64,000 nucleotides of DNA from Anaerolineae bacterium (GCA_021463865.1 JAJTXY010000001.1:248001-312000), one strand, 5' to 3'; shown: positions 1-64,000, counted from the stretch's first letter. The notes: a model not told the origin generated them from the sequence alone. Numbers and translations: made by a program.

Positions 1-2
1 TA

Positions 3-1082
3 ACTCAGGGGCCAATTATCAGGCTGGCAATTACCACCTGCTTTTTTGGTTTGTTGTGGTTAAGTGCTGTATTTATGGTTAATCGGCGTAGTGCGGAACG
101 ACGGCGTCGTAAGCAAGAGGGCTTGCCCCCATTGCCGAACGCATTTGCCCAACTAACAACTGCCCTCCGGCGGGTGAGTCAAAATTCGGTTACTCCGATG
201 CAACCGCAAACGGCCAGTGCCTCGGCAGGCTATGCTTCTAAAGTGCCACTGCCCGACCTCAATATGTTGACGAGCGACCTGCCCGAACCGGACTTTGATA
301 ATTTTGTGGCGATGGTAGATCAAATCCAGCAAGCGCCACCTGTTGCTGCACCCAAACCCACCAGTTCATTCGCTGCATTGGATACTCACGAAGGTGAATT
401 TGAGGAAATAAAGATGACCAATCAATCTTCTGGCAATGAATTCGTCGGCAATGATCCCCGTCGCAGCACCAGCACGATTTATATTGCTGGTAGTAACGAA
501 ATCCCAACCGACGCGGTTGAGGTCATGCGGGTTTGGCGAGATGTCAGCGATGGCTCCCTCATTATCCAGATGAACAACAAAGTCTTTCAGACGGTGGGTG
601 AGATGCAGGATCGCGGCCTTGCCAAGCGGTTCATCAGTCTTGTTCGTGATTTAGCGCAGATGGCGCGGGTCGGCGCTCAGGCGGTTGGGTTACCCGTTCC
701 CAATTTTGATTCAACGGCCTCAGTTGTTTCGGAACAGGGGGCATGGGCCGCACCCAAAACACCTATCAATCTACCCGCGCCTACTGGCCCGCGTCCCAGC
801 CAAGATTATTCCACTATGGAACCTCCATTGATTGTAACGGGCCTAGATCAGACTACGCCTGCCAATAATACGATTGCCGGACAAATTGAGGAACTACTGC
901 AATATCGTTTGATGCAGAATTCGATGTTCCAACACCGCAGCATTCATGTTCGCGCCAACCCTGATAACACCATTCGGATCGAGGCTGATGGACGTACCTA
1001 TCAACATGTGGATGAGGTGGTGGATGTGGATGTGCGTGAATTCATCCAGTCGGTGATTCGTGAATGGGAAGCCCGCCAATAA
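3..1082 (+). CDS. Membrane-anchored protein of unknown function (5' end probably outside window)
   Basis: The frame is open from the first bases, so the true start probably lies upstream; a TTG at 51 is the first possible start inside. The visible N-terminus is one hydrophobic helix (about 20 residues) followed by a basic stop-transfer stretch (VNRRSAERRRRK), so the rest is probably cytoplasmic. A Pro/Ser/Ala-rich linker follows. Two regions (about residues 163-205 and 290-340 counted from 51) share a pattern: a short beta-like strand, then FQTVGEM or YQHVDEV, then an amphipathic helix ending in LVRDLA or VIREWE. This suggests an internally duplicated small alpha/beta domain. I recognise no family. 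A good rho-independent terminator follows, so it ends its transcription unit before secA. Confidence 0.6.
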   Translation, partial: TQGPIIRLAITTCFFGLLWLSAVFMVNRRSAERRRRKQEGLPPLPNAFAQLTTALRRVSQNSVTPMQPQTASASAGYASKVPLPDLNMLTSDLPEPDFDNFVAMVDQIQQAPPVAAPKPTSSFAALDTHEGEFEEIKMTNQSSGNEFVGNDPRRSTSTIYIAGSNEIPTDAVEVMRVWRDVSDGSLIIQMNNKVFQTVGEMQDRGLAKRFISLVRDLAQMARVGAQAVGLPVPNFDSTASVVSEQGAWAAPKTPINLPAPTGPRPSQDYSTMEPPLIVTGLDQTTPANNTIAGQIEELLQYRLMQNSMFQHRSIHVRANPDNTIRIEADGRTYQHVDEVVDVDVREFIQSVIREWEARQ

Positions 1083-1121
1083 CCTAGTGGAAGTTTTTCA
1101 ACCCTAGTTGATATTCGACAG

Positions 1122-1152
1122 CACCGCTGACATACACCTGCGGTGTTTTTTT
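1122..1152 (+). terminator. Rho-independent terminator
   Basis: Arms CACCGC (1122-1127) and GCGGTG (1140-1145) enclose a 12-base loop, followed by seven T (1146-1152). It lies 40 bases after the membrane-anchored gene and before the secA promoter region. Confidence 0.8.
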
Positions 1153-1193
1153 ATTTTCGATGACGGGCCGGGAAATTTCTAATACGATTCAAG

Positions 1194-1222
1194 TCTTATG
1201 ACTGGAAGGGCTATGTTATAAT
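1194..1222 (+). promoter_or_regulatory. Candidate promoter of secA
   Basis: TATAAT at 1217-1222 is a perfect -10 box about 80 bases before the secA start. The hexamer 17 bases upstream (TCTTAT, 1194-1199) is a poor -35, so only the -10 is convincing. Confidence 0.4.
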
Positions 1223-1302
1223 TTTTCGGTGCGCTTTTTGCCGAACATCGTTGTATTTATCAAGAGCGCCATCCCTTAAAATATAGTGAGTGCGGGAATT
1301 CT

Positions 1303-4152
1303 ATGGTGAAGAAACTTATCAAATCAATCTTCGGGGATCCAAACGAAGGAAAACTGAAGCGTTACCGCCAAAAGGTTGAAGAAATCAACGCACTGGAACC
1401 CCAGTTGCAGAAAGAATCTGACGAGCAGTTACGCCAACGATCACTTAAACTGCGTGAAAAACATCAAGCGGGCACACCATTGGATGATTTGCTGGTAGAG
1501 GCTTTTGCGTTGGTACGCGAAGCCAGTCGCCGCACGATTGGCCTGCGCCATTTTGATGTGCAGTTGATCGGGGGTATGGTGCTGCATGAAGGCAACATTG
1601 CGGAAATGCGCACCGGCGAAGGGAAAACACTGGTTGCCACCCTGCCGCTCTATCTCAATTCACTGACCGGACGTGGCTCACATCTGGTCACCCCCAACGA
1701 CTACCTCTCTAAAGTCGGCTTGCAGCAAATGGGGCCGATTTATCATTTCCTCGGTGTTTCGTCGGGAGTGATTCAAAGCAGTGCCCAACAGCGGGGGTCG
1801 TTTCTCTATGACCCGGATTTCCATAGCAATGATGAGCGCTATGAAAATTTGCGCCCTGTGACCCGTAAGGACGCCTATAATGCCGATATAACCTATGGCA
1901 CGAATAACGAATTTGGCTTCGACTATTTACGCGATCATATGGTGCGTGACCTGCGGGAAAAAGTGCAGCGCGGGCATTACTTTGGCATCGTGGACGAAGT
2001 AGACAATATTTTGATTGACGAAGCCCGTACTCCTTTGATTATCTCCGGTACGGCCTCCGCCCCGTCTGACCTCTATCAATTGTTTGCCAAAATCGTGAAA
2101 CCTCTAAAACCCTCATCCGATGCCTCGGTGGAAAATGAAGAACCCGACGGTGATTACGTTTTGGATCAGCGTACCAAAGGTGTCTATCTGACCGAACAGG
2201 GCGTTGAAAAAGTGGAACGAGCTTTCAAAACATCGGGCCGGATGGTGGGAGATAATCTTTATAGCCCGGATAATGCCGATGTGATTCCTTATCTCGATAA
2301 TGCCCTGCGTGCCAATGTCGCCTATGAAATTGACCGGGATTACATCGTGGATGAGGGCGGTCAAGTCGTCATCGTGGACGAGTTCACTGGACGTTTGATG
2401 CACGGGCGGCGCTTCTCGGAAGGGCTGCATCAGGCGATTGAGGCGAAGGAAAATGTTGAAGTCCAGCGCGAAAACGTCACTCTAGGCACGATTACCTTCC
2501 AAAACTATTTCCGTATGTATGAGAAATTGGCAGGTATGACCGGCACGGCTATGACCTCGCTGGCCGAATTCCGCCAGATTTATAACTTGGATGTGGTCGC
2601 CATTCCCACCCACCGTCCTGTTATCCGTAACGATAACCAAGACGTGATTTATATGACTGAGGCCGCCAAATTTAATGCAGTGGTCGAGGATATTCGAGAG
2701 CGCCAACAGCAGGGTCAGCCTATTCTGGTGGGCACGGTAGCGATTGAAACCAGCGAACACCTCAGCAAATTGCTGAAAAAGGCAGGTATTGAACATACTG
2801 TCCTCAATGCCAAGCAGCACTTCCGTGAGGCCAATATTATTGCCCAAGCGGGCCGCCCCGGTGCGGTCACGATTGCGACCAATATGGCGGGGCGTGGGGT
2901 TGATATTTTGCTCGGCGGCAACCCAGAAGGGATGGCACGTGCCGATTTACAAAGTCAAGGGCTTGATCTGACCCAGCTTGAGCCAGAGGTGTGGAATGCG
3001 ACACTCGAAAAAGCCAAACAACAAGCTGCCCGTGACCGAGAAGTTGTTTTGGAGGCCGGGGGATTGTACGTATTGGGTACAGAACGCCACGATGCGCGTC
3101 GCATTGACAATCAGTTACGTGGTCGTGGGGGACGGCAGGGCGACCCCGGTGAAAGCTGTTTCTATCTCAGCCTTGAAGATAACTTGATGAAACGCTTCGG
3201 GGCAGAACGGGTGCGCGGCTTTATGCAGTGGGCCGATATCCCCGAAGACCAACCGATCCAGCACAGTTGGATTAGTAAATCCATTGAACAGGCCCAAGAG
3301 CGTGTAGAAGCCTATTATTTCGATATTCGCAAGCGCGTTTTGGAATATGACGATGTGGTCAACAAGCAGCGTCAGGCCATGTATAAACAACGTGACGAAA
3401 TTTTGACCGCTGACCCGGCCACATTGCGCGAGAAAATTCACCAACTGGTCGCCGCTGAAATTGGGGAGTTCTGCAAGACGTATCTGGTTGGCGAGCGTGA
3501 CGAATGGGATTTGGATGAAGTTTATCGTCAAGCCCTAACCATTTACCCTGTCCCGCCGGAAATCACACCCGACGTCCTTGAGGCCCAGAACAGCGCCGAA
3601 GATATTGAAGTTCTACTCCTCAAAGGTGCGCTGCAAGCCTATGACCGCAAGACGGAAGAACTGGGTGGGCCAGAAAATATGGCACAGGTGGAGCGTCAGG
3701 TCATTTTGCAGGCGATGGATTCGCTGTGGGTGCGTCACCTGACTGACCTTGATGTCCTACGCGAAGGCATTGGTTTGCAAGCCATTCGCCAGCGCGACCC
3801 ACTGGTAGAGTATAAGATTGAAGGTTTCCGTATGTGGCAAGACCTTCAAAACGAAATTCAATCCACGCTTGTTCGGAATATTTTCCGCGTCGAGATGGCT
3901 CGTCGCCAAGAACAAAAGGTCTCGAATGTGCGTGAAGGCCAGCAAATGGTTGACGCATCCAATGTCAGGACAAACGCGCCAACCTCTGCACCTGAACCCA
4001 CCCGCGCTGCCAACCGACCGGGCCGAAATGACCCCTGCTGGTGTGGGAGTGGCAAGAAATATAAACACTGCCATTACGAATCTGACCAGCAGGACCGCCA
4101 GCCTGTTGCTCGTACACAAACCAAATCAGCCCCACCCAGCCGTCGCCGTTAA
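1303..4152 (+). CDS. secA: Preprotein translocase subunit SecA
   Basis: ATP-driven motor that pushes unfolded preproteins through SecYEG. It has 949 residues. Visible signatures: the N-terminal SecA motif ending in the Walker A loop MRTGEGKT (102-109); Walker B with DEVD (231-234) and the downstream ILIDEARTPLI; the motif IV-VI region with TNMAGRGVDI and LRGRGGRQGDPG; and the helical scaffold/wing with SWISKSIEQAQ. A C-terminal SEC-C zinc motif (NDPCWCGSGKKYKHCH, about 909-924) normally binds SecB or the ribosome. A short acidic insertion (SSDASVENEEPDGDY) sits after the first ATPase half. The gene is alone between a terminator and a new promoter, as is usual for a housekeeping gene. Confidence 0.98.
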   Translation: MVKKLIKSIFGDPNEGKLKRYRQKVEEINALEPQLQKESDEQLRQRSLKLREKHQAGTPLDDLLVEAFALVREASRRTIGLRHFDVQLIGGMVLHEGNIAEMRTGEGKTLVATLPLYLNSLTGRGSHLVTPNDYLSKVGLQQMGPIYHFLGVSSGVIQSSAQQRGSFLYDPDFHSNDERYENLRPVTRKDAYNADITYGTNNEFGFDYLRDHMVRDLREKVQRGHYFGIVDEVDNILIDEARTPLIISGTASAPSDLYQLFAKIVKPLKPSSDASVENEEPDGDYVLDQRTKGVYLTEQGVEKVERAFKTSGRMVGDNLYSPDNADVIPYLDNALRANVAYEIDRDYIVDEGGQVVIVDEFTGRLMHGRRFSEGLHQAIEAKENVEVQRENVTLGTITFQNYFRMYEKLAGMTGTAMTSLAEFRQIYNLDVVAIPTHRPVIRNDNQDVIYMTEAAKFNAVVEDIRERQQQGQPILVGTVAIETSEHLSKLLKKAGIEHTVLNAKQHFREANIIAQAGRPGAVTIATNMAGRGVDILLGGNPEGMARADLQSQGLDLTQLEPEVWNATLEKAKQQAARDREVVLEAGGLYVLGTERHDARRIDNQLRGRGGRQGDPGESCFYLSLEDNLMKRFGAERVRGFMQWADIPEDQPIQHSWISKSIEQAQERVEAYYFDIRKRVLEYDDVVNKQRQAMYKQRDEILTADPATLREKIHQLVAAEIGEFCKTYLVGERDEWDLDEVYRQALTIYPVPPEITPDVLEAQNSAEDIEVLLLKGALQAYDRKTEELGGPENMAQVERQVILQAMDSLWVRHLTDLDVLREGIGLQAIRQRDPLVEYKIEGFRMWQDLQNEIQSTLVRNIFRVEMARRQEQKVSNVREGQQMVDASNVRTNAPTSAPEPTRAANRPGRNDPCWCGSGKKYKHCHYESDQQDRQPVARTQTKSAPPSRRR

Positions 4153-4169
4153 TTCATTCAATCCACTTG

Positions 4170-4200
4170 TAGGGGAGGGTGAGATACTTGCCTTCCCCTA
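4170..4200 (+). repeat. GC-rich hairpin after secA, possible interspersed repeat or terminator
   Basis: TAGGGGAGG and CCTTCCCCTA form a stem with one bulge around a 12-base loop. There is no T-run after it, so it is a weak terminator at best. The core resembles the GTAGGGGTAGGG...CCTACCC segment inside the inverted-repeat element at 13752-13876, which suggests a degenerate dispersed repeat. Confidence 0.45.
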
Positions 4201-4264
4201 GCCAAACCCCTCACCATATGGAAATGGTTGCATTTTTCAAACATCATAGGCGACCATCAAAAAG

Positions 4265-4274
4265 CCGCTATAAT
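4265..4274 (+). promoter_or_regulatory. Candidate -10 box for the KaiC/histidine kinase operon
   Basis: A perfect TATAAT (4269-4274) directly follows CCGC. It lies 57 bases before the ATG at 4331. No good -35 is seen at 16-18 bases. The CCGC next to the -10 recurs at several other candidate promoters in the window. Confidence 0.42.
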
Positions 4275-4324
4275 TGACTTAATCTAGGATGTAATAGCGG
4301 ATTTAACGTGGAAACTAGGACTAG

Positions 4325-4708
4325 GTGGTGATGGGGAGTAATCAAGAGGAACTGACGAGCCGCTTGATGGATGATATTGACCCCGACTTGTTGGAGTTTA
4401 TCCAGTTACGGGTCAATACATTTATCAAATGGGATTTGGTGCAGTTTTTCCACCGCAATCCGCATACCACTGATTTGCCCAACCAAATTGCTCAATATAT
4501 TGGGCGCGACCCCCGCATTGTTGCGCCAGAACTCAAAGCACTGGCGGCATCTGGCGTATTACATGAAGAAGAGCTTCAAGGGATGCGCATTTATACCCTC
4601 GCTCCCGATGACGACATGCGTCAACGCATCACCCGGTTTGTAGAGGCTTGTGAGGATCGCCAATTTCGCCTCAAAGCCATCTATCATGTCATTAAAGGGC
4701 TGCATTGA
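4325..4708 (+). CDS. Winged-helix-like regulatory protein
   Basis: A protein of 127 residues counted from the GTG at 4325, or 125 from the ATG at 4331; neither start has a strong ribosome site. The middle part (WDLVQFFHRNP, then LPNQIAQYIGRDPRIVAPELKALAASG) has the helix pattern of an ArsR/MarR-like winged helix: a recognition helix followed by a short hairpin (GMRIYTLAPDD). It is an inferred DNA-binding regulator or an adaptor using the same fold. The stop codon overlaps the start of the KaiC-like gene by four bases (ATGA), so the two are translationally coupled and probably work together. It is the first gene of a tight cluster ending in the histidine kinase. Confidence 0.7.
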   Translation: MVMGSNQEELTSRLMDDIDPDLLEFIQLRVNTFIKWDLVQFFHRNPHTTDLPNQIAQYIGRDPRIVAPELKALAASGVLHEEELQGMRIYTLAPDDDMRQRITRFVEACEDRQFRLKAIYHVIKGLH

Positions 4709-5517
4709 TGATACCTAGCATCCCAAATTTGCCGCGTTTGGCAACTGGTATCAGCGGTTTAGATGATATGCTGCAAGGCGGCTTTTTGCCCCGCACCGCC
4801 AATTTGATCGAGGGCGCTCCCGGCACAGGCAAAACTACGCTGGGGATGCAATTTATCCATCATGGCATTGCGGCGGATAATGAAGCGGGACTAATTTTGA
4901 CCTTTGAGGAATTCCCTATCCATTATTATCGGGACGCACTGGGTTTTGGCTGGGATTTTCAACACTATGAAAAAGAAAACCACCTACGGGTGGTCATGAC
5001 TAGCCCCGAAGTCACCCTGAGTGATTTGCAGCGCCTCGGTGGGATTTTGGAAGCACACGCCTCCCAAATTGGCGCACGCCGGGTTTTGATTGACAGTATC
5101 AGTCATTTTGAGCGTATCAGTAGTGATCCAGTGACGCTCCGCACGCTGGTTTATCAGTTTATCAATGTCCTCAAGCGTTTGGGCCTGACTGCCGTCCTGA
5201 CCCGTGAAAATCCGGCGCTATTGGGTGAGACACCAGAGGATGAAGAAGACCTTGCGTTTATTGCCGACAGCTATATTATGCTGCGCTACGTGGAGATTGA
5301 AAGCGCCCTTGCCAAAGCGCTCTTGGTACTAAAGCAGCGCGGCAGTAATCATGCCCGTGATATTCGGCAGTATCAAATTGGGGCAACTGGTATTGTGGTG
5401 CAAGAGCCGTTTGAAGGGGCACAGGGCGTGATGAGCGGCAGTCCGGTGATGACCATGCGAGACGCTTTCCAAAAAGCATTTTTTGCATCCAAAAATCGTC
5501 CGCCAGAAAAATCATAG
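4705..5517 (+). CDS. KaiC-like RecA-superfamily ATPase
   Basis: Single-domain KaiC/GvpD-type ATPase, 270 residues, compared with about 500 for the double-domain clock KaiC. The N-terminus has the family hallmark TGISGLDDMLQGGF, then Walker A GAPGTGKTT (37-45), the paired glutamates FEEF (67-70) and a Walker B-like RRVLIDSISHFE (125-135). The C-terminal part carries DIRQYQIGATGIVV, typical of KaiC-like proteins that form rings. It overlaps the winged-helix gene by four bases and is followed after eight bases by two small membrane proteins and then a sensor kinase. This suggests a signalling role, perhaps gating a kinase as KaiC does with SasA. That role is inference from context; the ATPase family assignment is secure. 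Confidence 0.88.
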   Translation: MMIPSIPNLPRLATGISGLDDMLQGGFLPRTANLIEGAPGTGKTTLGMQFIHHGIAADNEAGLILTFEEFPIHYYRDALGFGWDFQHYEKENHLRVVMTSPEVTLSDLQRLGGILEAHASQIGARRVLIDSISHFERISSDPVTLRTLVYQFINVLKRLGLTAVLTRENPALLGETPEDEEDLAFIADSYIMLRYVEIESALAKALLVLKQRGSNHARDIRQYQIGATGIVVQEPFEGAQGVMSGSPVMTMRDAFQKAFFASKNRPPEKS

Positions 5518-5525
5518 GGTGAACC

Positions 5526-5819
5526 TTGAGTCTAAATTTAAATCAAATTCTTTTATTTATCAGTTGGTTTGCTGGAACAGGCCTAATTTATATATTGGCG
5601 CTAATTGCTCGATTTTATGAGATTAATTCGGGTGAAAAGACCTATTACCGCTTTTTTGCGGCACCTCCCATTGTATTTGGCGCGGCAACGGCTCGTTATT
5701 CAAGTTTGGATCAATGGGGGGGCGATTGGCTTGGGGATGTATTACTCTTTGCAGGAGGGGCGGTCTTATTAGGGTTGTGTTATCATCTGTATCATCGCAT
5801 GACCAGTGGACGACCATAA
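5526..5819 (+). CDS. Small membrane protein
   Basis: A protein of 97 residues from a TTG start eight bases after the KaiC-like stop; AGGGTGA lies just upstream. It contains an N-terminal helix (ILLFISWFAGTGLIYILALI), an amphipathic segment with TYYRFFAAPPIVFGAA, and a C-terminal helix (VLLFAGGAVLLGLCYHLY). The YYRFF/A stretch has a counterpart (PLYRWFYVAAV) in the next gene, and both proteins place it after the first helix, so the two look like diverged partners. I recognise no family. Its position between an ATPase and a kinase suggests a membrane anchor or sensor component. Confidence 0.7.
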   Translation: MSLNLNQILLFISWFAGTGLIYILALIARFYEINSGEKTYYRFFAAPPIVFGAATARYSSLDQWGGDWLGDVLLFAGGAVLLGLCYHLYHRMTSGRP

Positions 5820-6162
5820 ACCGATGAAAGTCCTCACACTTCTAAGCTCTCTTGCTCCTATTGCTATCACCATTATGCTGGTCATCTTTGCCGAGTTAAG
5901 CCGTCGGTTGGGGGCTGTTGTCAAAACGGCCCCACTGTACCGATGGTTCTATGTCGCGGCGGTATTGACATTTTGTAGTTCGGTGGTGCGACTCCTCAGC
6001 ATTGAGTTCTCGCAGGAAGATTTTGAATATTCAAATGGGCAGGAAATTGCTGCCTACGCCTATACGTTCCCGCTGATGATGGGCTTGCTGCTGGCTTTAT
6101 GGGTTGCATGGCGCTATTGGGGATGGCTGATATATGCAGGAGAAGGAGACTCCCCAGCATAA
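5806..6162 (+). CDS. Small membrane protein, partner of the preceding one
   Basis: A protein of 118 residues if it begins at GTG 5806, overlapping the previous gene by 14 bases, or 112 residues from ATG 5824, which gives the more usual MKVLTLLSS start; neither has a clear ribosome site. Three membrane segments are visible: ITIMLVIFAELS, WFYVAAVLTFCSSVV, and FPLMMGLLLALWVAWRYWGWLI. Between the second and third is an acidic loop (EFSQEDFEYSNGQE) that could be a small extracytoplasmic sensor. No family is recognised. The following kinase starts 50 bases later. Confidence 0.68.
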   Translation: MDDHKPMKVLTLLSSLAPIAITIMLVIFAELSRRLGAVVKTAPLYRWFYVAAVLTFCSSVVRLLSIEFSQEDFEYSNGQEIAAYAYTFPLMMGLLLALWVAWRYWGWLIYAGEGDSPA

Positions 6163-6211
6163 GGCATCGTAAAAAATCGCTCAGAGAATTTAGGCCTTTA
6201 TTGATAATGAT

Positions 6212-8806
6212 ATGACCGCTTCAAGAATTGTGTCGAATGGTGTCTATCCCACACCTACTGCCATAGCGCTTTTGGTGGATGTGAACGGCATCATCCACTT
6301 TGTCACTGAAGATATAGAGCAATTATTGGGCATTCATGGATCGGCAGTGATCGGTAAATCCCTTTTCGATCTGATGCCGCCAGAAAAACAGGCACCAAGC
6401 CGGCATGAATGGTCAAAGTTCGTTCAGCATATTTTGGCAGAGGAACCTCATGCCCACAATTTTCAGACGATTTTAGTCGAAGGCGCTGGCAAATCTTTGC
6501 CGGTTCGTCTGAGGGTGACTCCCGTACCTAATCGAGATGAATTGTTGGTACAGATCGAACGTGAGACCAACAGTATTGAACGTGCCCAAACCCTTGCCCT
6601 GCAAAAGGTGATTTCGGCGATCACGACCCTCGACATTCGGGAAATACTAGACCTGATCTTGGATCAGGCAACTTATTTTATCCCATCTGACGGTGCAGTT
6701 ATTGTGGTTGAGGTCAACGATGATTTGCATCTGGTCAGCGAACGGGGGTATTTCGAATGGAAGGGTGTTCACTCCACCTATCCCTCAGCGGAAATTATGC
6801 GGGCGGAAACCACCCGAATTTTGCGCGAAACTCGCCGCCCCTTGATTATTGATGATTGCCAAAACGACCCACGCTGGCAGGTGTTGGGGGCTGAACCCTC
6901 CATTGCAAGCTGGTTAGGTGTGCCACTCGTCTTCCGGGATACGTTTTTGGGGATGCTGCATCTGTATTCATCAACGGCCCATTCATTTAATCAGAACGAT
7001 GCTAATCTCGCCATGAGTTTTGCCGAAGAAGCGGCGGTTGCTATTCACAACACGCGGCTGTATGAGGAAGCCCAAACCCGTGCCCAAATGCTTGAAACCC
7101 TGAATGATTTGGGGGTCGCAGTGAGTCGTTTGGATTTGCACGGGGTCTTGGAAATCGCCTATCAAAAACTGAGTCAGGTGATGGACACCCGCAGTTTTTA
7201 TATTGGTGTTTATAATCCGGAAACGCGCCAATTTTGGTTAACACAGACGTATGATGATGGTCAGCGCATTGATGACCTTGTAACGCCGATTGAGGAAGAA
7301 ACCGGGCTGGTCGGATGGGTATTTCATAACCGCAAACCGCTGATTATTCATGACGATAATCAAGACCTCTATCCCATTCCACCGATTACCTATGGTGGGG
7401 ATACGCGCAGCCTCGTTATTCTGCCATTAATGGTGCAGGATGAATTTGTTGGGGTGATTTCTGTACAGAGCTATATCCCTAATCGTTTTAATGAACAGGA
7501 TATTGCGGTGCTGCAATCCGTCGCCAGCCCCTTAGCGATTGCGATACGGAATGCGCAACTGTATGAAAATGCCAAACATCGCCTAGCCGAAGTTTCAGCA
7601 CTCCATGAGTTGGCACGAACTGTCACCAGCACCACCAGCACCGAGTCCATTAGTCAAATGGTTGTCAACAGCCTTCATGCGATTTTTCAATGTCAGGCGA
7701 GTGCGCTTTTGTTAGTTGAGGGTGATGAAGTGATTCTCAAGGCATCATCCGGCATCGCACCCGAATACATTCCACTCGCACGTTGGAAAATTGGTGAAGG
7801 GGTGGCCGGCAAAGTCGCCGCAACAGGCCAAACAATGTATATTCAAGATACCCAAGCAATTCCCGAATTCATATATTTGGAGCCAACTTTGCGTTCAATG
7901 TTGGCTGTGCCTTTGAATTTCAACGATCAGGTGATCGGGGTGCTGTCCATTGATAGTGATACACCCCATGCCTTTACTGCCGACCATGAGCGCGTCTTGA
8001 ATATCGTAGCCGCACAGGTCGCCGCCGCGATTGAAAATGCCCGGCTTTTACACGAGACCCGCCAGCGAACGGTTGAATTAGAAGATGCTTATCGCCGATT
8101 GCAGTCGCTGAATGAATTTCGAGAAGAATTGGTACACAACATCAGCCACGATTTGCGATCTCCGATGACGTTTGTCAAAGGTTACATTGAACTCATGCGG
8201 GAACTCATGCTTGGCCCGCTGACCGAGGAACAGGTTAACGCGCTGGAAGTGATTGACCGAAAATCAGACGCGATGCTGCGGCTCATTAACGAGATTTTGA
8301 GGATGAAAGATATTCGCCCCGATACGCTCGAATTCGTCGAGGCCGATCTCTGTGATATTGTTCAACAGCATATTGAGCAAGCGCAGTTGTCCTATGCAGA
8401 TAGCGGTGTTATTTTTGAACCTGCCCCTCGGCAAGACCCTCTGATGGTGCGCGTTGATTTAGATAAAATGGATCGGGTATTGGAAAATTTGGTTGCTAAT
8501 GCTGTCAAGTTTTCTCATGTGGGCGGACATGTACGCATCTATTGTGAGCCAAGCGAAGATCGTCGTCATGGACGGGTGATTGTGCAAGATGAAGGTATCG
8601 GGATTCCCAGTGATAAATTAAATTACGTGTTTAAGCGGTTTTTTCAGATAGATACTCCCGATGGTACACCTTTGGAAAGTGGTGTTGGTATTGGCCTCTC
8701 CATTGTGAAACAGATTGTAGAGGCGCATGACGGCAAAATCGAAGTAGAAAGCGAAGTAGGCAAGGGCAGCAAATTTTGGTTCACCCTGCCGCTTCGAGAA
8801 GGGTAA
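6212..8806 (+). CDS. PAS/multi-GAF sensor histidine kinase
   Basis: A soluble kinase of 864 residues. An N-terminal PAS domain (about 10-115, with [12 protein letters not shown]) is followed by three GAF domains (about 130-285, 300-455 and 465-620). Each GAF ends in the usual [13 protein letters not shown]-type helix, and a coiled linker leads to the kinase core. HisKA has the phosphoacceptor H646 in [12 protein letters not shown]. HATPase_c has the N-box around N763 ([11 protein letters not shown]), G1 DEGIGIP (793-799) and G2 [12 protein letters not shown]. There are no membrane helices, so the signal would be cytosolic or come from the two membrane proteins just upstream. No response regulator is adjacent; the single-domain receiver at 21975 is a possible but unproven partner. 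The adenosine deaminase starts nine bases later. Confidence 0.95.
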
Positions 8807-8815
8807 ACGAGAGCA

Positions 8816-9889
8816 GTGGCGTTTGAAGTGACGGATGCCATTCAACGCGATTCCGAGACTTGGCGGGCACTCAAAGCGATGCCAAAAATTGAACTCCATC
8901 GCCATTTGGAGGGGGCTATTCGCTTGGATACGTTGGTTGAGGTTGCCAAGCAATATGATATTCCGTTGCTCGCCTATGATGTGGAGGGATTGCGACCTCA
9001 TGTCCAAGTGATGCGTGATGACCCACCGACCCATCAACGATTTTTGAGCAAATTTAGTATCCTGCGGCAATTTTTTGTGGCCGAGGAAGTGATTCGACGG
9101 GTCGCCTGTGAAGTCGTTGAGGACGCCGCCGCTGATAACATCCGTTATATGGAACTGCGCTTCACCCCGTTTGCGCTGGCAAAATGTATGGATTTCCCAC
9201 TGGCCGATGTTATGGCATGGGTCAATGAAACCGTGAGCGAAACCGCCGCTAAACTTGGGGTTCAAGTGAACCTGATTGTCGCCATGAACCGCCATGAAAG
9301 TGTTGCGATTGGTGAACAAATGATGCGCCTCGCTGTAGATTTTTTGGGGCGTGGCGTGACGGCAGTGGATTTGTGTGGCAATGAAGCAGGCCATCCTGCC
9401 GATCCATTTACCGAAATATTTCTGGCGGCTCATCAAGCGGGGTTAGGTGTAACCATCCATGCCGGGGAATGGGCTGGTGCGGAAAATGTGATTTATGCAA
9501 TTGAGCAACTCCATGCCCGCCGTATTGGGCATGGGGTACGTGCCATCGAAAATCCGATTGCCTTACAATTGGCGCATGATTTTGGGGTCTGCTTGGAAGT
9601 CTGCCCAACGTCAAATTTGCAGACTGGGGTGGCGGTGTCAGTTGACCAGCATCAGTTGTTGAACCTGCGTTCGTTGGGCCTCAATGTCACCCTCAATACC
9701 GATGACCCGACGGTAAATAACACTACTCTGACTGATGAGTATGCGCTGGCGGTACAAGGGCTAGGCTTCCCTATTGAATACCTTCAGCAGTGTATTCTCA
9801 ATGCCGTGCAAGGGGCATTTTTGTCACCCGACGATAAGGCGACCCTCGAGGTCGAATTTAGAACGGCATTTAATCATCAGGTGTTATAA
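8816..9889 (+). CDS. add: Adenosine deaminase
   Basis: Hydrolytic deamination of adenosine or deoxyadenosine to inosine in purine salvage. It has 357 residues from GTG 8816. The zinc-binding HxH is at 28-30 (IELHRHLEGA), followed by the substrate-proton shuttle HAGEW, RIGHGVRAI, the CPTSN motif and the catalytic LNTDDP. Length and motif order match bacterial Add; a related N6-modified-adenine deaminase cannot be excluded. It begins nine bases after the histidine kinase, so it may be co-transcribed. The window also carries nucleoside-type ABC permeases, which fits purine salvage. Confidence 0.93.
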   Translation: MAFEVTDAIQRDSETWRALKAMPKIELHRHLEGAIRLDTLVEVAKQYDIPLLAYDVEGLRPHVQVMRDDPPTHQRFLSKFSILRQFFVAEEVIRRVACEVVEDAAADNIRYMELRFTPFALAKCMDFPLADVMAWVNETVSETAAKLGVQVNLIVAMNRHESVAIGEQMMRLAVDFLGRGVTAVDLCGNEAGHPADPFTEIFLAAHQAGLGVTIHAGEWAGAENVIYAIEQLHARRIGHGVRAIENPIALQLAHDFGVCLEVCPTSNLQTGVAVSVDQHQLLNLRSLGLNVTLNTDDPTVNNTTLTDEYALAVQGLGFPIEYLQQCILNAVQGAFLSPDDKATLEVEFRTAFNHQVL

Positions 9890-9938
9890 TAATCCCCACC
9901 ACTGATGAATTATTCAGAATTCCCCGCAAGGATTGGGC

Positions 9939-10817
9939 ATGTTCAAACTAGATCATGATGCTTTTACTGTTCATGTGTTCAGTGATGGCGAAGTGAAGGT
10001 GGATTGTGGTGGCCCTTTTGGGCTTGTGCCGCGTGTGTTATGGAGTCGCTATCAGACGCCCGACGGCAACCACATGCTGCCCATGTGCCTCAATAATTTG
10101 TTGATTCAGGCGCATGGCAAAAACATCTTGGTAGATGTGGGGCTAGGCAGCAAATTAACCCCCAAAATGGAGGCCCAATGGCAGCTTACCCACCCCAACG
10201 GCACATTAATTGAAGGGCTGGCGCGAGTGGGGTTAAAACCGGAAGATATTGACCTAGTGATTAATACACATCTTCATGCCGATCATGCCGCCGGGAACAC
10301 CATTCTGGGCGAAGGGGGTCAAATCGTACCCACCTTCCCAAATGCCGAACATGTCGTCCAACGCCGCGAATATGAAGATGCAATGCACCCCAACGAACGC
10401 ACATCCGCCACCTATATCGCCGCGAATTTCGAACCGCTAATCAAAAACGGGCAAATGCGATTATTGGACGAAGACACCGAGATTTTGCCAGGGATTTGGG
10501 GCGTGGTGACACCCGGCCACACCCCCGGTCATATGAGTGTCGTGATTGACAGCGGTGGCGATCATTTGCTGTTTGCCTGCGACCTTGCCACCTATGCCGT
10601 TCACTTTGAAAAATTGGGGTGGATGACGGCCTATGATGTCGAGCCGTTAGTAACGCTGGAGACCAAACGTAAATGGCAGGGGTGGGCATGGGAAACCAAC
10701 GGGATTATAATTTTTCCGCATGATGTCACCCTGATGGCGGCCCGCCTCAGTCAAGACGAGGCCGGTAAACCCAAACTCATTCCATTGACTGAAGCCGAGG
10801 GCGCTTGCTATTCTTGA
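9939..10817 (+). CDS. MBL-fold metallo-hydrolase
   Basis: Metallo-beta-lactamase fold hydrolase of 292 residues. AAGGA at 9928-9932 is well spaced from ATG 9939, which favours this start over the in-frame TTG at 9933. The metal-binding motif THLHADHA has H111, H113, D115 and H116. It is followed by the third histidine in PGHTPGHMSVVI and the bridging aspartate in FACDLATYA. The sequence resembles the AttM/AiiB-type or quorum-quenching-like branch, but many members have unknown substrates. A possible -10 TATAAT lies at the end of the upstream add gene, so it may also have its own promoter. Confidence 0.85.
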   Translation: MFKLDHDAFTVHVFSDGEVKVDCGGPFGLVPRVLWSRYQTPDGNHMLPMCLNNLLIQAHGKNILVDVGLGSKLTPKMEAQWQLTHPNGTLIEGLARVGLKPEDIDLVINTHLHADHAAGNTILGEGGQIVPTFPNAEHVVQRREYEDAMHPNERTSATYIAANFEPLIKNGQMRLLDEDTEILPGIWGVVTPGHTPGHMSVVIDSGGDHLLFACDLATYAVHFEKLGWMTAYDVEPLVTLETKRKWQGWAWETNGIIIFPHDVTLMAARLSQDEAGKPKLIPLTEAEGACYS

Positions 10818-10864
10818 AGCATTGCATCGAACATTTAGCCTAGTCTAAAGAAAGTCAGCCATCC

Positions 10865-11656
10865 ATGCAGTCAAACGGTTTTTATGTTCCAAAACGTGTT
10901 ATGGTCATTATGGCCCACCCCGATGATATTGAGTTCTCATGCGCGGGAACGATTGCCCGTTGGGTCAAAGGCGGGGCGAAAGTCTGTTATGTCTTGGTCA
11001 CGAGTGGGGATGTCGGGATTGCCGATTTAACCCTGACCCGTGAGCAGGCCCGCGATATTCGAGAAGTTGAGCAAAGGGCCGCTGCCGCCAAAGTCGGGGT
11101 CGAAGAAGTCGTCTTTTTGCGCGAACCCGATGGCATGTTGGTCAACACGCTCGACCTCCGCAAACGCTTGGTACGCGAAATTCGCCGTTACAAACCAGAT
11201 GTGGTCGTCTGCCAAGACCCTACGGCCTTTTTTGTCTCCAACACCTATATCAATCACCCCGACCATCGTGCGGCGGCAGCAGCAGCGGTGGATGCGGTAT
11301 TCCCAGCGGCGGGTCAACCCCATATTTTTCAAGAATTAGAAGCCGAGGGCTTGTCGGCGCATAAGGTCAAAAAGGTCTATGTTTCGACGTGGCGCGAAGC
11401 CGATACCTATGTCAACATCAGCGATACCATTAATCTAAAAATTGAAGCCCTGTTTGCCCACAAGAGCCAGATGGATGAGATGATTCGTCAGGGTCGTGGT
11501 AAATTGGAGGATATTGGCAAATGGGTACGGGACTGGTCATCCGAACGCGGGCAAGGTAAAGAGATGGCCTATGCCGAATCGTTTAAAGTGGTAACACTTG
11601 AAGAAGACACGCCAGAGCAGGTGACTGAAGGCGCGATTGTTGAGACAAATAGTTAA
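10865..11656 (+). CDS. PIG-L (LmbE-like) deacetylase
   Basis: Zinc-dependent N-deacetylase family, 263 residues. The signature [13 protein letters not shown] contains H18, D20 and D21, and the third ligand lies in [12 protein letters not shown]. The family includes GlcNAc-PI, mycothiol and bacillithiol deacetylases and antibiotic-tailoring enzymes, but the sequence alone does not tell which substrate is used here. The gene stands 47 bases after the MBL-fold gene without a clear ribosome site and is followed by a hairpin at 11665. Confidence 0.9.
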
Positions 11657-11664
11657 CCAAATGG

Positions 11665-11694
11665 GGCGGTAGCGATGCCGCCTATTCATTATTT
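11665..11694 (+). terminator. Possible weak terminator
   Basis: GGCGGTA (11665-11671) pairs with TGCCGCC (11676-11682), with one G-T pair, around the tetraloop GCGA. A T-rich but interrupted tract follows. It lies nine bases after the PIG-L stop codon. Confidence 0.45.
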
Positions 11695-11713
11695 CTACTG
11701 GGACGGCTGATTC

Positions 11714-12844
11714 ATGACTGATACCCCATCATCCCCACTCCCGCCGAGCCAAGACCCCGATGGGATTGATTGGTTGAATCAGTCCGCCTCGCTGAATCGG
11801 CCTTTAAATCCGTCTGGGGTACGCTCAACATCAACCCCACCACCGAGCGAAGAACCCGAATTGGTGATGGAAGATGATCTGCCCCGTCCGCGCCGCCGTG
11901 TGCCGATGGGTGCGCCGGATGTGAAAGTCCCCCCCTCTGCCGAGGAAGTTCGCCGTGTCCGTCGCGCTCAACGCGAGGCTCAAAAACGCTATCAAAAAGA
12001 ACACGAGCCACGTGAGAGCATGACACGGGTACTCTGGCAGACCACCCGGATTTTTGCGATGACTTCCGTTGCGGCCCTCTTGATGGCGACGATTTTTTCT
12101 TATTGGACACCCGATGATTTCCTATCGCCTGAATTCCGCGAAAAGATGCGGGTCGTCAATACGACGCAGCAGGCAGGTTCGCCGTTGACACTGGCAACCC
12201 CACTGCCCACCCAAGAAACGGTGGTGCGGGTTGGAATTATTGCGGGACATAGTGGGCCACCCCAAGACCCCAGTTTTACGGAAGACCCCGGCGCGGTGTG
12301 TGATGAAAATAACGATGGGATAGCCGAACTGCGCGAATTGGACATCAACACGGAGGTTGCTCGGTTGGTGGTCAATAAATTATTGGCACAAGGTTATGAA
12401 GTAGACTTGATGCAAGAATTTGACCCGCGCCTGCATGATTATCGGGCGGCGGCTCTGCTTTCGATTCACACCAACGACTGCCGCAATTATGGGTTGGAAG
12501 CGTCGGGCTATAATGCGGTTGGGCCAGCGGAGCGTGTCTTACGTGGCATTGACGAGACGTTTGTCAACTGCGTGATAGATGAATATGGGCGCGTCACCGG
12601 ATTACCCCGTCATACAGGGGTAACGGTTGACATGACTTCTTATCATAATTTCAATGAAGTCTCGATAGACACCCCGGCGGTAATTATTGAGCTTGGTTTT
12701 ATGTACATGGATCGCCAGATCGTCACCAATCAGCGCGACCTGCTGGCGGAGGGGGTGTTTCAGGGATTGATGTGTTTCCTAGAGCCAGAAAATCGAGCGG
12801 GTTCTGTTCCTCCTACGCCGCCACCCGCCACCGTAATTCCGTAA
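11714..12844 (+). CDS. N-acetylmuramoyl-L-alanine amidase (Amidase_3), membrane-anchored
   Basis: A protein of 376 residues. Residues 1-105 form a cytoplasmic, Pro/Ser-rich then strongly basic region (RRVRRAQREAQKRYQ). One membrane helix follows (about 112-130), then a Thr/Pro linker, and an extracytoplasmic Amidase_3 domain from about 170. Zinc-site candidates are H179 in IIAGHSGP, the glutamate in ELRELDINTEVA, the histidine in LLSIHTNDC, and the catalytic glutamate in AVIIELGFM. It would cleave the amide between MurNAc and the stem peptide. An unusual aspartate/asparagine-rich stretch (CDENNDGIAE) lies between the first two ligands. The long cytoplasmic tail is not typical of AmiC-type enzymes and could couple it to a cytosolic partner. 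Confidence 0.88.
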   Translation: MTDTPSSPLPPSQDPDGIDWLNQSASLNRPLNPSGVRSTSTPPPSEEPELVMEDDLPRPRRRVPMGAPDVKVPPSAEEVRRVRRAQREAQKRYQKEHEPRESMTRVLWQTTRIFAMTSVAALLMATIFSYWTPDDFLSPEFREKMRVVNTTQQAGSPLTLATPLPTQETVVRVGIIAGHSGPPQDPSFTEDPGAVCDENNDGIAELRELDINTEVARLVVNKLLAQGYEVDLMQEFDPRLHDYRAAALLSIHTNDCRNYGLEASGYNAVGPAERVLRGIDETFVNCVIDEYGRVTGLPRHTGVTVDMTSYHNFNEVSIDTPAVIIELGFMYMDRQIVTNQRDLLAEGVFQGLMCFLEPENRAGSVPPTPPPATVIP

Positions 12845-12859
12845 AAGATCGAGGTTGGC

Positions 12860-13231
12860 ATGAAGCAATTGGTCATGTATGTGCGGCGTAATTTTTGCCC
12901 CTATGTTGGGATAGCACGCCATGTTTTGGATGAACTCGGCGTGCCCTATCGTGAAATTGATATGGATATTGACCTTGCTGCGCGGGAACGGGTGTTTGAA
13001 TGGACGGGCTTTTTGTCTGTGCCGACGTTGGTGATTGCCGAAATGGGGGAAGTTGTTCCTTATGAACCCCCGACGTATCTACCACGCGGTCACAGCCCAC
13101 GCGGGATTGACCGGGGTTCGATAATTACCGAGGCCACTGATTCTGAACTGACCCGCTGGTTAAATAAGCACGGCCTGATTCCCGATGATGCCGCCGAAAT
13201 GAAAGATGCCCTTGACCGAGGGGCGGATTAG
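12860..13231 (+). CDS. Glutaredoxin-like protein with CPYV motif
   Basis: A protein of 123 residues with GAGG spaced correctly before ATG 12860. The first 80 residues have a glutaredoxin/thioredoxin fold: strand LVMYVRRNFC, active site C13-P-Y-V16 in place of the usual CPYC, helix IARHVLDELG, strand YREIDMDID, and cis-proline FLSVPTLVI. The missing second cysteine implies a monothiol mechanism or a non-redox role. A C-terminal extension of about 40 residues (STITEATDSELTRWLNKHG-like) ends with an acidic tail. It lies just upstream of tRNA-Leu. Confidence 0.82.
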   Translation: MKQLVMYVRRNFCPYVGIARHVLDELGVPYREIDMDIDLAARERVFEWTGFLSVPTLVIAEMGEVVPYEPPTYLPRGHSPRGIDRGSIITEATDSELTRWLNKHGLIPDDAAEMKDALDRGAD

Positions 13232-13256
13232 GTGATAAGATTCTTTTAATTCAATA

Positions 13257-13340
13257 GCCGAAATGGCGGAATTGGCAGACGCGCTACGTTCAGGGCGTAG
13301 TTCCTTTACAGGAGTCTGGGTTCGACTCCCAGTTTCGGCA
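13257..13340 (+). tRNA. tRNA-Leu (anticodon CAG)
   Basis: The acceptor arm GCCGAAA (13257-13263) pairs with TTTCGGC (13333-13339), followed by discriminator A at 13340. The anticodon stem CTACG/CGTAG carries the loop TTCAGGG, giving CAG (Leu). A long variable arm and a GGGTTCGACTCCC T-arm complete a class II tRNA. The 3' CCA is not encoded. Confidence 0.95.
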
Positions 13341-13352
13341 CTGAAATAAATC

Positions 13353-13378
13353 AATCCGGTTTTTAGCCGGATTTTTTT
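13353..13378 (+). terminator. Rho-independent terminator of tRNA-Leu
   Basis: Arms AATCCGG (13353-13359) and CCGGATT (13367-13373) with a 7-base loop are followed by further T residues to 13378. It sits 12 bases after the tRNA. Confidence 0.85.
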
Positions 13379-13401
13379 GTTTTCTGGGAGGGATGACTTT
13401 T

Positions 13402-13623
13402 ATGACTCATCATGCGCCATTAATCATCGGGTTAGGGGATTATGGCTTTTCAAGAATACGTTTTGCTGAAGATGTCGAAAAACTTGGACAGCGAAATTTG
13501 GTTGCTTATGTATCAACATATCCTTCATCGGTAGAACAGTGGTTTCCCTATCCGCCTGTTGAGCGAAGGCGTTTATTAGATTTATGGTACAAGGAAAATT
13601 CGGGCAAATTCAGACGGAAGTGA
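13402..13623 (+). CDS. Small hypothetical protein, possibly the front half of a broken gene
   Basis: GGGAGGG at 13386-13392 is nine bases before ATG 13402, a better start than the ATG at 13393 that abuts it. The 73-residue product (LIIGLGDYGFSRIRFAED...) ends in a basic tail (GKFRRK). The next frame opens at 13584 inside this gene and continues for 64 residues without its own ribosome site, so the two frames may be one gene split by a -1 shift around 13584-13620. No family is recognised. It lies between tRNA-Leu and the palindromic element at 13752. Confidence 0.5.
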   Translation: MTHHAPLIIGLGDYGFSRIRFAEDVEKLGQRNLVAYVSTYPSSVEQWFPYPPVERRRLLDLWYKENSGKFRRK

Positions 13624-13778
13624 CTCTCCGAAATATTAAACAACTGAAACGCCGGAGTTATAACTTTTTCAGTTGCGAATTGGACGCTATCGAACTACCA
13701 AAACTGCTTGCAATAGATGGCATTACGTTGGTCATGATTCGGGAAATTGAAGGCCTCATACCAGATTCGGGTGATTGA
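13584..13778 (+). CDS. Small hypothetical frame, possibly the back half of the preceding gene
   Basis: A protein of 64 residues (TLRNIKQLKRRSYNFFSCEL...) overlapping the previous frame by 40 bases, with no ribosome site at its ATG. It reads as a plausible continuation after a frameshift. Its last codons (LIPDSGD) lie inside the left arm of the inverted-repeat element starting at 13752, so the natural C-terminus may have been replaced by that element. No family is recognised. Confidence 0.4.
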   Translation: MVQGKFGQIQTEVTLRNIKQLKRRSYNFFSCELDAIELPKLLAIDGITLVMIREIEGLIPDSGD

Positions 13779-13876
13779 TGGATGAAAAACAGGTTCAGTC
13801 TGAGCCTGACCCCTACCACCCCATTTCGTAGGGGTAGGGCTAAGACCTACCCTTTACCCGAATCTGGTATCAAGCC
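13752..13876. repeat. 125-bp MITE-like inverted-repeat element
   Basis: Terminal arms of 21 bases (13752-13772 and 13856-13876) are inverted repeats with 19 matches; the inner 15 bases ATACCAGATTCGGGT / ACCCGAATCTGGTAT match perfectly. The interior has further nested hairpins: CAGGTTCAG/CTGAGCCTG near 13790-13808, and CCCTACC/GGTAGGG followed by GGTAGG/CCTACC. It carries the end of the 13584 frame and the apparent start of the DUF4288 gene. No target-site duplication is evident by eye and no second full copy is seen in the window. Confidence 0.65.
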
Positions 13877-14243
13877 TGTCAAACGGCGTAAATGTAAGCG
13901 TCTTGAATGGTATGCGGTAAAAGCTCGCTTTGTGATTCAGGTAGAAGGCCAAACAGATGGAATGCAATCTTTTGAAGATCGCACTATGTTGGTTAAAGCC
14001 TATGATTTTGAAGACGCTAAAAAACGTGCCATGCCAGAATTTCTAGCCTATGGTCATATTTATTTGAATCCGTATGGAGAGATGGTGACATGGCGCTTTG
14101 AATCGGTTTTGGAAATCAACCATACTTTTATAGAGAATTTTGATCCAAAAGGGACAGAAGTTTATTCAACAATGGGAAAAAGGCGGATGCGACCCGAATA
14201 TGAGTGGCATCCGCTGAAAGATCAAGAGGAAAAAGCCGAGTAG
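13782..14243 (+). CDS. DUF4288-like protein
   Basis: A protein of 153 residues. The conserved part starts at about residue 42 with EWYAVKARFVIQVEG and runs through a compact alpha/beta domain (DFEDAKKRAMPEFLAYG, WRFESVLEIN), which resembles DUF4288. The first 35 residues are encoded by the palindromic element at 13752-13876, and no later start codon exists before the domain. The N-terminus is therefore either an element-derived extension or the original start has been lost. Function is unknown. The gene ends three bases before the stop codon of the convergent permease gene. Confidence 0.62.
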   Translation: MKNRFSLSLTPTTPFRRGRAKTYPLPESGIKPVKRRKCKRLEWYAVKARFVIQVEGQTDGMQSFEDRTMLVKAYDFEDAKKRAMPEFLAYGHIYLNPYGEMVTWRFESVLEINHTFIENFDPKGTEVYSTMGKRRMRPEYEWHPLKDQEEKAE

Positions 14244-14246
14244 GAT

Positions 14247-15218
14247 TTATTCCACCTCGTAAGCCTGACCAACGTGGGCTGGGGGACGCGCCCGCCCCAC
14301 AAAACCTGCCAGCACAATCACCGTGACGGCATAGGGAATCAAGGCCACCAGTTGATGTGGCACGACGATGCCGAAAAATTGCAGTTGGCTTTGTAGGGCG
14401 GTCAAAAAGCCGAACAATAACGCGCCCATCAATGCCCCAACCGGATGCCATTTGCCAAAAATCATGACTGCCAGCGCAATAAAACCTTTGCCCGCCGTCA
14501 TGCCACGTTCAAAAACGCCGACATCTGCCAGCGTTAGATATGCCCCCGCCAGACCTGCCAATGCCCCACTGAAAAACAAATTGGTGTATTGCAGGCGATA
14601 GACATTGATGCCCAGTGTATCGGCGGCGCGAGGATTTTCACCAATCGAACGAGTACGCAATCCCCAAACGGTACGGAAGAGGGCAAACGCGATAAACCCG
14701 ACAATCACAAACGTCAAATAGGTGATGATGTCTTTATCAAACAGCACCGCGCCGACATTGTAGAGAAAATCGCCTTTTTCCCACGGATTGGAGATTAGTG
14801 GGGGGATTTTGCCTTTGGTTTCGGTCTGGGCATTGTAAAAATAACCTGTCACGCCCGCCGCCAAAATGTTGACCACCGTCCCGCTGATAATGTGGTCAAC
14901 CTTGTAGCGGATACAGAGGAGCGCATGAAATAAGCCCATCAGCCCGCCTGTTAAAACACCCACCAAAACACAGACGCCCAGTCGCATGTTGTCATCGGCA
15001 AAGGTCGAAATATCCGATCCACTGAGATAGGAATTCATCATATAGCCAGAAAAGGCCGACATCAACATCATGCCCTCGATGCCAATGTTGACGATACTGG
15101 AGCGTTCGCTGAGGAGGCCACTTTGTGAGCCGAGCGTAATCGGGATGGCTTGTCGAATCGTCGCGTTTAAGGTGGCGATTACTGCCCCCGTCGTGATGGT
15201 TAAACCCAAAATATCCAT
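14247..15218 (-). CDS. ABC transporter permease, nucleoside/BMP type (YufQ/NupQ-like)
   Basis: A permease of 323 residues with about nine hydrophobic segments. The N-terminal signature LNATIRQAIPITLGSQSGLLSERSSIVNIG and the EGMM motif are typical of the second permease of BMP-family nucleoside importers, related to the BPD_transp_2 family. The conserved cytoplasmic loop TRSIGENPRAADTLGINVY couples to the ATPase. It is transcribed directly after the larger permease (25 bases apart), and the two would form the heterodimeric channel. No ATPase or substrate-binding lipoprotein is adjacent; a matching but odd ATPase gene starts at 62711. Confidence 0.9.
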   Translation of the reverse strand: MDILGLTITTGAVIATLNATIRQAIPITLGSQSGLLSERSSIVNIGIEGMMLMSAFSGYMMNSYLSGSDISTFADDNMRLGVCVLVGVLTGGLMGLFHALLCIRYKVDHIISGTVVNILAAGVTGYFYNAQTETKGKIPPLISNPWEKGDFLYNVGAVLFDKDIITYLTFVIVGFIAFALFRTVWGLRTRSIGENPRAADTLGINVYRLQYTNLFFSGALAGLAGAYLTLADVGVFERGMTAGKGFIALAVMIFGKWHPVGALMGALLFGFLTALQSQLQFFGIVVPHQLVALIPYAVTVIVLAGFVGRARPPAHVGQAYEVE

Positions 15219-15243
15219 AACTGTTTCCTTGAATAAGTCCCTT

Positions 15244-16434
15244 TTATCGCTGACCCCAACCGGTACTCAATTTTTGTCCGCCTTTACCACTGACCCGTAC
15301 CCGATACAACCAGCGGATAATCTGTGGCGCGGCAATAAACATCAAAATAAGGGCTTGGATCACCAGAATCAGTTCTGGGGCGACGCCACTGCGCTGCATC
15401 CGAGTCGTTCCTTGATCCATCGAGCCGAACATAAAGGCCGAGAACATAATCCCGATGGGGTTATTGGACGCCAGTAGCGATACGGTGATGCTGTCGAACC
15501 CCAAACCAAGACTTTGATTGGCTTCGTAATACCCGTTGATACCCAATGTCTGGACAGCGCCCGCCAGCCCTGCCAAACAGCCCGCAATCGCCATTGTCGA
15601 AATCGTCATCCGCTTGACGTTCACCCCGGCATACTGTGCGGCAGAAGGATTAAGGCCGACCATGCGGAGTTCAAAGCCAAAGGTGGTGCGATTGACTAGC
15701 AGCATAATCAAAATAGCAGCGGCGACGGCAATAAAGAGGCCAATATTTAAATTGGGCACAGAGGGCGGCGGTACTTCAAAAACGACGGGCAGGCGGGCCG
15801 AGTCGAGGACAGGCTTCGTTCGGGAAATCGCACCGCTGTTGGGGTCTGCCAATGGGCCAGCAGGGATTTTGCCATCGGCGCTGCCTAATGAAATCATCCA
15901 TTCGGCGATACGGCTGGCGATAAAATTAAACATGATGGTCGTGATGACTTCATGAGCGCCGGAATAGGCTTTTAATGCGCCCGGTATCGCGCCCCACAAC
16001 GCCCCAGCAATGGCAGCTGCCCCCATTGCCAGAATGATATGCAACCAGCTTGGCAATCCACTAAACGCATAACCTGCCCATGCTGCTGCAACGGAGCCGA
16101 CAATCAGTTGCCCCTGTGCGCCGATATTAAACAATCCGCCCTTGAATGCGAAGCCAACAGCAAGGCCAGAGAGGATCAGCGGCGACGTTTTAAGCAGGCT
16201 TTGCACAAGGCCGCGTGGTTCCAACCATGCCCCTTCGACCAAGCCCGTATAGGCAGCAATAGGATCACGGCCTGCCAGCAGAATCATCACTGAACCGACC
16301 AAGATAGCGGTTAAGATTGCCAGCGCCGGAATCAGGAGAGTATTAGACAAATCGCGGAGACTGTTGACAATTTTGGTGACTATTGAGGGGACTGGCGGCC
16401 CTTTGACAGCACCGGATTTGGCGATAGTTGCCAT
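15244..16434 (-). CDS. ABC transporter permease, nucleoside/BMP type (YufP/NupP-like)
   Basis: A permease of 396 residues, the longer of the pair. After a short cytoplasmic tail, about ten membrane segments follow. Family features include GLAVGFAFKGGLFNIGAQGQ, the periplasmic-side insertion typical of YufP (about 200-225), and the coupling loop ELRMVGLNPSAAQYAGVNV. It pairs with the downstream permease to import nucleosides, or other BMP ligands, using a lipoprotein receptor not seen in the window. A -10 box (TATAAT on the minus strand) lies about 50 bases upstream. Confidence 0.9.
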   Translation of the reverse strand: MATIAKSGAVKGPPVPSIVTKIVNSLRDLSNTLLIPALAILTAILVGSVMILLAGRDPIAAYTGLVEGAWLEPRGLVQSLLKTSPLILSGLAVGFAFKGGLFNIGAQGQLIVGSVAAAWAGYAFSGLPSWLHIILAMGAAAIAGALWGAIPGALKAYSGAHEVITTIMFNFIASRIAEWMISLGSADGKIPAGPLADPNSGAISRTKPVLDSARLPVVFEVPPPSVPNLNIGLFIAVAAAILIMLLVNRTTFGFELRMVGLNPSAAQYAGVNVKRMTISTMAIAGCLAGLAGAVQTLGINGYYEANQSLGLGFDSITVSLLASNNPIGIMFSAFMFGSMDQGTTRMQRSGVAPELILVIQALILMFIAAPQIIRWLYRVRVSGKGGQKLSTGWGQR

Positions 16435-16481
16435 TACAATGAATCCTTGTAAAAGTATTTTTGTGATTAAAGCATAGGTTG

Positions 16482-16487
16482 ATTATA
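16482..16487 (-). promoter_or_regulatory. Candidate -10 box for the permease pair
   Basis: ATTATA on the plus strand reads TATAAT on the minus strand, 48 bases before the first permease start and just after the pncC stop. No clear -35 is seen. Confidence 0.35.
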
Positions 16488-16499
16488 GCGTCTTTATGC

Positions 16500-16988
16500 T
16501 TATTTTCTTGACGTTAAATAATCCAACAGCATTTGTAAAGCTGCTTCGGCGCTTGCCTCTTTATTGGCGACGCGATCTCCCTCCCATACAAACCGCCGCA
16601 CAAGGCTGAAATCAGGGGTGCTGAGTCCAATATACGTGAGGCCAACAGGTTTTTCCGCTGTTCCCCCATCTGGCCCAGCGATGCCCGTAATCCCAATACC
16701 GATTTGCGAACCAAGCGCTGCCCGAACCCCGCGTGCCATCGCCGCCGCAACCTGCTCACTGACCGCGCCAAAAATATTTAGGGTATGTTCTTGTACGCCG
16801 AGCAGTGAATGTTTAGCGGCATTGGAATAGGCCACGATACCACCTGCAACATAGGATGAACTCCCCGGCACATTGGTAAGGCGGTGCAGCAGTAATCCGC
16901 CTGTACAGGATTCGGCGGCTGCAAACATCAAATTTTGCTCCCGCAGGCGCCGTCCGACTTCAAATTCCAAAGACTGATTGGAAGACAC
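16500..16988 (-). CDS. pncC: CinA C-terminal domain protein (nicotinamide-nucleotide amidase)
   Basis: A stand-alone CinA C-terminal domain of 162 residues, the usual length for PncC/YgaD proteins. It deamidates nicotinamide mononucleotide to nicotinate mononucleotide in pyridine nucleotide salvage. Motifs: AAAESCTGGLLLHRLTNVPGSS with the catalytic serine and threonine, GGIVAYSN, GAVSEQVAAAMARGVR, and GIGITGIAGPDGGTAEKPVGL. It starts four bases after the FHA gene stop, so the two are co-transcribed. Confidence 0.92.
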   Translation of the reverse strand: MSSNQSLEFEVGRRLREQNLMFAAAESCTGGLLLHRLTNVPGSSSYVAGGIVAYSNAAKHSLLGVQEHTLNIFGAVSEQVAAAMARGVRAALGSQIGIGITGIAGPDGGTAEKPVGLTYIGLSTPDFSLVRRFVWEGDRVANKEASAEAALQMLLDYLTSRK

Positions 16989-16992
16989 GCAC

Positions 16993-17685
16993 TTATTCCT
17001 TGTCTATAAGGCGAAACAGCATGGTCGTTTCCCCCATCACAATGACCGAGCCATCCTGCAAAATCTTGGGGTCTTGAATGGGACTGCCGTTCACGAGTGT
17101 ACCGTTGGCGCTGTTTAAGTCGGTCAAATACCAAGTGTTGTCGGTTAGGTGCAGACGTGCATGGGGGCGTGAGACGGCCTGATCTTGCAAGATAATGTCC
17201 CAATTGGCGCTACTCGTCGCTCGTCCAAAGGTCATTTCTTCTTTCATTACTGGGATTTCAAGACCCTCTTGCGCCCCGGATGTAATTTGAATGATGGGGC
17301 GTCCGCCACCCAAACGGGGCCGAATGAGCGTACCCGTCTTGATAGCAAACTCTTCTTCCTCAGCGGTTACTACTGCGGAGTAACGCAGTGTCGGCACAAA
17401 CAACCGAATTACATCGCCGTGTGCCAGCGGAAAAGGGTCAGTGATTTTCTGGTCATTTACAAACACGCCATTGGCACTGCCCAAATCTGATATGAGAAAC
17501 AGGCCATGCCGATAACTAATCACCGCATGGTGACGCGAGACATGACGTTCTGGGATGCTGATATCGTTATCGGGATTCCGTCCAATTTGCACTGTTGCCC
17601 CTTCAGTGAGGACGAAATCACGTAACTGCCCTGTAACGGGATCATCCCATGAGATTTTAGCAATGCCTTCCGATGCTTCAGCCAT
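16993..17685 (-). CDS. Double-FHA-domain protein
   Basis: A protein of 230 residues with two forkhead-associated phosphothreonine-binding domains. The first spans about residues 10-108, with IGRNPDNDISIPERHVSRHHAVI and GSANGVFVND. The second spans about 130-228, with FGRATSSANWDIILQD, RPHARLHL and LNSANGTLVNG. FHA domains bind phosphothreonine peptides made by Ser/Thr kinases; no such kinase is in the window. There is no membrane segment. It is the first gene of a minus-strand run (FHA, pncC, permeases) and has a good promoter upstream. Confidence 0.92.
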   Translation of the reverse strand: MAEASEGIAKISWDDPVTGQLRDFVLTEGATVQIGRNPDNDISIPERHVSRHHAVISYRHGLFLISDLGSANGVFVNDQKITDPFPLAHGDVIRLFVPTLRYSAVVTAEEEEFAIKTGTLIRPRLGGGRPIIQITSGAQEGLEIPVMKEEMTFGRATSSANWDIILQDQAVSRPHARLHLTDNTWYLTDLNSANGTLVNGSPIQDPKILQDGSVIVMGETTMLFRLIDKE

Positions 17686-17736
17686 AATGATTTATCAGAT
17701 CTTTTTTGGGGATTGAATCGCTTGTCTATCCTGACA

Positions 17737-17765
17737 AGTATACAACCCACGCCCTTTCCCAACAA
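17737..17765 (-). promoter_or_regulatory. Promoter of the FHA-pncC unit
   Basis: On the minus strand TTGTTG (17760-17765) and TATACT (17737-17742) are separated by 17 bases, about 50 bases before the FHA start. Confidence 0.55.
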
Positions 17766-17930
17766 ACCTTTGTGTTATTTTAAGCAGGGTTTTCTATTCA
17801 AACAATATTTGACTCTTGTTAAGGGTTCGTTTCAATCTGTGGGGTTAAATTGCGCTTCGTTTCCTAGAAATGTAAAATCGAGGACAATATCGTGATTGTT
17901 ATTTGATGAGATACAAAGGCGTGCCATTTT

Positions 17931-19187
17931 ATGGAAACCAGACGTTTTGATGACGAGCCGCCGCGCAATGACCATAGCACTCAACCGCTATTTGAGCAGG
18001 ATGATCCGCTAACGCCGTCCGTCCCTCAGAGAATCGCTGTTCCTCCTGCCGAGCCACGCACGCCTGCCAGTGTGGAATCTTCGCCGCGCTCCACACGCAG
18101 CCGTACCAATGCGCCTTCTGCTGGCAATGCCTCCGCTCCCAGCCGTAACACGGCTCATATGCCTCGCACATTGGCACAGGTGCTCAATGAAGCCAATGAT
18201 ATGGTGGTGCGTGGGGATTTGTCAGAATTTATGCCACTGCCAACAGGCTTTGATCCATTGGATGGCATGATTGGTGGCGGCCTGCGCAAAACGGAATTGA
18301 TACTGCTGGGTGGGGCACAGGGGATTGGTAAGACGATTTGTGCGCTGCAAATGGCCCGCAATATTGCGATGCGATCTGACCAATATGCGTTTTATCTGTC
18401 CTATGAACATACCGAAACCCATTTGATGAATCGGTTGATGTGCCTCGAAAGCATCAACCCCCCCGAAGTGGATTTAAATAATGGGGTACGCCTCAAAGAT
18501 TTGCATGACGTGATTATTGCCGAAAAAGCTAAGTCTACTTTGCGTGGACGTGGCGAGGCAATGTCGCTGCAAACCATCTTGCGCGAAAACCCCAAGACTT
18601 CCATGCCATTAGCCCGGATGAATCGTTATGCGGATCGCTTGATTTTGGTCAAAGCCAGCCCAGTTGTCACCACCTTGCGGGCTATTCGGGAAATGACCCA
18701 GCGGCTTGTCCAAGCAACAGGTGGCAATGTGACAGTGTTTATTGACTACCTACAAAAAATTGCCATCCACCCCGAACGGGCTTCAGATGAAGGTGAAAAA
18801 GTTACGATTATTGTCGAGGGCTTGAAAGATATGGCATTGGCACTCGGTGTGCCCGTGATGGCAATCGTGGCGGCTGATCGCGAAGGGCTAAAATCCAACC
18901 GATTGCACCTCTACCATCTGCGTGGGAGTTCGGCGCTAGATTATGAATGCGACATCGCCATCATCATGAATAACAAATATCATGTGCTGTCCAAAGATGA
19001 GGTGTCGTTTAACCCCTATCAAGCCCGTCAATTCCGCGAGTGGGTGGTCTTTACAATTGAAAAAAACCGGGCCGGACGTGCCATGCAAGATATGGAATTC
19101 CATCTGCACGCGCCCTATTTTGCTTTTGACCCTCGTGGCGAGCGTGTCCGTCAGCAGTTGATTGATGATAAATTGGTCATGGACTAG
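17931..19187 (+). CDS. DnaB/KaiC-type RecA-fold ATPase without DnaB N-domain
   Basis: A protein of 418 residues. Residues 1-80 are Pro/Ser/Arg-rich and look disordered. From about 100 a DnaB C-terminal-like ATPase follows: LPTGFDPLDGMIGGGL, Walker A GGAQGIGKT (127-135), AFYLSYEHTE with the catalytic glutamate, Walker B VTVFIDYLQKI, the arginine-rich LRGSSALDYECDIAIIM corresponding to DnaB motif 4, and FTIEKNRAGR. The helicase-loading N-terminal helical domain of DnaB is absent, so it is not the replicative helicase. Possible roles are a DnaB-like accessory ATPase or a KaiC-related regulator. It stands alone, divergent from the FHA gene, and ends at a strong terminator. Confidence 0.8.
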   Translation: METRRFDDEPPRNDHSTQPLFEQDDPLTPSVPQRIAVPPAEPRTPASVESSPRSTRSRTNAPSAGNASAPSRNTAHMPRTLAQVLNEANDMVVRGDLSEFMPLPTGFDPLDGMIGGGLRKTELILLGGAQGIGKTICALQMARNIAMRSDQYAFYLSYEHTETHLMNRLMCLESINPPEVDLNNGVRLKDLHDVIIAEKAKSTLRGRGEAMSLQTILRENPKTSMPLARMNRYADRLILVKASPVVTTLRAIREMTQRLVQATGGNVTVFIDYLQKIAIHPERASDEGEKVTIIVEGLKDMALALGVPVMAIVAADREGLKSNRLHLYHLRGSSALDYECDIAIIMNNKYHVLSKDEVSFNPYQARQFREWVVFTIEKNRAGRAMQDMEFHLHAPYFAFDPRGERVRQQLIDDKLVMD

Positions 19188-19214
19188 GGGCAAGTAGACG
19201 GTGATTTTTGGAAG

Positions 19215-19242
19215 GGGCGGGGAACAAAAACCCGCCCTTTTT
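19215..19242 (+). terminator. Rho-independent terminator
   Basis: GGGCGGG (19215-19221) and CCCGCCC (19231-19237) enclose a 9-base loop and are followed by TTTTT. It ends the DnaB-like gene and may also stop the convergent nitrilase operon. Confidence 0.85.
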
Positions 19243-19253
19243 GTTTGGATGAG

Positions 19254-20066
19254 TTAGATGTTATAGTGTTCAGGTCGACGATTTTCGAGGACAGGAATTT
19301 GCTGGCGAACGGCATCTACTTTGTTTAGATCAAGGTCAACGCTGACAACGGCTTCCCCTTCGCCGACTTCGACGACGGTTTCACCCCACGGGTCAACAAC
19401 CATGGAATGTCCACAGAAATGAGCGCCATATTTGCCGGATACCTCGTCATAATCGTCTACCCCAATGCGATTGACCGCCACAACGTACATTTGATTTTCA
19501 ATAGCACGGGCGCGAACGAGGGTGCGGAAATGTTCAAGACGTGGATGCGGCCATTCACAGGGCACAAAAACAACCTTTGCCCCTTCAACGGCATAGCGTC
19601 GGAACAATTCGGGGAAACGCAGGTCGAAACAAATAGCAAAGGCGCTCTTCCCCCACGGCAAATCGAGCGTTAGGGTCGCCTCACCGGGGGTCAGCCATTT
19701 ATCTTCATCCATGAGTGGGAATAAGTGGAGTTTGCGATAGGCCCCCATAATCCCCCCAACCGGGGAAACAACAGCAGTGGTATTGGAGACGCCCAAGCCG
19801 CGTTTTTCCAACATAGAGCCTAAGATAAAAATCCCATGTTGTTTGGCGAGGGCCACGACCTGTGCAAAAAGGCCGCCGCTCAGTGAACTGGCAAATGTTT
19901 TGGCCTGATCCAGCGCGTAGCCGCTGTCCCATAACTCAGGCAGTACCACCACTTGCCCGCCTTGACGTTTGGCCTCTGCCGTAATTTCTTGTACGCTGGT
20001 CCAATTTACGCGCGGATTCCCTTTGCGTACATCAAATTGCCCGATACTGACTCTTAGTACAGTCAT
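19254..20066 (-). CDS. Carbon-nitrogen hydrolase (nitrilase superfamily)
   Basis: A protein of 270 residues with the catalytic triad in order: glutamate in VVLPELWDSGY, lysine in AYRKLHLFPL, and cysteine in FAICFDLRFPELFR. The DLRFPELFR context is that of omega-amidase/NIT2-like enzymes, which hydrolyse alpha-ketoglutaramate or related amides, but substrates cannot be read from sequence. It is the last gene of a minus-strand unit with the HAD and shikimate-kinase-like genes, separated from the latter by 71 bases. Confidence 0.9.
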   Translation of the reverse strand: MTVLRVSIGQFDVRKGNPRVNWTSVQEITAEAKRQGGQVVVLPELWDSGYALDQAKTFASSLSGGLFAQVVALAKQHGIFILGSMLEKRGLGVSNTTAVVSPVGGIMGAYRKLHLFPLMDEDKWLTPGEATLTLDLPWGKSAFAICFDLRFPELFRRYAVEGAKVVFVPCEWPHPRLEHFRTLVRARAIENQMYVVAVNRIGVDDYDEVSGKYGAHFCGHSMVVDPWGETVVEVGEGEAVVSVDLDLNKVDAVRQQIPVLENRRPEHYNI

Positions 20067-20137
20067 GCGTCAATTTCTCCGAAAATCGTATGAGTTTCTG
20101 GAAGTAGGTAAAACCTTGCTTCATTGTACCCGATTTG

Positions 20138-20674
20138 CTAAAGGTCGGCTTGCTCCATCCAAAATTGAATGGCCCGCTCGGTGACGGTCTCAACTGATAA
20201 TCCAGTTGTATCCAGATGGGGCAGGGGGAGTTCCAATACACCCCGTTCGCGTTTTAGCCGACTGATAGCAATCGAGCGCGTTTCAGGATTATGAAACCGC
20301 GCCCCTTGTACGACATGTAGCCGCCGCAAGATTTCATTGAGCGCCGCTGTCAAACACAACACGGGGCCAGTTGAACGGAGTTTTTCCAAATTAGCGGGCT
20401 GAAGCAACGTTGGGCCATTCACACAGATCACTGAACTGCGGATGACCACCAGTTCATTCACAATATCGGCCTCAAGGGTACGCAGCCGCGATTCCCCAAA
20501 CAGCGCCCGGATATTTTCGGCAGACTGACCCTCGCGCAGTTCAATCTCATTTTCCAGATCGTACAAGGGGATATTCAGTTGATTAGCAATGAGGCGCCCG
20601 ACGGCCGTTTTGCCAACCCCCATGTGACCGGTCAGGACGAGATTGCGATAGGGAACACGATTGATAACGGGCAT
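20138..20674 (-). CDS. Shikimate-kinase-like P-loop protein with altered substrate site
   Basis: A protein of 178 residues with the shikimate kinase length and fold order. Walker A is GHMGVGKT (16-23). The shikimate-contacting segments are changed: the usual DSD.EIE reads LYDLENEIE, and the GGG loop that binds shikimate reads VNGPTLL (85-91). The lid arginine-proline motif RPLL is replaced by ARFHNPET. The arginine in ESRLRTLEAD is kept. It may phosphorylate another small molecule, or be a degenerate shikimate kinase; no other aro genes are in the window. It starts six bases after the HAD gene stop. Confidence 0.72.
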   Translation of the reverse strand: MPVINRVPYRNLVLTGHMGVGKTAVGRLIANQLNIPLYDLENEIELREGQSAENIRALFGESRLRTLEADIVNELVVIRSSVICVNGPTLLQPANLEKLRSTGPVLCLTAALNEILRRLHVVQGARFHNPETRSIAISRLKRERGVLELPLPHLDTTGLSVETVTERAIQFWMEQADL

Positions 20675-20680
20675 GGGATA

Positions 20681-21445
20681 TTAACCCTCACGCCAGCCGG
20701 GAAACCAATTGTCCAAGATGGGAAACAAGTCATGCAGGGTGGAGATTTCCGCGTCCGGCACAATCGTTCCATTGATCTGACCCGGCACATGATGACGCGG
20801 GGTGCGCCAAACCCCTTTCATCCCAGCTTGCTGTGCCCCTACAATATCGGCCTCAGTGGAATCTCCCACAAAAACGGCCTCCTCGGGGGTAGCCCCCACT
20901 TGGCGCAGGGCTTCTTCAAAAATAGCCGGGTGGGGTTTCAGATAACCAATATCGGCGGCGGAAATGCGGCATTCTATCAGATAGTCCATCAGGCCAAAGG
21001 CCACTAGTTCGCGCTCGCGTAGTCGAATCGGCTGATAGGCATTGGTGACTAAGCCTAACCGCAGGCCGTTTTCACGTAGATAAGGCAGCACTTCAAGCGC
21101 ATCGGGGAAGACCTCGACACCGGGGAATGGTTCCCAGTCATAGGCATCCAAGAGGTAATCAGCCTTGAGATTGTCATATGGTACACCGAGGGTGACACAG
21201 GCCTGCACCAGTACGTCACCCAAATGGGGCGCACGGAAGGTGTTTTTGGCCTCATTCCACTCCCGCATGGTCAACAACCAAACGGTATCGAAAAATTTTT
21301 CAGCGCTTTCTAGGGGGTGAATTTGATTCGTGACGTAGTCGTAGACTTGGCGTAGGTGATAGCGGTCAAAATCTACCCATTCTTGGCTGCGACCACTCCA
21401 GTCAATGAGGGTATCATCCAGATCAAATAAAATTGCTTTTAGCAT
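20681..21445 (-). CDS. HAD-superfamily hydrolase
   Basis: A protein of 254 residues, HAD subfamily I with an alpha-helical cap. Motif I is LFDLDDTLID with nucleophile and acid aspartates, motif II is LVTNAY, motif III is the lysine in YLKPHPAIFEE, and motif IV is VFVGDSTEADIVGAQQAG. It is likely a small-molecule phosphatase; YjjG-type nucleotidases and phosphoglycolate phosphatases look similar. It is the first gene of a minus-strand unit followed by the kinase-like and nitrilase genes. Confidence 0.9.
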   Translation of the reverse strand: MLKAILFDLDDTLIDWSGRSQEWVDFDRYHLRQVYDYVTNQIHPLESAEKFFDTVWLLTMREWNEAKNTFRAPHLGDVLVQACVTLGVPYDNLKADYLLDAYDWEPFPGVEVFPDALEVLPYLRENGLRLGLVTNAYQPIRLRERELVAFGLMDYLIECRISAADIGYLKPHPAIFEEALRQVGATPEEAVFVGDSTEADIVGAQQAGMKGVWRTPRHHVPGQINGTIVPDAEISTLHDLFPILDNWFPGWREG

Positions 21446-21485
21446 AGGCTTGGGGTGGGGTTCATTCCTTACAACTTGGGCGATA

Positions 21486-21527
21486 AAGAAAATTGCCTAG
21501 CTGAAGGACGTATCCCCCGCTAGGCAA
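21486..21527 (-). terminator. Rho-independent terminator of the HU gene
   Basis: Perfect 9-base arms TTGCCTAGC (21493-21501) and GCTAGGCAA (21519-21527) are followed, on the minus strand, by a T-rich run read from plus-strand 21486-21492. It lies 26 bases after the HU stop codon. Confidence 0.9.
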
Positions 21528-21552
21528 CTCCGTAATCTCCACTATGGGTAGA

Positions 21553-21834
21553 TTACTTCTTGGGTGCAACTGCTTTCTTCAGTTCGGCGCCAGCGGAGAA
21601 CGCGGGACGCTTGGTGGCAGGAATTTGCACCTTTTCCTTGGTACGTGGGTTAACACCCGTGCGTGCCTTGGCTTGACGCACTTCGAACGAGCCAAAACCC
21701 GTAAGAACGACCTTGTCACCCTTCTTGAGTGCTTCGGTAACTACGTCCAGCACGGCCTTGACGACCTTCTGAGCCTCACTTTTCGGGATGCCTGCCTCTT
21801 GGGCTACAGCAGCGATAAACTCAGTTTTGTTCAT
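21553..21834 (-). CDS. hup: HU-family DNA-binding protein
   Basis: A histone-like nucleoid protein of 93 residues. It has MNKTEFIAAVAQEAG, the dimer helices KVVKAVLDVVTEALKKGD, GFGSFEVRQAKARTGVNPRT and the DNA-intercalating arm residues (NPRTKEKVQIPATKRPAF), then a basic C-terminus (KKAVAPKK). AAGGAG lies nine bases before the ATG. It is a single-gene unit with its own promoter and a strong terminator. Confidence 0.97.
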   Translation of the reverse strand: MNKTEFIAAVAQEAGIPKSEAQKVVKAVLDVVTEALKKGDKVVLTGFGSFEVRQAKARTGVNPRTKEKVQIPATKRPAFSAGAELKKAVAPKK

Positions 21835-21889
21835 CGAAATCTACTCCTTAGATTGAGATGTTTGGTCGATTTGTGCGCCAGATAATTGC

Positions 21890-21917
21890 ATTTTACGCAT
21901 CTATCAGGTTTTTGCAA
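21890..21917 (-). promoter_or_regulatory. Promoter of the HU gene
   Basis: On the minus strand TTGCAA (21912-21917) and TAAAAT (21890-21895) are 16 bases apart, about 55 bases before the HU start. Confidence 0.5.
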
Positions 21918-21974
21918 GTCCAAAATCCCCTAAACCCCCCTATTTTGCGGGTTTTGCCAAAAATCAGCCAAAAA

Positions 21975-22346
21975 CTAATCACTTTCTAACGCCGTTTTAA
22001 TCGCATTGATGATTTCGATGGGGCGTACCGGCTTGGTCAAAAATAGGTCAACGTTATATTTCAAGGCTGCCTCTCGAAAGTTGGGATACGCCGTAATCAC
22101 CACCAAGCGAGTTTTTTCCATTGCGGGGTTCTGTCGAAGCAGTTGTAGGAGGGTTGGGCCACCCATGTGTGGCATCATCATATCTAAAATGATGACATCG
22201 GGAACAAAATCGGCTGTTTTTTGAATTGCATCTGCCCCATCAGAGGCTTCCACAACCTGATAATTTTCCCGCTCGAGAGTCTGACGATAGATCATCCGCA
22301 GTTCAGCATCATCTTCCACAATAAGGATCGTGGGTTGGTCTGCCAT
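21975..22346 (-). CDS. Single-domain response regulator
   Basis: A receiver domain of 123 residues with no output domain. The acidic pocket is E11-D12-D13, the phosphoacceptor is D55 in IILDMMMPHMGG, T85 is the switch residue and K105 lies in LTKP. Such CheY-like proteins act by protein contact or in phosphorelays. No kinase is adjacent; the PAS/GAF kinase at 6212 also lacks a neighbouring regulator, so they may be partners, which is only an inference. Confidence 0.94.
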   Translation of the reverse strand: MADQPTILIVEDDAELRMIYRQTLERENYQVVEASDGADAIQKTADFVPDVIILDMMMPHMGGPTLLQLLRQNPAMEKTRLVVITAYPNFREAALKYNVDLFLTKPVRPIEIINAIKTALESD

Positions 22347-22420
22347 CGCATTCTTGCCTCATCCCTAAACCAATACTGCTTAACATCATACTGACTCTAA
22401 GTTCTGTAAGCAAGCCCACT

Positions 22421-22441
22421 AAAAAACCTATAGATTAGGTT
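22421..22441 (-). terminator. Rho-independent terminator of the DUF1028-arginase-GNAT unit
   Basis: AACCTA (22425-22430) and TAGGTT (22436-22441) form a perfect 6-base stem with a 5-base loop. On the minus strand it is followed by a T-run. It lies 27 bases after the GNAT stop. Confidence 0.75.
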
Positions 22442-22468
22442 GGCATTTTGTTTTGTGCTGCGCCGATA

Positions 22469-22924
22469 CTATGACTCAATCCGATAGTGCATTTGGGGGA
22501 TAAAGCGGCCCTCAAAAATCGGAGAGGGGCGATGACCAGTAGTGGTAGCACCCAGTTTATGATAGAACGGCTCGGCATTGGGGTCGGCTTCAAAGACGAT
22601 GCTATCCATCCCCTTTGCTCGTGCGAATTGGGTTACATAGTCGAATAGAATTTTGCCATACCCCCGTCCAATCATGTTTGGCTCAATGAACAGATCTTCC
22701 AAATACACTTCATCAGGTCGTTGGTAGAAATGGCAAAATCCAATGATCTGACCTTCATCTTCCAAAACATAAACTTGGCGGGTAACGATTTGTTCAGCCG
22801 TAATTTGCAGCGTATCGCGGGCTAGTTCCATAAACTCCGTGCTATATCCCCAATAGGCTTTGGATCGCCGCATTAATTCGGTCAAAATGTCGGCTTCATC
22901 GGGGCTGGCCTGTCGAGTGTTCAT
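22469..22924 (-). CDS. GNAT-family N-acetyltransferase
   Basis: A protein of 151 residues with the GNAT fold: the central strand GQIIGFCHFYQ, strand VYLEDLFIEPNMIG, and the acetyl-CoA pyrophosphate loop RGYGKILFDYV. YHKLGA near the C-terminus is typical of small-molecule acetylases. The N-terminal MNTRQASPDEADILTEL begins as in many GNATs. The substrate is unknown. It starts three bases after the arginase stop and is the last gene of the unit. Confidence 0.9.
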   Translation of the reverse strand: MNTRQASPDEADILTELMRRSKAYWGYSTEFMELARDTLQITAEQIVTRQVYVLEDEGQIIGFCHFYQRPDEVYLEDLFIEPNMIGRGYGKILFDYVTQFARAKGMDSIVFEADPNAEPFYHKLGATTTGHRPSPIFEGRFIPQMHYRIES

Positions 22925-22927
22925 CGC

Positions 22928-23863
22928 CTACAAAATCCGCTGACCAAATAGACTAGCAGCAAGCTCTACCGCGATTTTGGCTGTGCGGTTACGGTCATCC
23001 AAAATGGGGTTGATTTCGACAATATCCATTGTGCGGACTTTGCCTGAATCCGCCAATATCTCCATCAACAAATGGGCCTCCCGATAACTTAACCCTCCCG
23101 GTACAGGTGTCCCCACCCCCGGCGCGATTTCCGGGTCGAGGCCGTCCAAGTCAAGGCTGATATGCAAATATTTAAATTGTTGCAGCCGTTGAAGCGCCTG
23201 ATAAATGACCGATGCGATACCGAGTTCATCAATTTGGCGCATAGTAAACACCCCGACACCGCCCTTTCGCAGTCGTCCTTGTTCTTTGGGATCAAGATCA
23301 CGCAGGCCAATCATCACCACCTGCTCTGGTTGCAATTTGGCGCCGGGGGCACCGATGTCGGTTAGTTCGGGTGGGCCATCCCCCAAAAGGGTTGCTACGC
23401 TCATGCCGTGAATATTGCCGGATGGGGATGAATGGGGGGTATTGATGTCGCCGTGTGCATCAATCCACAATACCCCGGCAGCTTCATGATGCACCACTCC
23501 CGACACCGTGCCAATACTGATGCTGTGGTCGCCGCCGAGGAAAATGACCCGTTCATGTGCGTCTACACAGGCGGTAGTGCGGTTATAGACCATGCTGCAT
23601 ACATGAGCGACCTCTGGCAAAAAATAGGCTCGCTCGTCGGTTTTTAGGCTAGTTTCGACGGGCAATGTATCGTGCATCTGCTCGGCTTGGGCCACTTCAA
23701 TATTGCCACCGTCATGTACTTCATATCCGAGTTGTTCCAAACGAGGCTGCAATCCGGCATAGCGTACCGCACTCGGCCCCATATCTACGCCACGCCGATT
23801 CTGGCCTAAGTCCATTGGCACGCCAAAAATGCGAATCGTATTATTCAGTTTTCCATTGTTCAT
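22928..23863 (-). CDS. rocF: Arginase
   Basis: Manganese ureohydrolase of 311 residues that converts arginine to ornithine and urea. Motifs: RRGVDMGPSAVRYAGL, metal ligands in LGGDHSISIGT, DAHGDINT and SLDLDGLDPEIAPGVGTPVP, with SPSGNIHGMSVA between them. The HGDINTPxSSPSGNIHGM context favours arginase over agmatinase. It lies between DUF1028 and GNAT genes with gaps of six and three bases, so the three are co-transcribed. Confidence 0.94.
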   Translation of the reverse strand: MNNGKLNNTIRIFGVPMDLGQNRRGVDMGPSAVRYAGLQPRLEQLGYEVHDGGNIEVAQAEQMHDTLPVETSLKTDERAYFLPEVAHVCSMVYNRTTACVDAHERVIFLGGDHSISIGTVSGVVHHEAAGVLWIDAHGDINTPHSSPSGNIHGMSVATLLGDGPPELTDIGAPGAKLQPEQVVMIGLRDLDPKEQGRLRKGGVGVFTMRQIDELGIASVIYQALQRLQQFKYLHISLDLDGLDPEIAPGVGTPVPGGLSYREAHLLMEILADSGKVRTMDIVEINPILDDRNRTAKIAVELAASLFGQRIL

Positions 23864-23869
23864 GATGTT

Positions 23870-24760
23870 TTACTGCTGTGCGAAACGTTCACGGATAAAT
23901 TCCAACACGATTCGATCTAACAATTCGGGATGTTTATCCGGCGACCAGCGTTCCTCCAGATTTTCGACGCCGCAAAATGCCCCAAAAGCAGCACGAGTGG
24001 TTTCATCCCACTGCCCATCAAGATTGCCCTTAAAATAGCCTAGCCGCTTGAGCACAGTTTGGATTTCAGTGGCAATTTTTGAGTCTATCGGGAGTAAATC
24101 CTCGGCTTTGGGAGTGCCGAAAAAGAAGTGATGCAGCTTGACCAATTTCACCAAGCGGTTCACAGGATCAGGGTCGTCATCTACACGCAAGTCGAGATAA
24201 TACTCGTTGTTGCCGCCATAACCACCGTTGGGTTTGACCACATACACCGCCGCCGCCTGTTTGCCACGACTATCCCCACCCACCGTGTCGCCCGCCAATA
24301 GCGCCGCCACCAATCGGTCAGCCAGTTCACCTTTGGTGGTTTCAAATGCCTCCGCCATTGCGTCGAGGGTATTGCCGCCAGTCAAAATATTGCCCTGACA
24401 GGTATAGCCTTTGCCGATTTTGTGTCCAGCCCACCCATTACATTCCCCACCTGTGTGAGCCGCAGCGCCGCCATTTTTGTCCACCAATCCAATTTGCCGA
24501 TGGGCATGATTGGGGTCGCCCGCCAGCAATTTTTCGAGGGTTTGTTCGGCGCTTAGTCCACTTGCCATCATCGCCAAGCCTTCTGGCCCATAGGTGACAT
24601 TGGCGAGTGCTTGGGTAGCAACTGCGCCCGCATTGGCCTGTGCCCACGCGACAACCGCCCCAGCCGCCAAAAATTTACTTGCCACCGCTACCCCCCATGC
24701 GTGTTCCGTCGGGTCAAAAGCGGCAATGCTATAGGTACTCACATAAATCCGACGCATCAT
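23870..24760 (-). CDS. DUF1028 family protein with C-terminal peptidoglycan-binding-like domain
   Basis: A protein of 296 residues. The first 215 residues match DUF1028 (YSIAAFDPTEHAWGVAVASKF, AHTGGECNGWAGH, YTCQGNIL), a family thought to have an Ntn-hydrolase-like fold; its biochemical role is not established. From about 225 a small helical segment (IATEIQTVLKRLGYF, WDETTRAAFGAFCGVENLE) resembles the peptidoglycan-binding domain often attached to DUF1028. No signal peptide is seen, so the attachment may be structural rather than wall binding. It is the first gene of the unit with arginase and GNAT. Confidence 0.88.
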   Translation of the reverse strand: MMRRIYVSTYSIAAFDPTEHAWGVAVASKFLAAGAVVAWAQANAGAVATQALANVTYGPEGLAMMASGLSAEQTLEKLLAGDPNHAHRQIGLVDKNGGAAAHTGGECNGWAGHKIGKGYTCQGNILTGGNTLDAMAEAFETTKGELADRLVAALLAGDTVGGDSRGKQAAAVYVVKPNGGYGGNNEYYLDLRVDDDPDPVNRLVKLVKLHHFFFGTPKAEDLLPIDSKIATEIQTVLKRLGYFKGNLDGQWDETTRAAFGAFCGVENLEERWSPDKHPELLDRIVLEFIRERFAQQ

Positions 24761-24830
24761 GGGTGATCTCCTTTTGTAACGACTACTTTCGATAAATGCC
24801 TATAGTTTTATGAATGCAGACCCGCTATTA

Positions 24831-24842
24831 TACCGCGTTTAG
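24831..24842. promoter_or_regulatory. Candidate -10 region between divergent genes
   Basis: CCCGCTATTATA contains TATTAT on the plus strand, toward the glycosyltransferase at 24876, and TATAAT on the minus strand, toward DUF1028. Neither has a convincing -35. The adjacent CCGC resembles other candidate promoters in the window. Confidence 0.35.
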
Positions 24843-24875
24843 GTTTTAGAGAATTTTTACCCGACGAGGGGCTGA

Positions 24876-25580
24876 ATGGACGATAAAAAAACGCAAGATT
24901 ATAAAGTCAGCGTGATTATTCCCTGCTATAACGAAGTCAAGACGATCCAAGATGTGCTGCATCGGGTGATGGCCGTTGAAGAAGCCGACGAGATTATTAT
25001 TGTGGATGATGGCTCGACGGATGGCACTCGTGATTTACTACCCTCCCTTGAAAATGAATTGGTGCGAATTGTGCTGCATCCTCACAACATGGGCAAGGGC
25101 GCGGCGGTGCGGACGGGTTTTAAAGAGGCGACGGGTGATATTATCTTGATTCAAGACGCCGACCAAGAGTACGACCCGCGTGAATATGCCAGCCTACTTA
25201 AGCCTATTCGTGAAGGCATTGCGACAGTGGTCTATGGGTCGCGGTTTTTGGGTGGCCCGCGCAAAGCCATGTTTTTCTGGAATATGGTTGCCAATCGTAC
25301 CTTAACTTTGGTCACGAATATACTTTACAATTCCATCATCAGTGACATGGAAACGTGTTATAAGGTTTTCCGGGCCGATGTGATCAAAAATATTGAGCTA
25401 CGCTCCAATCGTTTCGAAATTGAACCCGAAGTTACCGCCAAAGTTTTGAAGCGCAAAATCCGCATTTATGAAGTGCCGATTTCCTATAATGGGCGTGAAT
25501 GGAATGAAGGCAAGAAAATCAAATGGTATGATTTTTTCATTGCCTTGTGGACGTTGTTCCGGTATCGCTTTACAAATTAG
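24876..25580 (+). CDS. Family 2 glycosyltransferase (dolichol-phosphate-mannose-synthase-like)
   Basis: A GT2 enzyme of 234 residues without membrane anchor. It has [14 protein letters not shown], the nucleotide-binding DDGSTDGT, the metal-binding QDADQEYDP, and [14 protein letters not shown], typical of polyprenyl-phosphate sugar transferases. Its C-terminus ends with [16 protein letters not shown]. It probably makes polyprenyl-phosphate-linked mannose or glucose. The next gene, 20 bases later, is a GT39-like membrane transferase that uses such donors, so the pair forms a working unit. GAGGGG precedes the start. Confidence 0.92.
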
Positions 25581-25600
25581 CCTTGCGTTGAGGCCCTAAG

Positions 25601-27061
25601 ATGAAGCGCCATCGAGCAGCACTCTGGTTGAATGTGCTGCTGTTGCTGATTGGGGCTGGGTTACGTTTTCAATATCTGGTAGATGATGAACCATTGCATC
25701 CTGATGAAGCCCTATTTGCAACATTGGGGCGACGCATGGTGCAGCAGCAGGATTGGTTGCTAAATGGCGCTACCACCGACAAGCCCCCTTTGACCTATTT
25801 ATTGGTGGGGGTGAGCCTTGCCGGGGTGGGGCAGAGTGAATTTGCTGCTCGTCTGCCCTCGGTTTTTGGCAGTCTCATTGGGGCCACTGCCTTTTTCGCC
25901 CTGATCCGCCGACTATCCAAGCACACTCCTACCGCCCATCTCGGCCTATTGTTGTACATCCTATCCCCACTTGAAATCGCGTTTGCCCCGACCATCTTCC
26001 AAGATACCTTCATGTTGGCCTGTGTGCTTCTAGCGGCGGTGTGGGCCACCCATCAAAAATGGGGCTGGACGGGGGCGCTGTTGGGTTTGGCATGGGTCAT
26101 GAAACCGACGGCGCTGTGGGTGTTGCCATTGGTTATCGGCATCGGTATTTTTTCATCCTCGGTGTGGTCATTTGAAAATGCCCCACCGATTCCCTTGAGT
26201 CGCATTTTTAATCATGCCAAACGTTTTATTTTCGGGGCATTGTTCACCCTTGTGCCCATTTTGGCGTGGGATATGGCCCGCCCGCAGCAAAGTTTTGTGA
26301 CGCTCGGCGGTTATAACAACAATCCGGGGCGTTTGGCACGGGCTGATGAAATTGGGTCACGGACTGAGGCATGGTTGCACTTACTGGCGGATGCGTTCGG
26401 TGGCCCAATCATCGGGATACTGATTTTCTTTATCGTGATGGCTTGTTTGATTTATACCGCCCGAAAGCGCCATCCCGCCCGTTGGGTTAGCTGGATGATT
26501 GCGTTATTTCTGGTGTGGTATCTGGGTCTCTATTGGCTGGTGGCGTTTAGTATCCGCATCCGCTATCTGCTGCCGATTATGCCCTTTATTTTGCTCTTGG
26601 CAGCATTGGCGATTGGGGAATGGGCCTCACACGGGCAATGGAGAGTGTGGTTCAGCGCCATTGGGATTATGTTGGTAATGACCCACCCCGCTTTAACCGC
26701 ACGATCCCTCAGCCGCGAACCCCAAGATTTTGATTTGCAGGGGATTGATGAACTTGCTGATACACTCAATCGGGATTTTACAGGCCGCATCGTCTATGAT
26801 TATTGGTTGGGTTGGGAATTGGGCTGGTATTTGGGGGAAGATACTGATGTGTGGTTGGTTTATTTTTCTACCCCCGAAGAACTGGCGGCGCATTTGCAAA
26901 CGGAGACCGGAGCGCGGTATCTGGTCGCTCCTAATGAGGAGTTGGCACAGATGTGGTTCTATTTGCTGAATGTAAAAAATGTGCGAACGACCCCTATCCG
27001 TCATATCCATAATTTTGTGATTTATGAGGTTATGCCGCCACTCAAATCTCCGCCAGAATAA
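25601..27061 (+). CDS. GT39-like (ArnT/PMT) membrane glycosyltransferase
   Basis: A protein of 486 residues with about eleven hydrophobic segments. The first extracytoplasmic loop carries the acidic motif LHPDEALFATLGRRMVQ (catalytic DE), then DKPPLTYLL and the loop typical of GT-C enzymes using polyprenyl-phosphate sugars. The C-terminal 100 residues form a soluble domain (DFTGRIVYDYWLGWELGWYL). It follows the GT2 gene that likely makes its donor. Its last 20 bases overlap the 3' end of the convergent mgtE gene. Confidence 0.85.
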   Translation: MKRHRAALWLNVLLLLIGAGLRFQYLVDDEPLHPDEALFATLGRRMVQQQDWLLNGATTDKPPLTYLLVGVSLAGVGQSEFAARLPSVFGSLIGATAFFALIRRLSKHTPTAHLGLLLYILSPLEIAFAPTIFQDTFMLACVLLAAVWATHQKWGWTGALLGLAWVMKPTALWVLPLVIGIGIFSSSVWSFENAPPIPLSRIFNHAKRFIFGALFTLVPILAWDMARPQQSFVTLGGYNNNPGRLARADEIGSRTEAWLHLLADAFGGPIIGILIFFIVMACLIYTARKRHPARWVSWMIALFLVWYLGLYWLVAFSIRIRYLLPIMPFILLLAALAIGEWASHGQWRVWFSAIGIMLVMTHPALTARSLSREPQDFDLQGIDELADTLNRDFTGRIVYDYWLGWELGWYLGEDTDVWLVYFSTPEELAAHLQTETGARYLVAPNEELAQMWFYLLNVKNVRTTPIRHIHNFVIYEVMPPLKSPPE

Positions 27062-28409
27062 GCCGCGCCAACATGAAATAAATCAAGAGTCCGGTGGCAT
27101 CTACGAGGGTACTCATGACTGGTCCGGAAATGACAGTAGGATCAATTTTCACCCGTGCTGCCGTGATAGGCAGCATCACCCCCATGAGATTGGCCCAGAT
27201 GACGACTACGAATAAAGCCAGAGCGAGGGTGACTGCCAGATGGGGTGTGTTACCCCATGCCGCTGATAAGCCAAAACTTGCTACTGCCATTAACAAACCT
27301 AACCATGCCCCAGTTAAAAATTCACGCCCAACAACCCGCCATGTGTCCTCAAAACGGACTTCGTTCATCGCCACCGCCCGAATCATGGTGGCGGTCATTT
27401 GTGACCCAGCATTTCCGCCTGTTCCAATCAACAAAGGAACAAAAAATGAGAGGGCTACGACGGTTTCTAAATCGCTCTGAAAAATGCCCATAATGGAAGT
27501 TGTGAATTGGGCGGTGAGAAAAAGCAGCAATAGCCAGCCGACCCGCTTACGTACCATTGTCCAAACCGGGGTACTGAAATATGACCCTTCGAGTGGTTGT
27601 GAACCCCCAAAGCGTTGGGCATCTTCCGTAAACTCGTCATTGATAACGTCAATCACATCGTCGTGGGTCACAATGCCCATCAGTTTGCCATTTGTGTCTA
27701 CCACTGGCACGGCAAAAAAGTCATATTGTGACACGACTCGCGCCACTTCTTCCTGATCGGTATCTACCGTAACCGTAATGACCGAAGTTTGCATAATCCG
27801 GGCCAATTGTTCTTGGGGTTGAGCGGTCAATAATTTCCAGATCGGGATAATGCCCACCAATTTGCCTTCGGTGTCTACCACATAAAGGTAGGCCAGTGTT
27901 TCTACCGATAAATCAATACTGCGCAGATACTCTAACGTTTGTGCAATCGTCCAATCCTTGACTAATCGGACGATATTGGTTGCCATCAAACGTCCGGCGG
28001 TGTCTTCCTCATAGGCCAGCAGTTTTTCAACCTCAATGGCTTCGGCTGGAGTCATCAGGGCGATAATGGCTTCGGCTTGCTCTTCGTCAATTTCCGATAG
28101 GATTTCCGCCGCGTCATCCGAGGGCATGACCTCCAATAAATCGGCTAATTTGTCATCGGACAGGGCTTCGACTAGTTCTTGCAGGGTATCAGTGCGTGCC
28201 TCATCCAATACTTCGGCGGCGACATTCAGATGCAAACTCTCGAATACTTTGAGGCGGTGGGCGTCATCTAACATTTCCAGCAGATCGGCAATATCCGCTG
28301 GATGTTCCTGTTTGAGAAATTGATCTACCTCGCTGAATTTTTCGGCATCTAATAATTCAACAAGGTATTCAAAAGTCTCGGTGAGATCGTAATTTGCTTT
28401 AGATGACAT
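27042..28409 (-). CDS. mgtE: Magnesium transporter MgtE
   Basis: A protein of 455 residues with the full MgtE order. The N-terminal superhelical Mg sensor covers about 1-135 (HPADIADLLEMLDD, LLEVMPSDDAAEIL). Two CBS domains follow at about 135-265, then five membrane helices. The pore motif PLLIGTGGNAGSQ and the acidic pore residues are present. It is an inner-membrane Mg channel gated by cytosolic Mg. It overlaps the convergent glycosyltransferase by 20 bases at the 3' end. Confidence 0.96.
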   Translation of the reverse strand: MSSKANYDLTETFEYLVELLDAEKFSEVDQFLKQEHPADIADLLEMLDDAHRLKVFESLHLNVAAEVLDEARTDTLQELVEALSDDKLADLLEVMPSDDAAEILSEIDEEQAEAIIALMTPAEAIEVEKLLAYEEDTAGRLMATNIVRLVKDWTIAQTLEYLRSIDLSVETLAYLYVVDTEGKLVGIIPIWKLLTAQPQEQLARIMQTSVITVTVDTDQEEVARVVSQYDFFAVPVVDTNGKLMGIVTHDDVIDVINDEFTEDAQRFGGSQPLEGSYFSTPVWTMVRKRVGWLLLLFLTAQFTTSIMGIFQSDLETVVALSFFVPLLIGTGGNAGSQMTATMIRAVAMNEVRFEDTWRVVGREFLTGAWLGLLMAVASFGLSAAWGNTPHLAVTLALALFVVVIWANLMGVMLPITAARVKIDPTVISGPVMSTLVDATGLLIYFMLARLILAEI

Positions 28410-28450
28410 ACCCTATCCGCCTAATGGTCAAGTGGTCGAATAAATAGGAA

Positions 28451-28471
28451 GGGCGGTGTGTTGAGCCGCCC
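28451..28471 (-). terminator. Hairpin terminator of the M20 peptidase gene
   Basis: GGGCGG (28451-28456) and CCGCCC (28466-28471) form a GC-rich stem, followed on the minus strand by a moderately T-rich run. It lies 43 bases after the M20 stop. Confidence 0.6.
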
Positions 28472-28513
28472 TCCCGAAAGCATCAGTTTGTAAGGTGTGC
28501 CACAGATTTGGGG

Positions 28514-29890
28514 CTACTTTTTGTAATTGGGCAGCAGGCGATAAAACTCAATGGCCGTTTGCATACCCAAGCGGAACTGTTCCAGTGAGAATTTCTCATT
28601 GGGGGCGTGCAGACGGTCATCGGGCAGGCCGAAGCCCATCAAAATCACCGGAATCCCCAACGCTTCACGCAGCATCATTACGGCAGGAATCGAGCCGCCC
28701 TCCAGTGTAAAAATGGGCGCTTTGCCATAGGAATGCTGATACGCTTCCACCGCGACCTGCATGGCGGGGTCATTTGGATCCACCACAATCCCCGGCTCCC
28801 CACGTTTAAAGGATACTTTGCTGCGAACGGTGGGCGGGGTATGCGCCGCAACATGGCGTTCAATGGCTGCAAAGACTTTTTGTGGATTTTGATTGGGCAC
28901 AAGACGGCAGGTTATTTTGGCAGTGGCTTTGGCGGGGATAATCGTTTTGCTGCCGTCGCCCGTGTAACCACCGAATAAGCCGTTTACCTCGATAGTTGGG
29001 CGTGCCCCCGTGCGTTCCTTCAAGGTGAAATCGGGGTCGCCCCAGATGGCTGGTGCGTTCGTTTCGGCTTTCCACATCGCTTCGGTGAAAGGCACATGTG
29101 CGATGCTTTCGCGTTCGTCAGGGGTCAATACCCGCACATCATCTAAGAAACCGGGGACAGCAATCCGGCCCTGTGCATCATGCAGCGAGGCTACAATCCG
29201 GCTGATGGCATGGGTTGGATTGTCTACCGTTCCGCCATAGGCACCCGAATGCAGGTCATGATCTGGCCCGGTGACATAAATTTCCAGTTCGACCAAGCCA
29301 CGCAGCCCATACACAATCGTCGGGGTTCCCGGTGCAATCATGCCAGAATCAGAAACTAGCCCCACATCGGCCTTGAGTAATTCCACATGCGATTGGATAA
29401 AGGGCCGCAGATGAATCGAGCCAACTTCTTCTTCACCTTCCAACATAATTTTGAGGTTGACCGGGAATGTGCCCGTCGTTTTCATGACCGACTCAAAGGC
29501 CTTGAGGTGGATAAACACCTGCCCTTTGTCATCGGCGGTGCCGCGCCCATAAATTTTGTCGTCCATGATGACAGGTTGGAAAGGCTCTGTGTGCCACCCA
29601 TCTTTCAATTCGGCAGGTTGTACATCATAATGCCCATATAAAATGGCGGTGGGGGCGCTGCTACCTGCACCAAGCCATTCCGCATAGACCACCGGATGAC
29701 CTTCTGTCTCTAAGACTTCTGCACGGGTCATGCCGAGGCTTAAACAATGCGCGGCGGCCCATTCAGCGGCTTTGCGAATATCGGCTTTGTGTTGGGGTTG
29801 GGCGCTGATACTCGGAATGCGCAAAAATTCCGTCAATTCACGCAGAAACGTATCCTGATTTTCGAGTGCGTATTCAAATGGCGTCGTCAT
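28514..29890 (-). CDS. M20 family metallopeptidase (dipeptidase)
   Basis: Zinc dipeptidase/carboxypeptidase family, 458 residues. Metal-site motifs in order: LYGHYDVQP, GRGTADDKGQ with the bridging aspartate, LEGEEEVGS with the general base glutamate and ligand, and SDSGMI. The dimerisation lid lies at about 200-320, and the C-terminal EGGSIPAVMMLRE and LHAPNEKFSLEQ supply the last histidine. Similar proteins hydrolyse short peptides, including carnosine-like dipeptides. It is probably cytosolic, as no signal peptide is seen. Confidence 0.93.
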   Translation of the reverse strand: MTTPFEYALENQDTFLRELTEFLRIPSISAQPQHKADIRKAAEWAAAHCLSLGMTRAEVLETEGHPVVYAEWLGAGSSAPTAILYGHYDVQPAELKDGWHTEPFQPVIMDDKIYGRGTADDKGQVFIHLKAFESVMKTTGTFPVNLKIMLEGEEEVGSIHLRPFIQSHVELLKADVGLVSDSGMIAPGTPTIVYGLRGLVELEIYVTGPDHDLHSGAYGGTVDNPTHAISRIVASLHDAQGRIAVPGFLDDVRVLTPDERESIAHVPFTEAMWKAETNAPAIWGDPDFTLKERTGARPTIEVNGLFGGYTGDGSKTIIPAKATAKITCRLVPNQNPQKVFAAIERHVAAHTPPTVRSKVSFKRGEPGIVVDPNDPAMQVAVEAYQHSYGKAPIFTLEGGSIPAVMMLREALGIPVILMGFGLPDDRLHAPNEKFSLEQFRLGMQTAIEFYRLLPNYKK

Positions 29891-29951
29891 AAAATCTACT
29901 TTCTGTTGTTAGGTCATCGCAGAAATTCACTCATTCTGCTCCTAAAGACGA

Positions 29952-30968
29952 TTAAACGTTGAACCCCTCTAATGATTTTTGCCACATTTCCTGTCTTTCA
30001 CCAGAAACGTAGGGGAAATAATAGCCAATGCGATCCAGTAAACCCGTATATCGCTCTTTAACCTTATAGGGTAGCTCGTCATACGTCCCGATCACGGCAC
30101 ATTTTTCTAACATGTCGTCGCTGATTTTTTCGTGCATTTCCATCCAGCGGCCCGTGCGTGACATGGTATTCAATTCCTCATGCAAATCACCCCAACCATG
30201 ATGATCCATGACGGTGCGATAGGTCGGCGTGCTGGCATAAAACGCGATTTGGCTCTTGACCATCGCTTTTTGATTTTCAATTTCTTCAGTATCCTTGCCC
30301 GTCACTACAAAAATGGCACAGGTGAGGGCGACATCGCTCCGACTGCGGCCCGTTTTCTTTGCACCGATTTCGACATTCGGAATGACCATATCGCGCAGGT
30401 AGTCGGCGGTGTGGAAGGGATGCACATGGAAGCCCTGACACAATTCACCCGCTAATTGGCATAGGTAGGTATTGACCCCCGCGATGTAAATCGGAATATC
30501 AGGGTTTTCAATCGCACGCGGTTGGAAAAAGGGTGTCATCAAGGTGTGCTGATAAAATTCGCCACGATAATTGAGGGGGGTGTTGTGCTGCCAGCAGTCC
30601 CAAATGGCTTGCATCGCCAGAATGTAATCACGCAGGCGAGGGCCGGGTCTATCCCAGACGGCGCTAAAACGTTTGGTGATATGTGGCTTGACCTGTGTTC
30701 CCAAGCCCAAAATGAAACGACCTTTGCTTTGTGCCGCCAAATCCCATGCAGTATGGGCCATCACCATTGGGCTGCGCGGAAAGGCGACAGCGATGGCAGT
30801 GCCAAGCTCAATAGTTTTGGTCGTATAGGCTGCGAGGGACAGCGGAAAAAAAGGATTATACATGGTTTCGGATGTCCATATCCCGTTAAAGCCCATTCCC
30901 TCTAGCTCTTGGGCGGTTTCGGGCACGGTATTGAGATCATCCGGCATGATCGTGACATCAAATTTCAT
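29952..30968 (-). CDS. LLM-class F420-dependent oxidoreductase
   Basis: A bacterial luciferase-like TIM barrel of 338 residues. Family features include GFNGIWTSETMYNPFFPLSLAAY, TKTIELGTAIAVAFPRSPMVMAHTAWDLA, GRFILGLGTQVKPHITKRF and PIYIAGVNTYLCQLAGE. The pattern matches the F420-dependent TIGR03617 subgroup rather than FMN-using monooxygenases. The substrate is unknown. Presence of such an enzyme implies that the host makes F420. It faces the NagD-like gene across a divergent promoter. Confidence 0.9.
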   Translation of the reverse strand: MKFDVTIMPDDLNTVPETAQELEGMGFNGIWTSETMYNPFFPLSLAAYTTKTIELGTAIAVAFPRSPMVMAHTAWDLAAQSKGRFILGLGTQVKPHITKRFSAVWDRPGPRLRDYILAMQAIWDCWQHNTPLNYRGEFYQHTLMTPFFQPRAIENPDIPIYIAGVNTYLCQLAGELCQGFHVHPFHTADYLRDMVIPNVEIGAKKTGRSRSDVALTCAIFVVTGKDTEEIENQKAMVKSQIAFYASTPTYRTVMDHHGWGDLHEELNTMSRTGRWMEMHEKISDDMLEKCAVIGTYDELPYKVKERYTGLLDRIGYYFPYVSGERQEMWQKSLEGFNV

Positions 30969-31008
30969 ATAAGTTTTTCTCGCAATCTGTATTTTTTGAC
31001 AAGCCCGC

Positions 31009-31035
31009 TTGATTATAACAATAGATGGCTATAAT
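31009..31035. promoter_or_regulatory. Overlapping divergent promoter region
   Basis: TATAAT on the plus strand at 31030-31035 faces the HAD gene and has TTGATT at 31009-31014 with a short 15-base spacer. TATAAT on the minus strand lies at 31012-31017 and faces the LLM gene. The two polymerase sites would overlap and compete. Confidence 0.42.
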
Positions 31036-31074
31036 CATCAGCGGTTTATCTTGATGGATTGGAGAAATATCCCA

Positions 31075-31863
31075 GTGATTGAGTTTTCACACATTCGCGG
31101 CGTCATTCTGGATATGGATGGGGTCATTTGGCGCGGTAGTGAAATTTTGCCGGGCGTGCCCGATTTTTTTAGATTTTTGGATTCGTGTGGTATTCCGTAT
31201 GTGTTTGCCACTAATAATAGCACCCGTACCCCCGAAATGTATGCCGAACGCATCAGCGGCTTAGGAGTAAAGGTCGAAATCACCCAAATTATCACCTCGC
31301 CACTGGTGACGGCTCGTTTTCTGCGTGACCAATATCCCAATGCCTCCAAAGCCTATGTGGTCGGCCAAGAGGGGATTTATGCCGCACTGCATGGAGTGGG
31401 CTTAGAGATTGTGGAAGATGATGAGCAGGCCGATTTTGTGGTGGTGGGTCTGGATCGTAGCCTGACCTACGCCAAATTGCAGGCGGCGTGTTACCAAATT
31501 CAACGGGGGGCGCTGTTTATTGGCACGAATGGCGATGTCACCTTGCCGGAACCGGATGGCTATATCCCCGGCGCAGGCAGCATCTTGGCCCTGTTGCAGA
31601 CGGCGACTAAGCAGCCACCTTTGATTATGGGCAAACCCGAAAAGCCGATGTTTGAATATGCCCTCGGTGTGTTGGGGACTGCCCCCACCGCGACGTTGAT
31701 GGTTGGGGATCGCGTTGAGACCGATATATGGGGAGCAAAACGCGCCGGGTTGTCCAGCGCGTTAGTGTTAAGTGGCGTCACAGATGCCGGGGATTTCGGC
31801 GAGTATCAACCCGATGGCATCTATCAAGATTTGGTTGATCTACAAAATCACTGGTTGCCTTAA
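31075..31863 (+). CDS. NagD-like HAD-IIA hydrolase
   Basis: HAD subfamily IIA phosphatase, 262 residues from GTG 31075, which has GGAG ten bases upstream; ATG 31054 is an alternative, and the longest frame (TTG 31009) would start inside the -35 box. Motif I is GVILDMDGVIWRG, then FATNNSTRTPE, the cap domain with IFTG-like AYVVGQEGIYA, GTNGDVTLPEPDGYIPGAGSI, and motif IV in LMVGDRVETDIWGAKRAG. NagD, AraL and 4-nitrophenylphosphatase-type enzymes share these motifs. The stop overlaps the convergent bactofilin stop by four bases. Confidence 0.92.
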   Translation: MIEFSHIRGVILDMDGVIWRGSEILPGVPDFFRFLDSCGIPYVFATNNSTRTPEMYAERISGLGVKVEITQIITSPLVTARFLRDQYPNASKAYVVGQEGIYAALHGVGLEIVEDDEQADFVVVGLDRSLTYAKLQAACYQIQRGALFIGTNGDVTLPEPDGYIPGAGSILALLQTATKQPPLIMGKPEKPMFEYALGVLGTAPTATLMVGDRVETDIWGAKRAGLSSALVLSGVTDAGDFGEYQPDGIYQDLVDLQNHWLP

Positions 31864-32558
31864 TCTTCTTTGACCGTTTCACCTACCACGACTTCAATAT
31901 CATCATCATCTTTATCAGTCTTGGGGGTCTTGTCGGCTTTGCGCTTTTTAGGTTCTTTCATCTCATCGTCGGCTTTTTCCTCTGTCGCCGCCACTGGTTC
32001 GGTTGGGGATTCGTCAACCACCTGTGTCTCGGCTACCGCCTGAACTTCCGGTTTTTCGTCCTTAACTTCGGGTGGCGTACCGGGTTCGGGCAGTGAGGCG
32101 GGTTCAAAACTTTGGATAGAGGCATCATGCCGCACCATGGTGATCTTGCCGTCAATAAAAGCGCCTTCTTCCGTCGTAATGGCGGTGGCGTGAATGTCGC
32201 CCCATACGCGGCTGGTTTTCAGCAGTTGGACTTTGTTGCCCGACACATTACCACGTACCGCTCCGGCGATGACCACATTCCGGGCATTGATGTCGGCAGT
32301 GACTTTGCCAGTTTCGCCGACCAATACATTGCCTTCAATTTCCAATGTCCCCTCAAACGTGCCATCGAGCCGCACATTGGCCTGACTGCGGAGTTCACCG
32401 CGCAGGGTTGAATTGGCTCCCAAGACTGTCTCAAAACCGACGGGTTGGCGGGGTGTGCCAGCCGATGGGGTACTTGGCGTGGATGAAGCCGCAGGCGTTG
32501 GGGTCTGCGGAGATGGTTCTTGTGGGGTGTTTCGGCGTCCACCAGTAAAAAAGGACAT
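31860..32558 (-). CDS. Bactofilin (polymer-forming cytoskeletal protein)
   Basis: A protein of 232 residues. After a Pro/Thr/Ser-rich N-terminus, residues about 40-140 show the repeating beta-helix pattern of DUF583: [60 protein letters not shown]. The C-terminal 80 residues are charged (Glu/Lys/Asp-rich) and likely disordered. AAGGAGG precedes the ATG. Bactofilins polymerise without nucleotides and organise the envelope or chromosome. It is a single gene divergent from ruvB. Confidence 0.93.
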
Positions 32559-32649
32559 GCTTGCGCCTCCTTGCCTTTACATTACTTCGAATGATACCCA
32601 GCCCAAGCCATTTCTGCTAATTATATTACGTCAAAATTTCAAGTTCGGA

Positions 32650-32679
32650 TTGCAGCGACGGCCTGCCCTCCGTTATACT
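32650..32679 (+). promoter_or_regulatory. Promoter of ruvB
   Basis: TTGCAG (32650-32655) and TATACT (32674-32679) are separated by 18 bases; the ATG of ruvB lies 24 bases downstream with AAAGGAAAA between. Confidence 0.58.
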
Positions 32680-32703
32680 ACACCTGTTCTAAAGGAAAAC
32701 GCT

Positions 32704-33741
32704 ATGACCCAAGATGATCGCCCAATAGATGGCAAACGGCAGTCTGATGATTCAGTCAAATTAGATTATGCCCTGCGCCCCCGCAGCCTGAATGAGTATA
32801 TCGGTCAGGAGCGTGTGATTGAGAATTTGAAAGTTTTGATTGAGGCCGCCAAATCCCGTAAGGAAGCCCTCGATCATGTGCTGTTTTATGGCCCGCCCGG
32901 CTTGGGAAAGACGACCCTCGCTAATGTACTAGCGAATGAAATGGGGGCGAATCTCAAAACCACCGCTGGCCCTGCGATTGAACGCACAGGCGACCTCGCG
33001 GCAATTTTGACGCATCAACGCGCCTCGGATGTGCTGTTTATTGACGAAATCCACCGTTTAGGGCGCCCAGTTGAGGAAGTTCTCTATTCCGCGATGGAAG
33101 ATTTCGTCTTGGATATTGTCATTGGCAAAGGGCCAGCCGCCAAAAATGTCCGTCTTAAGCTGCCGCGTTTTACGGTAGTAGGGGCGACGACCCGCCTTGC
33201 TTTGTTGACCGCCCCCCTGCGTGATCGGTTTGGGGCGGTGTTCCGCATGGATTTTTACAGCATGGCGGCGATGGAAATGATTATCGAACGGGCCGCCGAC
33301 AAATTGAAGATTGAGGCAAAGCCGGAAGGTGTTTCCGAAATCGCCCAACGTTCACGGGGGACGCCGCGTGTGGCCCTACGTCTATTACGCCGCGTGCGCG
33401 ATTATGCACAGGTGCGCGGAGCAGGTATCATCTCCCAAGAAATAGCCGATGAATGTCTCAGTGGTTTGTTGGAGATTGATCCGCTTGGCTTAGATGATAT
33501 TGACCGCCGCGTGCTGTTGACAATTATCAAAAATTTTAATGGTGGCCCGGTGGGTTTGGAGACCATTGCCGCGTCTATCAGTGAAGAGGGTGATACGATT
33601 GAAGATGTGATTGAGCCGTTTTTGCTCCAACTCGGCTTTTTGGAGCGCACCCAACGCGGACGAGTCGCTACCCGCCGCGCCTATGAGCATCTTGGCATTG
33701 TGGACAATCGGCCCACTATTCAGCAACCGCCATTGTTTTAA
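32704..33741 (+). CDS. ruvB: Holliday junction branch migration helicase RuvB
   Basis: A protein of 345 residues from ATG 32704, which has AAAGGA just upstream; the open frame extends further but that part overlaps the bactofilin gene. RuvB features: the [20 protein letters not shown]-terminus, Walker A GPPGLGKT (63-70), Walker [10 protein letters not shown], sensor 1 and arginine finger [19 protein letters not shown], and the C-terminal winged helix with [23 protein letters not shown]. It is the hexameric motor of RuvAB in recombination repair. It is followed by DUF2905 and queA, an arrangement common near ruvB. Confidence 0.98.
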
Positions 33742-33758
33742 GCGAAAGGGTCTTGCAA

Positions 33759-33998
33759 ATGGAACTCGCGTCGGTTGGAAAGCTGTTAATCGTTCTGGGG
33801 GTTGGGGCGGTGTTGATTGGCGGCCTCTTTTTACTCTTTAGCCGCATCCCCGGCCTCCGCAATTTGGGCCATCTCCCCGGTGATGTGCGCGTGCAGGGCC
33901 AAAATTTTGCCTGCTTTTTCCCGGTGGTCAGTATGATTTTGCTCAGTATTATTCTGACGATTGTTTTGAATGTGATTGTGCGACTATTCAACCGTTAG
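33759..33998 (+). CDS. DUF2905 family small membrane protein
   Basis: A protein of 79 residues. AAAGGG at 33745-33750 is eight bases before ATG 33759, which favours this start over TTG 33753. It has two membrane helices, LLIVLGVGAVLIGGLFLLF and MILLSIILTIVLNVIVRLF, with the family core RIPGLRNLGHLPGDVRVQGQN and FACFFPVVS between them. Function is unknown. It sits between ruvB and queA as in many genomes and is only eight bases before queA. Confidence 0.93.
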   Translation: MELASVGKLLIVLGVGAVLIGGLFLLFSRIPGLRNLGHLPGDVRVQGQNFACFFPVVSMILLSIILTIVLNVIVRLFNR

Positions 33999-34005
33999 AG
34001 GGTTA

Positions 34006-35115
34006 ATGAAACTCACCGATTTTGATTATCCCCTGCCGCCGGAACGCATTGCCCAACATCCTGCCGAACCGCGTGATTCATCCCGCCTGTTGGTGCTGCA
34101 TCGGGATACGAGTCAGCGCGATCACCGCCTCTTCCGCGAATTACCAGAATATCTGCGTCCCCATGATGTGCTGGTGCTAAATCAGACTCGCGTCATCCCG
34201 GCCCGCCTGCACGCCGTCAAAGCCCAGACAGGCGGGGCAGTCGAAATTTTGCTGCTGCGTCAATTGGATGGTGAGGGGCGACGATGGGAAGCCTTGGTGG
34301 GTGGCAAGCGGGTCCTAACCGATACCATTCTAAAATTGACTCATGATGGCAAGGAATTAATCGCAACGGTGGTTGGCGAGGAAGATGGCGCAAAACGGAT
34401 TATCGAATTTTCCGAACCTGTCCATCCATTTTTGAACAAATTAGGCGAGATGCCCTTGCCGCCCTATATCACCGCACCGCTGGATGACCCCGAACGTTAT
34501 CAGACCGTCTATGCTCGGCGTGAAGGGTCGGCTGCCGCGCCAACCGCTGGCCTGCATTTTACAGGCGATTTATTGTTCAAAATTCAGGAAATGGGCGTGA
34601 GGCTGGCCTACTGCACCTTGCATATCGGCCTTGATACGTTTGCCCCGGTCAAAGAGGAAAATGTCGCTGACCACAAAATCCACCGCGAATATGCCGAACT
34701 CAACCCCGACAATGCTCGTATCATCAACGAGGCCAAATTAGCCGGAGGGCGCATTATCCCGGTTGGCACAACCAGCGCACGTACCCTCGAAACCGCTGCG
34801 ATTCGTTCTGCCGCGTTTGGTTCGGAGATGAACGACCCCGACAGCATCCAGAATACGCTGAATAATCTTGCTGAAAATGTCTGCCCGTGGCGTCCAGTGA
34901 TTGCCATTCAGGAAGAAACCGACCTATTCATCACCCCCGGTCATCGTTTTAGGGCGGTTGATGCGATGGTGACGAATTTTCATCTGCCCAAATCTACGCT
35001 GGTGATGATGATTAGCGCGTTGGTGGGGCGGGAAAAATTGCTGGCAACCTATCAAGAGGCGATTGCGATGGAGTATCGTTTCTTCAGCTTCGGGGACGCG
35101 ATGCTGATTGTGTAA
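34006..35115 (+). CDS. queA: S-adenosylmethionine:tRNA ribosyltransferase-isomerase
   Basis: A protein of 369 residues from ATG 34006, with AGAGGGT nine bases upstream. It adds the epoxycyclopentane precursor of queuosine to tRNA using AdoMet. Recognisable segments: DFDYPLPPERIAQHP, LRPHDVLVLNQTRVIPARL, the TAGLHFT motif, IGLDTFAPV, GTTSARTLETAA, and FITPGHRFRAVDAMVTNFHLP near the end. It is the last gene of the ruvB-DUF2905-queA unit. No queC/D/E/F or tgt is in the window. Confidence 0.97.
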   Translation: MKLTDFDYPLPPERIAQHPAEPRDSSRLLVLHRDTSQRDHRLFRELPEYLRPHDVLVLNQTRVIPARLHAVKAQTGGAVEILLLRQLDGEGRRWEALVGGKRVLTDTILKLTHDGKELIATVVGEEDGAKRIIEFSEPVHPFLNKLGEMPLPPYITAPLDDPERYQTVYARREGSAAAPTAGLHFTGDLLFKIQEMGVRLAYCTLHIGLDTFAPVKEENVADHKIHREYAELNPDNARIINEAKLAGGRIIPVGTTSARTLETAAIRSAAFGSEMNDPDSIQNTLNNLAENVCPWRPVIAIQEETDLFITPGHRFRAVDAMVTNFHLPKSTLVMMISALVGREKLLATYQEAIAMEYRFFSFGDAMLIV

Positions 35116-35131
35116 GGTGATCTCTCGAAAA

Positions 35132-35455
35132 CTATTTTCGTCGATGAGATACCCCATATATTGAAAGTGCAATTCCTGAGATGGACCAAAGGCATATCCA
35201 AGTAGTGGAGAGTATAACTGCATCAAAGTGTATAAGTTGACCTATAAGGCCAATTAATACAGGGAGGGTTATCGTAATAATCACATAATAACCTGCCAGT
35301 TGTGCCTCAAATCCTGTTCGTACTATTTTTCTCCTTGTAAATGGTATTGTGCCCACTATGAATTGCTTTTCTTTTATCGCTCGAAGCCCGACAAAGAAGT
35401 AAAACCCAAAGACTGAAACGACTAAAATAAGACCCATCCATTGCAGACATTGCAT
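35132..35455 (-). CDS. Small hypothetical membrane protein
   Basis: A protein of 107 residues with GAGGAA before the ATG. Three hydrophobic helices are visible: WMGLILVVSVFGFYFFVGL, YYVIITITLPVLIGLIG, and STTWICLWSISGIALSIYG. A basic loop (RAIKEKQFIVGTIPFTRRK) lies after the first. No family is recognised. Coding content looks less optimised than its neighbours, and it is transcribed convergently to queA, so it may be a recent or poorly conserved gene. Confidence 0.6.
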   Translation of the reverse strand: MQCLQWMGLILVVSVFGFYFFVGLRAIKEKQFIVGTIPFTRRKIVRTGFEAQLAGYYVIITITLPVLIGLIGQLIHFDAVILSTTWICLWSISGIALSIYGVSHRRK

Positions 35456-35572
35456 TTTGGGAATTCCTCAAATGTTCTTTTGCCAATATAGTAGTCCATT
35501 TGGAACAACGAGTGAAGCCAAAAGATCGCCGGTCTAAAAACCGCCGTTTGCTATACGTCAGCCACGCAAAAG

Positions 35573-35602
35573 TTGGTCGCTGTAAGCCTATTTCTGTATA
35601 AT
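35573..35602 (+). promoter_or_regulatory. Promoter of ftcD
   Basis: TTGGTC (35573-35578) and a perfect TATAAT (35597-35602) are 18 bases apart, 42 bases before the ftcD ATG, which has AGGGGG upstream. Confidence 0.6.
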
Positions 35603-35643
35603 TTGCGCGTTTTTGGGAACAATAACCACAGTTAGGGGGTGGC

Positions 35644-37239
35644 ATGAGACCGTTAGTAGAGTGCGTGCCAAATTTTAGTGAGGGCCGACGACCCGAAGTA
35701 GTGGATGCTATCCTTCAGGCGATGAAACGCGCCGGAGCCGTTCATATTTTAGATGTCAGCAGTGACGCCGACCATAACCGCACCGTTGTCACAATGGTGG
35801 GCCTGCCCGATGAAATTGAGCGGGTCATGTTTGTGGGTATCCGCACTGCATCGGAATTGATTGATTTGGATTTCCATACGGGCGAACATCCGCGTTTTGG
35901 GGCAACCGATGTGGTGCCGTTTATCCCGATTCGAGATGTCTCGATGGATGAATGTATCCAGATGGCAAAACGTTTGGGTAAGCGGGTGGGTGAGGAACTC
36001 AATATCCCTGTCTACCTCTATGAAAGCGCCGCGACCCGGCCTGATCGTGAAAATCTGGCCCATATTCGCAAAGTGAAGTTTCAATATGAACAGCTAAAAA
36101 CCGCGATTGGCTCCGACCCGCGCTATGTGCCGGATTATGGGCCAGCCGCTGTTGGGCCAGCCGGGGCGACGATTATTGGCGCACGTCCACCGTTGATCGC
36201 TTTTAATGTCTATCTGACCACCGGGGATGTTGAAATCGCCAAAAAAATCTCGCTGGCAATTCGAGAATCCGGGGGCGGGTTGGCTTTTGTCAAAGCCAAT
36301 GGCTTTTTGGTGGATGGCAAAGCGCAGGTCAGCATGAACCTGACTCATTATGAAAAGACCCCTATCTTCCGCGTGGTCGAAATGATCCGCCGCGAAGCCC
36401 AACGCTATGGGGTGGGGATTCTGTCGAGTGAATTGGTCGGCCTTGCCCCCGAAGCAGCCTTGATTGAGAGTGCCCGCTGGTATCTGCAATTGGATGGTTT
36501 TAAACCCGACCAGTTGCTAGAAACCAAGATTTCAATAGCGGAACAAGTGCCGGCTCCCTTTGCCTATGAAGAACCCCCTGTGCCGGAAGATTCGACGGCC
36601 AATTTTGCGGTGGTCACGATCCCCCAAAGCCGTCGTCCTTCGGATTTTGTGGAGGCAGTTGCGGCGGCCAATGCAACCCCCGGCGGTGGGGCGGTGGCGG
36701 CTCTCGCGGCATCACTGGCGGCAGCCCTGTCCGAAATGGTAGCGGGCTTGACCATCGGCAAGAAAAAATATGCCGAAGTTGAAACCGAGATGCAGGCGAT
36801 TGTCAAAGCAGGGCAAGAATTACGTGAGCGCCTATTGGATGATGTGGTGAATGATGTCAGTGCCTTTGACGCCTTAATGACAGCGTTCCGTGTGCCCAAA
36901 GATGACCCTCAACGGGCTGCTTTGATTCAAGAGCGCACACGTGGGGCGATTGATGTGCCTCTGCGGGTCTGTCGGATGGCCTTTGAAACCCTGCAATTAG
37001 TCGAGCGGGTGGCTGCATTGGGCAATACCAACGCGGCGACGGATGCGGCAGTCGGGGCACATATGGCAATGGCGGCGCTCGAAGGTGCGGCATTGAATGT
37101 GCGGGTGAACCTGCTAGGATTGGAAGACGTGGAATTGGCCGCCCATTTGCGCGGCGAACTCAGTCAGCTTTTGGAGCAGGCCCATGCCATCCACGCCCAG
37201 ACCATTCAGGCGGCTGTGACCCGTGTTGGATTGATTTAA
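35644..37239 (+). CDS. ftcD: Bifunctional glutamate formimidoyltransferase / formimidoyltetrahydrofolate cyclodeaminase
   Basis: A fusion of 531 residues. Residues 1 to about 300 form the formiminotransferase domains (LVECVPNFSEGRRPEVVDAI, DADHNRTVVTMVG, DFHTGEHPRFGATDVVPF). Residues about 325-531 form the cyclodeaminase helical domain (FVEAVAAANATPGGGAVAAL, NTNAATDAAVGAHM). Together they move the formimino group of histidine breakdown to tetrahydrofolate and release ammonia, giving 5,10-methenyl-THF. The fused form is known from animals and some bacteria. No hut genes are in the window, so it may serve one-carbon supply with distant partners. Confidence 0.95.
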   Translation: MRPLVECVPNFSEGRRPEVVDAILQAMKRAGAVHILDVSSDADHNRTVVTMVGLPDEIERVMFVGIRTASELIDLDFHTGEHPRFGATDVVPFIPIRDVSMDECIQMAKRLGKRVGEELNIPVYLYESAATRPDRENLAHIRKVKFQYEQLKTAIGSDPRYVPDYGPAAVGPAGATIIGARPPLIAFNVYLTTGDVEIAKKISLAIRESGGGLAFVKANGFLVDGKAQVSMNLTHYEKTPIFRVVEMIRREAQRYGVGILSSELVGLAPEAALIESARWYLQLDGFKPDQLLETKISIAEQVPAPFAYEEPPVPEDSTANFAVVTIPQSRRPSDFVEAVAAANATPGGGAVAALAASLAAALSEMVAGLTIGKKKYAEVETEMQAIVKAGQELRERLLDDVVNDVSAFDALMTAFRVPKDDPQRAALIQERTRGAIDVPLRVCRMAFETLQLVERVAALGNTNAATDAAVGAHMAMAALEGAALNVRVNLLGLEDVELAAHLRGELSQLLEQAHAIHAQTIQAAVTRVGLI

Positions 37240-37252
37240 ACAAGGATTTTGT

Positions 37253-38419
37253 GTGGGGATGTTCAAAAGTCGGACGTTTCATCGCGGGTTAAGTTTAACA
37301 TTGTTAGTGCTGGCGATGGCTTATATAGGATATGCGTTAAGCGGGTGCAGTTCATCGGATAATGGAACGGAAGCACCCCCGGTAGAAGCAACTCAGAATT
37401 CATTGGCGACGGCGATTGCTTTACAAGCCGTTGCTACTGCTCAGCCGACGGCGACAACGGTGGTGATTGGGGGCAATAAACCGAGCGCCATCCCTATCGC
37501 ATCCCCTAGCCCGACAACCCAACCGACTTCTGAATTTTCCCCCACACCCTCGGCGACGGCGACCCTGCCCGCCACCTTTGATCCCAACGAAGCAGCCTCT
37601 AGTTCAGGGATTGCTACCGCGATTGCCATGGCCCAAACCATCACGGGCGACCATTTTTGGCTGTCGCGGCCCTTCTTCACCGAAAGCGGCGTGATTGATT
37701 ATGCCGAACGTATCTATGATTATGGCTCAACGAACGTGGGGCAGTTGCGGCCTCACTATGGGATAGATTTTGTAAATCCCTTTGGGACACGGGTTTTGGC
37801 AGCGGGTGATGGCGTGGTGTTTTTTGCGGGCGATGATTTTGACCAAAAACGCTTTGGCCCAACCTCCAATTTTTATGGTAACACCATCGTCATTCAGCAC
37901 ACCCACCTTGATGAAAAAGGCCAGCCCTTTATCTACTACACGCTGTATGGGCATCTTTCGAGTATCAATGTTGTGACCGGGCAATCCATCCGGCGTTTTG
38001 ACCCGATTGGACAGGTGGGGCAGTCGGGTGTGGCGATTGGGCCGCATCTGCATTTGGAAGTGCGTATTGGTGATCCTTACAGCTATGGTTCAACCTATAA
38101 TCCCCAATTATGGATAGAGCCGTTCCCCAGCTATGGCGTTTTGGCTGGACGGGTGACGGCGGAAGATGGCACATCGCTGGCTGAGGTCGAAATCAGGGCC
38201 GAGTCGCTTACCAGTGGGGTGGTTTATCGCGCCTATACCTATGCCGACACTGATCCGGCTTTGAACAGTGACCCCTACCTGCGCGAAAATTGGGTGATGG
38301 GCGATTTGGAAGCGGGTATGTATGACGTTACGGTGGCCTATCTAGGACGAATCGTCTATCAAGCCCAAGTCGCCGTCATCGCTGGTACAACAGGATTTTT
38401 ACCAGTCATCGTAGATTGA
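37253..38419 (+). CDS. M23-family peptidase lipoprotein
   Basis: A protein of 388 residues from GTG 37253; AAGGA six bases upstream supports this start, with ATG 37259 as alternative. A lipoprotein signal ends at LSGC (C32). A Thr/Pro/Ala-rich linker (about 40-130) leads to an M23 (LytM/LasA) domain with metal ligands in HYGIDFVNPFG and PHLHLEVRIG. A C-terminal domain of about 100 residues (GRVTAEDGTSLAEVEIRAES) resembles a carboxypeptidase-regulatory or beta-sandwich fold. It is likely an extracytoplasmic peptidoglycan endopeptidase, or a catalytically modified regulator of one. It follows ftcD by 13 bases. Confidence 0.9.
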   Translation: MGMFKSRTFHRGLSLTLLVLAMAYIGYALSGCSSSDNGTEAPPVEATQNSLATAIALQAVATAQPTATTVVIGGNKPSAIPIASPSPTTQPTSEFSPTPSATATLPATFDPNEAASSSGIATAIAMAQTITGDHFWLSRPFFTESGVIDYAERIYDYGSTNVGQLRPHYGIDFVNPFGTRVLAAGDGVVFFAGDDFDQKRFGPTSNFYGNTIVIQHTHLDEKGQPFIYYTLYGHLSSINVVTGQSIRRFDPIGQVGQSGVAIGPHLHLEVRIGDPYSYGSTYNPQLWIEPFPSYGVLAGRVTAEDGTSLAEVEIRAESLTSGVVYRAYTYADTDPALNSDPYLRENWVMGDLEAGMYDVTVAYLGRIVYQAQVAVIAGTTGFLPVIVD

Positions 38420-38445
38420 CCAGTGGTTGATTTCTCTGGAACGAT

Positions 38446-38474
38446 TTGTTACTGTCTGTTGTAATTACTATAAA
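38446..38474 (+). promoter_or_regulatory. Promoter of the secreted-protein gene at 38509
   Basis: TTGTTA (38446-38451) and TATAAA (38469-38474) with a 17-base spacer, 34 bases before the ATG at 38509. Confidence 0.55.
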
Positions 38475-38508
38475 TAACGGGAGCAAATTTGTTCTGGGAG
38501 AGAATACC

Positions 38509-39639
38509 ATGTCTGCTAAACGATGGTTGTATGTCGTCTGTATCCTGCTATTTATCCTCAATTTTACGAGACCCACACCGTTCAGTTATGCCCAAGCACC
38601 AGAATCCATAACATTTACATCCTGTGATGGTCGGTTGAGTTTTGACTACCCCGCCGCGTGGTTTGTTCAAGAATCCCAAGTCATAGTTCCCAACTTTGCT
38701 GTAGTAGACGGCTTAGATGAAAGCCTGCCTAGCGTTCGCTGGTATTATCCCGCCGAAGATTTTCTTGGCGAGAATTGGACAACGCTGGGCTATTTCGATT
38801 TTAGTGCTGCCCTGCAAATCCCTTGGGGTTTGGGAGATGACCGCCCCACGCCCTTTGAACAACTCTCAAATATTGTGACTTTTGCAGGGGGCAATCCCCG
38901 GACATATGGCACACCCACAGAAATGACCGTGCATAATTGGCTAGCTGCCCGTCAGGACTATGTGGGCATAAATGATGGCCTAGCCATTGTGGGATTTCAA
39001 ATGATTATTGCCATCTCCGATGAGTATGATTTGGTTATCCATGCCGAAGCCGATGCCAACGAAATAATGGCTTTGGAGGATGCTCTCCAATTATTTCTGG
39101 ACACCCTTGTTTATAGTGATAATGGCCCAAACACGCCGCCAGTGGGATGGTTTCTCTATTTTAAGGATACCTGTGCCTTTCGGTTCTTCTATCCGCAAAA
39201 TTGGATTTTGAGTGAAGCCGCGTCCAACAAAATCTTGCTGTTTAATTCCCAAGATGCTGCTGACAAAAGAATACGTCGCCGCCCCTTTGATGCCGATGAA
39301 TTGGAAATTACGATTGTCCCACCCGCTGAAATCGCCGATTATTTTTATGGTACTTTAGACCCAGCTCAAGCCACCTCTGAAGAAATTTTGTCGGCCTACG
39401 TCCAAATTGAGGAGCTACCCGCCGAATTTCCAGTACAGGTGACAATAGGCGAATGGGAAGTGTTGCGGGCGGATATGCCGAGTGGGTTTATTCTGCTGTT
39501 TGAATTTGGCGAACGGCAGTATGCGATTTTTGCAGCACGTAGCGGTAGTGGTGGGTTTAGTGACTTTGAGGCAGCGGTTATGCAGGTCGTCGAGTCCCTG
39601 CGTTATGAGCCGTTAGAGGAGTCTACTCAAACGCCCTAA
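38509..39639 (+). CDS. Secreted protein of unknown function
   Basis: A protein of 376 residues from ATG 38509, which has GGGAGAGA upstream; the longer frame from 38446 overlaps the promoter. A signal peptide (KRWLYVVCILLFILNF...SYAQA) is followed by two similar halves: one with SITFTSCDGRLSFDYPAAWFVQ, the other with FKDTCAFRFFYPQNWILS. Each begins with a C..RF.FYP.W pattern, suggesting a duplicated PsbP-like alpha/beta domain, as found in many extracytoplasmic proteins of this kind. No enzyme motif is seen. Its end overlaps the convergent amidohydrolase by 17 bases. Confidence 0.75.
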   Translation: MSAKRWLYVVCILLFILNFTRPTPFSYAQAPESITFTSCDGRLSFDYPAAWFVQESQVIVPNFAVVDGLDESLPSVRWYYPAEDFLGENWTTLGYFDFSAALQIPWGLGDDRPTPFEQLSNIVTFAGGNPRTYGTPTEMTVHNWLAARQDYVGINDGLAIVGFQMIIAISDEYDLVIHAEADANEIMALEDALQLFLDTLVYSDNGPNTPPVGWFLYFKDTCAFRFFYPQNWILSEAASNKILLFNSQDAADKRIRRRPFDADELEITIVPPAEIADYFYGTLDPAQATSEEILSAYVQIEELPAEFPVQVTIGEWEVLRADMPSGFILLFEFGERQYAIFAARSGSGGFSDFEAAVMQVVESLRYEPLEESTQTP

Positions 39640-41233
39640 AACGCCACTCCCCGCCGACCATCGTTCCCACTACCTGCACCGACAGAATTTCGGCAAGGGG
39701 GATGTTGAATAAATCGCGGTCAAGCATGACCATATCCGCCAGATAAGCAGGGGCAAGCATCCCCAAGCAATTTTCCATATAGGCGGCATAGGCAGGCCCT
39801 TGTGTGAACCCAACGAGGGCTTCATGCAGGGTCAGGCGTTCTTCGGGATACCATCCCTGCGGCCCCGGTGAGCCATCGGCGCGTTGACGGGTCACGGCGG
39901 CATGGATACCCCGCCAAGGATTCAAATCTTCAACCGGGGCGTCCGACCCAAACGCCAAGACTGCGCCCGCGTTTAACTGCTTGCGGATGGCATAACTGTA
40001 GGCGGCGCGTTTACCCCAATACAAATCGGCCATTTCCAAATCTGACGTGGCGTGTATTGGCTGCATGGAGGCGATGAGGTTCAGTTGTGCCAATCGCCCT
40101 ACATCGCTGGGGTGGATAATCTGTACATGCTCAATCCGATGGCGCAGTTGGGAACGTGGTATGCCTCGACCTGCTTCTTCACCCCTCACCGTTTCAAAAA
40201 CATCCAACACATCATGCACGGCTTTATCGCCAATCGCGTGAATCGAGGTATGTACTCCCTGTTCACTGGCCCGACTGACCAAACTGTAGATTTCTTCCTT
40301 GTCGGTCACGCAGATGCCATAATTATCCGGTTCATTTTCATACGGCTCAATCATCAGGGCGGTGCGCGGGCCGAGTGCCCCATCCGCAAAAATCTTTAGA
40401 CCGCCGATTCGAATCCAATCATCCCCAAAACCGCTGCGTATACCCAGTTCATGCGCGTGTTCAATCCACGCCACATTCACTTGCTTGACCACCCGCATTC
40501 CCAATTGACCGCGCTCTCGCACCATTTGCAGAGCGATCATACATGAGGGGTCGTCGTAATCGTGGAAACCTGTTAATCCCTGTCGCAGCGCATGGGCTTG
40601 GGCATCCACCATATAATCGGCCAGTTTTTCGGGGGTGGGGCCGGTGATATGGTCGGATACGAGATGCAGGGCGCTGTCTTCCAACAACATCCCGGCAGGC
40701 GACCCATCTGGCAGGCGCACAATCGTCCCGCCAAAGGGATCATTCGTTCCCGCGTGGATATTCGCCAATTTGAGGGCCATGCTGTTGACCCATGCCCCGT
40801 GTCCGCTGCGTTCCCCTAAATAGATGGGGTGCTGCGTTGTCACGGCGTCCAATTCACTGGCGAGTGGGTAGTCGGTTTCATGCCACGTATCCAATCGCCA
40901 ACCATGCCCGATAATCCATTCGCCGGGTGGGGCTGTGCGTACCCGTTCCGCAACCATCGCCAAACATTGGGCTTTGCTAGGCACATCCATCAAATTCAGA
41001 TTACGCCGCGCCTTGCTATACCCCTCCCAATGCAAATGGGCATCGGTCAAACCGGGGATTATCACGCGCCCCCCCGCATTATCTTGGCGAGTATTCGGGC
41101 CAGCCAAGCGCCGGATGCTGTCATCATCCCCCACCACGACAATGCGTTCTCCGATAATCGCCAATGCCGTCACAACAGGTTGGGCAGGATTCAGGGTATG
41201 GATTTTGGCGTTGTAGACAATTCGATCAATCAT
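39623..41233 (-). CDS. YtcJ-like metal-dependent amidohydrolase
   Basis: Amidohydrolase_3 family, 536 residues. It has the N-terminal beta-sandwich (YNAKIHTLNPAQPVVTALAI), VIIPGLTDAHLHWEGY with HxH, GEWIIGHGWRLDTWHE, SIHAIGDKAVHDVLD, RHRIEHVQI with a ligand histidine, and FGSDAPVEDLNPWRGIHAAV with the catalytic aspartate. YtcJ-type enzymes act on exocyclic amides with largely unknown physiological substrates. No signal peptide. It follows the unknown gene at 41245 by 11 bases on the same strand. Confidence 0.92.
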   Translation of the reverse strand: MIDRIVYNAKIHTLNPAQPVVTALAIIGERIVVVGDDDSIRRLAGPNTRQDNAGGRVIIPGLTDAHLHWEGYSKARRNLNLMDVPSKAQCLAMVAERVRTAPPGEWIIGHGWRLDTWHETDYPLASELDAVTTQHPIYLGERSGHGAWVNSMALKLANIHAGTNDPFGGTIVRLPDGSPAGMLLEDSALHLVSDHITGPTPEKLADYMVDAQAHALRQGLTGFHDYDDPSCMIALQMVRERGQLGMRVVKQVNVAWIEHAHELGIRSGFGDDWIRIGGLKIFADGALGPRTALMIEPYENEPDNYGICVTDKEEIYSLVSRASEQGVHTSIHAIGDKAVHDVLDVFETVRGEEAGRGIPRSQLRHRIEHVQIIHPSDVGRLAQLNLIASMQPIHATSDLEMADLYWGKRAAYSYAIRKQLNAGAVLAFGSDAPVEDLNPWRGIHAAVTRQRADGSPGPQGWYPEERLTLHEALVGFTQGPAYAAYMENCLGMLAPAYLADMVMLDRDLFNIPLAEILSVQVVGTMVGGEWRFRAFE

Positions 41234-41244
41234 GAAAGCCCTTC

Positions 41245-42237
41245 TTATAGGGAAGAAATGGATTTCGCCACACGCAAATGACCGGGGAAATTCGGCAGAT
41301 AATTAATCAGTGACTCGTATTTCCCATCGGCAAATTCATTTAAATAGCGGCGCAGCACACTCACCAAACCGGGGATAATTTTGACGCCCTTCGCTTTGTC
41401 CTGCATCAAAATGAAGGCTTTGGCTTCCTGTGGATTGACGGCCTGCTCCAAAAAGAGGGCCACCGCGCCGATGACAAACAATTCGGTAAATTGATCGCCC
41501 CACGTCACATATTTTTCCTTAAATTCATCGGTGACGGGCAGGGGTTTTTGCGCTGCTGTCGCCACACGATCAGCATTTTGGCGCAGATAAGACAGCATCA
41601 GCAGACGGGCATAATCGCCGAGCGCGTGGGTATACAGATGACCTGCGTCCTCATCAAAGGGCCACGGGGCGTTGTCTCCCCATGCAATACGGGGTGGGGT
41701 AATGCTCATGAGTTCGCCGCCGATCCGTACCCCCACAGACCGAGTGCTGGGGTAGGAGACATTGGCGACAAACACCAACTGCTCGACGACCTCCCCGACG
41801 AAAGGCTGCAAGAAGGTGTAAAAATTTACCTTCGAGATCAATTTCTCAGCTTCAGAACGGGCTTTTTGCCAAGCCTCATCTTCCTCTTTCCACCACGCCT
41901 CCAGTTCGGCGACCTGATAGAAATTTTTCAACTGCTCATTCCATTTGGGTGGAACCCAACGTGGCGCATAGGGGTCTTCCATTTCGGGCCATGTCAGTTT
42001 AAGCGCATAGGTATACAGCGCTTCTAGGGGGGCACCTTTATCGAGCAACACTTGGGTCGCTTCGATGGCGGGATGATGTTTATGCCGTTCAATCCGTTTA
42101 GTGGTGTTACGGGCATGAGCATGGGCGCGATGGCGCTGCATTTGTTGTTCGCGTTCGGGCCATTTGGTGGCAGCCAGCACCGCCGACATCAGCCGAACAC
42201 GATCATCCACGCGAATATGAACCGGGCGTTGAGCCAT
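41245..42237 (-). CDS. Conserved-looking protein of unknown function
   Basis: A soluble protein of 330 residues rich in Trp and in charged helices. Notable segments are an N-terminal His-rich stretch (QRHRAHAHARNTTKRIERHKHH), KLTWPEMEDPYAPRWVPPKW, an acidic helix (ELEAWWKEEDEAWQKA), and HLYTHALGDYARLLMLSYL. There is no HExxH, P-loop or membrane segment. Codon use matches the neighbours. I do not recognise the family. A good minus-strand promoter lies about 54 bases upstream, so it leads a unit with the amidohydrolase. Confidence 0.65.
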   Translation of the reverse strand: MAQRPVHIRVDDRVRLMSAVLAATKWPEREQQMQRHRAHAHARNTTKRIERHKHHPAIEATQVLLDKGAPLEALYTYALKLTWPEMEDPYAPRWVPPKWNEQLKNFYQVAELEAWWKEEDEAWQKARSEAEKLISKVNFYTFLQPFVGEVVEQLVFVANVSYPSTRSVGVRIGGELMSITPPRIAWGDNAPWPFDEDAGHLYTHALGDYARLLMLSYLRQNADRVATAAQKPLPVTDEFKEKYVTWGDQFTELFVIGAVALFLEQAVNPQEAKAFILMQDKAKGVKIIPGLVSVLRRYLNEFADGKYESLINYLPNFPGHLRVAKSISSL

Positions 42238-42290
42238 GATTGCCTGCCTGCAAAAAACTAAGAAAACAAATAATGAAAGATAACGCTGTT

Positions 42291-42319
42291 ATTGTATAGC
42301 ACCGTTAGGAGGGGAGCAA
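42291..42319 (-). promoter_or_regulatory. Promoter of the unknown/amidohydrolase unit
   Basis: On the minus strand TTGCTC (42314-42319) and TACAAT (42291-42296) are 17 bases apart; an overlapping TATACA is also present. Confidence 0.55.
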
Positions 42320-42350
42320 AATTCGGTGGGTGATTGGGCAGCGTCCTAAT

Positions 42351-43103
42351 TTAAGCCATGCTCTCGCCACCATCCACAAAAATCGCCTGCCCAGTCATAT
42401 ACGAAGCAGCGTCTGAACAGAGGAATAAAATCACACTGGCGACTTCTTCCGGCGTTCCCAAGCGGCCTTGCGGGATACGGCCTAAATTTTCGGGGTTGGG
42501 GTATTCATCTTCACTGTCAATGTTGGCCGGGCAGACGGCATTAATTCGTATCCCCGACGCGGCAAAAAATCGGGCGGCTTCTTTGGTAAAGCCAATCACC
42601 CCGGCTTTGCTGGCGGCATAAGCGGCACTATCGGCGCGTGGCAGGGCAATTCCGGCGGTACTGGCGAGATTAACCATCACCCCGCCGCCTTCCTCCGCCA
42701 TGATCCGCCCGGCGAGTTGCGTGATAAAAAACGTGCCGTTGAGATTGATGTCGAGCACCCGCCGCCAATCCCATTCATCCAATTTTATGAGCGAGGCTTT
42801 TTTCTCGACCCCCGCCGCATTAACCACTATATCAATCCGTCCGTAGGCGTCGCGCATGGCCTCAATCAATGACCCCACCGCAAGTTTGTTGGCGACATCC
42901 GCACACCAATCCGTCGCCGTTCCGCCCATTGTCCGAATTTCTTCGGCGACCTTTGCCGCGTTATCGGGATTGATGTCATTGACGAATACGGATGCCCCCG
43001 ATTGCGCTAATGTGATGGCGGTGGCCCGACCAATACCCAGACCTGCGCCTGTCACCAATGCGGCGCGACCTGATAAATCTACGCTAAATTTTCCAATGCT
43101 CAA
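42351..43103 (-). CDS. Short-chain dehydrogenase/reductase
   Basis: A classical SDR of 250 residues. It has the cofactor loop VTGAGLGIGRATAI, NDINPDN after the second strand (acidic residue suggesting NAD), VNAAGV, the catalytic serine in LASTAGIA, and the Y-x-x-x-K in SAAYAASKAGVI. The C-terminus FLCSDAASYMTGQAIFVDGG is typical of FabG-like or sugar/alcohol dehydrogenases. The substrate is unknown. Its ATG overlaps the stop of the upstream BRO-N C-terminal frame by four bases, which indicates coupling to that frame and argues that the C-terminal frame is, or recently was, translated. Confidence 0.93.
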   Translation of the reverse strand: MSIGKFSVDLSGRAALVTGAGLGIGRATAITLAQSGASVFVNDINPDNAAKVAEEIRTMGGTATDWCADVANKLAVGSLIEAMRDAYGRIDIVVNAAGVEKKASLIKLDEWDWRRVLDINLNGTFFITQLAGRIMAEEGGGVMVNLASTAGIALPRADSAAYAASKAGVIGFTKEAARFFAASGIRINAVCPANIDSEDEYPNPENLGRIPQGRLGTPEEVASVILFLCSDAASYMTGQAIFVDGGESMA

Positions 43104-43633
43104 GATGTCTGCCCTTCAGATAACAGCGGCTTGCCCGTCGCTAAATCCACCTGCAAAAATTGACTGGTGGCTTGGGCTTGGATGCCAATCAGCACCGCCA
43201 CTTGTTTGACAATCGCACGCGCCTCGTCCCATGACAATTCGGTTTCGTCGCCCAATTTCTGTGCGGCGACCTCCTCCGCAATGCCTTGATACGTCAGGGC
43301 GAGGGTGGGTTGATTATCGCGCAGGCTGGCTTTTTTGGGCAGGTCGAGTTCATCTTTGAGGAAGGCCGCCGTTCGCCCCCACAGCCCCTGATAAATATCA
43401 TCGGTGGCAATGGCATAGTGCATCTGAGTCAGGACTTCATAGACCGCTGCTTTGAGTGCCGAGGTGAATTTGGCCCGTTTGACCTTACCCGCCAGCCGTG
43501 CGCTAATCCATCGGTCATCCTTCCCCCGTCGGCGATAGGCTTCAATCGCGGCGTCAATGGCTTCATCGGGGTCAATCGCACCAGAGGTAATGACCGTTTC
43601 GGGTTCAAGGCGCACCGCATCCACAAATGCCAC
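43100..43633 (-). pseudogene. BRO-N protein, C-terminal part after frameshift
   Basis: A frame of 177 residues (EAVAFVDAVRLEPETV..., then IDAAIEAYRRRGKDDRWIS) that continues the BRO-N gene started at 44010. Reading back before its first ATG, ISSEA joins directly to the upstream frame if the A5 tract (plus-strand T5 at 43648-43652) is read as A6. The content, a helical segment with LTYQGIAEEVAAQKLG, resembles the C-terminal region of DNA-damage-inducible-D/antirepressor-like proteins. No ribosome site precedes its ATG at 43633. Either a sequencing indel, a phase-variable tract or a true pseudogene would explain this. Confidence 0.65.
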
Positions 43634-44010
43634 GGCCTCGGATGAAATTTTTGAATGGCGGAAAGCTGTGGACGGGCCTTTGTTGCGCGTAAATATTGCG
43701 CTATCAAATAAAGCCCTTTATCATCGGTAAAATCCATTTGGTAGGTCTTTCCATCCGAAGCAATATACGGCAGTGGTTGGATTGAATCCATCAAGTGAAT
43801 ATTTTCGGTGTGGTTACGTTTCAAGTCAGCCCAAATCTGCTTAGGCTTGGATGCACCTGTTAGACCTGCAATCCAGTCTTGAATAGCGTAAATATAAACA
43901 CCGTGATCGTCTTGATGATATTGCTGAGGAAATTGCCATTTATTGGCTACTAAAAGCGGAAGGGGTAAATCTTCTTCAGGTATATTTTGAATAACAGGTA
44001 GTGGTAACAT
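43429..44010 (-). pseudogene. BRO-N (antirepressor/DinD-like) protein, N-terminal part
   Basis: The frame has 193 residues, but only the first 125 or so look native. They form a BRO-N domain: GVYIYAIQDWIAGLTGASKP, IWADLKRNH, LPYIASDGKTYQMDFTDDKG, LYLIAQYLRATKARP. After LSAIQKF the frame turns into Arg/Pro-rich nonsense, and the proper continuation is in the frame ending at 43100. GGAGAG precedes the ATG. BRO-N domains occur in phage antirepressors and DinD. The gene is divergent from an XRE-type regulator 120 bases away, an arrangement typical of phage or mobile regulatory switches. Confidence 0.72.
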
Positions 44011-44130
44011 AAAAAATTCTCTCCAAAGAATTTGTTTCGATTAAGCAACAATTGTACCACTATCGAAACAATAGGTCAATGAAAATCTATTCCGCCGAAG
44101 ATAGAATCGCGGAGGTAGTTGTAATTCCCC

Positions 44131-44379
44131 ATGCCATTACAGAATAAATTTCTGTTCTTGCTCACGGAAAAAGAGCGCCAAGAACAACGAAATATCAGTC
44201 TCAATGAAGTATCTCGTAGCACAGGTGTCGCAGTCAGTGTTTTAGCTCGGTGGTTCAAAAATGATATATCGCGTTTTGATGGTCATGTGATTGAAGCCCT
44301 ATGTGAATACTTTGACTGCGATTTGCCCGACCTGCTTTATATTGATCGAGGCCACACCACCGAACACACTGAAGGATAG
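44131..44379 (+). CDS. XRE-type helix-turn-helix regulator
   Basis: A Cro/C1-type HTH protein of 82 residues. Helices 2-3 are SLNEVSRSTGVAVSVLARWF, then ALCEYFDCDLPDLLYID, as in small YozG-like regulators where the last helix closes the fold. It is divergent from the BRO-N gene, so the 120-base spacer (44011-44130) probably holds a shared operator. It might repress itself and the BRO-N gene, with the BRO-N protein as antagonist; this is inference. Confidence 0.85.
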   Translation: MPLQNKFLFLLTEKERQEQRNISLNEVSRSTGVAVSVLARWFKNDISRFDGHVIEALCEYFDCDLPDLLYIDRGHTTEHTEG

Positions 44380-44385
44380 CCGCGT

Positions 44386-44391
44386 TATAAT
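44386..44391 (+). promoter_or_regulatory. Candidate -10 box for the phosphatase/DUF3090/SCO1664 unit
   Basis: A perfect TATAAT with CCGC two bases upstream (44380-44383), 92 bases before the phosphatase ATG. No clear -35. Confidence 0.4.
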
Positions 44392-44482
44392 CTCCAACCT
44401 TAACAATGTTCTAAGACACAGCGGGGTAGAATGGTTTACAATAGTGACCTAATCATATCTGCCCAAAAGTAGAAGGCCGCGA

Positions 44483-45145
44483 ATGACCCGAATTTTATTA
44501 GTCCGCCATGCCGTCAATGATTTTGTCAAAACAGGCCGCCTTGCGGGGTGGACACCGGGGGTGCATCTCAATGAGGAGGGACTTGCCCAAGCCGCCGCCA
44601 CCGGAAAACGGTTGGAGGATGTGCCCATCACCGCCATTTACAGCAGTCCCCTAGAGCGTACCGTCGAAACCGCCGAAGCCATTCTCAAATATCACCCGTC
44701 GCTGAATTTGCAGTTAGAGGAAAAAATCGGTGAATTGCGTTATGGTAAATGGGAGGGCGGGGAGCTTCGCAAACTCAACCAAAAACGGCGCTGGTATACC
44801 GTGCAACATTACCCCTCGCGTATGCAGTTTCCACACGGCGAAACCATCCGTGCTGCCCAATCACGGGCGGTTGAGGTGATGGAGAAACTGGTCGAACGTC
44901 ATGAAAATGGCACTGTCGTAGTCGTTTCGCACAGTGATATTATCAAGCTGATTCTGGCTTACTACTTGGGAATGCACTTGGATATGTATCAGCGGCTGAA
45001 TATTTCACCCGCCTCGATTTCGGTGTTACTCTTGGCGGAAAACCGCCCGACGGTGGATGTCATGAACGATACCAGTCATCTGCCCAAATCCGAAGAACGC
45101 CCCCAGCCCATACCCGCGCCAGAATCAGCGTCACAGTATATTTAA
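44483..45145 (+). CDS. Histidine phosphatase / phosphoglycerate-mutase-like protein (MSMEG_4193 type)
   Basis: A protein of 220 residues. The phosphohistidine motif ILLVRHAVND, SSPLERTVETAEAIL with the conserved arginine, GELRYGKWEGGE, and the second histidine in VVVSHSDIIKLIL make it a histidine phosphatase superfamily member. The first 20 residues (RLAGWTPGVHLNEEG) fit the MSMEG_4193 subfamily found next to DUF3090 and SCO1664 genes in actinobacteria; exactly that order follows here. The C-terminal 40 residues are Pro/Ser-rich and disordered. Confidence 0.9.
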   Translation: MTRILLVRHAVNDFVKTGRLAGWTPGVHLNEEGLAQAAATGKRLEDVPITAIYSSPLERTVETAEAILKYHPSLNLQLEEKIGELRYGKWEGGELRKLNQKRRWYTVQHYPSRMQFPHGETIRAAQSRAVEVMEKLVERHENGTVVVVSHSDIIKLILAYYLGMHLDMYQRLNISPASISVLLLAENRPTVDVMNDTSHLPKSEERPQPIPAPESASQYI

Positions 45146-45167
45146 CACGCTTGCCAAAGGATGCCCT

Positions 45168-45674
45168 ATGGCCTTTTCTGAAATTGAACTGAACCCGATT
45201 GACTTTATTACACTTGGCACGGTTGGCCCCAAAGGTCGTCGCCAATTTAATATTCAGGCCGGACAGGGGTCGCAGATTGTGACACTGACCCTCGAAAAAG
45301 AGCAGGCCCGTCGTATTGCCGAAGCGATTGAAGAAATGCTGAGCGATCTCTACAAGCGCTTCCCGACCCTGATTCAACGGCGCGTCAATCTCAAAGAGAT
45401 GAATATGGAACTGCGTGATCCGGTTGAACCCCGTTTCCGCATTGCTCAAATTGGCCTCGGTTATGACCCGGTGCAAGACCTCATCATCATGGTCGCCCAA
45501 GAATTGATGGCGATTGAGGAAGGCGAAGACCCGGAACTGCTTCAGCCAAGTGTAGTGCGCTTATGGGGACGCCGGGACCTATTTGACGCCCTCTGTCAGC
45601 ATACCTTAGAAGTAGTCGAAGCTGGCCGCGCCGACCCCAAATCCAACGGACATATCATTCATTACTGGACATAG
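45168..45674 (+). CDS. DUF3090 family protein
   Basis: A protein of 168 residues. It matches DUF3090 in length and in FITLGTVGPKGRRQFNIQAG, TLTLEKEQARRIAEAIEEML and FRIAQIGLGYDPVQDLIIMVAQE; the C-terminal zinc-like CxxC of some members is absent, and here it ends GHIIHYWT. Function is unknown, but the gene is strongly linked to the phosphatase before it and the SCO1664-like gene after it. Confidence 0.92.
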   Translation: MAFSEIELNPIDFITLGTVGPKGRRQFNIQAGQGSQIVTLTLEKEQARRIAEAIEEMLSDLYKRFPTLIQRRVNLKEMNMELRDPVEPRFRIAQIGLGYDPVQDLIIMVAQELMAIEEGEDPELLQPSVVRLWGRRDLFDALCQHTLEVVEAGRADPKSNGHIIHYWT

Positions 45675-45686
45675 GGTAGGATTCTA

Positions 45687-45710
45687 AACAAGGCGCTTAA
45701 GCACCTTGTT
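45687..45710. repeat. 24-base palindrome between DUF3090 and SCO1664-like genes
   Basis: AACAAGG-C-GCTTAAGC-A-CCTTGTT is a palindrome interrupted by one C/A mismatch on each side of the centre. No T-run follows, so it is more like an operator, processing site or weak hairpin than a terminator. Confidence 0.4.
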
Positions 45711-45768
45711 GATGGTCAACCGAACCGAATTTCTTTTGAGCGAGTATTGTAAGCCGGGGAACATCATC

Positions 45769-46584
45769 ATGAGCGACGACATTCCACCCACTTCCAATGA
45801 CCAACCCGAACCGCAACTGCCCAATGATGTTCCACCATCGGATGATGATGACAATCAAGTGGTGGAAATTGAACGGGTCATGAAGTTGCTGCAACGCGGC
45901 AAGATTAAACGGGGCATGGGGCGTCTGCGCTGGTCTACCAACTATACAACGGTGGTGCAGGTCAAAGACGACGAACTTGAAACATTGGCGATTTATAAAC
46001 CCCAAAGCGGCGAGCGTTCACTTTGGGACTTCCCGGATGGCACATTGTGTTATCGGGAAGTAGCTGCTTTTGTCGTTTCGGAAGCATTGGATTGGCGGAT
46101 TGTCCCACCGACGGTGCTGCGTCAAGATGGGCCAGAGGGTGTGGGATCGCTGCAATTATTCATCCAGCACGACGCCGAAATCAACTATTTTTCGCTGGAT
46201 GACAGCTTTGTCCCCCAATTGTTGATGATGGCCCTCTTTGATTGTTTGGTCAACAATGCGGATCGCAAGGGCGGGCATGTGTTGGTAGATGCCCGGGGCA
46301 AAATCTGGGGGATAGATCATGGCATTTGTTTCCATCCCTATCCCAAACTCCGCACCGTAATTTGGGATTTTGCTGGGCAGCCGATCCCCGACGCACTGTT
46401 GCAGGATGTTAGCCGTGTGGTGGAAACTTTGTGTAACACGGCGGATGAATTGACCATCACACTGCAAAAATTACTGGAACCGGACGAAATTGAGGCAATC
46501 AATAAGCGGGGGAACCGCTTGTTGACCACCAAAAGATATCCACACCCCGGCCCCGGCCCAAGTTATCCTTGGCCCCCGGTGTGA
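45769..46584 (+). CDS. SCO1664 family protein (PI3/4-kinase-like fold)
   Basis: A protein of 271 residues from ATG 45769, with GGGGA nine bases upstream; the frame extends to 45706 but overlaps the palindrome. After an acidic disordered N-terminus (DDIPPTSNDQPEPQLPND) comes the domain: TTVVQVKDDELETLAIYKPQ with the ATP-contacting lysine, LCYREVAAFVVSEAL, MMALFDCLVNNADRKGGH (catalytic-loop-like D..N..R), and KIWGIDHGICFH (metal-binding D). These are the marks of the HipA/PI3-4-kinase-like SCO1664 family. Substrate unknown. Last gene of the trio. Confidence 0.9.
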   Translation: MSDDIPPTSNDQPEPQLPNDVPPSDDDDNQVVEIERVMKLLQRGKIKRGMGRLRWSTNYTTVVQVKDDELETLAIYKPQSGERSLWDFPDGTLCYREVAAFVVSEALDWRIVPPTVLRQDGPEGVGSLQLFIQHDAEINYFSLDDSFVPQLLMMALFDCLVNNADRKGGHVLVDARGKIWGIDHGICFHPYPKLRTVIWDFAGQPIPDALLQDVSRVVETLCNTADELTITLQKLLEPDEIEAINKRGNRLLTTKRYPHPGPGPSYPWPPV

Positions 46585-46630
46585 GGCCAATCTATTTAAA
46601 TTTTTATTTTTGACTTTTAAGGAGCAATTC

Positions 46631-47566
46631 ATGTCCATTGCGGAAGTTGCCGCTCGTATCCGTGAAAATATCCAGCAGGTGATTGTTGGCAAAACGGAAG
46701 TCATCAATCTTGCCATTGCCTGCCTATTCAGTGAAGGACATATCTTATTAGAGGATGTGCCGGGGACAGGTAAAACCACGCTGGCAAAAGCGATGGCCCA
46801 ATCCTTAGGGTGCAGTTTCCAGCGTATCCAATTTACCCCCGACCTGCTCCCCCAAGATGTCACCGGCCTCTATTATTTCAACCAAAAACAGCAAGAATTT
46901 GAATTCCGCCCCGGCCCAATTATGACCCAAATCGTGTTGGCCGATGAAATTAATCGTGCCACGCCGCGCACCCAGAGCGCCTTATTAGAAGCCATGCAGG
47001 AACGTCAAGTCACGCTGGAAAACCAGACCCATATTTTGGAACGGCCCTTTATGGTCTTGGCGACCCAGAATCCAATTGAGCTGGAGGGTACGTTCCCGCT
47101 GCCCGAAGCCCAACTAGATCGCTTCCTTATTCGTTTGTCGGTGGGGTATCCATCCGAGGAAGAAGAAAACAAAATCCTGACCCGCTACCGTTCCAATGAC
47201 CCAATGGCGACTTTGGGCGAGGTCAGCAGTCCGCCCGAAATCATGGACATTGTTGGGCAAGTGCGTGAGATCCGTGTAGGGGAGGCGGTGCAAAATTATA
47301 TCGTCAATACCATCCGCACCACTCGTGAGCAACCCGAACTCGATTTGGGGGGTAGCCCACGTGCCACGCTTGGCCTCTACCGCATCAGCCAAGCATGGGC
47401 CGCGATTGATGGCCGGAATTATGTGCTGCCTGATGATGTGAAATTCCTTGCTCCCTATGTCTTGACCCATCGCGTCATGGTCAGCCCTCAAACCGTGCTG
47501 CGTGGACGCACGGCCCACGAAATTGTGGCAGATATAGTGGATTCTGTTGCTGTTCCGGTAGATTAA
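46631..47566 (+). CDS. MoxR family AAA+ ATPase
   Basis: A protein of 311 residues from ATG 46631, with AAGGAG six bases upstream. It has Walker A EDVPGTGKTT (41-50), Walker B VLADEINRATPRTQSALLEAMQERQVT, sensor 1 FMVLATQNPIELEGTFPLPEAQLDRF and the lid domain ending SVAVPVD. MoxR ATPases act as chaperones that insert cofactors or assemble complexes, usually with DUF58 and VWA partners. DUF58 lies one gene downstream, which fits. Confidence 0.95.
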   Translation: MSIAEVAARIRENIQQVIVGKTEVINLAIACLFSEGHILLEDVPGTGKTTLAKAMAQSLGCSFQRIQFTPDLLPQDVTGLYYFNQKQQEFEFRPGPIMTQIVLADEINRATPRTQSALLEAMQERQVTLENQTHILERPFMVLATQNPIELEGTFPLPEAQLDRFLIRLSVGYPSEEEENKILTRYRSNDPMATLGEVSSPPEIMDIVGQVREIRVGEAVQNYIVNTIRTTREQPELDLGGSPRATLGLYRISQAWAAIDGRNYVLPDDVKFLAPYVLTHRVMVSPQTVLRGRTAHEIVADIVDSVAVPVD

Positions 47567-47580
47567 GAGGGAGTGCCTTT

Positions 47581-48174
47581 ATGCCATCCATTCAAGGCCG
47601 CATCATTTTTTGTGGTGAAAACCCGGAAATGAAACTCTATCGCCCCGGTACTGAGCAACTGGTCGCGCTGGCAAGTTATTGGCGCTGCACTTTTTCACCA
47701 CACGGCATCGGCAACGCTCTGGTCATCTATGTTGAATCGGACACCCCCATGCTGCAAGGCATCTATACCGATAATTTTGAGTTGGGGCGCTGGTTGGCGG
47801 ATACCTTTGTCCAGCATTTTGAAGATTTTCAAGGACGGGATTGGCCGCAAATCCAATTGACGCAGGCCCGATTTGTTCAAGAAATGGACAGCCGCCGTTA
47901 TCATCGGGTGGCGGTATACAGCACCAATGATCATCTCATTTTGACGTGGGACGAGGCCCTTGCCCAATGCCTATTCCATGTGCCGCAGTTGACAACAGGA
48001 TTAAATGGCGAGACCAAACATGATGTTTATACCGTCATCTGTCCCTGCAAAACGGGTTCGATTGTCATCAATGGGCAGGCGGTAGAGGGTCAGGTGCGGA
48101 GTGATTTGAGCGACCCCAATTGGCCTCGCTGCACCGCTTTTATGGCTTTTTCCGAGACATGGGTAGAAAAGTAG
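47581..48174 (+). CDS. Unknown protein between MoxR and DUF58
   Basis: A protein of 197 residues; GAGGGAG is well spaced before the ATG. It is soluble, with alternating strands (GRIIFCGENPEMKLY, NALVIYVESDTPMLQGIYTD, RVAVYSTNDHLILTWDEALA) and a CPCKTG motif (VICPCKTGSIVINGQ). It looks like a compact beta-rich domain. I do not recognise a family. Tight spacing (15 and 7 bases) ties it to the MoxR-DUF58 operon, where such an extra gene is not standard. Confidence 0.72.
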   Translation: MPSIQGRIIFCGENPEMKLYRPGTEQLVALASYWRCTFSPHGIGNALVIYVESDTPMLQGIYTDNFELGRWLADTFVQHFEDFQGRDWPQIQLTQARFVQEMDSRRYHRVAVYSTNDHLILTWDEALAQCLFHVPQLTTGLNGETKHDVYTVICPCKTGSIVINGQAVEGQVRSDLSDPNWPRCTAFMAFSETWVEK

Positions 48175-48181
48175 TTTTTAG

Positions 48182-49660
48182 ATGACGTTTTTACAACAGC
48201 CCACCAGCGAACGCGAAATCCAGATTTCACGGGAAAAGCGCGAAGAAGAACTCAAAGAATTATCGGCGAAGGAGTATGAACTTCACCCCGGTGATACGGT
48301 TGGGGCACTGCTCAATCATCGTTGGGTAAGCATGGCCGTACTCGCCTTCCTCATCTCCATCGCCGCCAATAATCGTGCTCTGATGGCAATGACGGCATTT
48401 ATGCTGGTGACGATCACGATTGCGTGGCTTTGGAGTCGTAATACGCTTATCAACCTAGCCTATCGCCGCAAGCTGCACCATACCCATGCCTTCCCCGGTG
48501 AAACCACTGAGGTCGAAATCACCATCGAAAACAAAAAATGGCTGCCTGTCACGTGGTTGCAAGTGCAGGATACATGGCCTACTGGCTTTCCTCCAACCCG
48601 TTCGGAGGCCATGTCCGAAAGTGAAGGCGACCCCAACACAGGTTATCTTACGAATGCCTATGCCCTACGCTGGTATGAGCGGATTCGGCGGCGCTATGAA
48701 TTAATGGCCCAGAAACGTGGGGTATATGAACTTGGCCCGGTCAATATGCTGTCGGGTGATCCGTTTGGCCTATTTGAGCGCCTCCGTACCTCTAAAGGGC
48801 GTGAGGACTATCTAATTGTCTATCCCGAAGTTAAATCGCTCGATCAACTGGGTTTCCCGCTGCATGATCCTTTTGGAGATCGGCGGGTTCAGCGGAGACT
48901 ATTTGAAGACCCTCATCGTGTGATCGGTGTACGTGATTATCAACCCCAAGATACTTTCCGCCAGATCCATTGGAAAGCCACTGCCCGTACCGGACAATTG
49001 CAAACCAAGCTGTATGAACCGACACGTGGTGCAAGCATCGTTTTGGCGGTGAATATCGCCAGCTTTGAAACGCATTGGCGTGGATTTTGGCCGGATATGA
49101 CCGAATATACCTTGATGGTTGCTGCTTCGATTGCGAAATGGGCCGTTGAGCAAAATTACGCTGTCGGGCTGATTTGTAACGGAGCATTGGCCCGTTCTGA
49201 CCAGTCGTTTCGAATTCAGCCGAGCCGACGGATTGATCAACTGTCCAAAATCCTAGAGGCGCTGGCCGGGGTCAATTATTTTGTCACGGCAGAGTTTGGA
49301 CGATTTGTTTTGCAGGAAAGCCCGCGCCTGCCGATTGGTGCAACAATGGTTATGATTACGCCGTTTATCAGTGAGATGATTGCGACTTCCAGTTTGCGCT
49401 TGCGGGACAGCGGACGGCGGGTGACGTGGGTTAATCTTGGCAAGAAGAAGGCTAACGAACTGCATGGCATCCCCATGTATCACTTACCCATCGTCTTTGA
49501 TGAGCCGGATGAGATGGAAGAGAACCTAAATAATGCACTTGTGTTGGCAACCCCGTTGACGACTGATGAGAGCCATGAAACCCCCCGGCAGCGGTTCTTG
49601 CGTCAGCTTGCCGAACAAGAAGCCAAAAAAACGCAGGAGGCCGAACATGTCAGCCCTTGA
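48182..49660 (+). CDS. DUF58 domain protein
   Basis: A protein of 492 residues. A cytoplasmic N-terminal helix (REIQISREKREEELKELSAKEYEL) precedes two membrane helices (about 45-85). Then comes a beta-sandwich (TTEVEITIENKKWLPVTWLQV) and the DUF58/VWA-like core with VRDYQPQDTFRQIHWKATAR and VLAVNIASFE. DUF58 proteins are regular partners of MoxR. The last 14 bases overlap the DUF4129 gene, so they are translationally coupled. The N-terminal cytosolic helix is longer than usual and strongly charged. Confidence 0.92.
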   Translation: MTFLQQPTSEREIQISREKREEELKELSAKEYELHPGDTVGALLNHRWVSMAVLAFLISIAANNRALMAMTAFMLVTITIAWLWSRNTLINLAYRRKLHHTHAFPGETTEVEITIENKKWLPVTWLQVQDTWPTGFPPTRSEAMSESEGDPNTGYLTNAYALRWYERIRRRYELMAQKRGVYELGPVNMLSGDPFGLFERLRTSKGREDYLIVYPEVKSLDQLGFPLHDPFGDRRVQRRLFEDPHRVIGVRDYQPQDTFRQIHWKATARTGQLQTKLYEPTRGASIVLAVNIASFETHWRGFWPDMTEYTLMVAASIAKWAVEQNYAVGLICNGALARSDQSFRIQPSRRIDQLSKILEALAGVNYFVTAEFGRFVLQESPRLPIGATMVMITPFISEMIATSSLRLRDSGRRVTWVNLGKKKANELHGIPMYHLPIVFDEPDEMEENLNNALVLATPLTTDESHETPRQRFLRQLAEQEAKKTQEAEHVSP

Positions 49661-51179
49661 TGTTCGAGTAGACGCGATAGGCCCGACTTTTAAATTCAAG
49701 CCCTCGCCGGTGGTTTGGCGGCGCGAAGCCACTTATATTCTGATGGGTCTATCGCATGTCATGTGGATTTCAGTCGTTTTGATGTGGATTCACGACTTTT
49801 TTAAGAAACAGTTTGGATCAGTCCTGCCAACTCAGATGGGGTATGCACTGATTTTCGTCGGCATCAATTTTATGCCTTCGCTGCTGCTGCGCCGCTACAT
49901 GATGCGGATGCGAAAATCGGCCTATGCCCAATTTCGTATGCTGCTGCTGGGCACATTCATTGGTTTGTTGGTCACCGTGTCCCTTATGCCCATTCTCCGT
50001 GAAACAGGCAATAGCATAGACTTAAATTTTGTCAAAGCGTTTAGTTTTTTTGGATCACAGATTCCCATCACCTTTTTTATTGCACCCTTAATCCGGTTGT
50101 TTTGGCAGCGGGCTTTTTCACTCGGACGTCTCTATATCAACATGACTGCGGTCAGTACCCAGATGCGAATAGGCATTTTGGCTTTTTTTGTTTTTGGCGC
50201 ACTGAGTTCCCGCACGGTCAGTGATCAATTTGTCGTGGTATTGCCCCTCTTTTTTACAACTTCACTACTCTCCACGGCCTTGTCCCGTTCGGTGAATCTC
50301 AAGGTCGAGGATGATACGCAACGTGCCCGATTTGGCCTGACTTGGTTTGGCTTTCTCGCATTGGTGGTGGTGGTGATCGTAACGATCGGGTTTTTATTTG
50401 CCATGTTGTTATCGGGTGTGGATCGAGAAAAGGCGTCGTGGGTTATTACGGGACTTTTGATGCTGATGTTGGTCATGGCGATGGCTCGTGTGGTCATCAA
50501 TATGTCTATGTTTGTAGGCTGTGTGGCGTTGGCGCTGGCCTTGACCATTCCCTTTGCCTATCTTGCCTCCCAAATCCTAATATCAGAGTCGGAGGAAGAC
50601 AATATCGGCTCGATTGAAGGCGGCCCAGTGGTAGATGAACCCGCGCAGGGCACAGGTGAAAATATTGTGGCCGACGTTTTTGATTTTGTTGGAACGGGTA
50701 TCGGAATCGGCTTTATATTATTGTGTGTAGTGATTCCTCTATTTTTCTGGTTGATGATGTTTTTCCTGCGCGATGCTGAATTATTCTCCGACGAGGACAG
50801 CGAACTCTTAGATCGGCGCGAGATTATGGCCGATATTCGCAAAGGGCTAGGTAACCGACTGCGGCGCATCGGGGAGGCCCTAAACCTCATGCGTCAATTT
50901 GGGGGAGGGCGTGATTTGTTGGCGGCGCTTTCGGTACGCTGGACATATTCTCGTATGGCAAGCCTTGCTGAAAAACGTGGGTTTCCCCGTCGCAAGGCTG
51001 AAACGCCGAATGAATACCGTCGTTCATTGGGTCGTGCTTTTCCCGGCGGCGAGACCGAAATCCGCTTGATTACCGATGCCTATGTTGCGGTGCGCTATGG
51101 TGAATTGCCTGAAAGCAGTGAACAGCTTAATGCCATTCGCGACGCATTTGAACGTCTGAAAGCCATTGAAATTCCCTAA
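49647..51179 (+). CDS. Multi-helix membrane protein with C-terminal DUF4129
   Basis: A protein of 510 residues from ATG 49647, where AGGAGG sits six bases upstream. Nine or so membrane helices cover about residues 30-370, with an acidic loop (EEDNIGSIEGGPVVDEP) before the last. The C-terminal cytoplasmic part (WTYSRMASLAEKRGFPRRKAETPNEYRRSL, ITDAYVAVRYGELPE) is the DUF4129 domain usually found at the end of TgpA-type transglutaminases. Here no transglutaminase domain is present. It is the last member of the MoxR-DUF58 unit. Confidence 0.85.
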   Translation: MSALDVRVDAIGPTFKFKPSPVVWRREATYILMGLSHVMWISVVLMWIHDFFKKQFGSVLPTQMGYALIFVGINFMPSLLLRRYMMRMRKSAYAQFRMLLLGTFIGLLVTVSLMPILRETGNSIDLNFVKAFSFFGSQIPITFFIAPLIRLFWQRAFSLGRLYINMTAVSTQMRIGILAFFVFGALSSRTVSDQFVVVLPLFFTTSLLSTALSRSVNLKVEDDTQRARFGLTWFGFLALVVVVIVTIGFLFAMLLSGVDREKASWVITGLLMLMLVMAMARVVINMSMFVGCVALALALTIPFAYLASQILISESEEDNIGSIEGGPVVDEPAQGTGENIVADVFDFVGTGIGIGFILLCVVIPLFFWLMMFFLRDAELFSDEDSELLDRREIMADIRKGLGNRLRRIGEALNLMRQFGGGRDLLAALSVRWTYSRMASLAEKRGFPRRKAETPNEYRRSLGRAFPGGETEIRLITDAYVAVRYGELPESSEQLNAIRDAFERLKAIEIP

Positions 51180-51328
51180 CAATTCGCTTGCCCCCCATCT
51201 TTCAGGGCTTTCTTAGATAGAATATATGTGCTGGTGTCCAATTCGTGATATTATTGGAATTGTGGTAGAGTCATGTTTTGGTGCAGTTAGTTTTGCCCCA
51301 GATAGTCAACAAGTGAGGCGATAACGTT

Positions 51329-54300
51329 ATGCCCTTTATTGAAGCCCCTACAACGTTTTACATGGGTCGTCAATATGACCCTAATGCTGGTCGCTTATCA
51401 GACGATGTGGTCTATTATGATTCGCGTGATCTCACTACCCACGCTGTCGTAGTGGGGATGACGGGCAGTGGCAAAACTGGCCTGTGCATTACGCTTTTGG
51501 AAGAAGCCGCCCTAGATGGCCTCCCGGCGATTATCATTGATCCCAAAGGGGACATCACCAATTTATTGCTAACCTTCCCCGAACTGCGTCCGGAAGATTT
51601 TGGCCCTTGGGTCAATGTGGATGATGCACGGCGGGCCGGTCTGGAACTCAGTGAATATTCCCGTGATATTTCGCAGCGTTGGCGTGAAGGGTTAAGCAGT
51701 TGGGGTATTGGCCCACAACGGATTGCGGCGCTCAAGAATGCCGCTGAATTTAGCATCTACACCCCCGGTTCGGATGCGGGGTTGCCAATTAGCATTTTGG
51801 ATGCCATGCACGCCCCGCGTGAAGGTTGGGACAGCAACGAAGAATATCACCGTGAGCGTATCCGGGGGATCACGACTGCTTTGTTGGCCCTTACCGGGAT
51901 GAAAACGCCCAATGCCGTCAACAGCCGCGAGCACGTCCTGATTTCCAACCTGTTTGAATATGCGTGGCGCGGGGGCATTGATCTCAATCTGCAAGACATA
52001 ATCGTCCAAGTGCAGCAGCCACCCTTCAATAAATTGGGGGTGCTGGATATTGACAGTTTCTTCCCAGAAAAAGAGCGCTTCAAGCTGGCGATGGAACTAA
52101 ACAACATCATTGCCTCGCCCAGTTTCCAAAGCTGGCTGCGGGGTGAACCGCTTGACCTGCAATATTTGATGTATACTCCACAAGGCAAGCCGCGCATCAA
52201 TATTTTCTATATTGCCCATCTCAGCGACGCTGAGCGTACCTTTATCATGACGCTGCTGCTAGAAAATATTCTGGCTACCATGCGTTCCATGAGTGGTACG
52301 ACCAGCCTACGCGCCATCTTGTACATTGACGAGGTTTATGGTCATCTGCCGCCCTATCCCAAGAACCCGCCCACTAAAGAACCCCTGCTGCGCTTGCTGA
52401 AACAAGGCCGTGCCTTTGGGATTGGGGTAGTATTAGCAACCCAAAACCCCGGCGACTTGGATTATAAAGGCCTCTCTAATGCTGGGACATGGTTTATTGG
52501 TCGCTTGCAGACCGAAAACGACAAGAAAAAGGTGTTGGATGGTTTGGCGACTGTTTCCAGTGCCGAAAATCAACTCAATCTTGAAACACTAGATAAGCTG
52601 ATTTCATCGGTTGACCCGCGTGTGTTTGTCATGAACAATGTGCATGACCCCGGCGGCCCGATTTTGTTGCATACCCGTTGGGCCATGTCCTATTTGCGTG
52701 GGCCACTCACCCGTGACCAAATTCGCCGTCTGATGGATCCTCGGATGAGTCAATTGACCAATCAGGCCCAATACAGCCAATCGCCTTTTGCTGCTCAATC
52801 TCAATATGGACAGCCACAGTACACCGCGCCGTATGGGACTCCCGCTTATGGACAGCAACCCCAAGCCGCGCCGCCTGCCTATGGGCAACAGCCGCCGCAA
52901 CAAGGTTTTCCGCCTGCCTATGGGCAACCACCATCGGCCACAGGCCCACAGCCAACCCTGTCACAACCCTATACCCCTGCGCCGGGTGCTGCGGGTGGGT
53001 TTACCCCACAGCCGCCCAGTGTGCCGACCTATACGCCCCAGCAGCAATATTCACCTGCGCCTGCTGGCTCAACTCTGCCGCCGATGTCATTGCCAGAAAC
53101 GCCAAATACGGGTCGGTTGGGGGTTGTTCCACCACCGCCGCCCCTGCCTGAAAACACTGGGGTCTATAACCCTGTACAATACCAACCGCCCGCCGCGCCC
53201 TTCCAAAATAACACGGCAGGTATAGCCCCGACAGGTTTCACCCCGCCGCCTGCCCCCTACCAAACCGGGGCATCGCCCTATGCAGGCCAATCCTATAATC
53301 CACCTACTGCACCCTATCAGTCTCCCGTTAATCCTTTTGCACCGCCGACTGCGCCCTATCAAGGTGGTGGAGCGCCCGTTGCACCACAATCCTACACACC
53401 GCCCACCGCACCATTTGCTGGGCAAGACGCCGATTTTAATACCGGGGTAGCTGTGCCATCGTCCAGTCGGGGCAAATCCGGCAAGTCTGCGGCGAGCAAG
53501 TCCGCTGCCAGTGGCAATACCATGTCAGTGACAGGTTTTGAGCGTGATGCTGATTTGCCACCGGGTTACAGCTTTACGCCACCAGTGATTTCGTCCACCA
53601 TCAATCAGTATTATTTACCCTCGATTGTCACCTTGCAGCAGGCTATTGCGCGTTGGGAACGGCAAATGGGCCAGCGTGCCTCGCAATTTGGGGGCAATCA
53701 GGTCGTCTATACGCCCTTCTTGCTGGCACAGGTACAGGTGCGCTATCTGGATCGCCGCTCCGGGGTCAATATGGTCGAAAACTATGCCTACTATATCCCC
53801 AATTTGGATCGTGCTGGCCTGATTCAATGGGATCAATATCGTGATCGCCCGGTGGTGCCGTCACAGCTATCCGCTGCACCCTTCCAACAAGCAGCCTATG
53901 GTGAATTATCACCCGGCATGACGGATCGGGCACGCCTGACCGCATTGAAAAATGAAGTCGTGGATTACTTAACCCGTACTGCTGGCATGACCCTTCCCTA
54001 CAATTCCACATTGGATATTTATGGCACACCCGGCACGGGTTTCCAAGATTTCCAGATGCGGGTGAATGCCGCTGCCCGTGAAGCCCGTGACGCCGAAATT
54101 GACAAAGTGACGGCGAAATATGAGGCCATTTTTGACCGCCTTGAAGAAAAAATCCGACGCGAGGAACGTGAACTGCGTACCGACCAGCAGGCCCTTCAAG
54201 ATTTGGGTCAGGAAGAGTTGTTCACATTGGGTGAAGCGGTGGTTAGCTTGATGCGTGGTCATACTGCCTATACCTTGTCCCGCGTCAGCCGTGCCCGTCG

Positions 54301-54838
54301 TTATAAGGGCCAAGCCAAAGGGGATGTGGCAGAGAGCAACGCCGTCATCCGTGAAGTCGAAGCTGAGATGGATGCTGCCCAACAACGTTTTGAATATGAA
54401 TTGCAGCAAATCAATGCCAAGTGGAAACAAATTGCGGGCACGGTTGAGGAAGTTCGCGTTACGCCTTACAAGAAGGATATTTATCCTGAGTTGTTTGGCA
54501 TTTGCTGGATGCCCGAATATCTGTTGGACATCAACGGAATGCAAGCCAAATTGAAGGCATGGGAAAACAGCACCAATCGTAACCGTGCTGTTGATGCGCC
54601 GCCGCAAAATATGGCTTCCAGTGGTGGATATGGTCAACAAGGTTACGGTGGGCCAAATACCCAACAATATTTGACCTCCCCCCAACAAACCTATCCCCAG
54701 CAAACGTATCCTCAACAGCAGGGAGGCAATTACCCGCAGCAGGGGTACGATCAAGGTTATGATCAGGGGTACGGTCAGCGGGGCCAAGACCAATATTACG
54801 ACGATTCCGGTTATCAGCAGGGTGGGGGCAATTGGTGA
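51329..54838 (+). CDS. HerA/DUF87-like ATPase with Pro/Gln-rich linker and coiled coil
   Basis: A protein of 1169 residues. Residues 1-480 are a HerA/FtsK-type ATPase: Walker A GMTGSGKT (43-50), [13 protein letters not shown], Walker B [41 protein letters not shown] with the sensor region. Residues about 490-720 form a Pro/Gln/Tyr-rich linker with repeats such as PPTAPYQ and PAYGQ. A folded domain follows (about 745-880), then a coiled coil (about 910-1050, [20 protein letters not shown]...), a short domain ([15 protein letters not shown]) and a Gly/Gln/Tyr tail with YPQQ and GYDQ repeats. There are no membrane helices. It probably acts as a pump or translocase-like motor; its substrate is unknown. 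Confidence 0.85.
   Translation: [1169 protein letters not shown]
52745..53445 (+). repeat. Pro/Gln/Tyr-rich low-complexity coding repeat
   Basis: Inside the HerA-like gene, short units such as PAYGQQ, YTPP and PPTAPYQ recur irregularly. At DNA level CGCCTGCCTATGGGCAACA-like copies occur near 52869 and 52911. The segment would be a long flexible linker. Confidence 0.7.
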
Positions 54839-54855
54839 TTGCCCACCCTCTTTTT
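54820..54855 (+). terminator. Rho-independent terminator overlapping the HerA-like stop codon
   Basis: GGGTGGGGGCAAT and ATTGCCCACCC pair with a short bulge and are followed by TCTTTTT. The stop codon TGA (54836-54838) lies inside the hairpin. The next gene begins three bases after the T-run. Confidence 0.7.
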
Positions 54856-54857
54856 GA

Positions 54858-55715
54858 ATGATGTTTATGCCTAAAAAACGGATTGCCATTCTAAGTGGCT
54901 TGTTCATCGTAATGATGTTGATTTCGGCTTGTAGTGTCTTTGAAGGCGATCCTACTTTGACGCCGATATTTGTCACTGCCACGCCCGAATTTATCATCGT
55001 CACGAACACCTATACCCCCGCACCAACGGCGATTCTTGCACCGACCCTCCCACAAGATTCCGTTGCTGCCAATTTCACCCCACAGCCCCCGACCTTGACG
55101 CCAACACGCCAAATTACCATGACCCCCACCTTTACTCCAACCCCTACCGATACTCCGGTCACGCCGGGGGCCGTCGGTTTTGTACCGGTTGGGGCTGTGC
55201 CGGGAGTGGTTGTTGCTGGAACATGCCCCACACCACCGATGGGAGGTTTCCAAAATATCTATACCAGCAATCCAACCCTAGCTGCTCAACTCGCATGTCC
55301 GATTGGACAGGCCGTTCCTGTCCAGACCGCTTTCCAAACCTTTGAGCGTGGTGCGATGATTTGGGTATCGTCTGTCGGTACAACCAATCAATCTGGCATT
55401 TATGTCCTCTATGCCAACAGCACCTATCAACGCTTTGCCGATACATGGCGCGACGGTGTTGACCCATCCTCAACGGGCCTTGTCGCCCCTAGCCCGAATT
55501 TGCAGGAGCCGATTCGTGGCTTTGGCAAGGTTTGGCGGGAATCGGGTGGAGTCAAAGATGGCTTGGGATGGGCCAATAACCTCGAAAGTGGCGGCACAGG
55601 CTATATCCAGACCTTTGAACGCGGTGAGATGCTCTACATTACCCAAACGGGCCAGAGTTATATCCTCATCACGGGTGCGCCGGGGGTCTGGAGTGCGGTA
55701 GCCGTCCCCTATTAA
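54858..55715 (+). CDS. Lipoprotein of unknown function
   Basis: A protein of 285 residues. ATG 54858 is taken as start, with ATG 54867 as alternative; neither has a clear ribosome site. The signal ends at LISAC (C25). A Thr/Pro-rich stretch (TPAPTAILAPTLP...TPTFTPTPTDTP) spans the wall, and a C-terminal domain of about 160 residues has twin repeats: QTAFQTFERGAMIWVSSVG and YIQTFERGEMLYITQTG. Twin FERG motifs suggest a duplicated LGFP-like or beta-trefoil-like surface domain. The terminator just upstream may attenuate it relative to the HerA-like gene. Confidence 0.8.
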   Translation: MMFMPKKRIAILSGLFIVMMLISACSVFEGDPTLTPIFVTATPEFIIVTNTYTPAPTAILAPTLPQDSVAANFTPQPPTLTPTRQITMTPTFTPTPTDTPVTPGAVGFVPVGAVPGVVVAGTCPTPPMGGFQNIYTSNPTLAAQLACPIGQAVPVQTAFQTFERGAMIWVSSVGTTNQSGIYVLYANSTYQRFADTWRDGVDPSSTGLVAPSPNLQEPIRGFGKVWRESGGVKDGLGWANNLESGGTGYIQTFERGEMLYITQTGQSYILITGAPGVWSAVAVPY

Positions 55716-55870
55716 ACGAAAAAACGGCTGCTTATATTTATCTTCAGAAATACCGCCAGCTATTTAACCCCGACCTTGATTCTCTGTCCGTGATTTTAGC
55801 GGTTGGGAAAATTAGGTATACCGCCATGAACCCATAGGGATTGGGCATTTTTTCGGCTTGACCCGCCTGC

Positions 55871-55876
55871 TATAAT
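55871..55876 (+). promoter_or_regulatory. Candidate -10 box of gltX
   Basis: A perfect TATAAT, with ACCCGCCTGC immediately upstream; the same ACCCGCCTGC block precedes the -10 of the ABC ATPase gene at 62667. The gltX start is 45 bases downstream. Confidence 0.5.
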
Positions 55877-55920
55877 CCAAAGTCCACGAGTCATCAAAAA
55901 ACGTATCGGAGGTGTTGATC

Positions 55921-57408
55921 TTGACCGACAAACCTGTGCGGGTGCGTTTTGCGCCCAGCCCCACCGGGTATCTGCATATTGGCAGTGCCCGAACCACGTT
56001 GCTCACTTGGCTTTTTGCTCGCCACAGCAACGGCAAATTTATCCTGCGTATCGAAGACACCGACCAAAAGCGTTTTGTCCAAGATGCCCTCGATAAATTG
56101 ATGCAGGATATTCGCTGGCTGGGCTTGGAGTGGGATGAAGGCCCGGACGTGGGTGGCCCCTATGGCCCTTACATCCAGAGTGAACGCTTGGAACTATATC
56201 AAAAATGGGCGCATTGGTTGGTCGAACAAGGCAAGGCGTACAAATGTTTCGCTACCGAAGAGGAATTGGCCCGTGCCCGTGAAATTTCCCAAAAAACACG
56301 CGGCGGCAGAATCGCAGGCTATGAGCGCATTTACCGTTTCATCTCCGACGAGGAACGCGCCAAACTCGAAAAAGAACGCGGCAGCTATGTCATTCGTTTT
56401 GCCATGCCGCTCGAAGGTGAGACGGTGGCCCATGACCGGATACGCGGTGATGTGGTCTTTAAAAATGAAGAACTCAGTGACATGGTGCTGCTGAAATCCG
56501 ATGGTTTCCCGACCTACCATCTTGCCGTCGTGATTGACGACCATTTTATGCAGATCAGCCATGTCACCCGCACCGAGGAATGGTTGCCGTCGTTGGCCCT
56601 GCATCACAATTTGTATGAGGCGTTTGGCTGGGATGAACCAGAATGGGTACATATGCCCGTCGTGTTGAACCCCAATGGTAAAGGCAAGATGTCCAAACGC
56701 AATCCGCCGATGGTAGATGGCAAAATCGTGCCCGTTATGGTCAATGATTACCGTGAGGCGGGCTATTTGCCGGAGGCCCTCATCAACTTTTTGACCAATG
56801 TTGGTTACAGCTTTGGCGACGACCAAGAAATCTTCAATGTACAAGATACCATCACCCGTTTTGATATTGATCGTGTCAGCCCTGCCAGTGCCGCCTTCAA
56901 TTTCCAAAAGTTGGTCTGGACAAATGGGGTCTATATCCGCGAACTGACCGATGAGGATTTGGCAGATCGCCTAGTGCCATTCCTGCAAAAAGCCTATGGT
57001 AACGTAGATCGTGCCAAGTTGGTCAAGATCGCACCCCATATTCGTGAACGGGTCAATCCGCTGTCGGAAGCGGTCGCCCTGTTGAAATTTATGTTCAATT
57101 TTGAACCGTGCCCAAACGACAAGCTCATCCAGAAAAATATGGATGCCGCTGGGACGAGAAATGTGCTGCATCTGAGCTATGAGCGCCTTGCCACCCTGAC
57201 GGATTTTAGCCATGAAGTCCAAGCCACTGTGATGGAACCGCTGGTGGAGCAGTTGGGGCTGAAAAAGGCCCAAGTATATGGCACGCTGCGTATGGCGACC
57301 ACTGCCCAACAGGTTTCGCCACCGTTGTTTGAAACGATGGAAGTATTAGGCAAAGACGAATCGCTGGCACGTATCCAAGCGGCTGAGGCGCAGTTGAATG
57401 GCGCTTAG
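55921..57408 (+). CDS. gltX: Glutamate-tRNA ligase
   Basis: A class I synthetase of 495 residues. TTG 55921 is chosen because GGAGG (55908-55912) lies eight bases upstream; the longer frame from GTG 55912 starts inside the ribosome site. Motifs: VRFAPSPTGYLHIGSAR with HIG (19-21), RIEDTDQKRF, DVVLKSDGFPTYHLAVV-like segment, and the KMSKR loop (256-260). The C-terminal anticodon-binding domain runs to the end. It may be a discriminating or non-discriminating enzyme; sequence alone does not decide. The two membrane glycosyltransferase genes follow with an overlap. Confidence 0.97.
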   Translation: MTDKPVRVRFAPSPTGYLHIGSARTTLLTWLFARHSNGKFILRIEDTDQKRFVQDALDKLMQDIRWLGLEWDEGPDVGGPYGPYIQSERLELYQKWAHWLVEQGKAYKCFATEEELARAREISQKTRGGRIAGYERIYRFISDEERAKLEKERGSYVIRFAMPLEGETVAHDRIRGDVVFKNEELSDMVLLKSDGFPTYHLAVVIDDHFMQISHVTRTEEWLPSLALHHNLYEAFGWDEPEWVHMPVVLNPNGKGKMSKRNPPMVDGKIVPVMVNDYREAGYLPEALINFLTNVGYSFGDDQEIFNVQDTITRFDIDRVSPASAAFNFQKLVWTNGVYIRELTDEDLADRLVPFLQKAYGNVDRAKLVKIAPHIRERVNPLSEAVALLKFMFNFEPCPNDKLIQKNMDAAGTRNVLHLSYERLATLTDFSHEVQATVMEPLVEQLGLKKAQVYGTLRMATTAQQVSPPLFETMEVLGKDESLARIQAAEAQLNGA

Positions 57409-59245
57409 TCAGCAAAGTGCCCTTGCCCTAATGGCGGCGGTGCTGCTGTTGGGGGCAGGGGTCTGGATATATGGCTTAACCGATACCTCACTGTGGGCGG
57501 ATGAAGGGTGGACAATCGCCGCCAGCAGTGAAGATTCCCCGGTAGAAGTAATCAGCGCGTGGGTGGCGGATGATGTTCACCCGCCGTTGTTTTTTATAGG
57601 CCTCTGGGGTTGGCGGCAGTTCACGGGTGATACCATCTTCGAGATGCGCTATTATTCCGTGCTGCTGACCCTGATTGGCACAGCCATTATGTTCCGTCTA
57701 GGCCGTGCCATGTTTTCCCCAACGGCGGGTATCTTTGCGGCCTTGTTTTATAGCCTGCATGATTTGGTGATTGTCCTCACCCAAGAAGTTCGCCATTACC
57801 CTCAACAACTGATGTTCACGGCACTGGCGGTGTGGCTGTATTGGCGTTTTTGGGAACGACCCACGCGGGGCAGAGGCATCGCGTTTGCTTTGGCAGGGGC
57901 GGCCCTGATTTATTCGCACTATTGGGGGGGCTTTGTCCTCTTGACGCTTGGGCTTCACGCCCTTTTCACCCGCCGCCGAAATTTCCGACCCTATTTACTA
58001 GCGAATCTGGCAATGGTGGCCTTATATGCGGCATGGCTACCCGTGATTTATCATCAGATCACCCTCGAACGCCCCAATGGTCTGCCACACGCTCTTGATA
58101 ATTCATGGGTGGTCTATAAAACATTGGCGTATCAATTGGTCGGTATTCCCGAAGCGTTTTGGTTGGTGCTGGCGGCAGTCGGCATCTTAGGCACATTCAC
58201 TGCGACTGATCCCAAACGTTGGCGACCCACCGTTGCCAGTATTTTGCCCGCTGCGGTGGTTATTTTGACGGTTGGCCTGTCCCTACTGCTCAATACCGAT
58301 TATCCCAGCCTCTCATGGCGTTCGTTGGCAGTGATTATCCCCTCTTTGTGTTTGCTTGCCGCTCATACCCTTGCCCAATTTCGCTGGCGGGAGCAGTTGA
58401 TTATGGTGGGTTTTGTCGTGATTTATGCCCTCACAACCACCAGTGCCGGCCCAGTGATTCGTCCCCCTTGGCCTGCTATGAGCGATTTTTTGGCGCGGCA
58501 CAGCACCCAAAATGATGTAATCCTATTTGAATTGGACACGGATGAATTTGCGGTTGGCTATTATCTCGATCATTCTGGTGTGGATATGCGGCATGTCTCC
58601 ACCGAGACCATGCGTGAATCTAACCCCGACAAATTTGGGGTATACCTTGACCAACTTTTAGCGGATGAAACGGGGGTTTGGGTCGCCAAACTCGATTGGC
58701 CCTATTACGATATTCGCGGCGATTTGGCGGCGCGAGGCTTTGTGGCGACGGCGGCTCCGGTAACATGGCCTGCGACGGTAGGTCGCCCGATTGAGGCATG
58801 GCGCTATGATCGTCCTCCGCAAGGTGAACCCCGTACCACCTTCGACGGCGTGCTGCAATTATTCCGCCCGGTGGTGGATGTCCATGCCAATCAAATCACC
58901 GTGAATATGCTGTGGTCGCCAAATGCCAAACCTGCATGGAATTACACCGTTTCAGTTTTCTTACTGAATATGGGAGGAGGATTGGCCTGTGTCAATGACT
59001 GCCAGCATGACAGCTACCCATTTGAGAATCGCGCTCCCACATTGAATTGGGAGGCGGGTGGTCTCTATTTCGACAGCCATACCCTCGACATCGCCAACCT
59101 ACCTTCTGGACGGTATCAAGTCGGCGTGAAGGTCTACTATTTTACGGATACCAATTTCACCCAACTGACCATCGCGCCTGCTTCGGATTGCAGTGCCAAC
59201 GCCGCCTGTGAACTCATTTTGTTAGCGCCTATCGAAATCCGGTAA
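57398..59245 (+). CDS. GT39-like membrane glycosyltransferase, first of a tandem pair
   Basis: A protein of 615 residues whose ATG overlaps the gltX stop by 11 bases. About eleven membrane segments; the first outside loop has the catalytic acidic pair in WADEGWTIAAS and then DDVHPPLFFIGLWGWRQF, typical of GT-C/PMT enzymes. From about residue 410 a soluble extracytoplasmic region follows, ending with conserved cysteines (LACVNDCQHDSYPFENR, SDCSANAACEL). The next gene has the same layout and matching end, so this is a tandem duplication. Confidence 0.88.
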   Translation: MALSQQSALALMAAVLLLGAGVWIYGLTDTSLWADEGWTIAASSEDSPVEVISAWVADDVHPPLFFIGLWGWRQFTGDTIFEMRYYSVLLTLIGTAIMFRLGRAMFSPTAGIFAALFYSLHDLVIVLTQEVRHYPQQLMFTALAVWLYWRFWERPTRGRGIAFALAGAALIYSHYWGGFVLLTLGLHALFTRRRNFRPYLLANLAMVALYAAWLPVIYHQITLERPNGLPHALDNSWVVYKTLAYQLVGIPEAFWLVLAAVGILGTFTATDPKRWRPTVASILPAAVVILTVGLSLLLNTDYPSLSWRSLAVIIPSLCLLAAHTLAQFRWREQLIMVGFVVIYALTTTSAGPVIRPPWPAMSDFLARHSTQNDVILFELDTDEFAVGYYLDHSGVDMRHVSTETMRESNPDKFGVYLDQLLADETGVWVAKLDWPYYDIRGDLAARGFVATAAPVTWPATVGRPIEAWRYDRPPQGEPRTTFDGVLQLFRPVVDVHANQITVNMLWSPNAKPAWNYTVSVFLLNMGGGLACVNDCQHDSYPFENRAPTLNWEAGGLYFDSHTLDIANLPSGRYQVGVKVYYFTDTNFTQLTIAPASDCSANAACELILLAPIEIR

Positions 59246-59251
59246 ACCCCT

Positions 59252-61084
59252 ATGCGTCACTGGCCCGTCTTTGTCATGGTTACCCTGCTGATTTTCAGCG
59301 CCGTCCTGCTGATACCTACGCTGGATCACCCGCCGCTGTGGGTGGATGAGGGCTGGACGGTTTGGGCCACTGATGCACCGAATCTTGCCGAAGTGACGGA
59401 GCGCGTTAATGAAGATGTTCACCCGCCACTGTATTTTTATGCCCTCTATGGCTGGCGACAAATCACAGGCGACACCGTTTTTGAAATGCGCTATTTCACC
59501 GTCCTAACGACCCTCTTGGCAGTAGCGATGGTCTATCGGCTGGGGCGAACATTGTTGAATGTCCAGACGGGCCTAATCGCGGCACTGCTCTATACCCTGC
59601 AAGATTTGGTGCAGGTGCTGAGTCAGGAAATCCGCCAGTACCCTATGCAGCAGTTATTGGCGGCGTTGACCCTGTGGGCTTATTGGCGATTTTGGAGATG
59701 GCCCAATCGCAAAAATGGTGTGATTTTCGCAGTAGCGGGGTCGGCCTTGCTCTGGACACACTATTGGGGTGGTTTTGTGCTGCTGGCGCTGGCGATTCAT
59801 GCGCTGTTGACCTGTGGCCTATGCCGAAAATTGCTGCCGTTTGTGCTGGCAAATGGCGCGATTGGCCTGTCCTACCTGCTGTGGCTGCCTGTTCTCTATC
59901 GCCAGATGACTCAAGAAATTTCCGGCGGATTGGGTCATGCCCTGCCCAATTCATGGGACAGTTACAAAGTGCTGGCTTTTCAGTTGTTAGGCCGACCCGA
60001 ATTATTTTGGTTGATTTTACTGGCAGTTGCCATCATCCCAATGATATTTAGGGCACCCTCTGCCAAAAAACCGCTTGTCCATCCTGTGATAGTGCCTATT
60101 CTTGTCACCCTTGTGGCGGTTGGATTGACGGTTGCCATCAATGCCGACTATGCCATCCTGTCGTTTCGCGCCCTGTCCGTCATCTTGCCTGTGTTGGCGG
60201 TGATTTTCGCCTACGCCTTGATGCAATTCCGAAGCTATGAACGGGCAGTGGTAGTGCTGTTTATCGTTGCACAGGCTCTGACCACGACTAGCGCCGACCA
60301 TCCTTTGCATCTTCCATGGCCCGAAATTACTGGATTTGTCGCCGAGCATACCACCGACGACGAGATAGCCCTGATTGAATCCAATTTTGATGCCTATGCC
60401 CAGTTCTATTATTTTGACCAGCATGGCACGGCCTATTTGCCAACCGAACTGCGCCGACATGAACATGAAGCCGATTTTCAGGCATGGCTAGGGCAAGAAT
60501 TAGCCGATACGGAGGGCGTGTGGGTTGTGCAGCATAACGCACCTTACCGTGACATTCGCCCGGAACTGGCCCAACTTGGCTATTTGCAGACCGCCGTCCT
60601 TACGTGGGATCCAAATCCGAACTGGTCAGTCGAATTATGGCGTTTTGATCGTCTGCCCCAAACTGAACCGCGTGCTGTTTTTGACGAAAATTTGCAGCTT
60701 ACACGAGCGACGGCCTCTACTTTTGAAGATGGCGTGACCATCAATCTGCTGTGGTCGCCGATCACCAAGCCGGAACGTAATTACACCACCTCAGTTTTTC
60801 TGCTGAATGAAGGAGGCCAGCGTGCCTGCGAGATGGGTTGCGGTCATGATAGCTACCCTTTTGAAAATCGCGCCCCTACGCTTAATTGGAATCCCGGCGG
60901 CTATTATTTTGATGGGCATGTGTTGCATCCCGAAAATCTACCCCCCGGACGCTATCGGGTCGGCGTCAAGGTCTATACTTTTACGGATACTAATTTCACC
61001 CAATTGCAGATCGCGCCTGCCTCGGATTGTAGCGCGAACCCTGCCTGTGAATATATCATCATAGATACAGTTGAAATCAACTAA
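59252..61084 (+). CDS. GT39-like membrane glycosyltransferase, second of a tandem pair
   Basis: A protein of 610 residues, a paralogue of the preceding gene six bases upstream. Shared blocks include LWVDEGWTVWATDAPN with the acidic pair, EDVHPPLYFYALYGWRQITG, the multi-helix core, and the C-terminal cysteine region (RACEMGCGHDSYPFENR, SDCSANPACEY). The two proteins probably act on the same type of acceptor with the same donor, or form a complex. The end overlaps the possible early start of holA. Confidence 0.88.
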   Translation: MRHWPVFVMVTLLIFSAVLLIPTLDHPPLWVDEGWTVWATDAPNLAEVTERVNEDVHPPLYFYALYGWRQITGDTVFEMRYFTVLTTLLAVAMVYRLGRTLLNVQTGLIAALLYTLQDLVQVLSQEIRQYPMQQLLAALTLWAYWRFWRWPNRKNGVIFAVAGSALLWTHYWGGFVLLALAIHALLTCGLCRKLLPFVLANGAIGLSYLLWLPVLYRQMTQEISGGLGHALPNSWDSYKVLAFQLLGRPELFWLILLAVAIIPMIFRAPSAKKPLVHPVIVPILVTLVAVGLTVAINADYAILSFRALSVILPVLAVIFAYALMQFRSYERAVVVLFIVAQALTTTSADHPLHLPWPEITGFVAEHTTDDEIALIESNFDAYAQFYYFDQHGTAYLPTELRRHEHEADFQAWLGQELADTEGVWVVQHNAPYRDIRPELAQLGYLQTAVLTWDPNPNWSVELWRFDRLPQTEPRAVFDENLQLTRATASTFEDGVTINLLWSPITKPERNYTTSVFLLNEGGQRACEMGCGHDSYPFENRAPTLNWNPGGYYFDGHVLHPENLPPGRYRVGVKVYTFTDTNFTQLQIAPASDCSANPACEYIIIDTVEIN

Positions 61085-61094
61085 AGGGAATGTG

Positions 61095-62072
61095 ATGAGC
61101 CGCAAAGCACCGACCTTTTATGTTTTTCATGGCGAAGATGAATACAGCATCAAGGCACAGGTCAATGAAATGCGCCAGCAAATGGGCGATGACCTCAATA
61201 TCAGTGAATATGAGGGCAGCAAAATCTCGGTTGCTGATGTACTGGCCTCAGCTAGAGTCATGCCATTTCTCAGTGATCGCCGTTTGCTATTGGTCACAGG
61301 GATGTTGACTTATTTGACACGCAAGGGAGCAAGCAAAGATTCCAAAGACCAACTGACGCGATTGGTAACGGAATTGCCGAGTCTCCCCGAATCCTCCCGC
61401 TTGGTGTTCATCGAATATCAAACCCTATCGGACAAACATCCTGTCTTAGGACTGATTGGTCAAGACCCCTCAGGTTATGTCAAGGTCTTTAATCCCCCCA
61501 AGAATCCGATCGCATGGATTAACAAACAGGCCCAAGCCTATGATGTCATGATTGAGCCACGTGCCGCCGCCGCCCTTGCCCAAGTCATTGGCGAGGATTT
61601 ACGCGCATTGGATAACGAGATTGTCAAATTGGCGTCCTATGTGGGGAGAAAAGGCTTCATTACCGAAAAAGAAATCGCGCTGCTGACGCCCTATGTCGCG
61701 CAGGTGGATGTGTTTGAGATGGTAGATGCCCTCGGCCAGCGCAATGCCCAAAAGACGACGGCTCTGCTGCATCAATTGTTATCGGAAAGTGATGCCTTGC
61801 AGCTATTTGGCATGATTATTCGGCAATTTCGCCTGTTGATTCAGACCCGCGATTTGTTGGACAATGGCACAGCGACCAAAGAGTTGCCGAAATTTTTGGG
61901 GCTACCGGGGTTTGTAGCCGATAAATTGGCCCGTCAAGCGCGAACATTCGGCTCGATTGAGCAATTGGAGCAGATTTACCGCCACCTGTTGGAAACTGAT
62001 GTCGCCATCAAGACAAGCAAGGTTGAAGATGTGCTGGCGCTGGATTTATTGGTGGCGGGATTAGCTGGATAG
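61095..62072 (+). CDS. holA: DNA polymerase III subunit delta
   Basis: A protein of 325 residues from ATG 61095, with AAAGGGAA a few bases upstream; the in-frame ATG at 61071 lies inside the previous gene. Features of HolA: FYVFHGEDEYSIKAQVNEM at the N-terminus, ARVMPFLSDRRLLLV, EDLRALDNEIVKLASYVG, and the collar domain with LFGMIIRQFRLLIQTRDLL. It is the wrench of the clamp loader that opens the sliding clamp. It ends five bases before the convergent FtsL-like gene. Confidence 0.94.
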   Translation: MSRKAPTFYVFHGEDEYSIKAQVNEMRQQMGDDLNISEYEGSKISVADVLASARVMPFLSDRRLLLVTGMLTYLTRKGASKDSKDQLTRLVTELPSLPESSRLVFIEYQTLSDKHPVLGLIGQDPSGYVKVFNPPKNPIAWINKQAQAYDVMIEPRAAAALAQVIGEDLRALDNEIVKLASYVGRKGFITEKEIALLTPYVAQVDVFEMVDALGQRNAQKTTALLHQLLSESDALQLFGMIIRQFRLLIQTRDLLDNGTATKELPKFLGLPGFVADKLARQARTFGSIEQLEQIYRHLLETDVAIKTSKVEDVLALDLLVAGLAG

Positions 62073-62077
62073 AAGCA

Positions 62078-62524
62078 TCACCCCGGCGGTTCGCTGTCAA
62101 AAAAGAGATTCCACCATAACTGCCAGATGGGTATATCCGGTTCGTCATTTTCAGGGGGTGGGGGAGTTTCACGCGGCGGAGCGGTTGCAACAGGTGGCAG
62201 GCCGGGTACAGGAATCACCAACCGCTCCCCGGGTCGCACCATCTTGGCTTCGCGGTGGGACCATTCAATGATGTAATCATCGCTGGCGACATAATCCCGT
62301 TCTTGACGCAGATTGGTTCGGATGCTTTCCAACACTGTGATGGTCGCCTGCATATTGCCGCGTAGGTCATTGATTTGCTGGCTGCGGCGGATACGAGCAC
62401 TAAAGTTAATCGTCAGCAGCAGACCTATCGCCAAAATCGAAACAAATACCACTTGAAAACTCGAAATCTGCTGGCGGCGTTCGCGGCGTCGCAATTGGCG
62501 CTGACGGTTGGGGTCTCCATACAT
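62078..62524 (-). CDS. FtsL/DivIC-like septum protein
   Basis: A protein of 148 residues: a basic cytoplasmic tail (RQRQLRRRERRQQ), one membrane helix (about 24-45, VVFVSILAIGLLLTINF), then a coiled coil (RIRRSQQINDLRGNMQATITVLESI). WSHREAKMVRPGERLVIPV matches the end of FtsB/DivIC domains. The C-terminus is an extended Pro/Glu-rich segment ending in WQLWWNLFFDSEPPG, unusual for the family. It is an inferred part of the divisome. Confidence 0.85.
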   Translation of the reverse strand: MYGDPNRQRQLRRRERRQQISSFQVVFVSILAIGLLLTINFSARIRRSQQINDLRGNMQATITVLESIRTNLRQERDYVASDDYIIEWSHREAKMVRPGERLVIPVPGLPPVATAPPRETPPPPENDEPDIPIWQLWWNLFFDSEPPG

Positions 62525-62642
62525 AGGCTGTTTTGAACCATCTTGATGTTTTCAATACAAAAGTACCTTCATTATACAGGGATGGGATGGGAATTTTTAT
62601 AAGAACTTCTGTATAGGGGGAACTGCGCTCGGCTGCAAGGTG

Positions 62643-62672
62643 CTGTTGCGGATGACCCGCCTGCGCTATACT
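62643..62672 (+). promoter_or_regulatory. Promoter of the ABC ATPase gene
   Basis: TATACT (62667-62672) has CTGTTG 18 bases upstream (62643-62648) or TTGCGG 15 bases upstream. ACCCGCCTGC precedes the -10, as at gltX. The ATG is 38 bases downstream. Confidence 0.48.
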
Positions 62673-62710
62673 CTACCCCAAAATTCCTGACCCCCAGTGA
62701 GATTAATTTA

Positions 62711-64000
62711 ATGGACAACACGGATTTAAATGAACAAAATGTGGTGCTAGAGGCGCGTAATGTAACCAAACGTTTCCCCGGTATCCTTGCTAATGACCGC
62801 GTAGACCTCAAACTACGGCGCGGTGAGATCTTGGCTTTGTTGGGTGAAAACGGCGCGGGTAAAAGCACGCTGATGAATATTATCTATGGCCTTTATCATC
62901 AAGAGGAAGGCCAAGTTTTTCTTAAAGGCAAAGAAGTCAAATTTACCAGCCCGCGTGAGGCCATTCACAGCGGCATCGGCATGGTGCATCAACACTTCCA
63001 ATTGGTAAATGTGATGACCGTCGCGGAAAACGTGGTTTTGGGGGAAGAAAAAGAAGCCCCCCATCGGCGCACCTTATTTGCTATCTTTTTTGCTCTTCTG
63101 TTTGGTATCGGCTTGGTATGGCTGTCGTTTCAAAATGACCTCATCTACAACATCTTCGCGTTTGCAGTGCTGGCAGCAGGGCTTCCATTGGTGTTGGCAC
63201 GTTGGCTGGTGCGGCTCGCCAGTAGTGGTCAAAATGGATCAAAACGAGAAACACTAAAACGTGTACGTCCGATTGCCGCTGTCGTGCTTCAACTGCTGGC
63301 GGCATTGGGGGTGATGCTGGGGGCAGCAGATGGCAGCGGGGAGATTATTGGTTCGTTGGTGGTCTTTGCTATTGGTATCGCGGTGGGTTTTGGTACGGCG
63401 GTTATACTGCCGCCCATTCTAGTAGACCGCTTGAAACCATCCGAAAGCAAAACGCCACTATCTTGGCCGCTGTTTGCGTTGGGTGCTTTGATTGTCTATG
63501 CCGTCTGGTTTTTGGTATTGCAATCGAACACCGGAGATGGCTTAGGCGCGGCAGGTGCATTGTTAGCCCTATTTTTAGGCGCGACGGCGGTGGCCGCAGG
63601 CTTGGCGTTTGTGTTCGATTTTCTATTTAACCAATGGGAAACCGTCACAGGGGTTTTACGTGTCGCATGGGGGGCAGCTTGGCGTTTGGCCCTGATTATC
63701 GTGGCGTTTTGGGTTGGTAATCAGATGCTGCGAATCACCGAGATGGGCCTCATCACTGTTATTCTCCAGCACGATGTCACTTTTTTTGCCGAAGCCGAAG
63801 AACCTGTCGGTAATGTCAACGGCAAAGGTGGCGCGGCGGGTACATTTGAGAATGAAATTTCATGGCGCACCATTGAACGTGCGGGCAGTCGGCAGGCGCA
63901 GTTGAATGCGCTGCTTGACGAAATTGATGTGACTTATGGCGTGGACTATACCTATGAAAATACGCACGATGGCTTAACCTCACGCACGTTTGTAAAAGGC
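62711..64000 (+). CDS. ABC ATPase with a large membrane domain inserted after the Q-loop (3' end outside window)
   Basis: The frame is open from ATG 62711 to the window end, 430 residues. Residues 1-115 are a nucleoside/sugar-importer ATPase of the YufO/RbsA type: RNVTKRFPGILANDRVDL, Walker A GENGAGKST (45-53), KFTSPREAIHSGIGMVHQHF with the Q-loop (Q94), and VMTVAENVVLGEE. At the point where the helical subdomain should begin, the chain instead enters about seven membrane helices (roughly 121-140, 145-168, 187-207, 211-238, 252-270, 278-304 and 321-340). A polar segment with GKGGAAGTFENEISWRT follows. The signature and Walker B motifs are not yet reached. A true insertion is likely because codon use and frame are continuous. 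Confidence 0.85.
   Translation, partial: MDNTDLNEQNVVLEARNVTKRFPGILANDRVDLKLRRGEILALLGENGAGKSTLMNIIYGLYHQEEGQVFLKGKEVKFTSPREAIHSGIGMVHQHFQLVNVMTVAENVVLGEEKEAPHRRTLFAIFFALLFGIGLVWLSFQNDLIYNIFAFAVLAAGLPLVLARWLVRLASSGQNGSKRETLKRVRPIAAVVLQLLAALGVMLGAADGSGEIIGSLVVFAIGIAVGFGTAVILPPILVDRLKPSESKTPLSWPLFALGALIVYAVWFLVLQSNTGDGLGAAGALLALFLGATAVAAGLAFVFDFLFNQWETVTGVLRVAWGAAWRLALIIVAFWVGNQMLRITEMGLITVILQHDVTFFAEAEEPVGNVNGKGGAAGTFENEISWRTIERAGSRQAQLNALLDEIDVTYGVDYTYENTHDGLTSRTFVKG

Follow-up and report, generated by a model that had tools for sequence, protein, structure and literature searches.

A conserved gene neighbourhood joining a KaiC-like ATPase to a winged-helix protein and two membrane proteins in the Anaerolineae

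We report that four genes, wHTH-KaiC-A-TM1-TM2, are kept side by side and in one order across the class Anaerolineae of the Chloroflexota; they encode a predicted winged-helix protein, a single-domain KaiC-like ATPase and two membrane proteins, and a histidine kinase (HK) frequently accompanies them. KaiC-like ATPases that do not belong to clocks are widespread, and most have no known partner or purpose. Searches of the literature on KaiC in Anaerolineae and on KaiC-like operons in Chloroflexota found no description of this grouping, and we consider it best called a real and widely conserved module, undescribed as far as that search reached, and a variant of KaiC-like ATPase signalling for which we propose a mechanism. 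Our preferred reading, held tentatively and somewhat short of an even chance, is a membrane-anchored, KaiC-based signalling module and not a clock, in which a TM1/TM2 hub would act on a KaiC ring and the ring on wHTH, with HK as an extra input.

Genes and transcription signals

The window, by which we mean the whole stretch of DNA that was analysed, comprises 64,000 nt of Anaerolineae bacterium GCA_021463865.1 (JAJTXY010000001.1:248001-312000). Five open reading frames lie on its + strand, at 4325-4708, 4705-5517, 5526-5819, 5806-6162 and 6212-8806, in the places and the order given in a preliminary description of this DNA. With their surroundings, and with the starts preferred below, they are:

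1303..4152, + strand: secA, upstream syntenic neighbour, outside the module count
4171..4200, + strand: strong hairpin after secA (RNA fold -22.2 kcal/mol, z -3.8; 14 pairs)
4269..4274, + strand: TATAAT, invariant in five congeners; probably the -10 box of a promoter belonging to the module
4325..4708, + strand: wHTH, 127-aa winged-helix, DNA-binding-like protein; start GTG 4325 or ATG 4331
4708..5517, + strand: KaiC-A, single-domain, CII-like KaiC ATPase, judged by PF06745, PDB KaiC matches and column counts; start TTG 4705 or ATG 4708
5526..5819, + strand: TM1, 97 aa, predicted three-helix membrane protein with the conserved loop LIARFYxxxSGxxTYY
5824..6162, + strand: TM2, predicted three-helix membrane protein and TM1 homologue; its frame opens at GTG 5806
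6212..8806, + strand: HK, predicted soluble PAS-GAF-GAF-GAF-HisKA-HATPase histidine kinase
8816..9889, + strand: ADA, adenosine-deaminase family (PF00962, 1.7e-80), usual downstream neighbour of uncertain membership
9933..10817, + strand: MBL, metallo-beta-lactamase-fold hydrolase, frequent neighbour farther downstream

All five frames are real genes under strong purifying selection, because dN/dS against the congener L066 is low throughout (wHTH 0.047, KaiC 0.035, TM1 0.057, TM2 0.074, HK 0.071). Two of the overlaps first described need adjusting. The four-base overlap of wHTH with KaiC-A is likelier a one-base overlap (TGATG), with ATG 4708 the likelier KaiC-A start, and the 14-base overlap of TM1 with TM2 is probably a 4-base gap, since homology of TM2 to its relatives begins at 5824 and its start is thus probably ATG 5824.

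The gap between secA and wHTH measures 172 bases in the window. The hairpin within it is a probable, putative transcription stop; in L066, GCTTTTTT follows a hairpin, and the window's copy has no T-run. In a five-congener alignment the TATAAT lies in a conserved block of the gap, downstream of the hairpin, and the -35 of this candidate promoter is weak. We therefore think it likely that the module has a promoter of its own, as predicted from these elements, and the hairpin together with the conserved TATAAT suggests that the module is perhaps not simply read through from secA.

Conservation of the neighbourhood

The preliminary description had proposed that these genes form a module of Chloroflexota, to be checked by gene neighbourhood, and comparison of relatives bore this out for the class Anaerolineae. 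A wHTH homologue was present in 30 of 61 genomes (the window's own included), and the 29 copies in other genomes shared a common order on one strand: secA, wHTH, (kaiC), TM1, TM2, (HK), ADA, (MBL). A scan of a genome collection gave 80 named loci, all labelled Chloroflexi, Anaerolineae, Thermoflexales or Aggregatilineales save one labelled Bacteroidetes, which is likely a mis-binned contig. In 63 of the 80, wHTH stood with KaiC, TM1 and TM2, and in 15 with TM1 and TM2 in the absence of KaiC; one of the remaining two was cut by a contig end and the other was a solo paralogue. HK occurred in 39 of the 80, within that set always alongside KaiC, and in 29 of the 38 KaiC-bearing loci that were fully covered, where kinase and ATPase were thus usually together. 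HK is a frequent yet dispensable partner. Farther downstream, ADA was present in 50 and MBL in 25 of the 59 loci with enough downstream DNA.

The same picture emerged from a class sample of 396 Anaerolineae genomes, in which wHTH matches were accepted to E of about 1e-34. We found 93 wHTH matches in 89 genomes, 76 members of the KaiC-A clade and 94 of TM1, one copy each. TM1 adjoined 87 of the 93 wHTH genes (74 of the 87 with KaiC-A) and every one of the 76 KaiC-A genes, 75 of which also adjoined wHTH. One KaiC copy (G371, 319 bits) was assigned to clade A by position and the other 75 by score; counting by score only, 75/75 adjoined TM1 and 74/75 adjoined wHTH. The gene order is far beyond chance, because it recurs in most of the 80 loci and in 87 of the 93 wHTH matches, and neither of the outcomes that the preliminary description would have taken as refuting a module, genes parted in relatives or a kinase mostly without the ATPase, was observed. 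A second, paralogous clade, KaiC-B, occurred in 51 genomes and was located elsewhere (at C16:18350 in the window's genome); it was paired with wHTH only in G062, as a second wHTH-KaiC pair. In a draw of 301 genomes from the phylum, TM1 was matched in three members of the class, with one further marginal match.

Individual genomes depart from the common arrangement in several ways. Between them they retain secA-TM1-TM2 only (G016), secA-TM1-TM2-ADA (G017), secA-wHTH-ADA (G195 and G092), wHTH-TM1-TM2-HK without KaiC (G052), or wHTH-HK without KaiC and TM1/TM2 (G058 and G040); G007, of the window's family, has secA-TM1-TM2-HK-ADA-MBL-LmbE without wHTH and KaiC. TM1 and TM2 form a natural single-frame fusion in G028 and G416. 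KaiC and wHTH are each missing in some lineages, and HK and KaiC are more easily dispensed with than the rest, wHTH with TM1/TM2 being found without both. Partial sets (wHTH with TM1 and TM2 but no KaiC, TM1 with TM2 alone after secA, and wHTH alone) occur in some lineages, so the parts may work separately, an observation that runs counter to a joint mechanism.

We considered whether these patterns mark wHTH-TM1-TM2, a membrane-controlled regulator, as the real unit, with KaiC-A and HK as add-ons that act elsewhere and are kept by position. The family-level clade that has wHTH-TM1-TM2 without KaiC and kinase speaks for it, as does the TM1-TM2-kinase set of G007 without wHTH or KaiC; against it, KaiC-A was never away from TM1 in the class sample, not one genome carrying KaiC-A without TM1. 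A freely placed KaiC-A is unlikely because of this constant company, and we regard the add-on explanation as improbable on the whole, about one chance in several.

A second explanation ties the module to protein export, with TM1/TM2 as accessory membrane factors of SecA and wHTH as a regulator of secA. It draws on the place of secA directly upstream in 62 of the 66 named loci whose upstream DNA was long enough, and on G016, where secA-TM1-TM2 stand alone. In G006 (of the window's family), G018, G011, G071 and G086, however, secA adjoins ADA with no module gene between them; the secA-ADA block therefore exists independently of the module, which sits inside it, and the place of secA does not depend on the module. 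Moreover, in the window's genus the hairpin and the conserved TATAAT come between secA and the module, L106, L126 and L134 carry the module without secA, and Pfam found TM1 and TM2 to have no similarity to Sec components. A co-operon with secA is weakened by the same adjacency and intervening signals, and we rate the export explanation as quite unlikely.

How the joint signalling module that we prefer came to be distributed was viewed on a SecA tree of the 80 loci, built quickly and rooted at its midpoint, by which gain and loss are indistinguishable; the fewest changes it required were 9 for KaiC, 7 for HK, 5 for wHTH and 6 for TM1. Both sides of its deepest split include full modules, in keeping with an old module that was lost repeatedly. 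For a putative joint loss of KaiC and HK, the few independent pairs on this tree pointed the same way but were too few for a test.

The proteins and the clock question

Domain searches used Pfam and NCBIfam with family cut-offs applied; no family exceeded its cut-off for wHTH, TM1 or TM2 in either. The winged-helix assignment of the first gene was upheld by structure prediction. AlphaFold2, run with 68 sequences, returned a winged-helix fold with a mean pLDDT of 87.7; VIA-align placed it against ArsR/SmtB- and MarR/TrmB-type regulators at Z of about 10 (rmsd 3-6 A over 90-100 residues), and the best Foldseek match was archaeal (3r0a, E 1.4e-3). The modelled protein is thus a winged-helix protein, predicted to bind DNA, that shares its fold with those regulators and differs from them in exceeding no family cut-off and in carrying conserved N- and C-terminal segments peculiar to it. 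Model confidence is low over the first 20 residues, yet they hold a conserved LMDDMDPxLL stretch. MDDMDPxLL is kept in 42/48 sequences with KaiC versus 9/20 without (Fisher 5e-4), and a C-terminal YH in 47/48 versus 11/20 (Fisher 3e-5). Despite these tests, a KaiC-docking motif on wHTH is unsupported after phylogenetic pairing: the signal is not evidence of docking because most KaiC-less sequences belong to a single clade, with only 2 supported independent pairs on the SecA tree.

TM1 and TM2 are three-helix membrane proteins, as had been described in so far as both were called membrane proteins, and to this we add that profile comparison shows them to be homologous to one another. In the TM1 model (pLDDT 85) the helices span 5-35, 41-61 and 68-94; conserved features of TM2 are the loop LSRRLGxVTxxPxYYR and the end AWRYWxWL. 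Alignment of the two profiles with hhalign gave 90.9% probability (E 1.2e-6), compared with <=8% in 30 hydrophobicity-preserving column shuffles and 0.2% for a reversed profile. Topology was judged solely by hydrophobicity and positively charged residues; under the charge rule, the best-conserved positions (LIARFY, LSRRLG, WRYWxWL) would be cytoplasmic. Neither protein had a match of weight in Pfam, PDB sequences or Foldseek (the best Foldseek hit of the TM1 fold, at E 2.0, was unusable), and a distant kinship is possible.

The fifth gene does encode the PAS/GAF kinase first described. Pfam recognised a PAS domain, three GAF domains, HisKA (1.1e-14) and HATPase_c (2.7e-27), which show a histidine kinase with complete HisKA and HATPase domains, predicted to be soluble. 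In G019, a genome from another family of the order, the kinase of the cluster is the best match of HK (360 bits versus 190 for other kinases), which supports orthology of HK within the order. Like SasA, it is a histidine kinase whose gene lies close to that of a KaiC relative, but it has PAS and three GAF domains where SasA has its KaiB-like sensor; that N-terminal domain was absent from HK by Pfam, and PF07689 was absent genome-wide.

KaiC-A, of 270 aa and one ATPase domain, matched PF06745 at 1.8e-49 (168.7 versus a gathering score of 26.6 bits), which places it in the KaiC/RecA-like ATPase superfamily and agrees with the single-domain KaiC relative initially recognised there. Among 53 orthologues the Walker A Lys and the first catalytic Glu are invariant (53/53), and Walker A, the Walker-B Asp-Ser, KxRGSxH and a CII-like SGSP tail are kept. 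The window's protein has Ala/Phe at the positions of CII Ser431/Thr432; across the 53, the Ser431 position is Ala in 37 and the Thr432 position Phe in 50 or Tyr in 3. These columns show ATPase motifs and a CII-type tail retained, and not the phosphorylation sites. KaiC-A shares with the CII domain of the cyanobacterial clock the P-loop ATPase, Walker A, the catalytic Glu, KxRGSxH and the A-loop-like SGSP tail, but differs from cyanobacterial KaiC in its single domain, its lack of Ser431/Thr432 and of KaiB, and its not being found with SasA. It did not reach the equivalog cut-offs of two-domain (CI+CII) KaiC (TIGR02655, 146 versus 546 bits; PRK09302, 199 versus 408 bits). No KaiB (PF07689) was matched in the window's genome (G000, 97% complete), with a positive control in S. 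elongatus.

The module is therefore probably not a circadian clock, given Ala/Phe at the phosphosites, no KaiB and no SasA-type domain, and the timing role first suggested is not retained. A circadian or interval timer, in which KaiC-A would be a phosphorylation oscillator and the kinase its SasA-like output, has its CII similarity and the kinase in the same cluster to recommend it, but with these absences, the single ATPase domain and the TIGR02655 score we consider it extremely improbable. Just as far-fetched is capture from archaea of an archaellum-type, ArlH-like regulator: some Anaerolineae have archaella and ArlH is homologous to KaiC (PMC12488501), but KaiC-A scores 34.5 bits against a cut-off of 215 on the NCBIfam ArlH model, is much closer to KaiC CII, and has no archaellum genes among its Pfam-identified neighbours.

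A proposed mechanism and its precedents

Single-domain KaiCs without KaiB and phosphosites are known, mainly in archaea and with a few bacterial cases (PMC5520375). KaiC-A is like them in its length (about 250 aa), the lack of KaiB and the absent phosphosites, and unlike them in standing, class-wide, in a fixed gene order beside a winged-helix protein and two uncharacterised families of membrane proteins. Precedents for regulatory partners exist. Haloarchaeal GvpD lowers the activator GvpE, an effect that depends on the nucleotide-binding motif of GvpD (PMC4390858); in Haloferax, much of what the KaiC relative CirA does to transcription is common to CsmR, and a link has been proposed (PMC13286277); and, according to work cited in PMC5847659, KaiC is an archaeal signalling hub. 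GvpD-GvpE resembles the present case as a P-loop ATPase encoded beside the regulator it controls; it differs in that GvpE resembles leucine-zipper proteins and the pair has no known membrane partner, and the GvpD model matches KaiC-A only weakly in Pfam.

From the linkage and these precedents we infer the mechanism of the signalling module as follows. TM1 and TM2 would form a heteromeric membrane hub with their conserved loops toward the cytoplasm; directly, or through the GAF/PAS input of HK, the hub would determine how a KaiC-A ring assembles or which nucleotide state it is in; and KaiC-A would bind, hold back or release the wHTH regulator, in a manner similar to the action of GvpD on GvpE. 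Where KaiC-A is missing, the TM1/TM2 pair might act directly on wHTH. A first guess at the target of wHTH is autoregulation through the conserved promoter at about 4269. Signalling, the other half of the signalling or timing role first suggested for this uncharacterised module, would thus stand as a proposal for a conserved module.

The more specific form of this proposal, which we put forward as possible though doubtful, is an undescribed bacterial transmembrane system in which a duplicated TM1/TM2 receptor controls a phosphosite-less KaiC ring that gates wHTH, with the GAF-rich kinase as modulator. If this is true, a class of bacteria would have KaiC signalling of the archaeal style incorporated in a membrane receptor. 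The partners of a non-clock KaiC are fixed by linkage class-wide, among them two membrane families for which Pfam has no entry. Lineages without KaiC, the kinase, wHTH or the whole module provide a natural experiment, and four small proteins make the role of a non-clock KaiC in bacteria directly testable.

Downstream neighbourhood

Three genes follow the kinase, separated by gaps of 10–47 bases:
8816–11656 of the window, 3' of the kinase: adenosine-deaminase family (ADA), metallo-beta-lactamase fold (MBL) and LmbE-like genes

Downstream of secA, ADA is co-conserved across the class, and MBL often is too. One record titled Bacteroidetes (locus L139) carries the block secA-wHTH-TM1-TM2-ADA-MBL, which is typical of Anaerolineae, and is probably a mis-binned contig.

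Paralogues outside the module

Paralogues of the module wHTH stand alone elsewhere in Anaerolineae genomes (L178, L179, L180, L181, L182, L185, and L188), and one group among them lacks the C-terminal FRVKAIYHVIR segment.

The window's own genome encodes a second single-domain KaiC, of the KaiC-B clade (C16:18350–19081; locus L062, 4998–5771), with a PPIC-type foldase and two proteins without a Pfam match upstream and a tetrapyrrole/RsmI-type methylase gene downstream. In genome G062 (contig C101; locus L171, 5971–7097), a KaiC-B gene lies immediately 3' of a second wHTH, and TM1 and TM2 are absent there; this is a wHTH-KaiC pairing separate from the module.
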